In this document: in pieces, positions 1 through 64,000 of the stretch
Layout: each line of letters begins with the position of its first letter
Position numbering within the stretch: position 1 is the stretch's first letter
Origin: Cochliopodium minus
Taxonomy: Eukaryota > Discosea > Himatismenida > Cochliopodiidae
DNA: 64,000 bases
Assembly (NCBI GenBank): GCA_024220525.1
Contig: JAMYWO010000054.1
Span: 126,711 to 190,710 of the forward strand
Reading direction: 5' to 3'
The notes under the pieces: model-generated
The model's database searches: none
Told to the model about the DNA's origin: nothing
Seen by the model: only the letters and a program-made list of their open reading frames with translations
Position numbers and translations under genes: made by a program

Positions 1-159
1 TTCTTTTTTAATATGTGTCTGGACCTCCAGACACATATTTTTAACACGATAAAAAAAATCATTCATCTCTATATTGGAGATATAACTTCTAATATACAAT
101 TGATATTACATACAGTGTATGGTGATTCGCATAATTATGCAAATTATTTTTCCTTATGA
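1..159. mobile_element. MITE-like element, right part (copy 1)
   Basis: This is the 3' part of a short non-coding element lying in an intron. It contains a near-perfect 14-bp-arm palindrome around positions 10-41 (core ATGTGTCTGG / CCAGACACAT). It ends in CCTTATGA at 152-159, followed by TA. The matching left end, TA then TCATAAGG, is found at 30877-30886 on the small contig, whose last ~80 bases duplicate positions 1-79 with one substitution and one T-run length difference. Joined, the element would be about 180 bp with terminal inverted repeats and a TA target-site duplication, as in Tc1/mariner-type MITEs. The TIRs and palindrome are seen directly; the class is inferred. No coding capacity is visible. 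Confidence 0.7.
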
Positions 160-203
160 TAAAACAAAAATTCTTGTTTTTTCAATCTATTTTTCTTAAA
201 AAG

Positions 204-2150
204 GAATTGTTGCAAAATGTATTAATTGTAGTTTAATTGAATGTGGAATGACAAAGGGTCTGATAACAGGACAAGGTGAAGGTGTCAGTGCTATTGTTGC
301 AGGATTTACAAGTAATTTTTCTTTTTCTTTTATGAATTGCTAAATAAAAATTTAGATCCTGTATTAATGTCAAAAATTTTTGTTGGGTAAAAAAATCTTT
401 TTTCTTGAAATAATATTTGAAAAATGGTTATTTTAAATAGAGAAAATGTTTCCATTAGATGCTCACAAGGAAACAAGAGCGAATGCGGTTCATTTGCTGG
501 TAAATTTTTTGTGCTTATTTCAAATAGTCTTATTTCATTTATAGGATGGATTTGGTTCAACAAAAATCTAGTTTCATTTACTATTGGTGCTTTTTCAAAT
601 AAATTTCCTTTTTTATTTTTAATATTTAAAAAAGAAAATTGTTACTCAAAGGCTTCAATTACTGGTTTCACAAGATTGGGTGGATTCTTTGGAAAATTTA
701 CTTATTCTAGTAATTTTTCAACGGCTAATATATCCAATTCTTATTACTCTGGTAAAACTCCAAAAATAAAATTATTTTAATTGACATTTGAAAGGGAAAT
801 TGATAAATACCACCTCCACAATAAATACGACTGGAAATTTTCTTGGCTACATTGAGCTAAATAATAATGAAAGCCAAGTAAATATTTAAATATTTATTTC
901 TTCAAAATTTTGAAAATTTTTATTAAATAGTATAACATTAGTTTTCAAAATGTTTTTTACAACAACCAAACAAATCACTTTGAAGGTAAAAAAATATAAG
1001 TTTTTTTTTTCTTAACTAATCTATTTAGCTTTTGGGTCTTATTATAATGGATCATTCGAAACTTTCCCAATTCCAAAGACTGAATCAGATTTAAATGGTA
1101 CAGTTTGTTCAGTTTTTGACCAAACAAATATTTGGGGTGGACAAAGTAAACTCGAAATTAAACTAGAAATTCTTTTATTTTTTACCTTTTTTGAACTAGT
1201 TTTACAATCAGAAATTGATTATTCAGGTCAAACTTGTCTTGAAACAATCGCTCCTTCTACGAGTTTCCATTCTACAATTTACCCTTCTACAATCATTCCA
1301 TCTACACAAACTCCTTCCGTTTTTAATACAAACACAATAATACCTACTCATAACAATCCTTCAACTATAAATCCATCTAATACTCCAAATCCTCTTTGTA
1401 ATATAATTGTTCCAAATTGTGAAAAGTGTTCTTCAAGTGATTTTTCTTTCAGTAACACTTCAAATTTAAATGTAAGTTGCTCTTATTTGGTAAGTGAATG
1501 GGTATGGATTCTAGTTAATAAAACTGTTACAAGTACGTCTTCAATTTTTATGAATAAAACCAACATTTATATTCAAGGTGATTTTGTCAATGGATCCAAT
1601 TCAACAATAGTGATCATTGTTGATTCAAAAAACTCAAAACTAAATGTGAGTGGATGTGTAACAATAAATGGTATTTTTTTTTTTAGCTTTAACTTTTATC
1701 TTTAATTAATAATTTTAATTTATCCCAAAAGGAAATATTTCATTGATAATTCAAAACAAACCTGATCAAGGAACAACCTCATATGAACTCATAAATTATA
1801 GTTGTTCTGAAAAGATGAATATTTCAGAAACTCAAATACAAGTTACACCAACTTTTACACAAAGTAAATGTGATCAATTCTCTCCTCAAATAAATAATCA
1901 ACAAAATTCGTTGTCTGTTTCAATAAATACTATAATTGGAAAGAACTGTGGAAAAGGAGCTTCTTTAGGTTTGATAATTGGTCTTTGTGTTGGACTGCCT
2001 CTTTTAATTTTGGTGATTATTGTTGCAATCATCCTTATTATAAAAAGAATTAACGAAAAAAATACAAAAGATTATTTTCGCAAAACCAACACCAATGATT
2101 CAAGAAACTCTTCCAAGTTTGTTGAAAATGATAAGATTGAATTAAATTAA
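204..2150 (+). CDS. GLUG-like surface protein, type I membrane anchor (3' part)
   Basis: This is the C-terminal part of a large type I surface protein. The first visible exon (204-311) opens in phase 1, so the start lies outside. The 5' half very probably is 30111-30862, which splices in frame. About nine short introns are inferred, and all exon phases agree. In order, the visible product has Gly-rich GLUG-like repeats (exons ~204-720), Asn/Ser-rich sequence with many N-glycosylation sequons, a Pro/Thr/Ser linker (~1250-1400), a Cys-containing stalk domain (~1400-1950), one transmembrane helix (~1960-2045) and a short basic tail ending TAA. The stalk closely resembles that of the next gene (shared NNQQNSLSVS-type and ISLI motifs). 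It probably acts at the cell surface in adhesion or recognition. Ligand and exact family are unknown. Confidence 0.75.
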
Positions 2151-2384
2151 ATTCAAAATTGACAGAAATAATAAAATTAGATTTGTTTCCACAATCTTTT
2201 ATCAAGTAGAAATTCAAGGGTCATCAAGATCCTTTTCCAACAAAATCTTTTTTAATCCAATTGAAGAAAAAATGATTGAATTTTGAATTTTACTTCAATT
2301 TAAAAATTTATTAATCCTCAAAGATTTTTTAATTAATTTTTTTCCTCAAAATAAATTAAAAATAAAAAAAAATTTGAAAAAAAA

Positions 2385-5300
2385 ATGTTAAAAATTATTT
2401 TGATTGTGACGATTCTAATACAAACAATTTTTTCTACTTGCCCCGCAACGAATTATCAACTACAAACATGGTATGGTAGCTTGGTAAAAATACTTTCTAA
2501 TGGTTTCGTTTTTGTGGAATTGAAATTTTTACAAACAAATTTTTTTTTGGGACCACCAACATTAGCTATATTATCCCAACGATATAGCTATAAATAATTC
2601 AAATAATACATTTATCCTCGATAATGGAAGATCTTGGGTAATTAAAGTGAGGTAAGATAAAATAGAGAATGGAAATTATTTATATCGACTTATTATCTTT
2701 ATAAGCTCAAATATTTGTTTGTGGATAATTAATTTCAAATTAATAAAATATTTTTTAAACTATAAATAAATTATTTAGCTCAAATTTATCTCCAAGTATA
2801 TTGGGTACATATGGTAAAGCAGGATATAACAGAAATGGAAGGTAATATAAATTATCAAATTTTTTTTTTCGGCAAATCGATGAATAATAAAAAAAATTTC
2901 AAAAAATATACTCAAAAAAAAAAAGTTTCATAGATGCAAGAGGAATATTGGTAGATTCATCTAATAATATTTACATATCAGATTTTGCAATGAACAATAT
3001 CCAAAAATTTGATCAGAACTTCAACATAATCTGGAATATAGGGACTTCTGGAACAGGATTGGGGAAATTCAATGGAGCATACAAAATGGCAATGGATTCA
3101 TCAAATAATCTCTTCGTAATAGATTATAATAACAATGCTGTACAGAAGATATCAAGTAATGGTACCTTCATCTCGAGAATAACCACAAATTTGAACAATC
3201 CTACTGGAATAGCAATTGATTCAAATGATAATATTTATGTGAGCGATAATGGTACAGATACTGTAAAAGTATTTGCTTCTGATGGGACTTATACAACCAC
3301 CTTTGGTAAACAAAGAATATTTTGGCTTTTTTACCAACAAGATTTTAATTTCATCTTTTTCATTAGGAGATCCTTATAATTTTCTATTTCCATCAGGAAC
3401 TATTGGTAATCCTATTGGGATAGCTTGTGATAAAGTAAATGGTCTTTTATATATTTATGATGAACAAAGATTAAAGGTGATCGTATACAGAACATCGAAT
3501 TTGGGGTAAAAATTAAATGATCAATCAAATTTAATAAACTAATACAATCTTAACAAAGAAATTATTTGAGAGAATTCTCTGGATTAGGATGGTCAAAACC
3601 TCAAAGGTAAAATAATTTATTAATATCCCCATTTTAAGCTGAATCATAATTAAAATATAAATCAGCATTGCTGTGGATCAATATGGATTTGTTTATGTTG
3701 CAGATTCATCAAATCAAATGGTGGAGAAATATAGTAGTACAGGTACATTTCAAAGAAAAATAAATTCAAATGGTGCAAATTCAGGGAGCTTTTATGCTGC
3801 ATAGTAAGTTTTTAATATCATCATTTGGATTTAATTAAATAAAAATTAAAGTGATTTTGGTTACGATGAAACATCTCAAAGGGTTTATGTATCAGATTAC
3901 CAAAGACAAGACATCCAAGTGTTTAATAATTCAGGATCGGTGGTAAACACATACGCATCTGGGTTGTTCACTTCGGGAGGTGCATTTGGGATGGACGGTG
4001 CAATGCGTATGCACATCCTCGATCCTAAAGTACTCATTGGGGATGATGTTCTAAGGTTTACTCCTCCTTCTTCATCCTTTACATATGGTACTCATGGTAT
4101 TTTGTTCGCTGGTTGTTTATCTTCTGCTTATGACATAGCAGTATCTCCAACAAATAATAGATCTTATATTGTTGATATTTCCAATGGGTATATCAATTAT
4201 TACAGTGTTAATTCAGGGAATTATGGAAATAGATTTGGAGGTAGATTCTTTTTTAAATAAAATATAATAAATCCTAAAAATAAAATCTTATAAACATATA
4301 TTCAATCTTTAAAATAAATCTATATCTTTATTTTCAAATAAGGAAGTGGAACGGGGAATGGAAAGTTCAGCACAACAAAACCAATACCAATCGCTATTGA
4401 TTCATCCAATTCTATTTATGCGTATGATTCTTCAAGACTAGGTTTGTTTTTTCAACATCTTTTGTTTTAAAATTAAATAAAGAACTAATATTTTCAATAA
4501 AATAAAAGTTGTTCAAAAGTTTAGTTCTGAAGGAGCTTTTGTTCTTTCTTTCTCGGTGAACAATGAGAACTCTGTGGACTTTTCCAGCGCATTTACTTCT
4601 GGAGATATCAACATAGATTCTAGTAATAATGTTTACGTATGTAACATTAACCAGTGCAAGATCTTTGATACCAGTGGAAGCTTTTTGGGAACTACTTCTG
4701 TTGGTGGGATATCCATAGACATGGATAGTTCTACTTGTAACTACATTGTTTTTTGTAACCTCTTTTTTTTTTTTTTTTTTGATTTATAAATATTTGGATG
4801 AAAAAATATTCATTTAATTTTTAACAATAGTAAATAATGCAATCGCAATTTACCAACCTTATTATGTTCCTTCCACAACACCCCCTTCTACGTTGGCACC
4901 ATCTACAACTGCTCCGTCCACCACAGAACCATCTACAACTGAACCATCTACTTTGACTCCTTCTACTAGAGAACCATCTACCACAGAACCATCTACAACT
5001 GAACCATCTACTTTGACTCCTTCTACTACTACTCCATCCACCACAGAACCATCTACAACTGCTCCATCTACTACGGAGCCATCTACTTCGACTTCTTCAA
5101 CAACTTTTCCATCTACTACAGAACCATCTACTTTAGTCCCTTCTACAAAATTTCCTTCTACTACGGAGCCATCTACTTTGATCCCATCCACTACAATACC
5201 ATCAACAGAATCTCCAGAGGTACCATTCAACCCAAATTGTTTGTATCAAGTTCCAAACTGTCAATTATGTGGATTGCAAGGGATTTCTGTCAACTCATCT

Positions 5301-5976
5301 CTCTTCAATATTAGTTGCGTATCAGACAATGGCCAATGGAAATACTCTTTTAGTAACAAGTTCTCGGACACTTTTACTGTTTCAGAGTCTCTAATACTCA
5401 ATCAAACAAACATTATCATTCAGGGAAACTTCAACCAAACAACAGGAACTACTATTTTGATAGTTGTTACTTCCAATACCCAAAATAAAAACTCTGCACT
5501 AAACATAACTGGTTGTGTTTCATTGGGTGGAAACATCTCTCTTGTTTTGGATCAAAAACCAGAGAATGGAGTTCAAAATGTTTCTTTAATTTCTTATAAT
5601 TGTACCCAAAAAATTAATTTTGCTGATTCCCAATTCACTGTTAAACCTACATACAAAAATAACAAATGTGATAAAATACATTCCACTTTAGAGAATCAAC
5701 AGAACTCCCTCTCCGTGTCTCTTTCAACAACATCAAATTCAAATTGTAATTCAAGTAAGAAGATTTTTTAAATTATAATTTGTTGATTTTAAATATTAAT
5801 ATTTTTTTTTAAATTCTTTCAAAAAAAAAGATTATAAAATCATCCTTGGTGTCACTTTGTCAGTTGTTCTTGGATCTTTGTTAATAATTCTCATTATAGT
5901 TTCAATGCTTTATTACAGAAGGAAAAAGAGCACAAAGAGTCTACAAACAGTAGAAATGCATTCTAGAATTAATTAA
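2385..5976 (+). CDS. NHL-repeat type I membrane protein with mucin-like stalk
   Basis: The protein starts with a hydrophobic signal peptide (MLKIILIVTILIQTIFS). It continues through many small exons encoding NHL/6-bladed propeller repeats with recurring IAIDSSNNIYV-like strands (~2780-4740). A Ser/Thr/Pro mucin-like tract of PSTT units follows (~4880-5215). Then comes a Cys-containing stalk domain (~5230-5755) homologous to that of the upstream gene, one transmembrane helix and a short Arg/Lys tail (final exon ~5831-5976, TAA). The tract probably carries dense O-glycans and holds the propeller away from the membrane. NHL propellers usually bind protein or sugar ligands; here the ligand is unknown. 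The splice sites of several exons were judged by eye, so the exon map is approximate. A same-strand tandem relation with the upstream gene suggests duplication plus head-domain exchange. Confidence 0.75.
4878..5215 (+). repeat. Codon-phased PSTT minisatellite
   Basis: The coding sequence repeats a 12-nt unit that encodes Pro-Ser-Thr-Thr with one variable residue (PSTTEPST, PSTLTPST, PSTTAPST). Within it a block of about 60 nt is duplicated almost exactly (around 4915-4975 and 4975-5035). The phase is a multiple of three, so length changes keep the frame. It encodes a mucin-like, O-glycosylatable stalk. The long reading frame on the opposite strand is only the shadow of this repeat. Confidence 0.85.
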
Positions 5977-6070
5977 TCAATTTTTGAAAGAATTTTTTTG
6001 AATCAAGTTTGTATAATAATTTATTTTAAATTAAAAAACTTTTTTTTTTTAAATTATTTTTATTTATAAA

Positions 6071-9000
6071 TTAATTTTTTTGAGACATTTCATTTTCACT
6101 GAGTGAAACAGCTTCAGATTTTCTTTGGCTGGTAGGATCAATTTTACTTTTTCGAGTGGTTGTTTTTGACTTTGAATCAAAAGATTTAAAGAATCTTTCT
6201 AATTTAACAGGAGCAAACACAAAAAATAAAAGATAAGCTGGAAACAATTCTACAATAAAGTAAACAGACAAACTAAAAGATACATTGGGTCTTGGTCCAA
6301 AGGTGATATAAAGTAAATAGATAATTTGGAACAAGAGAGCAATACTGGTAATAATCAGTAATATACCAACTCTAATCATAAGGCCAGGTACTTTTTCTTT
6401 TCTCATTTTAGCTCCTTTTTTAATGGCAACAAGAAAATGTATTCCAAAGATCCATGCTCTTTTTTTTTTTTAAATGAAAAATATTTGAACATTAAAATTT
6501 GTTTCAAAAATAAAAAGTAAAAAATTTAAACTCACCCAATTACAAGCAACACTGCAACACAAGAAATTATTACTTTATATACTTTGTTGAGGACAGTTGC
6601 TTTTCCAATAGAAATGAAAGCAGTTACAATGCATACAACCACAAAAAACAAGTATAGAAACAAATTTAAGATCAGAGCAATGACGAGTGTAGTTTTGACA
6701 GTAAGTTTAGATGATCTTGTTACTTGTGCCTATGAAAAGATTTTAACAAAAAAATAAAAGTTTTTTGAAAAATTTAAATTTACCCAAAATAAAACAACAA
6801 AAATGAAAATAGTCAAAAATAAATAATAAGGTAACTCGGCAACTACAAAATAAGCAGAAGGGTTGGTAGTGGGAAGATCATTGAGAGTTTCAATGGCAAA
6901 AAGGAGGAAATAGACTCCTCTAACCAAAGAATACAAGCAAAGAAAGAACAATGTTATCTTTGGAATTGTAAATGTCAAGCGTGACTCAAAAATATGAAGA
7001 GCCAAAAATACAGTACAAAGAAGAAGCAACAAAAACTTTTTTTTAAAAATTATTTTCTAAAAGTAAATAAAACTTTTAAAGATTTTACCATTAATGCACA
7101 CAAAGCGTATAAAACATTTTGGATTGTTCTGTCGTAATAAAATAAAGAATTTCTAGTCTTCCAATCTTTGGATAATGCAACAGGGAAGACATTGTTGTCA
7201 GTTGTTGACACCACAGCACAATACTGACCATTGGATATTGTAACAGTTGTTTCTAGAGGAGTGTAAGTAGAAAAATCATTTGTGGAAGCAAAATCCATTA
7301 AAGGAAAAAGTTTAGAATCAATAGTTATGTCTTTTCTTAAATCTGAAAGAAATAATTGAATAAATAATTTTTAAATAGAAAAATAATTAATTAACCAATG
7401 CACAATGTGAAAGTATTTGTTTCATTAGATAACTTTCTTTTTGATTGTGATTGTGATGATACAAAAATACTTTGAGAAATATTAACTCCTATTCCATCAG
7501 CAATCAACTGTCCAACTTTAAAAACAATTTAAATATAATTGGATTAAATAAATAAAAATGTTTACCAATAAATTTGTATTTGTTTTTGATGACTGCATAA
7601 GGATTTCCTTCTTGGGATAATGAAGATAACAAAGCAGAAGAACCTACTATTTCTTTGTTCTTAAATTGAGAAGCACCATAAGAGTAGATTGCAACGTTGA
7701 TACAAAACATTGAAAAAGGAACTTTAATATAAATTAAAGTTAAATATTTTTTTAAAAAAAAAATTATTTTTTTTTTTACCTGAATTTTCAGTAAAATTAA
7801 AATTGGCATTTCCAACTCTTATATATTTGCTGGAACCAGTACAGAAAAGTTGTGACCCAATTTGGAAGGAGATGGTAGAAGAAGATTGACAAATGCCATT
7901 CGATTGATAACCGTTAACACAATTACAAAGATAATATTGTAGGGTTTGGAAGATAGGAGTTGTCTTATTTAAAAAAAAATTTTTTTTTATTTATTTTTTT
8001 GTATTTTTTAATTAAAAATTTTTTTACTTCACACAATATTTGAGAGGCAATATCCAATCCTGGTTGTACATACAATAATTGTGCAATTTGCTTTGATAAA
8101 GATGAAGAAGATATCACCGAGATGTAATGGTTGTATGGCTCCCAGTTTTTAGTTTTCCATTTTGTTTGGAATCTTTGAACAGGCAAATATCTTGCACTTC
8201 TCCATTCATACAAGTTTTCCTTATTTTTTGAGATTTTTTTTTTAATTTTAGATTGAAGTTTAAAATCAAAAAATATTTTACCCATTTGCCTCCACATGCC
8301 ATGCATTCTTCATAAGTTTTGTTTGTAGCTGAATCCATACCTTTTTTAAATTTAAATTATTAGTTAAAATATTGAAAAGAAGAATGAGAATGCTTACTCA
8401 GTAAAGTTCCATCTACTTTGTTTGGACAATAATGTGAATCTGATTCTTTGCATCCTTTATAGGATAAACATTCCTCTTTGGTGAATATTCTGTCATACCT
8501 TTTTATTTTTGTTCAAATAATACTTTTAAGTGAAAACTATGTGAATTAATTTACCATTTCCCACCAGAACCAGGGCAATCAGATTGAGAAATTATGTGGT
8601 ATGAACAGCCATATATTGCACTCCAGTCTGACAAGAAAATAAATTAATTTTAAAAGAAATTAATGATTTAAAAAAATTTTGTTACGATCCAAATTATCAA
8701 CAAACTTTGTTACAGTAGGATCAATGTATCTTTGTTGTCTACCTTGTTGATGAAAGGAGGATCTACGATCAGGGAATTTATTATACACTTTTCTTTCAGG
8801 GGGAAAATGATCTCCATTGAATCTTTTGTCTTCCATATGAGACAAGTCTATGTATTCGTCAACGTTATAACCATCTTCAAATCTTTTATAAGTATTGTTG
8901 CTTTGCCCGAATTGTTTGTCCCTGTAATTCCAAATACAAAGTGGACAGTTATAATTATCCATGTATGGTGTTGTATCTAGAATTTTCATGTTTTAGGTAT

Positions 9001-12000
9001 CAAAAATTTTAAAAATTGAAATTCACTTACAAAAACAACCTTTATTATGAAAGAGAATAAAGTTAATTTTTAAAAGAAAAAAATAAAATTTTGAAAGTTA
9101 AATCTACCTGGATAGTATTTTAAATTGAAACAATAACCATTCTGTTCACATTGTTCTTTGGGTAAAGTTGTCTTGAAGGAAATATGAAATAATTTTTTAA
9201 TACAAAAAAAAAAAGAAATGAATATTTTACATTAACATTCCCAGATGTCCAAATACCACAATAAAGTGCATCCATACCTTTTAATGGACAAATTTTCTTA
9301 TCAAAACTTGTACAAGCATCACATTGTTGATTTGTAAGTCCATCGCACGTTTCAAGAGTCAATCCAAGTGTGACACAAGACTCTTTACTTATTTGTGTAA
9401 AGACACAAATTTGATCAACAAAAACCCACCAACCACCCGCCATCTTGCAAAGAGTAGAGTTTGTAATTGAAGCATTATAACAAACATATTGAGGATCACT
9501 GGGGTCTTTGTTTAAATTGAAATATCAGAATTTTTATAAAAGAATCATAAATAATTTTTTTTTTGATATTACGATTACTGCAAGAATTGGTGTTTCCAAT
9601 ACAACTTTTATCACCATCACAACTTCCGTTCTGCAAAACACCATTTACTTTACAAAGATCCAAAGATTCACATTGTTCTTGGGTAGTGATATTGAGTAAA
9701 GACTTGTCTGTTATCACCCATTTTTTACCAGGGACCCAGTATCCAGATGAAAATTTATTGCAGGAGTAGAATGTAGCTATGTTAGTTACACATTGTTTTA
9801 TAACTGGGTCCCAATATTTGTAGCTATAATTGAAAAAATTTTATTGACAAAAGTTTTTTAAAAAATGATGTTTCAAACTTACGCAGAATCGACATTTGGA
9901 TCGAAGATACATTCGCTCTCTTTTAGATTAATGGCACAATAACCACTCAAACAAAGGGGATATGACGAGTTTCCTGTATCACAGTAACAAGAAGACTGAT
10001 TTCTACTTGCGGTTATACAAACACCCAATGCCTCAACCCATGTCAACCCAAAGTACTCAGTACAAACTTGATAACTGTACAATGCTAAATTTTTTTATTT
10101 TAAAATTTATTAAATTTGAAATAATTTATTTTTACATGTATCTGTCAAAAGACAATAATCTCCAAACGGCTTTTTTTTTTTTAAAAAAAAATGAATTAAA
10201 AATGAATTTTTTTAAGAATAAATCTTGAAAAAATTACAAGTTTAGTACATAAACCTGTTGAGTTATCACACATTTCACATATTCCAACACTCTCATTTCC
10301 GCAAGATTTTTCTGTGGTATTAAGATAACTAAGAGAAGTTTGATTATTTCTAACACATAGCCCATTTCTTAAACAAACAGATTGGTTGTAAGGTAAAGAA
10401 TCTCCTGATGGAGAAATACATGTAGGTTCTATTGTTTTGTTGTAGAAAGTCTCCAAAAATTCTTCTCTTGAGGAACTTTGTATACCCCATATTGCTTTTG
10501 CAATGGAAACGATATTGGGTGGAATGGAATCATTAAAACATTTTATGAGGAAAGCTTGTTGAGCAGGAATGGTACATTCTTCACAATTAGAATGATAATT
10601 ACATGATGAACAAGGACAGTCTGTGTCATTGGAACAAGTAGCAACAGTTAATTTATCAAAACAAGAAAATAATTGATCATATTGATCATCAATCGTTCCT
10701 TTCTTTGAGTACTGTTGAGTGGAAGCAGAACAACCTGAAACAGGATCTGTTGTTGCGTTTCTGATTATAAGATAATCAGCAATAATGTAGGATGTTTTAT
10801 CTTTGGAAGAACAGGTATTTATGGAAGAAGAAGAGATGTTGTAGTAGCTTTGAATGTTATTTGTCACAACTCTAGATTTACAACAAGGACCTCCATTAGA
10901 AAAAATAAACCTATTGCAGCATGGATCTTGTATCCACTCACTAGTTTGAGGAGAAAACATACAATTAGTGCTGTTGTATGATTTACTAACATGATCTGAA
11001 AGTAAAATGGAACTATCTAAAAACGAGATACAATTCTCTATTTCGTTTGTTAATAAAAGCCATCCAGAGTACCACAAACTGTCCGTGAGAGATGTCCAGT
11101 CAGTTGCTCCTGTCAATGATGAGGATATGTTGTACAAAGTTTTGAGTGATTTGTTTGCTAATGTTGGTGAACAACTTGGTTGGATATCATAAACAGAAGG
11201 AACAATATTTTCTATTCCTGTAACTGTCTATCAAATAAAAATAAAATTAGATCTTGTTTATATTTAATGGAATATGAAATGTTCAAAGGAATTTCTTAAT
11301 TTATTTTATTTTATTTGCTTTTTACTTTATTTTCGAAATCTACAAGCCTATTTCCCCAATATCCTGTCTGATTTACAAATTGGAATCTGCATTGAGAATA
11401 ATCTGATGTCCTTCTTCCAAAATTATAGACAATACCACCCTTCGTATATGAATTGATTACAACAAATGTCAATTTGTTTTCAGGAACGTATGAATATGTA
11501 TCATTAACCCATCTATATAGTATAGAATATGTAATTTTAATTTTTAATAAAGGATATACGATTACCTCAGTTCTTGGGCAAAAGATTTGATGGGATCTGC
11601 TGTTGGATGAAATGGAATCAGAAAATCTAAATTGTTTCCTCCATATCCTTGGGTGTATGAAACGATATAACCTATTAACGAATTAGTTTTTGTTCATTTT
11701 TTTTTTTCTAAAAGAAAAGTTATTGAATATGAAATACCTTGAGAAACCAAGTTGGAGATTGATACACCATTGCCGCAACTTAAATTGAACTAATAAAATA
11801 TAATATAATTTTGCTTTTACTAAAATAATGTCTTTTACCATTCCAACTGTATTAATCAATCCTTGTGGCATTCTTGGGCATTTGGAAAATGATCTTCCAA
11901 AACACAATGGTATAGAATTAGATGGTGATGAAGTATTTGAAGCATCCCATGTAAAATTAAGATTAGTATATGGGATTAAAGATGAGCTCTTTTTATCATC

Positions 12001-12308
12001 CAAATACAAGGTTGTATCAAAATAAATGTCAAAGTATGTCATATCTGGATAGATGTCAGTCCATATTTGGAAGATAAATAAAAATTCTTTTTAATTAAAT
12101 TATTTTTACCTATATTTTCACCGACACCCATTCTTTTGGATTTTGATCTATATTTAATACTATTCACATTCAAACCTTGTTATTATTGTAAGAAGAAAAA
12201 AGTTAGAAAAACCAAAACCAAAAAAAAAAATTTTTTACATTCAACAAAAGACAAAATCAAAAAGAAAATGAATATTGATTTAAAGATCAATAAGATCCTA
12301 TCTTTCAT
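6071..12308 (-). CDS. Cys-rich receptor-like protein with TOM1/THH1-like 7TM end
   Basis: The first exon (12239-12308) encodes a signal peptide (MKDRILLIFKSIFIFF). About twenty exons then encode a large Cys-rich, N-glycosylated ectodomain. Exon ~10233-11225 alone has more than 30 Cys, and later short exons resemble PSI/plexin-like repeats (CxxC.., C..CGW). The last exons (~6071-7300) hold several hydrophobic helices with the pattern of the THH1/TOM1/TOM3 7TM family: a helix beginning AELPYYLFLTIF followed by VLFWAQV, and a last helix ELFPAYLLFFV. The cytoplasmic tail is Lys/Ser-rich and ends TAA at 6071. It is probably a plasma-membrane receptor or membrane-organising protein with a ligand-binding ectodomain. 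The TOM1-like call rests on motif memory and could instead be another 7TM family. Exon borders in 7300-10200 were not all worked out. Confidence 0.65.
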
Positions 12309-12442
12309 TTTTATAGAGAGGATAATTTTCAAGTTTTTTTTTTAAATTAATTTATAATTTTCCAAAAAATATTTTAAAGATCACTCACGAAAGAATAAAT
12401 ATAAATTAAATAAAGTTTTTTATAAAAATAATCTTTTTTTCA

Positions 12443-15400
12443 TCAATTATCTTCTTCTTCTTCTAAAGCCTTTGAGATATTATCAGTATTGATAGTAGAA
12501 AGCTCAGTCTCATTGTTATCAAAATGAGAACCCAAAAATCCTTCGTTCTCATCTTCATACTCATTAATAACAACATTAGTTCTCTGTCTCCTTTTATAGC
12601 GTCTGTACAAGAAAAAGACAGCAACGCCGATACAAATCAAAGAAATAAAAACGATTCCAAAAACGACCAACTGAACAACGTTACCAATAGGAGGTTGATA
12701 ATTTTGGCAGTTGTTTCCATAATAATGTTCTTTACAAACATTACAAGTAGCACCATCCCAATTTCCTGCACATTTACATTTTGAACCTTGACAAACTCCT
12801 CCATTTTGACAAGCAGGATCACAAACACCCGAAGATTGACATAATGGGTAAGTGGTTTGGAAGGCAGAGTCTTTACATTTTTCACAGTATTGACCTGTGT
12901 AGGAAGAGGAACAGTTACAAACGGGGGATCCATTGATATCTGAACATTTTCCGAGGGGAATACAAGTGCTTGGATCGCTCACTTCATAGAAACATCCACA
13001 AGTGGTTGTAGTACATAAAACAACATTATCTTTTATACATTTCAAAACTCCATCTGTTCCTACGTTTTTGTAGCCTATATCGCAAGATGAGCAAGCTTTG
13101 ATTCCAGAATATCCAACATCACATTGACATTTGTAATTTGGATCGAGATTTCCGTGATTTCCACATTTTCCACTGATGATCGAGTAGATATTCTGAAATG
13201 GAAAGAGGAATTCATTTCCATACTGATCAAAGATTTGATTAGGCTGCATAATTAATTGATAAGATTTCCCTTCATTCAACGAAGATCCATTGAAAACTAA
13301 GCTCCAGCGGAGATTATCAAAACTTCCCGAAACAGAATAAGCAGAAATGAAAGAGGAAGGAGATGAAGAGAGATCAGTGAGTTGGATAGTGTTGATCAAG
13401 TAATCAGGGAACTGAAAATCAATGAGAACACTTTCCCTTGTGTACAAATTGGTAGAGAAATACAAATCAAGAGTGAGATCTTGTGCAGGGGAGAGATCGT
13501 AACCAGATGGAGGTGAGATTGAACTTATAAATGGTTGATTGGAGAGGAATGGATAGATGAACATGTGATAATCGAATGGGACACAGTAGGATCTCTTGGA
13601 ATCGTATCCTAGGGATGGATAATCAACTTGGGAGTTGTGGATGATCACACTGTAGTTTCCTGCGAGGAGATATCTATCGATGAAAGAGGTTGAATCGATT
13701 TGATCGTTTCTTTCTGTCTCCAATGTCAAAGAGGAACTGTAAAAGTACTTGGTATCAACATTCAGAATGGTAAAATTGAGATATGAACTGAATGAATTGT
13801 AAGAAAGAAACATCTGGAAATGAGAAAGAGTATTCAAAGTGAAGGAAACAGCATAATTGTTAAGAAATGGAGAATTGCTTGATGGGAAATAAGAAGTGAC
13901 TTGTTGTTGATAGAATCCAGTATTATTGATTGAAGAAGGGTTTTGGTTAGGTAATACAGATGAATAGGATTCTGGGCAGAGCAAAGAACTTTCCATGTGT
14001 GTTTTTCTTCTGATGTTGAGAAACAAAGAGAAAGTTGGGCAACCAGTTATAGTGAAAGAAGAAGAATAAGAAATAAATAAATAAAAAACAAAGTTTTTCT
14101 GAGTGTATTTTGTAGAATTAAAGCTAAAGAAAAAAGTGGATGATGACAAAGTGGTTGCTGTTAAAGAAGGTACAGGTTGTATTTGAATGAAAGGATCTAA
14201 AGAGTATAAAAACGAGTTGAAAACGATTCCCGATTGGAAAGAAGAGATTTGGAGAGAAATGAGAGAACTTTCTGTGAGATTGAAGGATATGACATCACTA
14301 TCTCCGTTATTGATAGGAAGCAAAAATTGATTTCCAAAAAATGAAATTTCTCCATTTGTTAAAGGACCTCCATAAGGTTGCGATCCTCCTATATAAAAAA
14401 ATAAATGAAAATTAAAATTAAAGTCATTATTTTGTTACCATTGGTAGATGACAAATCAAATGGGAGCGTATTGTAATTACTGCAATCTACATGAGGTCCA
14501 TTTATAATGTAAGGTCGGATGAACACTGAAAGTTGGTAGTTTACACAACGAGGGATGGTCAAAGGAGAAAGAGAATAAATGTAGAAATTGTAGGTTCCGT
14601 AATCAAACATCTGATCAATGTAATTGAGATCATATTCGATGATTCCCTTTGTAATGATATTGTTTTTGGTATCAACAATTTTAATGTGCAAATCATCAAG
14701 GATGAAATCACTTTCTACAGCAACAAAAACGACGGAGCGAGAATACAAGTTAAATTGAAAGGAAGTGACAATGTATTCTTTGTTTTTGTTGATAGTATAA
14801 TTTGTAGATGGAAAAGAAAAGATTCCATTAGAACTCAAGTATCCTGATGGCGTAACAACAAAAGGAGCAGGGATCTTAGGTTGGCAAGTATTGATAGGGT
14901 AGGAATATTCTATGATTTCATTTTGTATATTGGCAACCGGTTCAATTGCTAATTGGAGATGGAAGATGAGATCATCGTAGAAATTGTTGGATAGATTGAG
15001 TGAATTAGAAGGAAAATAGGAAAGAGCAAGAAAATAAACAGTTGATGCATTCAAGTTGGTAGAAAAAGTTTCTGTTGTTTCCACAATCAAATTAGAATAA
15101 GATTGATCAAAAAGTTTTAAAGAGATGAGATAAGGATTGGAGCTCAAATATGATTGAAAAGAAGTATCCACTCTCAACACAGATGTTTTTGCAGGAGTAA
15201 ACTTGATATAGCTCGGAAAGCGTGTCAAGTAGTATTTATCATCCAAATGTATTGAATTATCAAATGAAAGATATGAGATGGAATCTAATTCGTATGGCAA
15301 TCTCAATGCAGGGATTTCGTTATTTAAACTGTTATCTTTCTCAATGGAGATGAAAAAGTTAAAAAAGGAACATCCAATCGTATCTTTGTTTTGGGCAACT

Positions 15401-18400
15401 TCATAAATGATGAGCTGATAATTTCCTTTTGGTAGTTTCTTGAATCTGATTGTGTTTCCATTGTAAGAGTTTTCTCCATAAGAAATGGTTTGATTATCCA
15501 AATTGTTCATTTTGATCATCAAATCACCATAAGAAAAGTGATAGGACAATGTAACATATACATTAGAAAAATCATTCAAAGTCAAGTTATAGGATTTGGA
15601 AGCCAATGCTTGGTATTGTTGTTGGAAGTAAAAAGTCTCATTGAAGTGATCATTTGAGTAAGTAAAAGGAGTAGAAAAAGGTAATCCAGAAGGGAGCACA
15701 TTTGGCCAATGAGAATTTTGATTTGGACAAATCGACAATTGACTATGGGTAAACAAAGGGGAAATATCGAATTGCATGTCAAAAAATACGCAAGGACTGG
15801 TTTGAGGAGAACTAGATCCTCCGTTCCAACTCCAAAACATAACTTTAAGTTGATAAATAGTTCCAACCTCTAAAGTAAAAGCGATAGTCTCCTCTCCGTT
15901 TATTCCATTTCCTGAAGAAGTTACTATTGTGAGACTAGTACCGTCATATTTGTATAAGGTCAAATCTATATCTATTTTTGTGTGAGGTGCGACATAAATT
16001 CTGAATGCAGACTTGTAATTAACAGAAATGTTGATATTTCTGTAAGTGTAAGCTTGAACAGCAGGAGCAAGAAAAGTATTGGATTGGAAATTAACTTCAT
16101 TTTCAACATTCAAGAACCTATTAGAGTTGAAAGAGCTGAACAAATCTTCTCCATAACCCACACAGAGTTTGGTATCATCATCAGAAGATTGAGCATTAAT
16201 GTAGATTTGGAAATCGAAATCAAAAGGAATGCAAGTGAAAGTTTGATTCAAAGTATGGTTGAATGGTAGATAGATGGAAAGAGTGTAGTGTCCTGCATCC
16301 AAAATACTAAACAACTTGTTTTTGTTGTAAGAACTTGTCCCACTGATCTCTGTAGTTTGGGAAGCAGAAAGCACTAAACTGAGATCATATTTAGAGAATA
16401 GGGAATAAACAGATGTAGAAAGAACGCTGCTTTGTGAAAGATTAAAAGAATAACTCCATATTGGAACTCTCCCAATGGATTGGAATGAATAAAGCGATGA
16501 AGCAGAATAATTGAAGCTGTCAGGAAGTGCATCTGGAAATTGAGGTAAAATATCTATTCCACTATTTGGGCATGCGACAGGAGGAAGATTAACGAGGTTA
16601 TTTAGATTTGTGATGGAAATTTCAACTTCAGCTGAAGTACAAACGCTCCTGAATGAAGCGTATCCAACTACTATAACAACATAATTTCCTGGAGGGAGTC
16701 TTTGGAAGAGGGTTCTTTTACTATGAATGTCTTCAGTAGATGTAATGTATTCCCAATCAGTAGAACTGTTAAAGTTGGAATTGTAGATGATAGCAATGAT
16801 AGATCCATAACTTGATGAAAAACGAAAGATGGAATCATTGTACAAGGTGAAATAGGATAAAGCAGGGGTAGTGAGCAAAATCTCATCAGAAAAATGCAAA
16901 TTTCCATTAGATCTGATAAAACCAGGTGAATTTAGGCTTGTTGGAAGGATATTGACATCATCACAGTTGTAGATATCACTCAATTTAGGTAGAAACGTAA
17001 TGCTGAATGTAAAATCAAAGACAGAGCAAGGAGATACTTGTGATCTTTGTAAATTTGGTTCGTAGATGACTAATCTGTAAGATCCTGTCTCCAATTTAGC
17101 ATACAAGATGTTTTGATTGTATCCATTTTCTCCAAAGAAGCATGTTTCTTTTGTAGTTTTGCAGATGCTGTCAGTAAAGTTTCCTGTTTCAGAATACTCC
17201 AACACCAAAGATAAATCTCCAACCAAAAATCTGTAATCGAGTATTGCTGTGACAGCAGCAACTTCAAGAGGAGATGTAGAAACTTCGAAAGTTTTATTCC
17301 ATACAATATTAGGACCTACAAGTTTATCAGTTGTAGGATATACTGAAAAATTGGAAGAAGAATAAGTGATAGCGTTTGAACTTGTAAAAATGATCCCATT
17401 TTGAAATGCAGCGTCTGGTAATTTGTTTGTATTTGTGGTACAAATAGGAGAAAAGGCACTCAAAGCAGTCTGTTGGACAGATTTCAAAGGTTCAATAGAA
17501 AATTGAATTCCTGCTGAAAGACAGAGTCTTGATGTCCTAGGGATCTGAGGATTGAAGTAATAAAATCTCAACCCAATGGAGTATTTGGCAGGTTGGTTTG
17601 AATAGGTTGCATTAATCACCTGATAAAGTGTTTCTTCATTTCCAATTCCAATTCCGTAATGCAACACTTTGAAGATAGTTCCATCATTGTTAAGTTGATA
17701 AAACCTATAATATTAAAATGATTATTTGATCTCTTTTAAAAATTGAAAATATAATTACCATAAATCGATATCTACTTCATGAGGCTCAACATAGATACGA
17801 ATCACACTATCTTCTTTGAGTGAAAAAGTAATCTTGTGATCAAAGTTTTCGATATCGAGGAAGAAATCATCTTGTAGATATAACTTTCCATTATCTCCAA
17901 GATATCCAGGTCCATCGAAAGATGTAGGAAGAAAACGAAGATTGCAATAAGCAGGTGTAGAAGAATTAGAATTAGGATAACATAGAGGATAATCAGAATA
18001 TCCATAGGCACAAATGCTGCAAAATTCATTTCCTAGCGTTGCATATCCTTCATTACATGTACAAACAGGATATCCTAATGAATCATCACAGATACCATTT
18101 CCATTGCAAGTGCTGTTATCACATGGGATGTTTTCGATACAATTCACACCAGCACTATGATATCCAACAATACAATTCAAACATTGAGGACCAGTGTATG
18201 GAGATGTACAAATACAATTATCATTGCTATCACATGTTCCATGAGTGCCACATGCACATGCTTTGGTATTGTACACAGGAGGAGTAAAAGAATCAGGAAT
18301 AGAAAAACTCTCATTGGATGCACCAAACTTGTTTGCCAAGATGGTGAGAGTATATGATTGACCATGTTGAAAGATGGTGTGATTGAAAAGCAGATAGATG

Positions 18401-21400
18401 GTTTGAAAATCATCCTGCAAAATGGATAGTTGAGGAAGATAGGTCTTATTGTTACTATCTGTCAAATAAAATGGAGAATTAGTGATGGTAAAGTTATACC
18501 ATTCAGATGGAGAGGGAGATACGATGATAGTGCTGAATTTGACATAAATGGTGAGATCATTTTTGATGCTCATTTGATTTGCATAATTAGGGAATACACT
18601 CTCCAAAATAGGTTTTGTTTCTCCGTTGTTAGACAATAAATAAAACTCAAATTTATGACAAAGATTGGGAGTGTTGGTCACATTTAAAAAGGAGTAATCA
18701 ACTACCTTTTCTACAATTTCGAGGGTGTATACAGAAGAACTGAGTTCCATGAAAAGAAATGATTGAAAGTTGACAAAAGAAGATCTTTCCTCAATGCTTC
18801 TAAAGTTTCCTTCTCTCAACATAAAACCGTTTGAGTCTCTTATTCTAAGCTTGAAATCATTTTCAATAAAGTTGAATCCCAAAATGACAGAAAGAGTAAA
18901 GTTAGTATGAGCATAGATAGTGATGGGGAAAACATATTCACTTCCAGGATGTTGACTCAAGTAATTACCAACCACATATTCTGTGAAAATGTACCCTCTG
19001 TTTTGAAGCAAAGTAAGAGAATTGGGATACAAGTTAACAATAGAATTTGGAATTTCGGGTCTGGGTAAAGCGACTGGGCAAGTGAGATCGGAAATTACTG
19101 TATCTCCTGGCAACAATCCGAATTCAAAAGAAAGGGAGGTACATTTGATCAATTTATTTTTAAACACAAACAATTCCAATGTGTAATCTCCATTATCTGA
19201 ACTTGCATTGTTTATAGGAGGAATGACTATTTGCTTACTTTCATATGTATATGCAGAAAGAGAAGCGACAATCATGTATTTATGAGGATTAGTTGTTATT
19301 TCTGTCAGATTTGTTGTGTTGTAGACATAAAAATCTACATCAAGATTGTAATCACTTGAATCGATGAATACTCTCATGAGAGAAGTGGAGATAACTTTGA
19401 AGAAGATGTAGGTACTTTGTTTCTCATTTGGAATGGTAAATTGATTACCAATTATCAAAACACTTCCATCTCTATTTTGTGGACCTCCAAAAGCAGTAGA
19501 TGATCCTTTATGAAAAAAAAAATGAAAAATTATGAATGATAGGATAATGAAAATTATTAATTTAAAACCTGTTGATGAAAAAAGATCAGTAGGAAGAGGA
19601 TAAGTAATTCCACAGTTTGATGGTTCGTATGTTGTATTCAAATAATAAGAGTATTCAACTTTTGCGCAGTTTATAAAGCTTGATGAGCTTGATTTAGATT
19701 TGACGCTGATTTGCCATTGTCCATATGGAAGAGAAAGATCAAGAAAAGCTCTATTAGTTCCAATGGAAGCAGCAATACTTGCAGAAGTTTGAATATTAAA
19801 CAAAGAGAGATACATGTTGGTTGTCAAAAAATCAAAGCCAAGGTGAAAATATAATTGTGCTCCTCCTTTTAAAAAATTAGATTTGAAAGTAATTTTAAAT
19901 AAAAATTAAACTATACCTTCTGGAACATTAAAGGAAATGAGCTGAAACAGAGGTTGACTTGCAGAAAATTGGAAATAAGAGTTTACTAAAGTATTGGTTT
20001 GAAGAGAAGATGGAGGGGATGTATTGTTGCAAACAGAGTTCAAAAGAGGTATGCTTGAAAGATAGGATGTTGGTGATACAGCCAATTCAACATGAAAAAA
20101 TCCACAAATAGGAAGAGAATGTCCTGGAAGAGGTAAATAACGAAAAACAAGATAATAGTTTCCAGCATCAAGCTCTTTATAAATTGTTTCTTCTTCATAT
20201 CCAGTAGAAGATGCAATAATGGGGCCAGTGTTAGGATCTCCTCGTACTAATAACAAATCAATGTCGATGGTTGGATGGGAAGGAATGAATGCTCTGAGAA
20301 CAGATCTTTCGGAAAGTTGGAAGATAACACCATCTCCTTTACTCAAGTCAGCTTTTACCATCTGGTGAAAGTGGAACATTTGGCCACTAATGTTGGAAAG
20401 AAAAGAAATACTGTTCAAGTTGGTTGCAAGTGTGGGAGAAGAACATCTGTCATAATCGATTTTGTTGATATTATCAGTTGAATCGATCATTATCTCCAAA
20501 TCAAACAAAACACAGCGAGCAGTATCGTTAGGAGCTAGACCTTGTTGTGCTATTCTGAAATAATAGCTTCCTTCAGATAGTCTCAAAGTACCCAAATCGT
20601 TTGAAGAGAACTGATCAGCTTGACCAGTGAACAAAGTAACATTGTCTTGTGAAAGAATGTAAAGAGTAACTTGTCCCCACACAAAATTGAATTTAGAAAT
20701 AGCTCTGAACATAATGTTTTGGTTAGGAGGAACAGTAAGTGCAGTTTGGTAAACAAAAGATTCGTTTGTTTGGGTGAAATGATAGGTATCTTTGAAAGAA
20801 AAAGGGAGATTATTCCCCAAGGCAGGAAATAATTGATATGGTGGTAATTGTTGACCTTGGCAATCATTTAACAACTCTGAAGCAGGCTCGATAGCAACTT
20901 CAAGGGTAAAGGTATCACAATCGGACAAAGTTCCACGAAAACGAAAGAAATGAAATTGAACAAAATACTGCTTTCCAGGAGAAAGAAAATAGGTGATAGA
21001 TTCTTCTTTATAGTAGTCTATAGCCCTAGCAACTTGAGAAAGATCTTCATAAAGATACATATCGATATCAGCAATATTTGGATCAGTGTAAATTCTAAAG
21101 AAAGAAGGCTCTGTAACTGTAAAATACATTGTATCAGTAGAAACAGATCCTTTAGGAACGAAAAAGTTTTGTTGAAAGTGAACATAATTACTTGATCCCA
21201 AATATCCAGGTGTATTTAAACTAGCAGGGATCGTCATATTACTCCAGCATTCCACTGAATTTTTGTACATGAAAGTACCTCTTTTAGCGTTGAATGCAGA
21301 AAATTGAACAGCAAAATTGAACTGAATGCAAGAAGGGAATTGAGACAACAAGTTGGAATTGGAGCTGTATTGTGTTTGGCCTGTTAGAATCTGGATCTGA

Positions 21401-23341
21401 TAACTACCAGCCTCAATTTTTTCAGAAAGCAACAAAGAGGAAGGGTAATGTGATGCATAATAGTCTCTTGGAGGTACTTGAGATTGACTTTGCAAACTTT
21501 TCAAAACAAGACGAATATCACCATAAATGAAGCTATAATCTACAACCATTCTGATATAAAATGATTCTGTTATCCGAAACTCTTCTGAGGAATAAATGAC
21601 TTGATCTCCAAAGTCTTTCATATTGTAATTGTAGGTTGTGTAGTTATCAAACTGAAAATTTCTGTTTTCAAGCAATGTAGATGTAAGATCAGGAAGTTGA
21701 AGTGTAGTATTTGTAGTTGGACAGCTAATTGATGATAAAGCAACTTGAGAATAAGAGAAGATCAGTTGGAATGTCTCACAAAATTGAGAACTGTAAGATC
21801 CAAATACAGAAACCTTGAAGAAATAATTAATATTATTTAATTATAAAAATATTAAATGACTAAAAATTACAGAAAAAGTGTAATTTCCTTTTTCTAAAAT
21901 TGTGACAATTGTTTCTTCACCATTGAAAGCCTAATTTCAAAAAAAAAAATTAAAATAAATGTTTTTTTTTTATTTAGTTGTACCATGCTGCTTGCGATAA
22001 CATTGTTTCCTTGAGCAAAGAGGAAAATATCAAGATCCAAACGGTGTTCACCTACCCAAATTCTTACATAACTTTTTTCGAAAATAGTGAATGTAAAAGC
22101 GTTCATGCTTGGGCTAACAAGAACGTCTTCATCATAAGTAAAGTGCTTTCTTGTAACATTAGAGTCTACAAATCCAGGTATATTCAAGTTGGTCGGTAAG
22201 ATGGCAGCATTACAAGTAAGAAAAGATTCCAAAATGGGCAAAGGATTGATTTGAACTTTTAGAGAAAAAGGATAACAAGTAGTAATGTTAGAATCATTGG
22301 ATTCAAATTGATCAAAGATCCAAAGTGAGTATTCCCCAGGTCCTAACACTGTACGAATAGTTTTGAAGTTAAGTTTCTCGCGGACATTAAGTGTACAACC
22401 TTGCGAAGCTCCACACAATGAGCTCGGAGTAGAAGTGTTTGGAAAAATGATCACTCCTGCAGATCCAAATAAAGAAAACTCATATCCTATTTCTATTAAG
22501 ACTTGCCATGTTTTTTGATTTGTTGTTATTGGTACTGTGAAATTGAATCCTTTAACAAATCTCACATTATCTGTATTTCCTGCATCTCTGGTGATTATAT
22601 AATCTGTTGATCCGCTATCAAATGAAACGCTCCATTGATCAGAGGAACTATTGTTGGAAAAATTGATATCTGGATATATTGCTTGATTTGGGCATTGATA
22701 TTTTGATGCTCTATCAATTAATCTATCCTATTATTTATTTATATCAAGGTTTATATAAAAGAATATCAATTTAAAAGAAATATAATTTTGAAAGATTTTA
22801 CAATTGGTATTATGCTTGATTCAAATGTGAAGGATACACAGGGATCCTCTGATGCTCCAGTATAAATCAACTGAAAAAAATAATCTCCTTTGTGCAATGT
22901 TGTATGAAGGAATTCATCATTATTTAATCCAGCAACTGAATTCTAAATTTATAAATATATATATATTTTACATTGATTTTTGATATAAAATGTCATTTGA
23001 AAGAAATATTTTTACAGCAACAAATTCTGGTCTCTGTTCTTTATCTGTGTCATTATATAATGTTATTGTGAAATATGGTGTCACATAAAATCTGATAGAA
23101 GAATCTTTGGTTATATTGAAATAAATATTTTGGACCCATCCACCCATTTTGACCAAAAATGTATCATAGATTGTAAATTCTTCATTGAATCCAAGATATG
23201 AAATACTATTCAATGATGTGGAAAGCTTTTCCAATCCATCACACTTGAAATCTCTTTCTTGTAAAAATCTATCATTATTGATTTGTGCGAATATTATTTG
23301 AGGAATGAACACAAATAAATATAAGAGAAGTATGATTTTCA
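12443..23341 (-). CDS. Giant secreted-repeat/EGF single-TM surface protein
   Basis: This is one very large gene of about 3,400 codons. The ATG at 23341 gives a signal peptide (MKIILLLYLFVFIPQIIFA). Roughly a dozen Cys-containing beta-rich modules follow. They repeat a pattern of ..LPTNLN.PG.., then FTFTI..S.VRI.V..H.LDLDIFL, then ..GNY.L.I. This pattern recalls pre-peptidase C-terminal-like beta domains, although the family is not proven. EGF-like clusters lie in the middle (~17990-18290) and near the C-terminus (~12690-13180). One transmembrane helix (~12610-12680) precedes a basic stop-transfer stretch and an acidic tail ending in TGA. Large coding exons are joined by introns of ~50-110 nt, for example near 14390, 17700, 19510, 19870 and 21850. 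It is likely an adhesion or phagocytic receptor; partners are unknown. EGF motifs and TM are seen directly, the role is inferred. Confidence 0.75.
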
Positions 23342-23706
23342 TCAGCAATATTTTTTTTTTCAAATAAAATAATTCGTTGATAATTTTGCTGAATAATTTA
23401 GATTCAGAGATGTCAAAAGAAAAGTTGAATAAAGGAAAACATAATGAATGGTAGAAAAGATACAAAATTTACATCTCTAAAACATGATGAATAGAAATAA
23501 AGATTGACGAAAATTAAAGTTTGCCAATTCAAAAGAATTTATTTAATTATGTTCTCCAAACAAAGGAATGTTGTACCACTCACTTGGATCAACTAAAGAA
23601 AAAGAAATTAAATACTTTTAAAAATAAATATTTAAAAAAGATTGTTACGGAAACGATAACTAGAATAAAAAAAGGTATTAAAGTTTCAAAAACAAAGAAA
23701 AAAATT
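23342..23706. other. Intergenic spacer, no gene seen
   Basis: AT-rich DNA lies between the 5' end of the giant surface-protein gene and the 3' end of the aldo-keto reductase gene, both on the minus strand. It should hold the promoter of the former. I see no convincing coding sequence, repeat or RNA gene. Confidence 0.6.
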
Positions 23707-25520
23707 TTACTTCCTGTCCAATTTAGATATTTCTTTTATTTCTTCCTCTGATAATTGAAAGTCATAAAGTTCAGAGTTCTCTTTAAGTCTTTTCAACAAA
23801 AAAAAGTTCATACTTGATTTTTTTGTAAAAAAAAAAAAAAAAAACCTTTTTTCATTGACAGACTTTGGTATAACAACACAGCCTCTCTGAATTTGGAATC
23901 TAAGGCAAATTTGTGCAGGGCTTTTCTTATGTTTTTCAGCTATTTTTCCAATATGTTCATCTTCCAAAACACAAGGTTCTTCTTCCTTTTTGAAAGTCCC
24001 AGCCTTTTTTAAAAATTAGATTAAATAAAATGGAGAGAAGATAATAAAACAATTTTTTCAATGGAAAAAAAAAAGATTAAATAAAATAAATTTAAAAGTG
24101 AATAAAAATTTACACCCAATGGAGAGTAGCATTCAAAGAGGATATTTTGAGACTTTAGGTAGCTCAAAAGCTTTGGTTGTTGAAGATAAATGTGACTTTG
24201 TTGATATTAATAAATAATTACTCAATTTTAAAAGAACCAAAATACTTTTACCTTTCCACTTGGTTGACAACAGGCTAATTGAATAAAATTTTATTCTTTA
24301 ATGTATTTATCAAATAAAAATTTTTTTTACTCTAATTTTTGCATATGTCAACAAGTCACTTAAGAAAAAATTAAATAAAAAATTAATAAGAAATAAATAG
24401 GCTTACTGAATTAATGGAGCAGTAAAATTAGAGACACCAATAGATTTTACTTTACCTTTTTTGACCATCTCTTCCATAGCCTCCCCTTGTTATCAAAAAG
24501 GAATTAGCAAAATATATATCTATGTTTAAAAATTTACATGTTTCCCTTATTGAAACCTAAAATTTGTTGAAATTATAAAAATGTTTTAAAGCGAAGTATT
24601 TATTACTGTTGTATCGATTTTTGATCCACCATACTTTTTAAGGTCGAGTTGGGAGCATCCATCGGGATCGTACTTTATAATAAATTAAAAAAATAATAAA
24701 TTAAAAAAATTATTTAATGTTTACTTTTTCATCATAACCACGAACATTTGGGTCGTATGGTACTTTTAAATAATTGGTTAATTAAAAATTTTTTTATAAA
24801 ATAAAGGATGTCAAAGTTTTACCATAGTGAAAAGCTACAGGCCTTTTCAAGTTTATCTACATTATTATAACTTAATTATGATTAAAAAATGAATTACCAA
24901 TGTATCAACCTGTTTAAAAAATTTTTGGTTGTTAATGGTGGAATTTGATTTGTAATTTTACCAAAGATCAAGGTATTCGAGGTTAAGATCTTTCAATGTC
25001 TTGTTTAAAATTGGTTCTACATGCTCGCGGTGATGATAATTGTTATTCACTGAATTATAAAATATTATTCTCAAATAAAATTCAAATAGATAGGGATCTT
25101 TCTTACATTTGGATGTGATGAATAGTTCTAATTTTGAAAATATAATCAATTAATAAGAGAACATAATATTGTTTTACCTTCTCTTTTTACTACTCCCTCT
25201 TTGAATAACTCTGTCAATGTATCTCCGATTTCCATCTCATTCAAATAATTCTGAGCGCAATCTATATGCCTTATGATTTGAAAGAAATAATTTTATTCAA
25301 AGGTATAATAATAATTGATTATAAAAAAATTTGCCTGTATCCCATTTTGATTGCAATTTTAACAGCATTTCCAACTTCACTACAAATTGTTGTGGTTTTT
25401 ATCTTTAGATTTATAAAATTATAATATAAATAATTACTTTTTCTTTGATAACCATGTTCCTAATCCCAAAGATGGTATTTTGTTTCCATCAGATAATGTA
25501 AAATGGGTATCTCCTTTCAT
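23707..25520 (-). CDS. Aldo-keto reductase
   Basis: An intact NAD(P)H-dependent aldo-keto reductase of 311 residues reduces carbonyl substrates in the cytosol; the exact substrate is unknown. I resolved 16 exons whose lengths sum to 936 nt with consistent phases: 25438-25520, 25335-25379, 25178-25269, 25107-25127, 24962-25049, 24898-24909, 24823-24842, 24725-24762, 24607-24672, 24538-24556, 24407-24485, 24331-24358, 24252-24274, 24114-24195, 23846-24003, 23707-23788. Hallmarks are GYRHIDCA with the catalytic Asp, Tyr in AQNY, Lys in TSKL, His in LIHWP, SIGVSNF, and the cofactor-binding IPKSV near the C-terminus. All four catalytic residues are present. The second intron uses a GC donor. The fifth-to-seventh exons include a 12-nt micro-exon. 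The usual NQVECHP motif reads NQVESHI here. It is divergent from the VWA8-like gene across a 270-bp spacer. Confidence 0.92.
24898..24909 (-). other. 12-nt micro-exon in the aldo-keto reductase gene
   Basis: This 12-nt exon supplies the residues LIH plus parts of two Trp codons in the catalytic LIHWP motif, between exons ending DL and beginning with the second W. It is flanked by AG and GT. Without it the catalytic His would be lost. Confidence 0.85.
25270..25334 (-). other. GC-AG intron in the aldo-keto reductase gene
   Basis: The exon ends ACAG and the intron begins GCAAAT, closing with AAG before GCATATAG. Only this junction restores the family motif GYRHID in frame. No GT donor is available nearby. 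The intron is 65 nt. The exonic AG before GC matches the usual strong context for GC donors. Confidence 0.85.
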
Positions 25521-25790
25521 CAAATTCTTATTCTTTTTTATTTATAGAAAATTGAAAAAGAGAATTTTGCTTTTTTTATTTTGATCATGCACAACATTAT
25601 TACCAAATTTGTGAAAAATATTCATATTTATTTAGAAAACGAAATAAGCAATATTATTTCATTATTTGACCCAAAAGAGAAGATTAATTGACATTTTTGA
25701 AAACATTTTCCCTTATATATACACTTTTTTCTTTTCAATTAGATTCTTATTTTATTTTATAAAAAATTTGATTTGGATAAAAAGTCTCAA

Positions 25791-28700
25791 ATGAAGAAAA
25801 TAATTAAGAAATCTTTCCCAATTCAAAATCATTTCAGATCATTTTGTGCATATGTGAAAATTGGAGATTATAAAACAAAAGGTATAAAATTATAATCAGT
25901 AAAATAAGGTAAGATTTAAGCTAATATATAGAATGAATATTCAAAATATCAAGTATTAAACAATTCCCCAAAAAAAATATTTAGTGATTTAATTAATCTT
26001 TGGAAAAATAAATAATTTATCAAAATGCAAAGTGAGATCTCCCAATGATCCATTGAATGTTCCATTTGTATCAAAGGCATATGATCTGCTTTTGAATACT
26101 CAAGAATCATTAGAACATTTAAAATGGATGGTGATGAAAGACAATTTGAATCAAGACTTTTGTTTGAGTAAGCGATTTCAGTCATTATTTTATTCAATAT
26201 CTATCTCACTTTTTTGAAATTATCTAGTTGGGTAATTTGATATTCATCTTTATCGTTTTTATAATACTTATATATTTTTGAATAGAAATTCATCTCCATA
26301 CAAAAGACTTCTGATCCAAAGATTTTGCGAATTGACAAATAGAGAAATGTAGATTTTTCTATTTTTAAAAGAAAAATTTGATTAATCTTTTATTTTTAGG
26401 AACGTAGTTGTTCTTAATAGAGATACGACCGAATCAGATATAAAACAAAGAAGGGAAATAGTAAATAGAAAGACAGTTTTCATAAACAGTTCAGGAGTTG
26501 ACGCAGCTATAGGTGGAAAAATTCTTTTTCTTGATGGACTTCAAAACGTAGAAACAAATATCCTTCCAATGTTGAACAATCTAATAGAGAATCGTGATTT
26601 GAATTTGGACGATGGAAATTTTCTATTGAACAGTGAAAGATATGATGAATTACTAACAATATACAATGAAGAGAAAATGAAAAATGACTTCAAGTTAATC
26701 AGAGTAAACCCTGATTTTAGGGTAATCTCTACTTACCATCCAAAATACAAATTTAGCAAAACAATAGATCCTCCTTTTAGAAGTCGTTTTCAATCAAGGA
26801 TAGTCGAGGAAGTTTCTGCAGAAACGAAAATCTTCATCTTGCAAACTCTTTTCCCTCAAATAGACAAAGATGTAATCACTAAATTAGTTGTTGGTGCTTA
26901 TTCTGTAAATTACACTAATCTTAGTGAAACCCAAAAAGATCTCGTCTCTGATCCTTTTGAGTTTCCAATCTTCACAGGATTAGATCACCTCATCTCTTTG
27001 CTCAATACTTTTCCCAATATTAAAATTCAAGAAATATTGGGAAGAATATACCCTATCTCTCCAAAGTTCAAGTTGAATAATGAAACCCAAAGCAAACTTG
27101 TTAATTCTATCTTTTCTAAATCTGTCCCACAAAACAAAAACGACACAAGATACACTTTTGACTCTATCTTCTCAGAAAAATTAAATTCAAAAGAAATATT
27201 ATTTTGTGATTCAAATGGAAATGAAAAGATATTCACCACAAACTCTGGAAATAACAAATCTTTTTTATCTCCTGATTTCAAATTAACTGAAACATCAAAA
27301 ACTATTTTGTCTCAAATGATAGAAGATCATATTGCTAATAGAGACTTTGCTGTTATAGGATCTAAATCAAGTGGAAAATCAACAATAGCCAATGCTTTTT
27401 GCAATTTCTTGGGATATTCAATAGATTCTATAGATACCATTGTAACTTTTTCTTTTAAAAACCAATTAATTAAGTTTATTTTTATAATTATAAATTATTA
27501 AAAAAGACTCTTCACAGTGAAATAAGCTTTCATGAACTTTTCCAGAAAAGAAAAATGAAAGACAACAATGACACTTTCTGGGAAGATTCCCTGTTAGTAA
27601 ACAGAGCAAAAAATGGTGGAGTTGTCATTTTTGACGGTATTGAAAAAGCAGAAATAAATCTAATTTCTTGTTTGCAAAGGCTTGTACAAGACAGAGAATT
27701 TGATTTGTTTGATGGATCAAAGCTAGTCAACAAACAACATTACGAATTCTTCAGGGAAACTCATTCAGAAGAACAATTATTGGAAAAGAGGATATTTTGT
27801 GTTCATCCTTCGTTTAGGTATTATTTATTTAAAAAAAATAAATACAATTTAAATAAAATTCTCTCTTAATAGATTGATATTCCTTGGAAACTTGCCTGAC
27901 AAAAAATCTTACATAACAGAAGAATTATTCCAAATGTTGTCTTGGCATTTCTTGAAAGAGCCCACAACCAATGAAATCAGCGAATTGCTCAACCAATTAG
28001 TCCCAAAAGCAAGTAAAACATCCATCAAAAAATTGCTCCATTTCGTTTCCTTGGTTGAAGAATACAAGAAAAAGGCATCAGATCTTCATGTTTCCCTTTC
28101 TGTCAGACAACTTGTCCGAATACTCACAAAAGTGAGTTCTTTTGACAACCAAGAAGATTTGCTCCATCAATCTATCAAGCAAAACTGTTACTTCCAACTT
28201 CTTCCTTCCACTTCAAAGCAGATCATCGAAAAGTTTTTGTCTAATTGTGGGATCAAGAAAGTGAACTTCACCATTCCCAAAAACTATCTCCAAAATAAAA
28301 AGGAGAAAGAAATTGATCCTAAAACCTTGCACTTGGTTCCAAAAGTTTTGTTTTACGAAATTCCTAACCACTTGGAAACAATAGAACAACTAGAATACGA
28401 TTTCAATCGTGGACAACACGTAACATCTTCAAAATAAATAAAAAACTCTTTTGATTTACTAATTTTAATCCTTTGTTGAAAATAACAGTTGTTGTTAGTT
28501 GGGAATCAAGGTTTTTTTTCTTTCTTTTATATTAAATAAATAAAATTTATAAAATTTATTTTATAGGAGTTTCAAAGAATAAAATAACAGACAGATTTCT
28601 AGAGAAAAACCATCTCAAAGTAATTTTATTTTTATAATCTTCACTTATTCACAAAAAAAACTTAATTTTATTTCATTAAAGAGATATTACCAACAACTTC

Positions 28701-29863
28701 ACAGAGACTCTACAATCTCAAGCATAACCCAACTCATAACTTTTAAAGAAGGAAAACTAGTCTACGAAAATTCTCCGCTTATAGAAGCAGTGATCAACGA
28801 TGCAGTTCTAGTTCTCGACGAAGCAGATAAGTGTTCTCCTGAATTATTAGGATTTTTGAAATGTTTGTTGGTTGATGGTAAAAAAAAAAAAAAAAATTTT
28901 TTAAAAAAAAACTTTCATCATGAAAAGGACAAATGGCTTTGAGTGATGGAAGAAAGATCATTTCTGAGAAGTTACTGAAGCTAGCTGGAATCGAAAATCC
29001 TCCAGACAACATCATCAAAATGTCTTCTTCATTCAGAATCATCTGCCTTGCAAACAAGGGAGGAGTAAAAATAAAAAAAAATAAAAAAATAAAAATAAAA
29101 CATAAAAATAAAAACAAAATGAAAATAAAAATAAATGAATAAATAAAAAAAATATTTTTTTTTTCGTAAAAAGTTCCCATTTCAAGGACACAACGTTTTA
29201 GAAGAGTTAGGAGGATTGTTCGAGACATATATTATCGAAAACCCTGAATTAGAGAGTGAAGTGCAGCTCCTAGAAAAATTTGGGCCAAACGTCGACAAAA
29301 GCACATTGAGAAAACTTTCTTCTGCTTTCCAAAAACTCAGACACTTGGTAAATGAAGGACAACTCAACTATCCTTATTCTCTCAGGTAAAAAAAAAAAAA
29401 AAAAGATAAACAAAGAAATAAATTTAAAATAAAAACGATCATTTCTATTAAAAGAGAAAATATTTCAATTGTGAAACACTTGAATGGTAAAAATACTTGA
29501 TTTAAAAATAATGCAATTAAAAATTAAATAAACAGATTAATATTAATATTTTTAAATAATAAAAAAATATTGAAAAATATTTGATTTGTTTTTTAGCATA
29601 TCCAAACAGTTCTATCGAGTCTGCTTTGGAAAATGTGTTTTCGTTTGATTATTACAATAAATCAGTCAAGGAACTAATAACTAAAACTTTCATGGAAAAC
29701 GGCTTCAAATTTACCGAAAAGTTCCTGAATCCATCTCTCCAAGTCTCCCCACAATCCAACTTGTTCATTGAGTTTCTCAACATCAGACCTAACAGTGACA
29801 CTACTCAATCTGACAATCCCAAACATGGAAAAGTAGATCCTAATGGAAGTCCTCACGTCGGAG
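25791..29863 (+). CDS. VWA8: VWA8-like mitochondrial AAA ATPase (3'-truncated by gap)
   Basis: It matches human VWA8, a matrix-facing mitochondrial multi-AAA protein, along its length. The start at 25791 gives a basic, Ser/Phe-rich presequence. Fourteen exons were resolved: 25791-25881, 26033-26167, 26228-26231, 26286-26348, 26400-27441, 27507-27817, 27873-28419, 28489-28510, 28567-28619, 28682-28877, 28928-29064, 29174-29385, 29455-29486, 29597-29863. Total 3,112 nt, phases consistent. Motifs: LNRDTTESDIKQRREI, a first degenerate nucleotide loop (IGNSSPYKR), an intact second Walker A (GSKSSGKS), Walker B (VVIFDG), a third loop with the Lys-preceding Gly changed (GNQGVSK), LVLDEADK, and the conserved HGKVDPNGSPHVGG near the end. 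The C-terminal VWA domain should follow but is lost in a low-complexity intron and assembly gap. The long middle segment of the human protein is absent. Confidence 0.9.
26228..26231 (+). other. 4-nt micro-exon (TTGG) in the VWA8-like gene
   Basis: The preceding exon ends TTG A, this exon gives TTGG, and the next begins A AAT TCA. Together they read L-I-G-N-S-S and restore the nucleotide-loop motif IGNSSPYKR that aligns with human VWA8. AG precedes and GT follows the four bases. Skipping it would shift the frame. The flanking introns are 60 and 54 nt. Confidence 0.75.
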
Positions 29864-29865
29864 GT

Positions 29866-29975
29866 TTTATTTTATTTTTTTATTTTTTTATTTTTTTGTT
29901 TTTTATTTTTTTATTTTTTTATTTTTTATTTTTTTATTTTTTTATTTTTTTATTTTTTTATTTTTTTATTTTTTT
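29866..29975 (+). repeat. (T6-7A)n low-complexity tract at a contig edge
   Basis: About 110 bases consist of T-runs separated by single A bases, with one G. It lies in the intron after the last VWA8-like exon and ends at the N at 29976. This kind of repeat typically stops assembly and explains the missing 3' part of the gene. Confidence 0.85.
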
Positions 29976-29976
29976 N
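29976..29976. other. Assembly junction (single N)
   Basis: One ambiguous base joins two unrelated pieces. The left side is VWA8-like intron repeat. The right side starts with ~78 bases identical to 31990-32067, the 3' end of the kinase/primase-like gene. No sequence bridges them. Confidence 0.9.
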
Positions 29977-30010
29977 AAGATACAAGAACAAGTCTCAATT
30001 CATATTTAAT
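29977..30010 (+). CDS. Duplicate 3' end of the kinase/primase-like gene
   Basis: The first 34 bases after the N encode KIQEQVSIHI and a TAA stop. They are identical, as are the following ~45 bases, to the end of the gene at 30980-32023. They show that a second copy of that 3' end, or the same locus in another haplotype, lies immediately upstream of the GLUG-like gene start at 30111. Only this fragment is visible. Confidence 0.7.
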
Positions 30011-30110
30011 TTTGATTCTTAATAAATATTTTTTAAATTTAATCTTTCGTTTTTATGTTTTCATTATTTCGTAAAATAGTTGAACAATCAAGATTAAAAA
30101 AAAAAAAAAA

Positions 30111-30862
30111 ATGAATTGGAAATTTATTTTTTTATTTTCTTTGTTCTTTATCTATTTTGTAAGATCACAAATAATTCAAATCTCTAATTGCAATGAATTA
30201 CAGGATATGGTCTTTTCATAATAAAAATAATTTTTTTTTTTTTAAACAACTTTGAGTTTAAAAACAGATAACCAACAATACAACTATTGAATACAAATTG
30301 ATAAACAATATAAATTGTAATGATAACACCAATTTTGTGCCTGTGGGTAATTCTTCAAGTCCTTTCATGGGAACGATAGATGGGCAATATAATTCAATAT
30401 TCAATCTCACCATTGTATCATCATCATCCTATATTGGATTAATTAGAAATTCATTGAATGCCATCTTCAAAAATATTTTATTTGACAACATAAATATTTC
30501 TTGCAGAAAATATTGTTCCATCCTCACTTCTAATTCAACTAATGATCAAATATCTGGATGTAAGATCCAAAATACCTTTTCTCAATATAATCTAATCACC
30601 AATATGGCGGATATCAGTGGAGGATATGCAGCAAATGCAAATAATTTGATGATATCAAATTGTTCAATTGAAGATACCACCATCAATGGGAGTAACTTTT
30701 TTTTTCAAAAGAATATAAGAAATTTTATTTTTCATACAAAAGCGTACGATTCTGGTGGAATAAGTGGTAAAGCATCTAACAGTAATTTCATTGGGTGCTA
30801 TAATTTAGGAATAAAGAATCTAGATATTCCAACAATAAGTGTTTCTTTTGCAAGTGCAGGAG
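30111..30862 (+). CDS. GLUG-like surface protein, N-terminal half
   Basis: The ATG at 30111 opens a signal peptide (MNWKFIFLFSLFFIYFVRS). After introns near 30214-30266 and ~30694-30750, the exons encode an Asn/Ser-rich beta-repeat region. It includes MGTIDGQYNSIFNLTI and GLUG-type segments such as GGISGKASNSNFIGCYN. The last exon ends GCA GGA G before a GT donor at 30863 and then the left end of the MITE-like element. Joined to the exon at 204-311, the frame continues as another GLUG motif (GGIVAKC). This 5' half and the gene at 204-2150 therefore most likely form one protein: signal peptide, GLUG repeats, stalk, TM. Its present position inside the window is probably an assembly artefact. 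Confidence 0.75.
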
Positions 30863-30878
30863 GTAATTTTTTTTTTTA

Positions 30879-30978
30879 TCATAAGGGGAAATTTTTTTTT
30901 CTTTTTAATATGTGTCTGTACCTCCAGACACATATTTTTAACACGATAAAAAAAATCATTCATCTCTATATTGGAGAT
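30879..30978. mobile_element. MITE-like element, left part (copy 1)
   Basis: It starts after TA with TCATAAGGGGAAAT, the mirror of the right end at positions 145-159 of the window. It contains the same central palindrome with one mismatch (30908-30937), and stops at the N. The overlap with positions 1-79 shows that the two parts are one element or two near-identical copies. Confidence 0.7.
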
Positions 30979-30979
30979 N
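30979..30979. other. Assembly junction (single N)
   Basis: A single N separates the truncated MITE-like element from the middle of a kinase coding sequence. The breakpoint falls in a repeated sequence on the left and inside an exon on the right, so it is not a natural junction. Confidence 0.9.
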
Positions 30980-32023
30980 TCTTACTTCACCAACAAAGGA
31001 GGTTACACTTTCGATAAGGATTCTCTTCCTGAAGCACATCAATTCTGCTACGAAAACTCTATCAAAAATGTAGAAAATGGAAATTCTTTGATAATTGATA
31101 ATACCAACTCGAGAAAGAGCGAATACAACAAATACGTTAGACTTGCTGCTAAACATGAGTTTCATGTAACCATTCTTGAAATTTATTGCTGTGATTTGGA
31201 AAGAGCAAAGTTTTTCATGAAAAGAAGCCTTCACGATGTTCCTATCAAAAACATAATGATGATGGAAGCAAGGTGGGAGACTGATGACGAATCTGTTTTA
31301 CTCGAACCATATCTCGATCAATTTTCAGATTTGGATGTGAACCAAAACAAAAACCAACTTGTAACATCAAACACTGTGAGATTACAACAATACTTGACAA
31401 CCCACAAGTTCTTCCACAACTCCAAAAAAAGAACCAAAACACATCTTTTTATGGCTGCTGGAGACAATTCCTCGATCTATGTTGATATTCCACCAAAATT
31501 CAAAGAGGAATTCTACAAAATCTATTATGAATGTGATGAACCAAAATATTTTAGTGAAATGATAGTAGATAAGTTTAGAATGTATTTTGACATCGATTTT
31601 AAAGATAAAGAAGTAGATAATTCCCTTTTGATTTCAATTGCAGAAACAATGAGAGAACATTGCAACTCAAAAGTCTATGTTACAGGATGTACAGCCAACG
31701 GAAAATGTGGATATCATTATCATTGTTATGATACCATCGTTGAATATGACAAAGCTCTCGAAATTCGCATAGAGATCATCAAACTCCTTAACAAAAAGTA
31801 TCCTGAAAGAAATTGGGATACAATAATCGATGATGCTGTCTATAAATTTGGTATTAGAATGTATGGTTCCAGAAAAGTAACCAAAACTGTTGATATGGGA
31901 AGACTTTATCAAGTTTACTACTTAATTGAACAAGATGGCAGTGTTATTGAAAATCCTATTGAAAAATTGTACGAACTTAAAGATGCTTGGAAGATACAAG
32001 AACAAGTCTCAATTCATATTTAA
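30980..32023 (+). CDS. P-loop kinase / primase-like (AEP) fusion, 5'-truncated
   Basis: The first ~115 visible residues match the second half of an N4BP2-type polynucleotide kinase domain: YFTNKGGYTFD, then LPEAHQFC, then SLIIDNTN, then YVRLAAKHEF. The Walker A part lies beyond the gap. After a linker of ~85 residues comes a region with archaeo-eukaryotic primase signatures. These are MYFDIDF (31580-31600, metal-binding Asp pair), GYHYH (31708-31722), and WDTIIDD..VYK followed by RMYGSRK (to ~31878). This order is that of PrimPol and large-DNA-virus primases. No helicase domain follows; it ends TAA. A role in nucleic-acid repair or priming is inferred. The primase call rests on motif spacing, not a search. 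The source could be ancient transfer from a large DNA virus. A second 3' end is at 29977. Confidence 0.62.
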   Translation, partial: SYFTNKGGYTFDKDSLPEAHQFCYENSIKNVENGNSLIIDNTNSRKSEYNKYVRLAAKHEFHVTILEIYCCDLERAKFFMKRSLHDVPIKNIMMMEARWETDDESVLLEPYLDQFSDLDVNQNKNQLVTSNTVRLQQYLTTHKFFHNSKKRTKTHLFMAAGDNSSIYVDIPPKFKEEFYKIYYECDEPKYFSEMIVDKFRMYFDIDFKDKEVDNSLLISIAETMREHCNSKVYVTGCTANGKCGYHYHCYDTIVEYDKALEIRIEIIKLLNKKYPERNWDTIIDDAVYKFGIRMYGSRKVTKTVDMGRLYQVYYLIEQDGSVIENPIEKLYELKDAWKIQEQVSIHI

Positions 32024-32146
32024 TTTTGATTCTTAATAAATATTTTTTAAATTTAATCTTTCGTTTTGTATTTGTTCTATTCACCAACTTTGAAAATTGT
32101 TTATTAAAGTTATTATTTTTTGTTGAAATTTGAATTAAGAGAAAGA

Positions 32147-35100
32147 TTAGTCATCATCAGAATAACCAGAAAGCCAACAAGTAGCATTCTTTACATATCT
32201 CATCGTTCCCGCATTATCAAATCGTTCATATAACTTGGTGAAACCACAGTCAATAACACATCTTCCATAATCAGAGTTTCCTTCAACATACTATTTAAAC
32301 AATTAAATTTTAGTTTCAAAACTCTTAAACATAAAATTTTCATTATTTTTAACAATTCAAAAATTTTTACCATGATGCAAGGATGACCCTCACTTGAAGT
32401 AGCCAAAACTTCTATTGGATAAGGAACAGAAACAGGATGACAAATGGTGATTCCTTTTTAAAAAATTTTCGTAAAAAAAATTTTGTTTTTTGTAAATTTA
32501 ATCTTACCTTCGTAGAAAGACTCTATCCCTACAGTGATGGGATGGTATCTGGTAAAACTACACTTGGAATAAGGATCACTGGATGCTTTCATAATCTTGG
32601 TACAATAATCGTTTCCTGTAAACTGCATCCCGAAAAGTCTTTTTACCTAAGAAAAAAAAAATTTTGTTTATCATTTTTAATTTAAATCCAGTTAATTTAT
32701 TACCAATCTTTGAGTATGACTTGATCCAGACTCAGCATCATTCTCTTCCCACAAGTACAAGCCCTTTCCTAAAAATTGTTTAAATATCTCAAATTTTTTA
32801 ATTTTTTTAAATTATTTTTACCACTCCTGTAAGCCTCCACTACTCTGTCAACAAAGTCCTCATTCTTGGGCTGAACAGTGAAGAAACTGATTACCCAAAT
32901 GACATCGTACTCATTCATGAGCTTCAAAAATTCATCCTCATCTTTGGTGCAATGCCAATCAAATCCCTTTTCTGACAAAGCTTTTCCAGTGTGATCCTTA
33001 AAACCGTCCATGCTAAACAAAAAATAATGAATTTAAAAAAAATTTGTGTTTAAAATATCCTTACTACCATCCCTCTTCCTCATAAAATTTTCCAATCAAC
33101 ACTCTGACTCCCTTAAAAGATTTGTTTGGGGCAAGGTCAAATTTATCACCTATAACAACAAAAAAAATTATTTAATAAAAATAAGAATTTTTTTACCTTT
33201 GGGATTTTTGTGAGGGTCATATTGAATTTTCTTTTTGTCATACATCTTGATGTTCCATGACTGTTTTTTGATTCTCATGTTGAAATACTCAAACTTTCTC
33301 TTCTTCTGTCCAATCTCGTCGAAAATGAGAAAGTTGTCTCCAATGACGTTGAAAGTGGTGGTCACGGGTTTTTTGAGATGCGGTTCCTTGAAGGTAATGA
33401 ATCCACTTGCTTGAAACACGATCAACTTGTCGATCATTTTAGGATCATTGATGGGATATTGACATCTAGGACATTTGATCTGTTGTTGATAGATTTCATC
33501 ATAAAGAGAAACCTTCTCAGATCCCTTTGCAATTAAAGCAGGCTTCTTGTTGAACTCGCAATTTCCATTACCACAATAAACGACATAGTTCAAGCCAGGA
33601 AACATCATGTCAAAGTTTTGAGAAGGGTTTTTAGGGTCGTGGAGCTTGAAGTAGTTGTTTCCAATGAAGTACCACCCAAACTTCTTCAGGATAAAAACAG
33701 CTGATTCATTGATCCCTTTCCTGGAAGGTTTAACGAGCCATTTGTCCAGAACTTCTTCACTGTAATCTATTTCTTGCAAGTACAAAGAAACGCTCTGATA
33801 CTTTTGCATTTTGACCTCCACTTCTACGTTTTGGTAAGTATGTATGGTCTGTCTCATTTCGTACAAAGAACTCAAAGGAAAGACATTTGAAGGAAAGCTC
33901 TTGACGTAGGTGTCATTCGATTTGTCGACACAAGTGAGAGGGAAAGTAGGAACAAGAGCATTTGGGATGTTCATGTTTTGTTCTCTGAATGTATACAAAG
34001 AAGGAAGATCGAAGCTGCAAGAAATACCCACCTCTATCTCCCCATGTTCTGCATTATCCACATGGTACCATCTCACTACTTCTTTAGAGGAGCATCCCGC
34101 AAGTGGAAGACAAACAAATCCCATGAAATCATCTTTGCCGATGATGTCATGGTCGTATATGGAAATACTGATGGAATGTCTTGGGGTTACATCCGTTACT
34201 TTCAGTTTACAAGTTTCATTCCAAACAGGATCGAGTGTCTTCTTCTGAATTTTACTTTTCCAAGTTTGGTCTTGGAAATGTACTTTATATATTGCAGTTT
34301 TAAAGCTTTAAATTAATAAAAAACAATAATTTTTTTTTTACCTAACACATAAGGATCACTTTTTCCATTCTATAATTAAAAAATAAAAAAATTTGAAAGA
34401 ATACTTTTTTTTTTTTTGTTTACACTGTCCATTGAAACCATGTTTTTCCCTTGAATAAACCTCAAAGTAATTGTACCACTTGCTGTTTTCGTTTGTCTAG
34501 TTTCGTAGGTTCTATAACACGGAATGTTGAGGGAGGATATAGGAGTAACTTTGAGACTATTAATAACCAAATTCTTTGAAAATTCATTCAATTTGTTCAT
34601 AAATCCCTTCTTTTTCTCTTTTTTCACTTCTTTCTCTACTTTTTGAGGTACTTCGTTTAACATTTCACCTTGGTTGGGCGGTTTGGATTGGGTTTGTATT
34701 ATCACTATTTGTTGATTTTGAAATTGGCCTTGCTGTTGTGGAGGAAATTGACTTTGTTGTTGTGGAGGAAGCAATCCCTGTTGTGGAGGAAATTGACCTT
34801 GCTGAGGAGGAAATTGTCCTTGTTGTTGTGGAGGTAGCAATCCTTGTTGTGGAGGAAATTGACTTTGTTGGGGTTGTGGAGTGGTTAACACTTGTTGTGG
34901 TGGTTGATTTTGAGGTGGGAATTGACCTTGTTGTGGTTGTGGAGGAAATTGTCCCTGTGGATACTGTCCTTGTTGTGGTGGTTGGTTTTGTTGTGGAAAA
35001 TGACCTTGCTGAGGAGGAAATTGTCCTTGTTGTTGTGGAGGGAACTGAATTTGTTGTGGAGGAAATTGACTTTGTTGGGGTTGTGGAGTGGTTAACACTT

Positions 35101-35935
35101 GTTGTGGTGGTTGATTTTGAGGAGGGAATTGACCTTGTTGTGGTTGTTGTGGAGGAAATTGTCCTTGTGGATACTGTCCTTGTTGTGGTGGTTGATTTTG
35201 AGGGGGTAGTTGTCCTTGTTGAGTTTCTGGTTGTTTAAGAGGCATGCTTTGTGGATTTTGTTTCGGAGGCATCTTTGGAGGCATCTTGGGTGGAATCTTT
35301 GAAGGTGGAGTTTTTTTGGTACCCTCTTGTGAAACTTCTGGTAACTTGAATCCTTGTTTGGGTGGAATTTTTTGAACTAGAGGTGGTCCTTTTTTCACCA
35401 TTTTGTTTGGAGGATTTTTCATTGGTAATTGTTTGATAGGGGGATTGCTTGTATCACCTTGTGATTGTTGAGAAAAATCTTGTTGAGGTGGATATTGTAC
35501 CTGTGGTTGTTGATATCCTTGTGATTGTTGAGAATAATCTTGTTGAAGTGGAAATTGCCCTTGTGGTTGTTGATATCCTTGTGATTGTTGAGAAAAATCT
35601 TGTTGAGGTGGATATTGTACTTGTGGTTGTTGATATCCTTGTGGTTGTTGGGAATAATCCTGTTGAGGTGGATATTGAACTTGTGGTTGTTGATATCCTT
35701 GTGGTTGTTGAGAATAATCCTGTTGAGGTGGATATTGTTGTGGTGGGTATCCTTGTTGATATCCTTGTTGTGGTGGATATTGTTGTGGTGGGTATCCTTG
35801 TTGATATCCCTGTTGTGGATATTGTTGTGGGTATCCTTGTTGATATCCTTGCTGTGGATATTGTGGTTGCTGATATCCTTGAGGGTATTGATAATTTTGT
35901 TGATAGCCTTGCTGATAATTTTGTTGCTGATCCAT
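32147..35935 (-). CDS. PQ-rich / C2 / zinc-ribbon protein with GATase-like C-terminus
   Basis: The N-terminal ~430 residues (34630-35935) are Gln/Pro/Gly/Tyr-rich, in PQQGYQQ and PPQQGQF repeats. A basic helix follows, then a C2 domain split by introns at ~34320-34430: KNMVSMD, then GKSDPYVLG, then KTLDPVWNET, then SIYDHDIIGKDDFMGFV. The acidic loop residues look suited to Ca2+. The next exon (~33196-34265) contains two CxxC pairs about 40 residues apart (YCGNGNCEF and CPRCQYP), a probable zinc ribbon. The final exons (32147-33150) encode a Rossmann-like region. It has RVLIGKFYEEEGW, YDVIWVISF and YLWEENDAESGSSH, reminiscent of class-I glutamine-amidotransferase-like folds, without a proven catalytic triad. 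The protein ends DDD-TAA. It is probably a Ca2+-dependent membrane-binding protein; the PQ tail is like those of some annexins and copines. The C-terminal assignment is tentative. Confidence 0.7.
34738..35930 (-). repeat. Gln/Pro-coding tandem repeat
   Basis: Two repeat families encode the N-terminal tail of the C2 protein. Distal units (35450-35730) are ~60 nt long and encode QGYQQPQ..YPPQQDYSQQP; five near-identical copies are seen. Proximal units (34738-35210) encode QGQFPPQ and a duplicated block of about 200 nt. Repeat lengths are multiples of three. All long frames on the other strand are shadows. Confidence 0.85.
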
Positions 35936-36155
35936 TAATCAAAATTAATTTCAGATTAGATAAGATTTCCTATTTTTTTTTTTTTTATCATATTCATCAA
36001 TTATCACTAAATATTCAATTATTATAATTAGAAAGATAAAAAAAATAAAATTATAAAAAAATGCTTTGGACTATCCATTTATTAAAGGATCTTCAAAAGG
36101 TGATCTCCTGTGAACAATTTATAAATAATAAATTGAGTTAGTTGTGGGACGATGG

Positions 36156-38974
36156 TCATATCACTAATTGAGAGATAATGATCATACCATCGTCAATCCT
36201 GATCTTTTTGCAAACTATCAAAGAATGACGAAGATATCCTTCAATGGAAATATCCATAAATTGATCTGAAGAAATGATAGAAGGAATCTTTGAAGACGAA
36301 TTGTTTCTCGAGAAATGATCGACGATAGAGAGATTATCACCAATCAAATGAACAAAGATATAGTCATGATCACAGAGATAGAAGTATAGATTGGTATTTA
36401 ATTCCACTGTGAAAAGAAAGACATCATCATTGAGATTGGGCACAGAACAAAAGGAAGAGATCAACACAGAAAAGGGTTTGGTATTATTCATAGATTTAGA
36501 AGAAACAAGAACATTTTGTAGACTTGAAAGTTCATTCCTCAAAGTGGAAAGATCCCTTCTCAAAACTGTTTTTTCGAGCTTTTTAAAAAAATTAAAACTG
36601 ATATGATAAAAATGTGAACTTAATTCCCAATTAAAAGACATAAACTAACGAAAATAATCTCTAATATTGAACAAATAAAAAAATTTTTTACAAATTGAGA
36701 AGTAACTAATGATAAACATTCATAAATTTGTTTCTTTCCAACAACTATTTTGAAGGTCTTGACAATTTGAAAAGTGAAAAAGGCAGTGTGAGTAAATTTA
36801 TCGAATTTGGGGAGAGTTATTCCGAGCTGTGAAACACTTCTCGAGGAGAATTGATCAATATCAGAAACGAAAAATGTAAACATCAATGGCCTTAGAGAAC
36901 AAACTTGAGGATTAAACAGTTGAATACCGAGTTGCTCCCATTCATTGCTTTGGGTGGATTTTCCACTAACAGAGACTGTCTTGTGCTTGGTGTTGATAAC
37001 TTGGATATCAACACTATGTTTGTTGTTATTTGTTAAATCCACAGTGACAACCGGGGACTTTTTATTGAAAAAGTTTTCAAATTTAATATCCTTTTTAAAA
37101 AAAAATTAAAAAAATTAAAAAAAAAAAAATAAAATTATATTTTTTTTTACGTTATTTTCATTTAATATTTTTGGATCATCATTAACAGAAGATAAAATTC
37201 CTCCCTTTCTAGAATAGATGTGATAAGAACTAATTGAGTATTTGCACCTCACACTTTCCAGCCACTCTTTCGCATCTTCTGCACACTCAAAAGTCATGGC
37301 AGTGGTAGAAAGAGCATCAGAAACAGTACAACTATCGCAAACAATAGAAACAGAAGAAATGGATGTGTCTGTGGATTGCATCAGCTTTGATCTTTTAACA
37401 TCCATTATGTGGTAGTACCCAAACTGGTGATTCTATTTAAAAAATTATTTTTTATTTTTAATGGCTTATTTCTTTTTGTTTTAAAAATAATTAAATGATT
37501 TAATTGTTGAAATTTTTAATATTCTACATTTAATTTTAAAAGTTTATTACTTGAACGTAATCCCCGCTTGTGCACAAAGACAGAGGACAACCATAATCAA
37601 ATGGGAAAACAAGCAAATACGCACTCAAATTGAGCTTCCATTTTAACTTCCAAATTTTGAAAAGGTAAGATAGCGAAGGAGGTTTCAAAATGGAAGTCAC
37701 CCAACTCCTCTTTGGGTGCTTTCCGACACACTTGATGTCCGATCCCCAATCAACATAAATATTATTGAAACCTGCCTTCTTAATGCCATATAAAATTAAA
37801 TCTATAGCCAGTCCTGTCAATTTTTGATATATTGAAACTTTTTTGAATATTTTTTGTATTGTTACCTTTAGCAATCGATCCAAAGTCTATTTTCGAATCT
37901 TTATTTTTTTTGGTCAAAGTAGAACCTTCAGGAGAATACTCATAATCAAAATTTTCTTTCCAACCAACCTGTTAAAATGAAATTAAAACTAAAAAAAAAG
38001 AATATTTTTAACTAATTATAATGTTCAAAATTTTACAAAAGCTTAAAATTTGTTAGTCATAAATTAATATCCGCTAACAAAGTTGTAAATTTTGGAGATG
38101 TCTATTATTATTTTTTACCAATTTAGAAGCAATCTCTATTTCTTTTGAATTTGGTATCCTGTTTTCGTTTATTAAGCAGGATTTCCACAACTGGAAGAGT
38201 GGATAGAAGGATATGTCGTACCTTCCTTGACTCTCATTGTAAATTTCGTTGGATATGTTGAGAAGATAATCTACCATGGGAGGTAAATTTGTGATTTTGG
38301 ATGTGTCCGAGTTTTGATTGATGTTCTTGGAAAGATAGGAGTCTCCATTGAAGGAATTCACATATTTGTTTATTTTTTTGAATACTCTGTCTACAATCGC
38401 TTTTACCACCATTTTATCTTGGGGATGATCACAATTTGATACTAATGTTTTCAAACTATATAGTTATTCAGAACAGAATGTTTCTTAATTTTTAAAGTAT
38501 ATTCTATTGATATCTTTTAGTTAAATTATATTTCATGAGGAAAAATAATTCACATAATTATGAATCATACATTATATCTAATATATAAGATATATTCATA
38601 TATCTCCAATATAGATGTTTGATTTTTTTTATCGTGTTATCCAGAAACATTTATAAAAAGGAAAAATTTATTTCTCCTTATGTCTATCAAATTTAAATTT
38701 GTTTGAACTTTTATAATATACCTAAAACTATATATTTCATAGTCATTGCAATTCCTGTGATCTGATACAAATTATCCTTCTCAGAATTCTTTCCATTTAA
38801 AAATGAATCATTATTGGCTCTCGTGGATAATGGGGGCTTTGATGGAGGGATAGTGATTCCCATCAATTTATAATACTGAATTGCATCTTCTGATAATTCT
38901 TCTTCATCTTCATCTTTGAAATTTTCATCTTTATCATTGCTATTGACAACGGATGCATGAGATACTGAGTCCAT
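36156..38974 (-). CDS. FAD:protein FMN transferase (ApbE-like) with extra C-terminal domain
   Basis: ApbE enzymes attach FMN to a Thr of target flavoproteins using FAD and Mg2+. An acidic N-terminal extension is followed by GIAMTMKYIV. An unusually long intron (38442-38721) containing a MITE-like element is then spliced, and the frame continues LVSNCDHPQD. Further ApbE hallmarks are RYDISFYPLFQLW, KIDFGSIAKGLAID, YVDWGSD, YYHIMD and SDALSTTAMTF (Mg/FAD site). These are spread over exons down to ~37115. A further region of ~290 residues follows (36156-37090), with KSPVVTVDL, LRPLMFTFFVSD and ISIEGYLRHSLIV. It resembles a flavin-reductase-like split barrel, as known fused to ApbE in some protists, but this is only a guess. 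The end at TGA 36156 is provisional. No bacterial Cys lipobox signal is seen, so the protein is probably cytosolic. Confidence 0.75.
38533..38683. mobile_element. MITE-like element (copy 2, diverged)
   Basis: It lies within the 280-nt intron of the ApbE-like gene, in reverse orientation relative to copy 1. The left end TCATGAGGAAAAATAATT mirrors the right end TTATTTCTCCTTATG. Internal matches to copy 1 include AATTCACATAATTATGA, TATATCTCCAATATAGATG and TTTATCGTGTTA. The central palindrome is largely lost. It is non-coding. Confidence 0.65.
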
Positions 38975-39073
38975 TTATCTTTTTTTTTTTTTGATTATAC
39001 ACAATGCACAACAAAGAAAAATAAAATAGAGGTTGAATTTGAAATTGCCCTTTTATCTTTATAAACTAATTCA

Positions 39074-40046
39074 ATGATATTTTTTAGAATGAGTATTGAC
39101 ATATTTGATTATTTCCCGACAGAGATATTGTTAAAGATTTTTAAACAATTGGACATAAAACAATTATTGATAGCGAGATATGTTAATAGATTTTGGAATA
39201 ATTTTTGCAAATCAGATATACTTTGGAAAATCTATCTGATGAAAGATTTCAAGAGGATTGATAAACAACCCAATAAAGATCACATGTACTATTATTTTGA
39301 ATTGCATAAAACGAGAAATTTAAAATTTGAGCAAGAGATACAGAAAAGGATATTGAAGAGAATAGGGATTTATTTCTTTGGTAGCACTTGCACAGGTAAT
39401 ATCACAAAGTGGAAAAAAATTAAAAACGATATAAAAATTTTATCAATTTAAAGGCAAAACAAGTTTTATTGAACATTATATAATGGGAAGATTTAATTAT
39501 AGATATTTCCCCACATGCGATATTCTAGTGAAAACAGTGGAAACAGAAGTGGATGGTTTGAGTTTGGAATTGGACTTTATAGAAATCCCCGACTTGGTTC
39601 TTGAAGAAGATGAATTCAGTGAAATCCATCAAAGAAATTTTTCTCGATCTGATATCATCATCAATGAAGAACAAAAGAATCTTATTTCTTCCGAAAATAA
39701 CAAAAACTTTTCCTTTGTATTTTTTTTTTCATTATCATCATTTCCATCATTTGAAAGAGCTAAAAAATTGGTAAAGTACATTTCAGTGGAGATGAAAAAT
39801 TATCACCAACCTTTCCTTCTAATCGGAAACAAAAAAGATACAGCGAGTGATTTTTTCTACAAGGTTGATCGTAGTGATTTTGACAAGTTTTGCTTGAAAT
39901 ACAACTGTTTTTACGTAGAAATATCCTCAAAGGATGTTCATCAAATAGGAAATGTTGTGGACAACATTGTGCGTTATATTTCAAAAAAAAATCTTTTTCA
40001 CAACGAAAAGAAACTTAATTGTGTCGAGTGTTGTAAATTATTGTAA
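39074..40046 (+). CDS. F-box / Ras-like GTPase fusion with CaaX-like tail
   Basis: Two exons (39074-39395 and 39454-40046) encode 304 residues. An alternative start is ATG 39089. The first ~45 residues are an F-box: FDYFPTEILLKIFKQLD, then LLIARYVNRFWN, then LWKIYL, which in other proteins binds Skp1 in SCF ubiquitin ligases. After a helical linker a Ras-superfamily G domain begins: IYFFGSTCTGKTSF (P-loop GxxxxGKT, rebuilt exactly across the intron), LLIGNKKD (NKxD) and EISSKD (SAK-like). The G3 DxxG region reads IPDLVLEE and is degenerate, so hydrolysis may be altered. The last residues CCKLL form a CaaX-type prenylation signal. This suggests a membrane-anchored, GTP-regulated substrate receptor. 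It shares a 99-bp divergent spacer with the ApbE-like gene. Domains are seen directly; the role is inferred. Confidence 0.82.
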
Positions 40047-40338
40047 AATCGTTATTAAATCAATTTGAATAGTAAATTTTTTTATCATGTTCAACAAAGG
40101 TAAAGGCAGTTTTATTTTGAAAAATAAAGAGTGATTTGCTGAATAATGAAGTAAATGAGAGGAAAATTTTTGAGGAGTTTCTTCGAAATAACTATAAAAC
40201 TTCAAATATGCAATTATTTTCCAATGTAAATATTTTGATATCACCAAAATATGCAATTCTTTTTTTTAAAAAATTCTTTTTTTTAATTAAAAAAAATTTG
40301 GTTAACCTGATGGATTTTCTCAAAATAAACTTTATTTT

Positions 40339-41121
40339 CTAATATTTACTTTTGAGAATAAATTTACTGTATTCATTAAAAGGAACAGGAGGATGAGATT
40401 GTAAAGAAATAAAACTGTTATTTGCGACTTGGGTTATCCCTTTGATGAGGAAATCAGTTGATGACATACCTATAATATACAAACCAAGAAACTTAAGTAC
40501 TTGTTCATGAAGCTTACCAACGTGAGAACCCATACGAAAGCCATAGTAAGAATCAGATACATTCCAACCCACAAATCCCTTTAATATTTGCCCAATTTTC
40601 TTGTCTTTTGACTTTGCCCAGCATCTGTCGAGAGATTTTGAGACATCCATGTTTCGGATCATAGATATACTAGTTTGATCAGAATTACTTGCAATTAAAG
40701 TTTCTTCAATCAAATTGTCAGTATATGTGAACTTAAAGGTCCCAGATTCAAGCGAGGAAGCCAATAACAAATTTTCTTGATCTTTCTTGATGAAACTGAA
40801 TCCTTCCAGTTTCAAACATTTTCTCAAACATTCTGTTTGAAAATTTTGAGGGACTATCAATTCGATAAATATTTGTTGAACTTTTGGATAGCATTTTGGT
40901 TCATACAAGTATTGGATTCTGCTGAAATTATTCCATCTTTCATAATTAAATTTCATTTTTATGTTTTCCTCTTTGCTCAATACACATTTGACATCTTTCA
41001 AGATTGAATCTCTTTCCAAATGCACCATGATCCCATCACATTTCAATTCATTCCATCTTATAATTTCCTCTCTTATTCCCTTTGCATCCATATCAAGATA
41101 TTGTGAGAAATTCATCTTCAT
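40339..41121 (-). CDS. Unknown protein, 260 aa
   Basis: A single uninterrupted frame from ATG 41121 to TAG 40339 encodes 260 residues that I do not recognise. It has no signal peptide, membrane helix or clear repeat. It is mildly basic with mixed alpha/beta character. Segments such as WNELKCDGIMVHLERD, GFVGWNVSDSYYGFRMG and GLYIIGMSSTDFLIKG look like a folded globular domain. An in-frame second ATG lies two codons downstream. It sits between the F-box/GTPase gene (convergent) and the methyltransferase gene (same strand). The lack of introns is unusual for its length here. Confidence 0.7.
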   Translation of the reverse strand: MKMNFSQYLDMDAKGIREEIIRWNELKCDGIMVHLERDSILKDVKCVLSKEENIKMKFNYERWNNFSRIQYLYEPKCYPKVQQIFIELIVPQNFQTECLRKCLKLEGFSFIKKDQENLLLASSLESGTFKFTYTDNLIEETLIASNSDQTSISMIRNMDVSKSLDRCWAKSKDKKIGQILKGFVGWNVSDSYYGFRMGSHVGKLHEQVLKFLGLYIIGMSSTDFLIKGITQVANNSFISLQSHPPVPFNEYSKFILKSKY

Positions 41122-41286
41122 TAACCTAAAATCTGTTTATCCTTTGATATTTCATACCAAGACTTATTTACTCTAGAAGCATTGATAAGACAAGATATAC
41201 TATCAATATTGAGGAAAATCAATTTGATATAAATTACACATTTAATAGGAGTTTTTCAAATCATGATAAATAATTTTTATTTTTTG

Positions 41287-42377
41287 TTATTTCTTCCTAC
41301 AAATCAAGATATTTACATCATGAGTCTTTTCATCTTTTTTGACAGTGACGATCTCGTGCTATGAAGATAGGGGTTAGAAAAAACAAACGAGATTTGATCA
41401 AATATGACAATCATTTGAAAGAATATATTAAATGAGATATTATCATTGAGTTGATGAGAGAATTATCATTGATCTTAAAATCTGATATAAATAATTAAAC
41501 AATAATTATTACCTTGATTGTCTCCCATTTATCCTTTATCATCTCAAGAAATTGATCTTCAGTTGCCCTCCTCTCGAAAGACATGATAAATTCAGTGCCG
41601 CTCACACTCAAAAGATCAAAGGATTTCACCAAGATATCATAGATCCTCCCATTATAGATCAATTCGCTTCCCACAATCAATTGATAAGGACCATCCATAT
41701 TATCCACACCCTCTCCCCAACTATAATCCTTGATAGTGGCTTTGATGCTTTGATTAGCGTTGACATTCTTTTTTAATAGATCTAGAGTGTCGAATTTATC
41801 GCTCACGGTGACATCTGCACCCAATACACTCACGCATAATCCCAATAATGCTGTTCCGCTGCCTAATTCGATGGCCTTTTTATTTTTGAAATATTCTTTG
41901 CCTAATTTTTCCAATAAATAGTTTGAAAGAACCTTTGCCTATGAAATTTAATCAACATTTGATTTCAAATAAATATTATACACCTATTATATTAGGCTAA
42001 ATATAATAAAAATAATTTCTCCTTACACTTTCCCAAAGATGTCCTCCAACACCCACTTCATGCAATTCATATTGCTGGATCTTATGCCCATCAAATTCGA
42101 ACATGGTGTGATTATATTCCTTATTATTTTGAATATTAGTATTGTTTCTATTTGCTTTTTCAAACAATTCCTTTTTGAAATCTATCCCTGATAACATCTT
42201 TCCTAATTTCTAAATCAATTTTTTCTTTTTTTTCAATAATTAAAGAATGATGCATACTGTATCAATCAATTTTCTTTGTGCTGTAATTATTTCCTCAATA
42301 TTCTTCAATGAACTCAAATCACTTTCGATTATAATTACTATATTTCTAATGCTTCTTAAAATCTTAGAGTTACCCAT
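41287..42377 (-). CDS. METTL21-like protein methyltransferase
   Basis: Four exons (42258-42377, 42027-42209, 41513-41938, 41287-41358) add up to 801 nt, 266 residues, with agreeing phases. It is a seven-beta-strand SAM-dependent methyltransferase. The residues YELHEVGVGGHLWES precede motif I ELGSGTALLGL, then DVTVSD (acidic residue binding SAM ribose), DYSWGEG, and LIVGSELIY in place of the D-L-I-Y type motif of METTL21/FAM86 enzymes. These usually methylate lysines of chaperones, elongation factors or similar proteins; the substrate here is unknown. An N-terminal helical extension of ~50 residues precedes the catalytic part. It is probably cytosolic. Its divergent neighbour is the first PA-domain receptor. 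Confidence 0.85.
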
Positions 42378-42688
42378 CACCTTACTTTCGTTTGATTGGA
42401 AATAATTTTTATATATTTATTTTTTATTAAAAAGTGAAGAAAAATTTGGATCCTAACTGAAAAATCATAAAAATATTATTTCGAATCTTTTGAAAGTGAT
42501 TTTTTTGGATAATGGATTTTAAAGTGCAACCAATGTGACCCCTCAAATTTATATTTTGTTTCTTAATTTTTAGATTTTGAATATATTGAACTGAATATGA
42601 AAGTGTGAATCAGTTCACCAAATCCGAATTTATATAAAAAATAAAAAAAAAATCTATAATTGGATATTTGTATTTTATTATTGATAAA
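42378..42688. other. Divergent spacer, no gene seen
   Basis: About 310 bases of AT-rich DNA separate the start codons of the methyltransferase (minus) and the first PA/7TM receptor (plus). It must hold both promoters. I see no defined element. Confidence 0.6.
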
Positions 42689-44784
42689 ATGTACAAATCA
42701 AGTGGATTCTTCATATTCATCTTTTTGATGATAATACAAATGATGAAAGGTTCAATAATATTGAATTCAGCAACGAACGCAACCTATAAAGTGACCACTC
42801 CAAAGTTTATACATGGTTCTATCGCTTCTTGGTAAAATGGACAACTATAATCTTATATCTTTCGGTGTTAATTCGTCAACAATAAAAATCAATTTTCGAT
42901 TTATTTTTTTTTTTTTCTAATCAATATGTAGGAAGAGTATTACCTTGCCAATAATCCCCTTAGGATCAACCGAAAATCAATTGAGATCTTGTCAATCGTT
43001 CAGTCCATTGGCAACAGCACCAAAATTTGCTTTAGGTAAAATTCAGTAAAACATCAACCAAAAAAAGAATATTCATCTTATAATTCACAAAAGTGTTGCT
43101 ACCAGAAGGAGGATGCTCAATGGAAACCAAGATCAATGTATGTCAATAATTTTATTATAAAAGTTCTCTGAATAATAAGCAAATACCTAATAAATTAATA
43201 ATATCTTCAATTATTTTTTCAAAGAGAGCAACCAACATAAAAAATGTTTCAGCAATCATTATTGCTACCAGAGTGCCTTCAATCTACGCCTCATTCAAGA
43301 GTCCTGATGAAGTGAAGAATAAGCTAATCCCTGTGGTAAAGAAAAATAAAAAATTATATTTTTGCTTTTCAACCATTAAATATATTATTTCATAAAGATC
43401 ATGATGGATATACCAGATTTTCAAAGAATAGTCCAAATGTTAAGGATAAATTCAGCGAATGCAAAGAATGGTACTGTCAAACCCATAATGATCACAATCA
43501 CTGATGATCAGAATGAATGGAAAAGCAACAATGGTGGAATTATCTTCTTTCAAGTTTTCGTGGGATTTATCTCCTTTACCTTTTTGATATTAGGAATAAG
43601 ATCTCAGATAATGTTCAGCATTTACCAAGGGATCAAACCAACAGCAGCACAAATTTGTCTATTATTCGATAATCTCGCTTTGATATCCATTTTCATTCAC
43701 ATTATTGACTTTTGGAGTGTGCACAAATTTTATCTTTATCAGCTAATCTTGGCAAGCATGTTATTGATGGTTATATTTGTTTTAATATCATCCCTATCCC
43801 TGTATTCTCTTTTCTAATATCCCAATATCATTTTTTTTATTCTTTTTTTTTTTCTTTTTGAATTTTAGGGCATATTACTTTCAGGTAAAATTATTGAGAC
43901 ATTTTTGATCAAATTTAATTTACCTAATTTATCTCTTAGGAAGTTTTAAGAAAGAAGAAATTAATGTTTCCTGGTTTGTCAAAGTTCAAATGGTAAATTA
44001 GAGCTCTTTTTCACGATTTTTTTTTTTTTTTTTTTTTTTAATTTATAATTATCCTCCTTAAAATTTATAATTTTATTTTAATTTCAAAGGCCCTTTTTAT
44101 TCACTTCCTTGTCAATCGTCGCAATATACATTTTCTTGATTGTAAGATATTTAACATCCTCCTTTTATATTGTAATTATCTGAAAAAAATAGGTTTGGTT
44201 CTGCCTGAATAAATCTAATAGGCAAATGGTAGAGTTGGCAAACTATTTTTCTGCCTCGATCTATTGTGTGTTAATTGTTTTCTTCTTATTTGGTGGAATC
44301 AGGGTCATGATCTCACTGAAAAAATTTAAAGTGATAAAAATAATCTTTATAATTTTGAATTTCTTTAATTTATTTTTGAATTGAATAGAATCCAAAACTA
44401 TTAAAGTTCACTATGTTAGTTATGTGCTCATTCTTTGGAATGCTACTTATCACTGTGGTATCGTTCGTCTATGGATCCCTTGCAACTTCAATGTATCAAA
44501 CCCGCTTTGTAATTCTTAGATGTTTGTTGATAATCGGGCATCTATTAACAGTCGTACCTCAAGTGCTTACATTTCTAAGTGTTGATGAATCTCATAGAAT
44601 TGGTAAGACTGCTAACTCTAAATCATATAGCAAGCAAAAAGATGATTCAAGACCAAGCTCTAAATATGGATCAAATGAAAAGTCTGGCAAAGAAAATTCT
44701 GTTGGGAATCATGCATCTTCTGACAATCCCAATCATACCACGGTCAGTTCACATTCTCAATCAATTGGAATGGATGAGAAATAA
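42689..44784 (+). CDS. PA-domain multi-pass membrane receptor, copy 1
   Basis: A signal peptide (MYKSSGFFIFIFLMIIQMMK) precedes a protease-associated-like domain: SATNATYKV, HGSIASW, LPEGGCSMETKI, SAIIIATRVPSIYASF, and MMDIPDFQRI. A membrane region of about seven helices follows in exons 43400-44560, including GIIFFQVFVGF, AQICLLFDNLALISI and LRCLLIIGHLLTVV. The Ser/Lys/Asn-rich cytoplasmic tail ends TAA. PA domains bind peptides or lids in receptors and proteases. No GxGD catalytic motif is visible, so it is not an obvious signal-peptide-peptidase homologue; a receptor role is more likely. There are many introns of 50-120 nt, some with poly(T). It is tandem with a close paralogue starting ~180 bp downstream. 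Confidence 0.75.
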
Positions 44785-44967
44785 TATTGAAAAGATTTCT
44801 TATTTGTATTTTGAGGAAAATAATGTATTATTTTTAAGAATTAATAATAAAAAAAAAATGTTGAATTATTATTTAGTTTTGAAAGAAATCTCTTTTATAT
44901 TTATTTTTATTTTAAAGATTGAATAATAATAATAAAAAAAAAAAGAATTCTCGAAAATTTAATTTGT

Positions 44968-46983
44968 ATGATAGTTCCTAAATTAGCAATGAAACAACAT
45001 CTATTGTGTATAATTATTTTAAGCTTTTTCCTGGCACAAGGATCGATTATATTGAATTCTGCAACCAACGCAACATTTGTGATAAAAACTCCTAGATTTC
45101 TTCATGGATCAATTGCATCATGGTATTGTATTTTTGTTTTGTAAAACTCATTTATGATTGATACTCATTTCACATTATAAGGCCGACTCTCACTTTGCCT
45201 ATTATTCCAGGTGGATCAACTGAATATCAATTGAGATCATGTAAATCATTGAGTCCATTGGGAACCGCACCAAGGTTTGCATTAGGTAAATTTAATTAAT
45301 CGACCATAAATTCAGCTCCTATTTATCTTGATTTGAAAGCGGTTTTACCAGAAGGGGGCTGCAGTATCGAACAAAAAATAAATCTCGCAAAGGGAGTGAA
45401 CAATATATCTGCTATTATCATAGTCACTAGAATACCATCAATTTATGCATCTTTCAGAACCACATTTTCTGTGATTGGGAAACCTTTACCAGTTGTAAGA
45501 TAAATTTTTCTTTCAAAATTTTTTTTTTTTTTTGTACAAATTGGAGCCAATAGCTTAATTTATTTTAATTTCATTTTATGAGAAATTAATATTTTCTCCG
45601 CAGTGATTTTATAAATTTAATAATATAAACAGGTGATGATGGATGTACCAGATTTTCAAAGGATAGTCCAAATGTTAAGGATAAATACAGCGAATGCAAA
45701 GAATGGTACTGTCAAACCCATAATGATCACAATCACAGATGATCAGAATGAATGGAAAAGCAGCAATGGTGGAATTATCTTTTTTCAAGTCGTCGTTTGT
45801 TTGATTACTTTGATCTTTTTAATTTTGGGTATCAGATCACAGCTTATATTCAGCATTTATCAAGGGATCAAACCAACAGCAGCACAAATATGTCTATTAT
45901 TCGATAATCTCGCTTTGATATCTATTTTCATTCACATGATAGATTTTTGGTCAGTTTATTTTCAGATTTATAAATAAAGAATAATTTAATTTGAAAATAA
46001 ATTTAATTGATAATTGTTTAAAAGGTCCGTCCATAAATTCATCGAATACAGGGTCATAGTTATCAGTCTTCTTTTCATGGTAGCCTTTGCTCTCATTGCC
46101 TCCATGTCTCTAGCCTACTACTTTCAAGGTCAGTTTAAAGAAAATTGTTTTTCTTTAATAGAACAATTTTATTTTTATAAAATATTTAGAACTCTTACGT
46201 GCAAAGAAGCTTTCATTTCCAGGACTTTCAAAATTCAAATGGTGAAACAAATTTTAATCTCCCACCTATTGTTAACTTTTTTTTTTTTGATTTATAGGCC
46301 TTTTGTTTTAACTTCAATTTTTGTTATGGCCATTTACATATTCCTCATTGTGAAATTCTCAACCTTTGGGACAAATTTAGCAATGGTAAAAGTTTTCACT
46401 GGAATTCATAATTTTCTTATTTAATGAATTTTAGGTTAGATTAGGGAACATTCTATCCTCTATTATTTATACAATCTTGGTACTTTCGATATAATTTAAA
46501 TTATTATCTCAATTTCATTTTAAATAGTTATTTTTCTTTTTCTATGGAGGTCTCAAAGTTATTTTCTCACTCAAAAAGTTCAAGGTAACATCTTTTTTTC
46601 GAATTTTTTTCTATTGTAATTCTCAATTAATTTAGAATCCAAAACTATTGAAATTCTCCTTATTCATTGGTGTTTCAGTTTGTGGAATGTTGTTGCTCAT
46701 ACTAACATCTTTAATATACGCAGGTTTGGCCCAATCTCTGAACCAACAATTCTTTGTGACAAGTAGATGTTTGCTCATTATTGGCCATCTATTAACAATT
46801 GTACCCCAAATTCTCACTTTCATGAGCCCTGAGGATGCAAAGTTAAAATCTTCCGCTACAAACAGTGGTACTAAATACAAAGATTCTAAAGAAAACTCCA
46901 AAAACAATAACGGCTCAAACGAAAATTCAAATTCTTTTTCGACCAATTTTTCCGAAAATGTTGTACAAATTGAAGCAAATTAA
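44968..46983 (+). CDS. PA-domain multi-pass membrane receptor, copy 2
   Basis: This paralogue has the same layout as the gene just upstream. The start is ATG 44968 (MIVPKLAMKQHLLC) or the second ATG 44989, then a signal peptide, the PA-like domain (SATNATFVI, HGSIASW, LPEGGCSIEQKI) and about seven membrane helices. The tail is rich in Lys, Asn and Ser and ends TAA. Two stretches are almost identical to copy 1 at DNA level: 45637-45790 with 43405-43558, and ~45850-45950 with ~43618-43715. Intervening sequence has diverged, a pattern expected of local gene conversion. The function is presumably that of copy 1 with altered ligand or tail. Splice sites between 45960 and 46650 are approximate. Confidence 0.75.
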
Positions 46984-47048
46984 AATTTGCTCTATTGATG
47001 TGAAATAAAATTTTGAAAAAAATATTTTTTTATTTCATTTAAATTTTT

Positions 47049-48599
47049 TTAGTTTTGTTTGTTTTTGAGTTTTCTTCTTTCTATTTTGTTCATCATCTTC
47101 TTTTTTGGGACAATAGATTCATCAGAAACCTTTTGAATAAATGAATGAAAAGATTTTTTGTTGATTCTCTTGATGATTTCAAAGATCACAAACTTAGGGA
47201 TTTTGATGTTGGTTTTCTTTTGGATAAATTTCAAACAAAACATAAAAGTAGACACAGCTATTTTAAAAGGTTCAGGACATGTTGTATGTAATGTGTGACT
47301 AAATAAAAAAAAAGATTAAATTCATAAAAAATATAAAATTTAGATGAAAGAAAGAAAAAATATTTTAAAAATAATTAATAACCTCCACTTTGAATTTGTC
47401 CACAAAAATAGTCCCATTTCAACGAGGTTTTGGTGTCCTACCAGGTGATCTAAAACGATTTTGCTGATGGTGGAGTTGGATTTGGTAGCGTTCTGAAGGA
47501 ACTTTAGGCCATGTTGGTCGAATAGATTCAAAGAAAGGTTGAGAGTCTTAATAGAGTCATTGATGCGAAGTGCATTAGCCAGTAATTCAAGGTCAAAGTT
47601 TTTGAGAGAATTACTGTTAAAATTAAAAAAAAATAAACGTTTTGGTAACTTTTTGATTAATTATTAACAAAATTTTTTTTTACCTTGTCAGATCTATCAG
47701 CTTTATTTTCCTATTTGCTTTAATGGAGTCGCACAAGGCCCTAAAATTTAAGTTCAGGGCGTTTCGATCTAAATAGAGCTTTTTGATACTCCTGTTTTTT
47801 TCTAGGGCATTGGGCAATGTGCTGATTCCAATGTTGTTATTGGACAAGTGCACTTCTTTCAGTCTTTCGTTTAAACCTGGAAAAAAAAATTTGTATTAAA
47901 TCAAAAAAATTTTTGAACGAATTAAAATTTTATCAAAATATATTTGTTAAGAAAAAATTATTAAATTATTTAAAATTTTTTTAGTAGATTTTTAATAATT
48001 TTTAATAATTAAAATTTTTTACCAAGAGAATCAAAAAACATATCATGTTCGCTTTTAATTTCGAAACAGTTTCTCATGTACAAGACTTCCAAGGAGTGAT
48101 TGAGCTTGAGAGCGTCCCCTATTCTTTTCGAGTCTCTCGTTGTAAGTTTATTTCCACACAGCAAGAGAGTTTTGAGGACTAGATCTGTTTCCAAGTGTTT
48201 TGAGATGATTGTTATAACACTTGAAGATAATTTATTCATGCCAATGTCTAAATATTCAATTTTCCCTGTACATTTTTTATTTAATAAAAAAAAACATTAA
48301 AAAAAAATAAAAAATAAAAAAAAATAAAAATAAAATTAAAAACCTTGTTTTTTGATCGTAAGAAAAATTTTTTTGATCGAATTTCCCAAATTGTTGTTTT
48401 GAAGCTTCAAAATTTTGATTTTTTTGTTCATAGAAAGAAGCTCAGAAATGAGAAAACCTTGCTCTTCAGAAAAATCGTTTTCACTCAGATCTAAATCTTC
48501 TATACTTTTGTTTTGTTTTAATGCACCGCACAAAGTTTCGAATTCTTCATAGGAGAAATCATTTTTTGAAAAGTTCAATTTTTTGATGTGTTCATTCAT
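47049..48599 (-). CDS. Leucine-rich repeat protein 1
   Basis: Exons carry ribonuclease-inhibitor-type LRRs of about 28 residues: IKKLNFSKNDFSYEEF, IEDLDLSENDFSEEQ, IKILKLQNNNLG, LKEVHLSNNNIG and IKTLNLSLNLFDQHG. The ATG at 48599 starts directly in the first repeat. Introns of ~60-110 nt lie at ~47300-47380, 47615-47680, 47880-48020 and 48270-48340. The last exon (47049-~47300) encodes a C-terminal basic cap (SHTLHTTCPEPFKIA, then IPKFVIFEIIKRI) and ends TAA. There is no signal peptide or TM, so it is likely a cytosolic binding scaffold. A second LRR gene lies upstream on the same strand with ~110 bp between them, probably a tandem duplicate. Confidence 0.75.
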
Positions 48600-48712
48600 A
48601 AAGAGTGACTCCCTTAATTAAAATTTTTTTGGATTTTAAGGTTAATTTTTTAGTGTGATTATTAAAAATTGATAATAATTAATTGATTTTTTCAATAATT
48701 ATTATTTTATTT

Positions 48713-49748
48713 TTACGCTAATTCTTGAATGCCGCCCCTAATATTCAACCCACTGAGACCCAACTCCCTGATAAATTTATTACAAGCAATAATCTTCGAT
48801 ATTGAAAGCACAGAAGACTCGTTACCTAAAAAGAGGTTTCCACCCAGATCTAGTTTCACAATACTAGTGTTATTAAGCAATACCTCAGTAAGCCTTGGTA
48901 TTCCTTCTCCTCTTTTTAATTGTTTTTTTTTTTTATTTTTTTTTATTATTTGATATTTTTAAATTCAACTTTTGTTTTTTACTTTATGTCATTATTTCTC
49001 AAATTCAAATTTCTTATTGTATCATTTAGCTCCAAAGCTTCGCTTAACAAAATAGTTCCTTTTTCTTTAAGAGATATAGATGCTATGTTAAGGTTCTTTA
49101 TTTTTTTGTTTAATTTGATAAACTCGGTTAGTTTTTTGATGTCATGCGCTTCCATTTGGTTGAAGGACAAATTCAGTTTTTCTATGTTCTCGTTTATTTT
49201 CATGGCTTCGGCGAAATATTCGAGTTTTTCTGAGCAGATCAAGTTTGTGCTTATAATAATCAAGAATTTATTTGATTGAATAATATATCTTTCTGAAATT
49301 TAATATTTGAAATTTTTTTTATTAACTATGATCATTTTCAAATGATCTGATAGAAACAGAACTCAATTTGATGCTAAGAAATTTCGAATAATTCAATTTT
49401 TATAAAATATCACATTTTATAAACTCTATTTTTTTTCTTTTTTGAGGAGATATAATTAATTTGGGATCAATTCATTTAAGGTTTACCTTAAATTCAGGAT
49501 TCTTATGGATCTATTGGTTTTGATTTGAGATGACAACATCTTTTTACTAAAATTAAACTTTTTTTTTTTTGTGAAATTAATTTGTAAATGATCACCTTCA
49601 TCCCTTCCAAGCTGATAAAATTATATGATTTTGAGGTAAGATCGATGCTCTCACCACTATTTTCGATCTTATAATATGAATTGAAACCAAATTATTCTTT
49701 TCAATAAATTGTACAAACCTTATTTTTCCAATATTTTGGGGTATTCAT
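48713..49748 (-). CDS. Leucine-rich repeat protein 2
   Basis: The start at ATG 49748 (MNTPKYWKNK) is followed by an intron, then ESIDLTSKSYNFISLEGMK, another intron, and MLSSQIKTNRSIRILNLR. LRRs follow: IEKLNLSFNQMEAHD, IKNLNIASISLKEKG, IRNLNLRNNDIK, IVKLDLGGNLFLG and IRELGLSGLNIRGG. It ends TAA at 48713. An intron of ~220 nt (about 49265-49484) is long for this region; I saw no MITE-like ends in it. The repeats resemble those of the neighbouring LRR gene but start and end differ. No signal peptide or membrane segment. Likely cytosolic; binding partner unknown. Confidence 0.7.
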
Positions 49749-50059
49749 TTTTTAGTCAGTGTTTTCGTTCTATTTTTTTTTTTTTAATTCAAAATTTTAA
49801 CAAATTAAAATGAATAAAAAAAAAAAATAAAATGAATTGAGAATTCAATAAAAATGGCAAATCAACCTATTTCAACGTAGAAATAGTGAAATTTTCAAGT
49901 AATAAAAAGCTGTATACTGAAAAGATTTTTTTAATTATTGTAAAAAGAAAAAAACTTTGAAAAAGAATAAAAATGAACAAATAAAAAAGAGTTTTCTTTT
50001 TTTTTTTTTTTTGAAAAAAAATGATTCAGAAAAAAATAAATAGAATAAGATTTGTTATA
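49749..50059. other. Spacer with poly(A)/poly(T) runs, no gene seen
   Basis: About 310 bases between the LRR 2 start and the stop of the ankyrin gene, both on the minus strand. It is rich in A and T homopolymers. I see no coding sequence or RNA gene. Confidence 0.6.
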
Positions 50060-53000
50060 TCATTTGCTCTCCTTATTAAACTTTTTGAGTTTGACACCAA
50101 TAACACGCTTGACATCACGAAACTTGTTAATGAAATCACGCTTGACCTTTTCACTTTTGGTGCTTTCTTTGGCAGTATCCAAAATAATAAGACTGTATTT
50201 ATTAATCATATCTAATTCTTCATTTTCTTCGTTAAAAGCAAAATAAAAACCCCATTTATCTGAGTTAGGGTAATTGACCAAATCAGAACAAGAATTCCCG
50301 TTTTTGTTTTGGACATTTGATTTGGCTCCCCAGCCAAGAAAAATGTCAGCAATATCATCATTTTCGAGTGCCTTTGTAACGTGAAGAGGAGAATATCCAT
50401 CTTTGTTTAAACTATTTATTTTGACACTAGCCCCTATAAATATGTCATAAAAAAATTTTATAAATCAAATTAAATTATTTAAGAAAAACAAACCCTTTTC
50501 AAGAAGAATATCAGTGATTTCTACGTCAATACAAAAATGGAGGATATTGTTATAATTTTCGTCGGTGACAGTTAAGTCCGCCCCTGCTTCAATTAAACTC
50601 AAAATAGTTGTTTTTTGGCAAAGAGAAGCAGCATAAAAAATGGCAGTTTTTCCTTCACTCTGAAAAAAAAAAAACTTAAACAGGAAAATGAAAAAATAAA
50701 ATTACATTTCTATAATTGACATCCGATCCATTTTCTATCAAAAATTCAACAGCCCTCTCCAAAATACCTCCTTTCAAATGAACTATTGCTCTCATGAGAG
50801 GGCTCCATTTATAAGGACCCAAAGGAGAGTTTATGTCTATCTGGGAAGAGAGCAAAAGTTGGGCCAACACTTCGAAATTCTCGTTTATGATACATAACCA
50901 AATCAAGTTTTCTCCTAAAAAATTTGAAAGGTTGGGATTTGCCGAGCCCTCTATTTTTTAAAAATAAATGATTTATTTCATAAGGATAAATAATTTTTAG
51001 TTTTTAAAAATATGTCTGGATATCCAACACATATTTTTAAAATGATAAAAATCAAACATTGATATTTTGGAGATATAACCTCAAATATACAATTGTTATT
51101 TTCATTTGGTGCATTAATATTCAAATAAAATGTTATTTCTTGTTGGGGATTAATTATATTTCAATTTTTGTAAAAATTTTTTAAAAAATTAATTTATACA
51201 TTTTAAAATTAATTTAAATTTACCATTCATGAGAGTTTCTACTATGACCGTATTTAGTGGGTTATTTGCAAATGTTGCGAGTAGGGGGGTATATCCCTCT
51301 TCGTCTAATTCGTCCACCTTGGCTTTGTTCTCGATTAAAAAGGAGACCATATCTGTGTTTCCTTTGGCGCAAGCAACTGCAAGAGGAGTTTCTCCTCCTT
51401 GTTCAAGTTTTGAATTGATTTGCGAAGAACTGAGTATGAGTTTCTCTGCCATGTTTTGATTTCCTAATAAAAGATGATAAAAAATAAAAAATAAAAAATA
51501 AATAAAAATAAAAAATAAATAAAAAATAAAAAATAAATAAAAAATAAAAAATAAAATAAAAAAATAAAAAAGAAAATGTTCTAATAAAAGAAATGAAACC
51601 TGTATAAGCAACCAAATGGATGGCAGATCCCCATTTTGGAAGAACTTTGTCTTCAACCCCATTGTCCAACAAAAAAGTGAGCGCATCTTCATTATTAAAG
51701 AGAACACAATAAGACAAAGGAGTGAAACCAAAAACATCAGGAACATTCTTTTCAGATATAAAAGGAAAGATCTTTTTAACAGCTTCTACATTCCCATGGA
51801 TACACATGATATGAAGAATGTTTTGGCCGAAAGAGTTTTTCCAAGAGTTTTCGTAACTCACTTCTAGAATCTGGTTTTCGATGAAAATCATATCGGGAAA
51901 TTCCTGATGAGACTCTGTGAACACAGGATCATCCAAAATTTTGTTTTCTTTGAGACGTGCTTCCCTTCTTTTCTGTTGTTTAAAGATTCTATCTGAAACT
52001 TTTTCTTGGTGAAAAACTTCTAGTTGGTAACAGAAAGCGTAGATCCCGGGAAGATGGCTGACGTTTTCGATAAAACTCTGTTTATTGATGCATCTTTGAA
52101 GCTTTTGGTCTGTGTTCTTCACTCTCTTGCTTAGTTTGGAACCATATTTGATCATACAAATGTCGAAAAGATCTTTGTTGCTGGGGTTGTTGTTATAAAT
52201 CATACATTCTTTCTTTTCAAACAACTTTGAAAGAGGAACGACTCCCGATCCTTCGCAATAGTCGAAAAAAACGGTGAAAGTAACGTTAGTTTCTCCGTAA
52301 TATTTTCCATCCACATTAAATGCAAAATCGGAATTTTCCCAGATAGGATTAGGCATCTGAGCCTTTGATGATTTTCTTTTGGATTCTCCAAATTCCACCA
52401 TCACATGCACCAATTTCGAATCCACTTTGATTCCTTCTAGATTTTTTATTGTGACCGTAAGTATGTTCTCTTCATTCGGAAAACATTTGGGCAACTCCGG
52501 CAATGGATCGACTTCGATCACCCTGGTGTTCCTCATCAATATAGAGCTGAGACTATTGTTTTGGGGCAAGGATGGTATCGATATCTTTGAGGCTCTCGAT
52601 AATTCCATCACCTCCTCTTTTTGTTTCTTCTCCATCGATTTCTTCTCTTTCTTTAAATCGAAATTTGTATCCAATAATTTCGAGCCAAAAAATGATTGTC
52701 TCAATTCTTTTCCAAAATTTTGTGATTCTGTTATATTTTCTTTCAATTGTTTCAATGATTTCGATATTTTTTCATCGTACTCCGAACTATATTTTATTTT
52801 ATCCATCATCAAATTCACTTCGTCCAATTTAGAAGTGAGCACATCTAATACCTGCATTTGCTTGATATCATTTCTATTTGGCAATGAATCTATCATATCC
52901 TCATCCTATATGATTTATTATATTCATAATAAATGGAATTATTTCAAATTTAATTTATAAGATGTTCTATCGAATATTATGAGATGTTGAATGAAAATAA

Positions 53001-53403
53001 ATATATACTATACCTTCTCCTTAATCATCTTTATTAGTTGAACGGATTGGTTTTTCTGATTCTCAGATCCCGTCTTATTGATTAATAAACACAGGGCTGA
53101 ATTAATTTTTTCGGCAGATTTTAATTTGTGGGATAATTCATGATTATTCAATTCTGATTTCATGGTATAATCTTTATATTCCTGTATAAACTCTTTTTCT
53201 ACTCGAGATTTCTCATCAAAAAATTGATTAATAATGGAATTGAATTTGGAAAATTCTTGATTCCTTCCATTCAAATAATCCATCACATTCTCGATATCTG
53301 CAAGATTTTTCTCCAGCAATCTTTCGAGCATGATGCTTTTATTCTTCAGATCCAATAATTCTTGATACTCTTCGATACCAATGGTAATACTCTTATCATT
53401 CAT
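50060..53403 (-). CDS. Coiled-coil / C2-like / ankyrin-repeat protein
   Basis: Exon 1 (53008-53403) encodes a coiled coil (MNDKSITIGIEEYQELLDLK start). The next large exon (~51603-52915) continues with charged helices. It then has a C2-like beta domain (ENILTVTIKNLEGIKVD, then MPNPIWENSDFAF, then TFTVFFDYCEG) and begins ankyrin repeats (NILHIMCIHGNVEAV, TPLSYCVLFNNEDA). More repeats follow after introns: GETPLAVACAKGNTD, EGYTPLLATFAN, KWSPLMRAIVHL, EGKTAIFYAASL and GYSPLHVTKALE. A C-terminal cap of ~75 residues ends KKFNKESK and TGA at 50060. It is probably a cytosolic scaffold that docks to membranes through the C2-like part. The intron at 50951-51223 is enlarged by a MITE-like element; the intron near 51475-51600 is A/T low complexity. 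Confidence 0.75.
50978..51147. mobile_element. MITE-like element (copy 3, diverged)
   Basis: It lies within the 273-nt intron 50951-51223 of the ankyrin gene. The left end TCATAAGGATAAATAATT follows a T-rich flank. The central part AATATGTCTGGATATCCAACACATATT and the following TTGGAGATATAACCTCAAATATACAATTG match copy 1 closely. The right end is decayed (around TTATTTCTTGTTGGGG). It is non-coding. Confidence 0.65.
51475..51575. repeat. A-rich (A5-6T)n low-complexity intron
   Basis: Alternating A-runs and single T bases on the plus strand, within an intron of the ankyrin gene. On the coding strand it is T-rich, like the tract at 29866-29975 that breaks the assembly. Confidence 0.8.
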
Positions 53404-53575
53404 TTTATAAGGGGTACGAAAGATATGGCTCCAAAAACTATTTCTTTTTTTTAATTTTGAATTTAACTATTTTGCCAAAATATACTGAACTGTTTTGCAA
53501 TCAGAATTTGAAATACCTTGCTAAATCTTTGAATATTTTGAAATTATTTATTGTTTCATCATTTTTCAAAAAAAA

Positions 53576-56500
53576 ATGCTAAAAGATAATAAGTTTCTCT
53601 TTCTCTTTTCTTTATGCATTATATTACAGATATCATCTCTATTCATCTTTTCCAATGGATTCTTCCCTAAGAAAGAATTATTGGAAGGATTTTCAAATGA
53701 TTCAATAAATTATGGAGAATATTTTGGAAGAAATGATAATCCATTGGGTGGAATAAACAATACATATGCACAATTCAAAAAATATGATAAATTGATAATA
53801 ATGGTGATAGATTCACTGAGGAGCGATCTCACGTATGCAAAGGAGAAATCAAAATTCAATTATCTTCATCGATTGATAAAAAAAAAGAAGGCAGTGCATT
53901 ATACATCAAAGGCATTCACGCCAACAGTGACACTGCCAAGATTGAAGGCGATAATAAGCGGGATGATACCGAGTTTCTCAGATATCCTCAACAATTTCGA
54001 TTCATCGGAGATAAAGGAAGACAATCTGATAACACAAATGAAAAAGGGAGGAAAAAAAATAATATTTTTTGGAGATGATACCTGGATAAAATTATTCCCT
54101 GACAAGAAAAAGATATTTGACAGGAAAGATGGCACAACGAGTTTTTTTGTGTATGATATCTATGAGGTGGATAACAATGTGACGAGACATCTATCTACAG
54201 AGCTCGAATCACAATCAGATTGGGATCTGATGATCTTGCACTACCTGGGGATCGATCATGTGGGCCACTCGTACACCCCGAATCACAGGTTGATGGGAGA
54301 GAAGCAGAGGGAGATGGATGAGGTGATCAAGAGGATCTACGAGAAGAGAGTGAAAGATAATCCTGATACGCTGCTGGTCCTATTGAGTGATCATGGAATG
54401 AGAGATGTAAGGATGTTTTTTTTTTTTTTTATCAGATCATTTCTCAAGTATAATTGAAATCACTTCAAATGATACATTATGCCCGAGAATAACCTAACTT
54501 AATTAGAACGTTGATATTAATATCAACCTTGATATGAAATAACTTCTCTTTTGGAATTTATTTCAAAATTATTCTTGAAAAAAATAAAATTTCATTTTAT
54601 AATTCTTCATTTATTTGTTTGAAAAACAGAACGGTAACCACGGAGGAGCTTCTATTGAAGAAACTTCCTCAGTGATGGTGTTCATTGGCGACCACTTCGA
54701 TGAAAACTCCCCTTCAAGACACCTCGATCAAATAGAAAGCGTTCCTCAAATCAGTTTTGTCTCCACCATATCCTTTCTCATGGGCGTTCCCCTCCCCATC
54801 AACAACTTTGGCTTTGTGATCAGGGAGATGCTGGAGAAGTGCGGATATTCTTTGGAGGACCAAATTTCTATTCTCGCTGCCAATGTCCAACAGATCCTTC
54901 ATTTAGTGAAATCCAATCCTATTTTTTGGAACAAGGGTTTGCCTAGCACTCAAAGAATCTCGTTTTTATTGAACCAGTAAGTTTACAAACTTTTTTAATA
55001 ACTTTTCAAAAATAAAGAATCTGTGAAAGATTATTTTTTAAAAAACAACTTTTGAAAATTGGTCAGTAAAAATGATGATTATATTTATCAACTCCCAAAT
55101 TATTTACATTTTATATCCAAAAAATTTGAAACCAACAAAATATTTTTAACCTAATTTAAAAGTTTCATAGTCTAGAAGATTCAAAAGCAATGCACTACAA
55201 AGTAGTGAAAGGCGAAAGCTCAGAGGGGAGAGAGCTAAGAGAAAGGTACTTCTTCTTCCTGGAAAACATTAGTCAGGAATTCTCCAAAGTACTCAACACA
55301 TACGACATGTACTCTCTAATAGTGGGGATAGTGTTTTTGTTCGTATCTTTCCTTTCGATTTTGTCTTTGTTCATCTTGAACAATTCAAACGCCATTTTTT
55401 TTAAATTTACTTTCAAAATAATGTCAACTCCGCTTCTTTTATCTTTTCTTCTGTTTTTCTTCCACAATTACTTTGCCTGCAACTTTTCGGAGAGTATTTT
55501 GTGCGGTCGTTCTGTGATAACCACGTGGATTTCGTGCCTCCTCCTTTCAATATGTCTTTGTAATTCTTTCTTTGTTTTAGGCGTGTCAAGCAACCCTCTC
55601 CCCCTTCTCCAAAAAATTTCGTTTTCACATCTGATAACTCTTCTTTTACCCTCCATTTCCCTCTTTTCGAGCAGTTTCATCGAGGAAGAGCATTTCTCTG
55701 TTTACTTCATAACCAATACCTTGTTTTTCGTTAATTTGACACAACTTTTTCTTTTTTCTTCTCATCAAAGCAACCAAAATGAAAAAACTAAAAAAGATTT
55801 CGTTTGCAACTTTCTCATTCTCATTTGTGGAAGATTCATCACAAAATGGAATTCCACAGGTGACAAGTGGGCTTCATTGTGGGACTACTCCGATTGGCTA
55901 ACCTCCTCTCACAACCTCCTTTTCCTCCGGGTCTCCATCTTCATTTCTTTCCTTGTTCCCTTCATCCATTTCTTCTTCCTCAAAAAATCACAACATCCAA
56001 AAATCCCACCTCTTGTCCTATTTTCTCTTTGTTTTATTTCTGCTTTTCTTTATAAAATGGAATTTACTTTCCAAAACTTTGATCGAGAAAACTTTGTATA
56101 TTTCGTCTACTTTTCTCTCTTCTTCTTTTTCTCCTTTCAGTACTTTTTTACCAAAAAAGGATCTTTCCCCCTCCTCCCCTATTCACACTTCTCCCTCCTC
56201 CTACTCATGCTCCTCATCCACCGACCTCAAAACTCATTCCTTTTGTTGCTCATGTACATTCAATCCGAATCTTTTCTTCTTCTCGATTGTAATTCAGATC
56301 CCCTTTTGAACCTTTTGTTTTCTTTTTATTTGGGAAGATCTGCCTTTTTTTCTATTGGAAACTCAAATTCTTTCTCTTCGATCGATTTCAACATTTCCTA
56401 TACAGGAACCCAAGGTCTTCCCTCCAATATCCTCGCTATCTTCACTTTTTTCATCGTTTTTAGTTGTCAAATTTTCTTTTTCGTTTCTTTTCTGAGAAAA

Positions 56501-56731
56501 CTTTCAAATGATGGATCTAACAAAATGCCTTTCAAAAACTTTTTTGATCTGATTTGTTTTTTATCTGTTTACAAATCCCTCTTTCTCTTTTTGTTTTCTT
56601 TGGCCATTTACATCCTGAGGGACCATCTTTTTATATGGACTGTGTTTTCACCCAAATACTTCTACTTGCTTGCAGAGTATATTTTACACATTCTAAAGTT
56701 AATTGTCTTAATTGTATTTAATCATGTTTAA
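53576..56731 (+). CDS. PIGG: GPI ethanolamine-phosphate transferase 2 (PIGG/Las21)
   Basis: PIGG adds ethanolamine phosphate to the second mannose of the GPI anchor in the ER. Three exons (53576-54406, 54630-54976, 55171-56731) sum to 2,739 nt, 912 residues, in the family range. A first N-terminal membrane helix precedes the luminal alkaline-phosphatase-like domain. Its metal-binding motifs are MVIDSLRSDLTY (Asp and nucleophile region), FTPTVTLPRLKAIISG, FGDDTWIKLFP, HYLGIDHVGHSYTPNH and LLSDHGMRD/NGNHGGAS across the first intron. The third exon encodes about ten further hydrophobic helices. All expected catalytic residues are visible. GPI synthesis fits the many predicted surface proteins nearby, although those shown use TM anchors. 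It is divergent from the ankyrin gene across 172 bp. The first intron (223 nt) is long and contains an 18-bp perfect palindrome. Confidence 0.93.
54510..54527. repeat. 18-bp perfect palindrome in PIGG intron 1
   Basis: GTTGATATTAATATCAAC reads the same on both strands. It lies in the 223-nt first intron, which is about three times the usual length here. At 54475-54487 the intron also has CATTATGCCCGAG, whose reverse complement occurs at 62818-62830 next to an assembly N. These may be remains of another small inverted-repeat element. Confidence 0.5.
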
Positions 56732-56993
56732 TTCAAACTATTTATGAAAAAATTAAAAATTTCAAGAAATATCATCTATCAATTAAAAGAACTAGACTTT
56801 TTCCAAAATTCCTCTTTCTCCATACTTCATTACAATAAGTATCACGAGAATTTCTTTTTGATACAATCGAATGAAAACAAATATATTCTTGTAATCTTTT
56901 TGTAAACATTTTTAATCATTCACAAAAGTCAAAAAAATTAAAAGATATAATTGAAAATTTTGATTTGAAGAAAAATAATGGTTTGTTATGATC

Positions 56994-57531
56994 CTATTTA
57001 TTTGTTCCTCTGGTATGAAAGTCCTCCCTATACAACGGAAAAGGATAAATAGAATCGCCCAAGAAATTTTCCAAAGGATCCACTGTGGTTATAGATAGGA
57101 ATTTGGTCTTTGCAAGATAGCTAATTTTTCCATGACCTCTCAAATTTCTATTACAATAATATCTATCACCTTCTTTTTCTTCTTTCAAATCACATATATC
57201 AGAACATTTAGGGCATCTTTTTGGCATCTCGTAAAACACTTTTCCCTCTTGGATGCATCCATTTTTCTGGCAAATATATGCTCCATCTTCTTTGAATTGG
57301 CCTTCTTCTCCGCATTTTGGGCAAATTTTACCATTCACTTTAAAGTTGTCGAACTTGAATTCCAAAAGTGGTGGATTGTCTTTTGTGTGCTATTTTGAAT
57401 CCCATTTCTTTCAAATCCTCTTCTACAATAAATTCCAAAAATTCTTCCTTGGATCCAAATCCTTCTTCAATAATTCTGTCCAAAAAGCTCTCTAATAAGA
57501 GTTCAAAAATAAATTTCTTTAATCCTTCCAT
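56994..57531 (-). CDS. Double zinc-ribbon protein
   Basis: The ATG at 57531 starts a helical N-terminus (MEGLKKFIFELLLESFLDRI). The C-terminal part (56994-~57388) contains two Cys4 ribbons: ICPKCGEEG..YICQKNGC and RCPKCSDIC..YYCNRN. It ends TAA. The two parts are in different frames. A 39-nt intron ending AAATAG before HTKDNPPLLEF would join them, but the skipped sequence also looks coding. A one- or two-base frameshift near 57390-57410 is therefore an equal option. Function unknown; zinc ribbons of this type bind nucleic acid or protein. No signal peptide or TM. It is convergent with PIGG. Confidence 0.6.
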
Positions 57532-57743
57532 TCAGATCTTTTTTTTTATTGAAAAATTAAATCTTTAAATTTCAAAAGAATGAGTTAAGAGTCAAGAGCA
57601 AATGTCTTGGATACATGATTTATATAAATGAATATTGGAATAATTAATGTAATTAAATATACTTATTGGAAATAGTGAGAGAAGATTCTGGAAATATCAA
57701 ATATATTTATTCACAATTTGAATTAAATAAAAAAAAACAGAAA

Positions 57744-58103
57744 ATGGGAAATCAGAACCAAACAATAACAAGAGAATCAATTACTCCACAATCCCCACAA
57801 TATTCAAGTACCACTGTCATTATAAAATTGGGAACGATGAATATCTCTATCAACAAGAACGCAGAAGAAGAGATAGTGAGAGGTTTATTGAATGTATATT
57901 TTAATAATTACCCCAATGAGAAGATAGTTCAAAATTCCGACAACTTATCAAATTCAATCATATTTTCGACTGCAAAGGATACCCATAGAGATTTAGTATT
58001 CAAAGCTACTTTGATAGATTATTTCATCAATATTGGATATAGTCTCAATCTTAGCGATTATACTTTGATTTTCACAAAAAATAATCCAAAAGAAACAAAA
58101 TGA
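57744..58103 (+). CDS. Unknown small protein, 119 aa
   Basis: The ATG at 57744 (MGNQNQTITRESITP) is preferred. An upstream in-frame ATG at 57666 would add 26 residues with a less compact composition. The product has a disordered Ser/Thr/Gln N-terminus, then a predicted alpha/beta domain (TVIIKLGTMNISIN, EEEIVRGLLNVYFNN, LIDYFINIGYSLNLSDYTLIF). I do not recognise the family. The Gly after Met could accept a myristate, but position 6 is not Ser or Thr, so this is weak. It ends TGA. No introns are visible. Confidence 0.6.
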   Translation: MGNQNQTITRESITPQSPQYSSTTVIIKLGTMNISINKNAEEEIVRGLLNVYFNNYPNEKIVQNSDNLSNSIIFSTAKDTHRDLVFKATLIDYFINIGYSLNLSDYTLIFTKNNPKETK

Positions 58104-58295
58104 TTGCATTAAATTTGTCTTATTCTTTTTTAAAAACGATATTATATTAATGTAAATTTCATATTTTTTCAACTAAAATGAACTTCCAAATAAAATAAAA
58201 AAAAAGCATGAAAAATTTGTTAAAAAAGAAGAGTTTCAACAAATTTGGTAACCAGGTATCATATCCAATCATAATCAAATATACTTCCTTTTTTC

Positions 58296-61031
58296 ATGAA
58301 AGTTTTTAATAAATTAAATAATTTTCAGTTTGCAAAAACATTCAAGAGCAACAATTTTCTCTTATTCACCAAATCATGTAATGTTTTTTAAACAAAATTT
58401 CAAATATTTTTTTGTAACGTAATTTTTTGTTTAATAAGACACAAATACACCTCCAATAAATCAAGCACTCGATTATCAAAGACCATTGGTGGTGATAGCA
58501 CTTGGAGGAAATGCATTGTTGAAGAGAGGAGATGAAATGACAGCAGAAGCACAAAGAAAGAATATCATAATCGCATGTCAGAAGATAGGAGAGGTGGTTC
58601 CATCAAGTGATGTGGTATTGACACATGGGAATGGTCCGCAAGTAGGATTGCTAGCCCAACAATCAAGTTCATCATCATTTCCAATGCCATTGGATGTGAT
58701 TGGTGCTGAATCAGTGGGTAATAAATTTTAAATTGAAATATTTTATTTGTTTTTTCTTCCCAATATATAATGATTTATACTTTCTTATAATAATTAGGTA
58801 TGATTGGTTATTTGATCGAACAAGAATTCAGAAATGTAGTTAAGGGAAAAGAAATTGTAACAATAGTTACCCAAATAGAAGTAGATCCCAAAGATCCAGC
58901 CTTCTTGAAACCCACCAAGCCAATCGGAAGAAGATATTCCAAATCTGAAAAGGATAGCCTCAAGAATGATTGGTCATGGGGTGTTGATGAGGCCATAGTG
59001 AATGGGCAGAAGGAAGAGATGTTCAGAAGAATGGTGGCATCACCTGAGCCAAAGGATATTTTGGAAATCAAAGCGATCAGAAAATTGATAGAAGCAGATT
59101 CAGTAGTTATCACTTGTGGCGGTGGAGGTAATAAATTAAAAATAGAAATATTTCGGCTTATTTATAATAATAAATAAAATTTTAATATATTTATTATATT
59201 TATTATATAATTTAATTCTATTAATTATTTAGGTATCCCTGTGATGAAGAATCCTGATGGAAGTGTACACGGAGTAGAAGCAGTGATCGACAAAGACAAA
59301 GCAGGTGCTCTTCTTGCAACCTCCTTGAACGCAGATGCATTGATCATGTTGACAGACGTAGAGTTCGTCTATTTGGACTGGAAAGATCCCCAAAAGAGAA
59401 GAGCCGTCAAAAATATCACACCAGAGGAGTTATCGCAATATTCTTTTGCAGATGGAACAATGGGTCCTAAAGTCTTTGCAGCTGCAGAGTTTGTGAGAAA
59501 GGGTGGCAAGTGGGCTGCCATTGGAAGTTTGGAAAAGCTTACTGAGATCATGGAGGGTACTTCGGGTACTCGTGTCATAGAAAGCGAGCAGAGAAAGAAT
59601 GCAATTTACTTGCCTTATGACATCTCTTCACTTCCTACTTCATGGTAAGCAAAATAAATTTTTTTAAACGTTAAATAAAATTTATAAAAAAAAAGTTTTT
59701 GATCATTTTCATAAAAGTTTTTAATCATTTTCTCATCATTTTCCTTTACTTTTACTTTTTATGTTTAATACATATTTGTAGGCCACCAAAATGGGAAGAA
59801 AATGACATCTCATCGTGGTTGAACAAAGTAGTCGAGCTGCCAGAATTTTACATCGGAGTGTTGAAAAACAAAGGCAACCTCAAAGATGCTGCAAAGTTCC
59901 TTGAGATGAGTCAGTCTGAATTTGAAAAAATTGGGATCCCTTGGTCCCTTTCGCAAGCTCTCCACTCTTCCATCTCTTCCGTTAGAAAACAGATCAAGAC
60001 TGGACGCAAGGACATCGGATTGAGATATGTTGCTTCTTCTCCCTATCCTTGGCCATTTAACGGTTAGAAACAAATTTGTTTTGATTTTTTTTTTACTTAA
60101 AGAAATTTTTTATTTTTTATTCAATTTCAAAATTCATTTTACTTTTTTTTTTCACGTTAGGAAAGTTGGACAGAGACAACACCGCCATTCTCGTGGTCGA
60201 TATGCAAGAAGATTTCTGCGGCCAAAACGGCTACTTTGCAAAAATGGGGTATCCTATCGAATTGACCAGAGCACCCATTCCATTCATCCAAAACATCCTC
60301 TCCGTAGGCAGAAAGAAAGGAATGCACATCATCCACACCAGAGAGGGTCACCGTAACAACTTGGTTGACTTGGCAGAAAACAAGAGATGGAGATCAGAAA
60401 GAATTAATGCTGGTAATAACATTTTTATTTTTTTTTATTTTTTATTAATAATTTTTCATTTACTTTATTTTTTTACTTTTTTATTAGGAATTGGTTCTGA
60501 CCTCGATGTTTTGATCAGAGGTAAACCTGGATGGGAGATTATCCAAGAATGTCAACCTATAGAGGGAGAGACCATTATTGACAAACCAGGTAATGAAAAT
60601 TTCTAATTAGAAAATTTTTTTGTTCATTTTTTTTTGTTGAAACAATGAAATTTATTTGTTGTTTATTGTTCATTTTTGATAGGAAAGGGAGCATTCTATG
60701 GAACTGACTTAGAACACATTTTGAGATTGAGAAGAATCCAAAACATCATTTAGACTGGTGTCACCACCGACGTTGCAGTGCATAACACAATGAGAGAACC
60801 TAACGACAGAGATAAAACATGTTTTTAAAATACAATTTATAAATTTTCAATTATTTTTCATTTTAATCAGGATTTGAATGCATTTTGTCTGAGGATGGTA
60901 CTGCTGCTGCTTCCAAATCCAATCACAGATCTGCCATCACCATGATCCACATGTCTGGTGGAATCTTTGGTGCTACTGCAAGCACTGCAAAGATTCTCAA
61001 TGCACTCAACAGATTGCCTGACTTTAATTAA
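58296..61031 (+). CDS. Carbamate kinase / SAM-like / isochorismatase-family fusion
   Basis: Nine exons: 58296-58377, 58439-58717, 58798-59127, 59233-59644, 59782-60062, 60161-60412, 60488-60589, 60683-60811, 60871-61031 (2,028 nt, phases agree). Exon 1 encodes a basic, Asn/Phe-rich presequence typical of mitochondrion-related organelles. Carbamate kinase follows (ADP + carbamoyl phosphate giving ATP): [49 protein letters not shown] and GTSGTRVI. A helical SAM-like linker follows ([15 protein letters not shown]). An isochorismatase-like hydrolase ends the chain: [29 protein letters not shown]. In it, TAG stands in frame at 60751-60753, the last intron starts AT instead of GT (60812), and the usual catalytic Cys is Ala. 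The second half may be decaying. Metabolically it fits carbamoyl-group disposal with ATP gain. Confidence 0.85.
60751..60753 (+). other. In-frame TAG in the isochorismatase-like part
   Basis: The codon lies between NII and TGVTTD, where relatives have a hydrophobic residue such as Leu or Phe. TTG to TAG is a one-base change. Downstream sequence stays conserved and in frame to the TAA at 61029-61031. TAG ends other genes here (for example 40339 and 62293), so a reassigned codon is unlikely. Confidence 0.8.
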
Positions 61032-61239
61032 TGAAAATTGTATTTGATCATATAAACGAAAAATTTCGAAAAATCGAAAAAATCAGTACTATAAAAATTT
61101 CTTTATGATAATTTCTTCACTTTTTAAAAGTTAAAATATAAAAATAACAAACACAATTTGATATTCTTTTGTGGAGGGATTTAACAAATCTTATATTTAT
61201 CTTTAATAAAAAAAAAAATCGTTTGGATCTTTTTATCAA

Positions 61240-62295
61240 ATGATAGCAAATGAAAACAAAACAAAGAAAACTAATGCCAGGAAAGCATGTGTATATTGCC
61301 AAAGAAATCATAAAAAATGTGATAATAAAAGGCCCTGCTTCAATTGCATCAAAAATAAGAGGGAATGTTTTGATGTGGAAAACAAATTCAGAAAAGGAGT
61401 GATTCATCCTCAACATAAAACCAAAAATAATCCTAAAATAAATATCAAGAGCAATATCATTAATGAAAAAGATACTACTAGTGAAGATTTCATTGTTTCT
61501 CACAATCAGAATATTATTAACATTAATAATTTAAATTTCAATTCCAATTTAATTCACAATAATGAAACAAATAAACAAATAATTTCCGATGTAAATCTAA
61601 CATTAGAGACGAATAAGGAAAAAGAGCAGATTAATCTTGAACTGAGAGAAATAAATAATGAAAACATTAGGCTAAAAAGAGAAATTGAATTATTAAAGAA
61701 AAAGAACAAATACAAAAAGTTAAAAAAAGAAAAAACAGATCTATTCTTCCAAAAATTTAAAAAGATTTCTCAAAATAGATATATACCATTCCAATTTCTA
61801 TCTAACTTCACCATGAAAAAAGAGGCAAATTTTACTATTTATAAATTTGATGATAACCTACCTGATACTGGATATCATCCCTATAACATGAAGGTCGTGG
61901 ACGTGTCCAATTCTTGTTCTCTTTTATTTGGTTATGAGCCTCCCAATATAATTAACAAATCTGGAGAATCTTTTAGTCCTACCTTCACAACTAAAGAATT
62001 AGCTGATTACTCTAAAGTAAAAGCAAAAATTTTTGAAGAATTATTTTTTTAAATCCAAAAATTATTTTCTTCTTAGAATTTGTTAGAGTTTTGCAAGGAA
62101 AAAATAAACTATCTCAAAATCATTGCCCTTGTTAAACACGAAATGGGCTTGTTGATTTGTTCCGAAGTTTCTTGTTCTATATTATGTGATGATAATTTGA
62201 AACCTATGTCCATCCTCTTCTTAGTTGAGAAAAGCTATGTTGTTGAAGATCAACTTCAAGAGAATCACAAAATAATTTTCAAGGCAAAATATTAG
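61240..62295 (+). CDS. Zn2Cys6 regulator with PAS-like domain
   Basis: Two exons (61240-62016, 62077-62295) encode 331 residues. The N-terminus has a binuclear zinc cluster with six Cys: KACVYCQRNHKKCDNKRPC, then FNCIKNKREC. It most resembles the fungal ERT1/AcuK-type regulators of carbon metabolism. An Asn-rich region and a coiled coil follow (LRLKREIELLKKKNK-like, ~61620-61740), as dimerising Zn2Cys6 factors have. A C-terminal PAS-like region follows: FTIYKFDDNLPDTG, VVDVSNSCSLLFGYEPP, IIALVKHEMGLLICSEVS. It is a probable nuclear DNA-binding transcription factor; the target is unknown. It ends with TAG. It lies directly downstream of the carbamate kinase fusion, 208 bp away. Confidence 0.8.
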
Positions 62296-62413
62296 TTGAG
62301 TTTGAATCAAATAAAAGTTGTAAAATAAAAGATATCTCTCAAATATAGATGTGGAATGATTTTTTATTGTGTTTAAAATACGTGTTCCCAAAAAATTTTA
62401 TAACATAAAAAAA

Positions 62414-62680
62414 ATGGATTGGTTCAAAGGAATCTTTTGCCTAAATAAAGTGGACCCTAATGAGATTGATTTGGATGAAATGAATGAGAATGAAATTGAG
62501 GAATATATCCTCGCCCAAAACAAAAAAATCAATCAGATCTTCAATGAAGAGAAAGCGATCCAAGATAAGATCGATACATTGAATAAGAGCTTGATGATGT
62601 ACAAAATATTGAAAGATGAAATAGAGACAACAAAACAATTGTATGGAAATTTATTTTTGATATTGTATAGTTATTTATAG
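62414..62680 (+). CDS. Small acidic coiled-coil protein
   Basis: The ATG at 62414 (MDWFKGIFCLNKVDPNEIDL) follows an A-rich leader. The product of 88 residues is acidic then helical (EEYILAQNKKINQIF, AIQDKIDTLNKSLMMYK). Frame ends at TAG 62678-62680 after a short hydrophobic stretch, which might be intron sequence. A further exon beyond the nearby assembly N at 62848 cannot be excluded. Function unknown. Confidence 0.5.
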   Translation: MDWFKGIFCLNKVDPNEIDLDEMNENEIEEYILAQNKKINQIFNEEKAIQDKIDTLNKSLMMYKILKDEIETTKQLYGNLFLILYSYL

Positions 62681-63820
62681 AGTCATTCATTCACATCATC
62701 TTTTAACATGTGTGGATCCTTAAATTACTCTTTTATAAAATAATTTTGTAGCTTCTTTATAAACTTTATCGAAATTAAAACAAAAATAAAATATTTTTCT
62801 TTCTAATTAAGATATGTCTCGGGCATAATGAGCATCCCCAATTTTTTNTATACATTTTCATCATGCATATTAATTCAGTAATTAACACATTGCCTATCAT
62901 GACTTATAAAAAAAAAAAAAATTTTGAGGATTTGAACGGTTAAGGGTGTCACAACCACAACCCAAATTAATCTTTTTCAAATCTTTGACACTTCATCATT
63001 ATTGAATCAATCTGAAACAAAAAAATATCATAATCTCTCACAAAATAGCTCAAATAAACCAAGTTTTATCAAAACAATTCTTCATTATGCTTAGTTATCC
63101 TCAGAAAAGTGAAAACAATCATTAAAAAAATTATTTTAACATTAATTTTCAAAAATTAAATTTATTTTTTCTTTTTTAAAATATCTACCATTATTATTAT
63201 TTACATTGAATCTTTTATATAATTTCTAAAAATATTTTTAAAATTCAAAAAGATCAAAAAAATTTTTTCTCAATGTTGATTGTGAAAATTTTCAAAGTCT
63301 TCTAACGTTGATTTAAAAAGCTTATAGCTTGGGAAGCTTCTCTAACATATTTGAACCACCTCCTATCTTTCCCCAACCCAAATCATTTTAATCTTTATCA
63401 AAATATTCTAATAATTTTATTCTCATTTCAATTCTTTTAGTTAATCTTTAATTTCAATAAATTCAACTCAATATTTTCTGTTTCCTAAAAGGAATAAACA
63501 AAAGATAGAATATATAATTAAACAATTTTTTTCAATTAAAACACAATCAAAAGTTTGTTAGAGTTCAATTATTTTAAACAAATTTTTTGGCATCACCTCC
63601 AAAATGCACATTTACCACTGCATCCTTTGAAATTTCTCAATTCATGTTAACTTTTGAAATTTTAATTGTTCTTAATAATCAAATAATTTTTATTCTTCTA
63701 ATAATTTTTTATTTTTTTTTTCTTTCATACAAAAATAACCAACAAATATTTATTTAATCTTTATTTTATTTTATTCTTAATAAATTTTTGTTTGTTTCTT
63801 TATCAAATCAAAAGAATAAA
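62681..63820. other. Gene-free AT-rich stretch with assembly N
   Basis: It has no convincing coding sequence on either strand. It contains a single N at 62848, next to CTCGGGCATAATG (62818-62830), which is also found inverted in the PIGG intron. The stretch after the N probably belongs to another contig. Long A/T runs dominate; I see no tRNA or other RNA gene. Confidence 0.55.
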
Positions 63821-64000
63821 TTAATTTAAAATGTTGTATTCTAGTTTAAATTTTTGAAAGCATTTGTCGCAAATCACAAATCTTTGTTTTTGTTTTTTGA
63901 TTGGATTTTTTCTTTTCTGTTTTTCTAATCTAATAATTTTTTCGGCCAAAACATCTCCAAACTCTCTTTCCAAAACATTTTTGTAAATGACTGAATTTTC
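63821..64000 (-). CDS. Partial CxxC protein (3' end of a gene)
   Basis: An open frame of 59 residues enters from the window end and stops at TAA 63821-63823. It has acidic then very basic sequence (KIIRLEKQKRKNPIKKQKQR), then FVICDKCFQKFK with one CxxC pair near the C-terminus. The basic stretch and CxxC suggest a nucleic-acid-binding or zinc-binding tail. The 5' part is outside the window, so family and start are unknown. Confidence 0.55.
   Translation of the reverse strand, partial: ENSVIYKNVLEREFGDVLAEKIIRLEKQKRKNPIKKQKQRFVICDKCFQKFKLEYNILN

Follow-up and report, generated by a model that had tools for sequence, protein, structure and literature searches.

Within a 64,000-nt stretch of Cochliopodium minus DNA (contig JAMYWO010000054.1; hereafter the window is this whole stretch), one gene appears to join an F-box to a Ras-like GTPase. 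Is this truly a single protein, does it stand alone in its genome, and what might such a protein do? The gene occupies 39074..40046 on the + strand and encodes 304 residues plus a stop codon after splicing. Exon 1 (39074..39395, +) carries the F-box, a linker, the first G-domain strand and the first half of the P-loop (GSTCTG), all uninterrupted in one frame (..IYFFGSTCTG|K..). It offers two candidate start codons, at 39074 and 39089 (+), and translation may in fact begin at the latter ATG. The intron (39396..39453, +; 58 nt, 17% GC) has GT-AG borders (GTAATA...TTAAAG) and lies in phase 1 within the P-loop; reading through it unspliced leads to stops in frame. Exon 2 (39454..40046, +) supplies the remaining P-loop, switch I, a degenerate G3 with a longer switch II loop, NKKD, SSK, the tail and the stop. 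As the intron splits the P-loop, exon 2 alone cannot make a complete G domain, and because the F-box and the first half of the P-loop are in the same exon, the fusion does not depend on the intron call. Re-splicing reproduced the product length, the intron and the coordinates given in a preliminary description of this sequence, and its claim of a single protein with the F-box ahead of the G domain was supported by Pfam matches to both parts and by the content of exon 1.

The F-box covers residues 15-52 (PTEILLKIFKQLDIKQLLIARYVNRFWNNFCKSDILWK; 39116..39229, +) and was detected both by Pfam and by a local F-box profile. The Pfam matches were F-box-like PF12937 (4.5e-10, 39.6 bits against a cut-off of 24.3, residues 15-52) and F-box PF00646 (1.3e-8, 34.9 bits against 20.5). 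When 19 other F-boxes of the same genome were made into a profile, it recovered the window's F-box with an E value of 9.9e-9, and F-box/WD-40 proteins were among the listed phmmer matches in the PDB for the N-terminal part. Only 14 residues precede the domain. AlphaFold, given exon 1 as a single sequence, placed three helices at the position of the F-box with low confidence (mean pLDDT 40.6).

The G domain matched Pfam Ras PF00071 (1.7e-14, 54.2 bits; cut-off 21.6), with a Roc match below its own cut-off, and NCBIfam small_GTP scored 17.6 bits, under its cut-off of 42.5. The top phmmer matches in the PDB were Di-Ras2, a Di-Ras2/3 chain and Rap2A, followed mostly by other small GTPases. The G1 P-loop GSTCTGKT and the G4 motif NKKD are both present, and alignment with the canonical Ras of the genome indicated that the switch I Thr is kept (PTC for PTI) and that SSK stands at the place of G5. 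At the place of G3 (39570..39599, +), the alignment sets LDFIEIPDLV against LDILDTAGQ of the canonical Ras. No DxxG with the catalytic Gln was found there, and the counterparts of Asp57, Gly60 and Gln61 are absent. A longer loop replaces switch II, visible as 19 consecutive gap columns in the other three sequences before the next strand, and 4 to 6 further gap columns lie near G3. Thus, of the motifs claimed in the preliminary description, the exact P-loop, NKxD and CKLL end can be read directly in the sequence, and the degenerate G3 proved in the alignment to be a real loss. The window's G domain is 0.19-0.21 identical to the other three in the alignment. AlphaFold, given exon 2 as a single sequence, returned helices alternating with strands, the pattern of a Ras fold, at a mean pLDDT of 52.6, which is no proof of the fold. 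Because G3 lacks DxxG with the catalytic Gln, the protein would be at most an atypical member of the Ras superfamily. RGK and Rnd-type GTPases have altered G3 or hydrolysis motifs, no F-box and different tails; the RGK proteins GEM, RAD and REM1 were among the PDB matches listed for the window's protein.

The protein ends in CKLL (40032..40043, +), a CaaL-type end with more Cys directly before it (NCVEC), and the canonical Ras of the genome ends in CSLL; this Ras had 5wdr (a Ras protein) as its best match, followed by KRas entries. The suggestion of a prenylatable end stands as a prediction, CKLL fitting the CaaX pattern. Among 185 ORFs that reach 100 aa in sampled DNA of the genome, a set enriched in GTPases, 16 have a Cys at position -4, so that CKLL alone is weak evidence. 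The tails of the related genes described below probably make the case for a prenylation signal stronger than the single CKLL does.

To place the gene in its genome, we examined 44,654,751 bases in 598 contigs. Two profile searches, in which the best candidates were scored, gave at least 150 and at least 149 F-box matches. Listed Ras matches were compared with listed F-box matches and neighbouring pairs were inspected, in a census that is partial; the labels Ras-, Rac- and Rab-like rest on motifs judged by eye and not on phylogeny. An F-box followed by a small GTPase on the same strand was found at ten further loci, one of them only probable, a recurrence that the preliminary description had missed. 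One of the ten is Ras-like, seven are Rac/Rho-like (five of them in tandem) and two are Rab-like, which makes 11 loci with the window's gene, again counting the probable one (1 + 1 + 5 + 1 + 1 + 2). The set is established as an order of exons, with splicing modelled for three. These further fusions rule out that the window's gene is a one-off oddity.

At the Ras-like locus (C384), a single GT-AG solution joins the exons into the P-loop GSEGVGKS; G3 reads DSTE and the protein ends in CLLM. In the tandem locus (C11), Rac-like exons come after each of five F-box exons, and the ends are CNLF, CIFF, CTLF, CFLF and CILF. Two of these five genes could be spliced from the F-box to the tail, each along an open GT-AG path that is unique at three of seven steps, and they carry the P-loops GDGGVGKT and GDQGVGKT together with LWDTAGQ and GTKTD; for the remaining three, only the individual exons were read. 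A second sample took best-scoring remaining F-box matches with their surroundings, 40 regions of which two overlap, and three of the 40 held F-box and then GTPase exons on the same strand. The first of these (C224) is Rac-like and ends in CVIF, and two of the eight steps of its model had no GT-AG solution with the anchors chosen. The second (C23) is divergent and Rho-like, with the end CLIF, and is graded only a probable fusion because both of its GTPase pieces (16.9 and 19.3) fall below the Pfam cut-off of 21.6. The third (C114:73300-78300) contains two Rab-like copies and a third that is a fragment only: copy 1 has a changed P-loop (GDRNVGGT), copy 2 an intact one, and copy 3 consists of an F-box and a G3 remnant. 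Judged by eye, the tails of copies 1 and 2 are hydrophobic instead of CaaX. One region (L069) was excluded from the count, with its GTPase exons on the opposite strand from the F-box.

All nine Ras/Rac-like tails, those of the window's gene and of the probable C23 included, end in C-x-x-x. Pfam F-box was above its cut-off in 10/10 F-box exons tested besides the window's own, and Pfam Ras in 8/10 GTPase pieces, both misses being those of C23; the GTPase piece of C114 copy 1 was identified by the local profile only (1.1e-8). A phase 1 intron interrupts the P-loop in four of the genes, at the last P-loop Gly codon in the window's gene, one codon earlier in the two modelled C11 genes and four codons earlier in C384. 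A shared origin does not follow from this, because two GTPase genes with no F-box found ahead of them (C9 and C307) seem alike in having an exon that also appears to start near GKT. In a tblastn search of the genome, the next match after the gene's own locus had an E value of 3.5e-4 and 27% identity, so no homologue was near enough for a selection test. Two of the five F-box-side matches outside the own locus lay in C11, at E values of 0.0065 and 0.029, and give weak evidence for a possible kinship between the window's F-box and the C11 exons. One scan of viral contigs gave 10 pattern matches, none of them a relative. Taken at the level of sequence, the window's gene seems to be no freak but part of a home-grown F-box–GTPase family.

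The preliminary description knew of no standard protein with this order, and here the literature corrects it. The report on TbFRP describes one protein with a FYVE domain, a central F-box and a C-terminal GTPase (PMC3593210). TbFRP is reported from Euglenozoa only, Naegleria gruberi having shown no orthologue; it ends in VLLD without a CaaX, and its GTPase is reported to be closest to TbRab18 and yeast Ypt6 (PMC3593210). TbFRP and the window's protein are both protist proteins in which an F-box precedes a G domain of the Ras superfamily, whereas the window's protein is without a FYVE domain (Pfam up to E 10) and ends in CKLL. A second paper states that some ARF family proteins carry an F-box or BTB domain, generally in a lineage-specific manner (PMC8358228); these likewise join a small GTPase to a cullin-ligase adaptor domain, but the GTPase described there is of the ARF family and that of the window's gene is Ras-like. 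In a Naegleria fowleri paper, the reference block of the small-GTPase supplement includes reviews of F-box, BTB and RhoBTB proteins, which hints that F-box/BTB–GTPase fusions were seen in Naegleria (PMC8296547). The F-box–GTPase fusion is thus already known as a kind (PMC3593210, PMC8358228). In the open-licence PMC papers searched, neither an F-box–Ras protein ending in CaaX nor a mixed Ras-, Rac- and Rab-like F-box set in one genome was found.

RhoBTB proteins, in which the GTPase comes first and BTB follows, are cullin adaptors for Cul3. They resemble the window's protein in uniting a GTPase and a cullin adaptor and can serve as a working model, with Cul3 instead of Cul1; they differ in that the window's protein has no BTB (Pfam up to E 10) and its F-box precedes the GTPase.

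The genes that such a protein would work with are present in the genome. We found six exon-level matches to Skp1, 29 to cullin on eight contigs, and seven each to the alpha and beta subunits of prenyltransferase, those to beta confined to two contigs. The natural reading of the window's gene would be an SCF adaptor at a membrane. F-box proteins act outside SCF as well. Our best explanation is that the F-box–GTPase is a membrane-held SCF substrate receptor with its G domain as a non-switching docking module, a proposal that we regard as evenly poised between right and wrong. It is supported by the domains and the open frame, by the single exon that holds both the F-box and the beginning of the P-loop, by the retention of the P-loop and NKKD together with the loss of G3, and further by the other fusions, the C-x-x-x tails, the SCF and prenylation genes and the stop-free frame. 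In this scheme, the F-box, by binding Skp1, would make the protein part of a cullin-1-type SCF ligase; a prenyl group, perhaps aided by the neighbouring Cys, would anchor the complex to a membrane; a constitutive docking surface would be formed by the G domain, which would fold around a nucleotide but have no working G3; and a docked, membrane-linked partner would be presented for ubiquitination. For the window's protein we infer Skp1 binding, membrane attachment, nucleotide binding and the docking role from its motifs. If the scheme is true, it would describe an SCF counterpart of RhoBTB–Cul3, a receptor with its own GTPase and membrane anchor, and ubiquitination could be tied to sites of Ras or Rac signalling.

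The chief rival to the docking module is a built-in degron: the F-box would recruit SCF in cis and so impose fast turnover on a GTPase-defective, membrane-bound Ras. We consider this rather unlikely. The TbFRP report suggests that the F-box may be coupled to the rapid proteolysis of that protein (PMC3593210), and a GTPase without G3, as judged from the alignment, would need another off-switch. Yet the two modelled Rac-like fusions have canonical G motifs, so that a substitute off-switch should be needless for them. The degron and the substrate receptor are separable in this genome, because some fusions keep G3 and some lose it.

Returning to the docking module, its non-switching character bears on the proposal of the preliminary description that the ligase is gated by nucleotide. 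In its full form, the G domain would be a true switch, with one choice of substrates in the GTP form and another in the GDP form. The exact P-loop, the switch I Thr (PTC) and NKKD of the window's gene, as well as the complete P-loop, LWDTAGQ and TKTD of the two modelled Rac-like fusions, speak for it; nevertheless, with the equivalents of Asp57, Gly60 and Gln61 gone, the 19-column insertion and the 4 to 6 columns near G3, the gamma-phosphate should not be sensed in the usual way, and we judge a true switch in the window's protein to be distinctly unlikely. For this copy the gating claim is not supported, the three residues being missing, and the preliminary description itself had conceded that the protein might be locked in one state; gating by nucleotide would fit the Rac-like cousins better, whose canonical G motifs mark them as possible true switches. 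A broader and rather doubtful extension is that this lineage built a class of SCF ligases with small-GTPase substrate receptors, in which Ras-, Rac- and Rab-like G domains were joined to F-boxes, lipid or transmembrane anchors were kept, the GTPase module would place the ligases and, in the Rac-like members, also switch them, and the switch of the window's gene was later fixed.

Decay of a functionless fusion gene is improbable in our view. In its favour are how far the G domain has diverged (19-21% identity to the other three aligned), the poor codon-usage score, and the third C114 copy, whose reduction to a fragment indicates that decay does occur within the set. However, the F-box, P-loop, NKKD, CaaX and splice sites are intact, and neutral drift should have brought stops: in simulation, stop-free copies numbered 4/300 at 10% replacement and 0/300 at 20%. 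The chance of 304 stop-free codons at the window's base composition is about 9e-12, and survival of the frame without selection is improbable. With nine long ORFs of the window as its training set, the codon-usage score was -0.22 per codon for exon 1, the lowest of six readings, and -0.05 for exon 2, the highest of six by a hair; given how much K/N/I/F the protein contains, we read the score as uninformative to slightly adverse, not as support. Weakest of all, and ruled out here as a minimal chance, is a wrong joining of two neighbouring genes, for the model must assume an intron to avoid the stops on read-through, but a GTPase part without exon 1 would have no P-loop, strand 1 and half of the P-loop sit with the F-box in that exon, and the F-box-then-GTPase order repeats elsewhere in the genome.

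Several other features were seen at the locus and in the wider sequence. The tail-to-tail neighbour (40339-41255, -) contains a 260-aa ORF with no Pfam match, and the segment preceding this ORF (41124-41255, -) resembles part of an F-box (local profile E 8.3e-5); this neighbour is possibly a second F-box gene. Upstream of the fusion gene and divergent from it lies an ApbE-family exon (38074-38454, -; Pfam 9.4e-13), here in a eukaryotic genome. Elsewhere in the window are a Methyltransf_16 (lysine methyltransferase) match (41495-41914, -; 3.9e-22), a membrane region of PIGO/PIGG GPI ethanolamine phosphate transferase (55190-56731, +; 2.2e-30) and a Zn(2)-Cys(6) cluster domain (61240-62052, +; 2e-6), a domain named after fungi. 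A 519-aa ORF (34376-35935, -) with no Pfam match starts with Q/G/Y/P repeats (MDQQQNYQQGYQQ...) and has a low-complexity, prion-like composition. A piece of the adenosylhomocysteinase encoded in the genome had 5v96 and 6uk3, both amoeba proteins, as its best matches. Outside the window, a Ras-profile match (C1:633782-634150, -) lies within an open frame of 14,711 aa.
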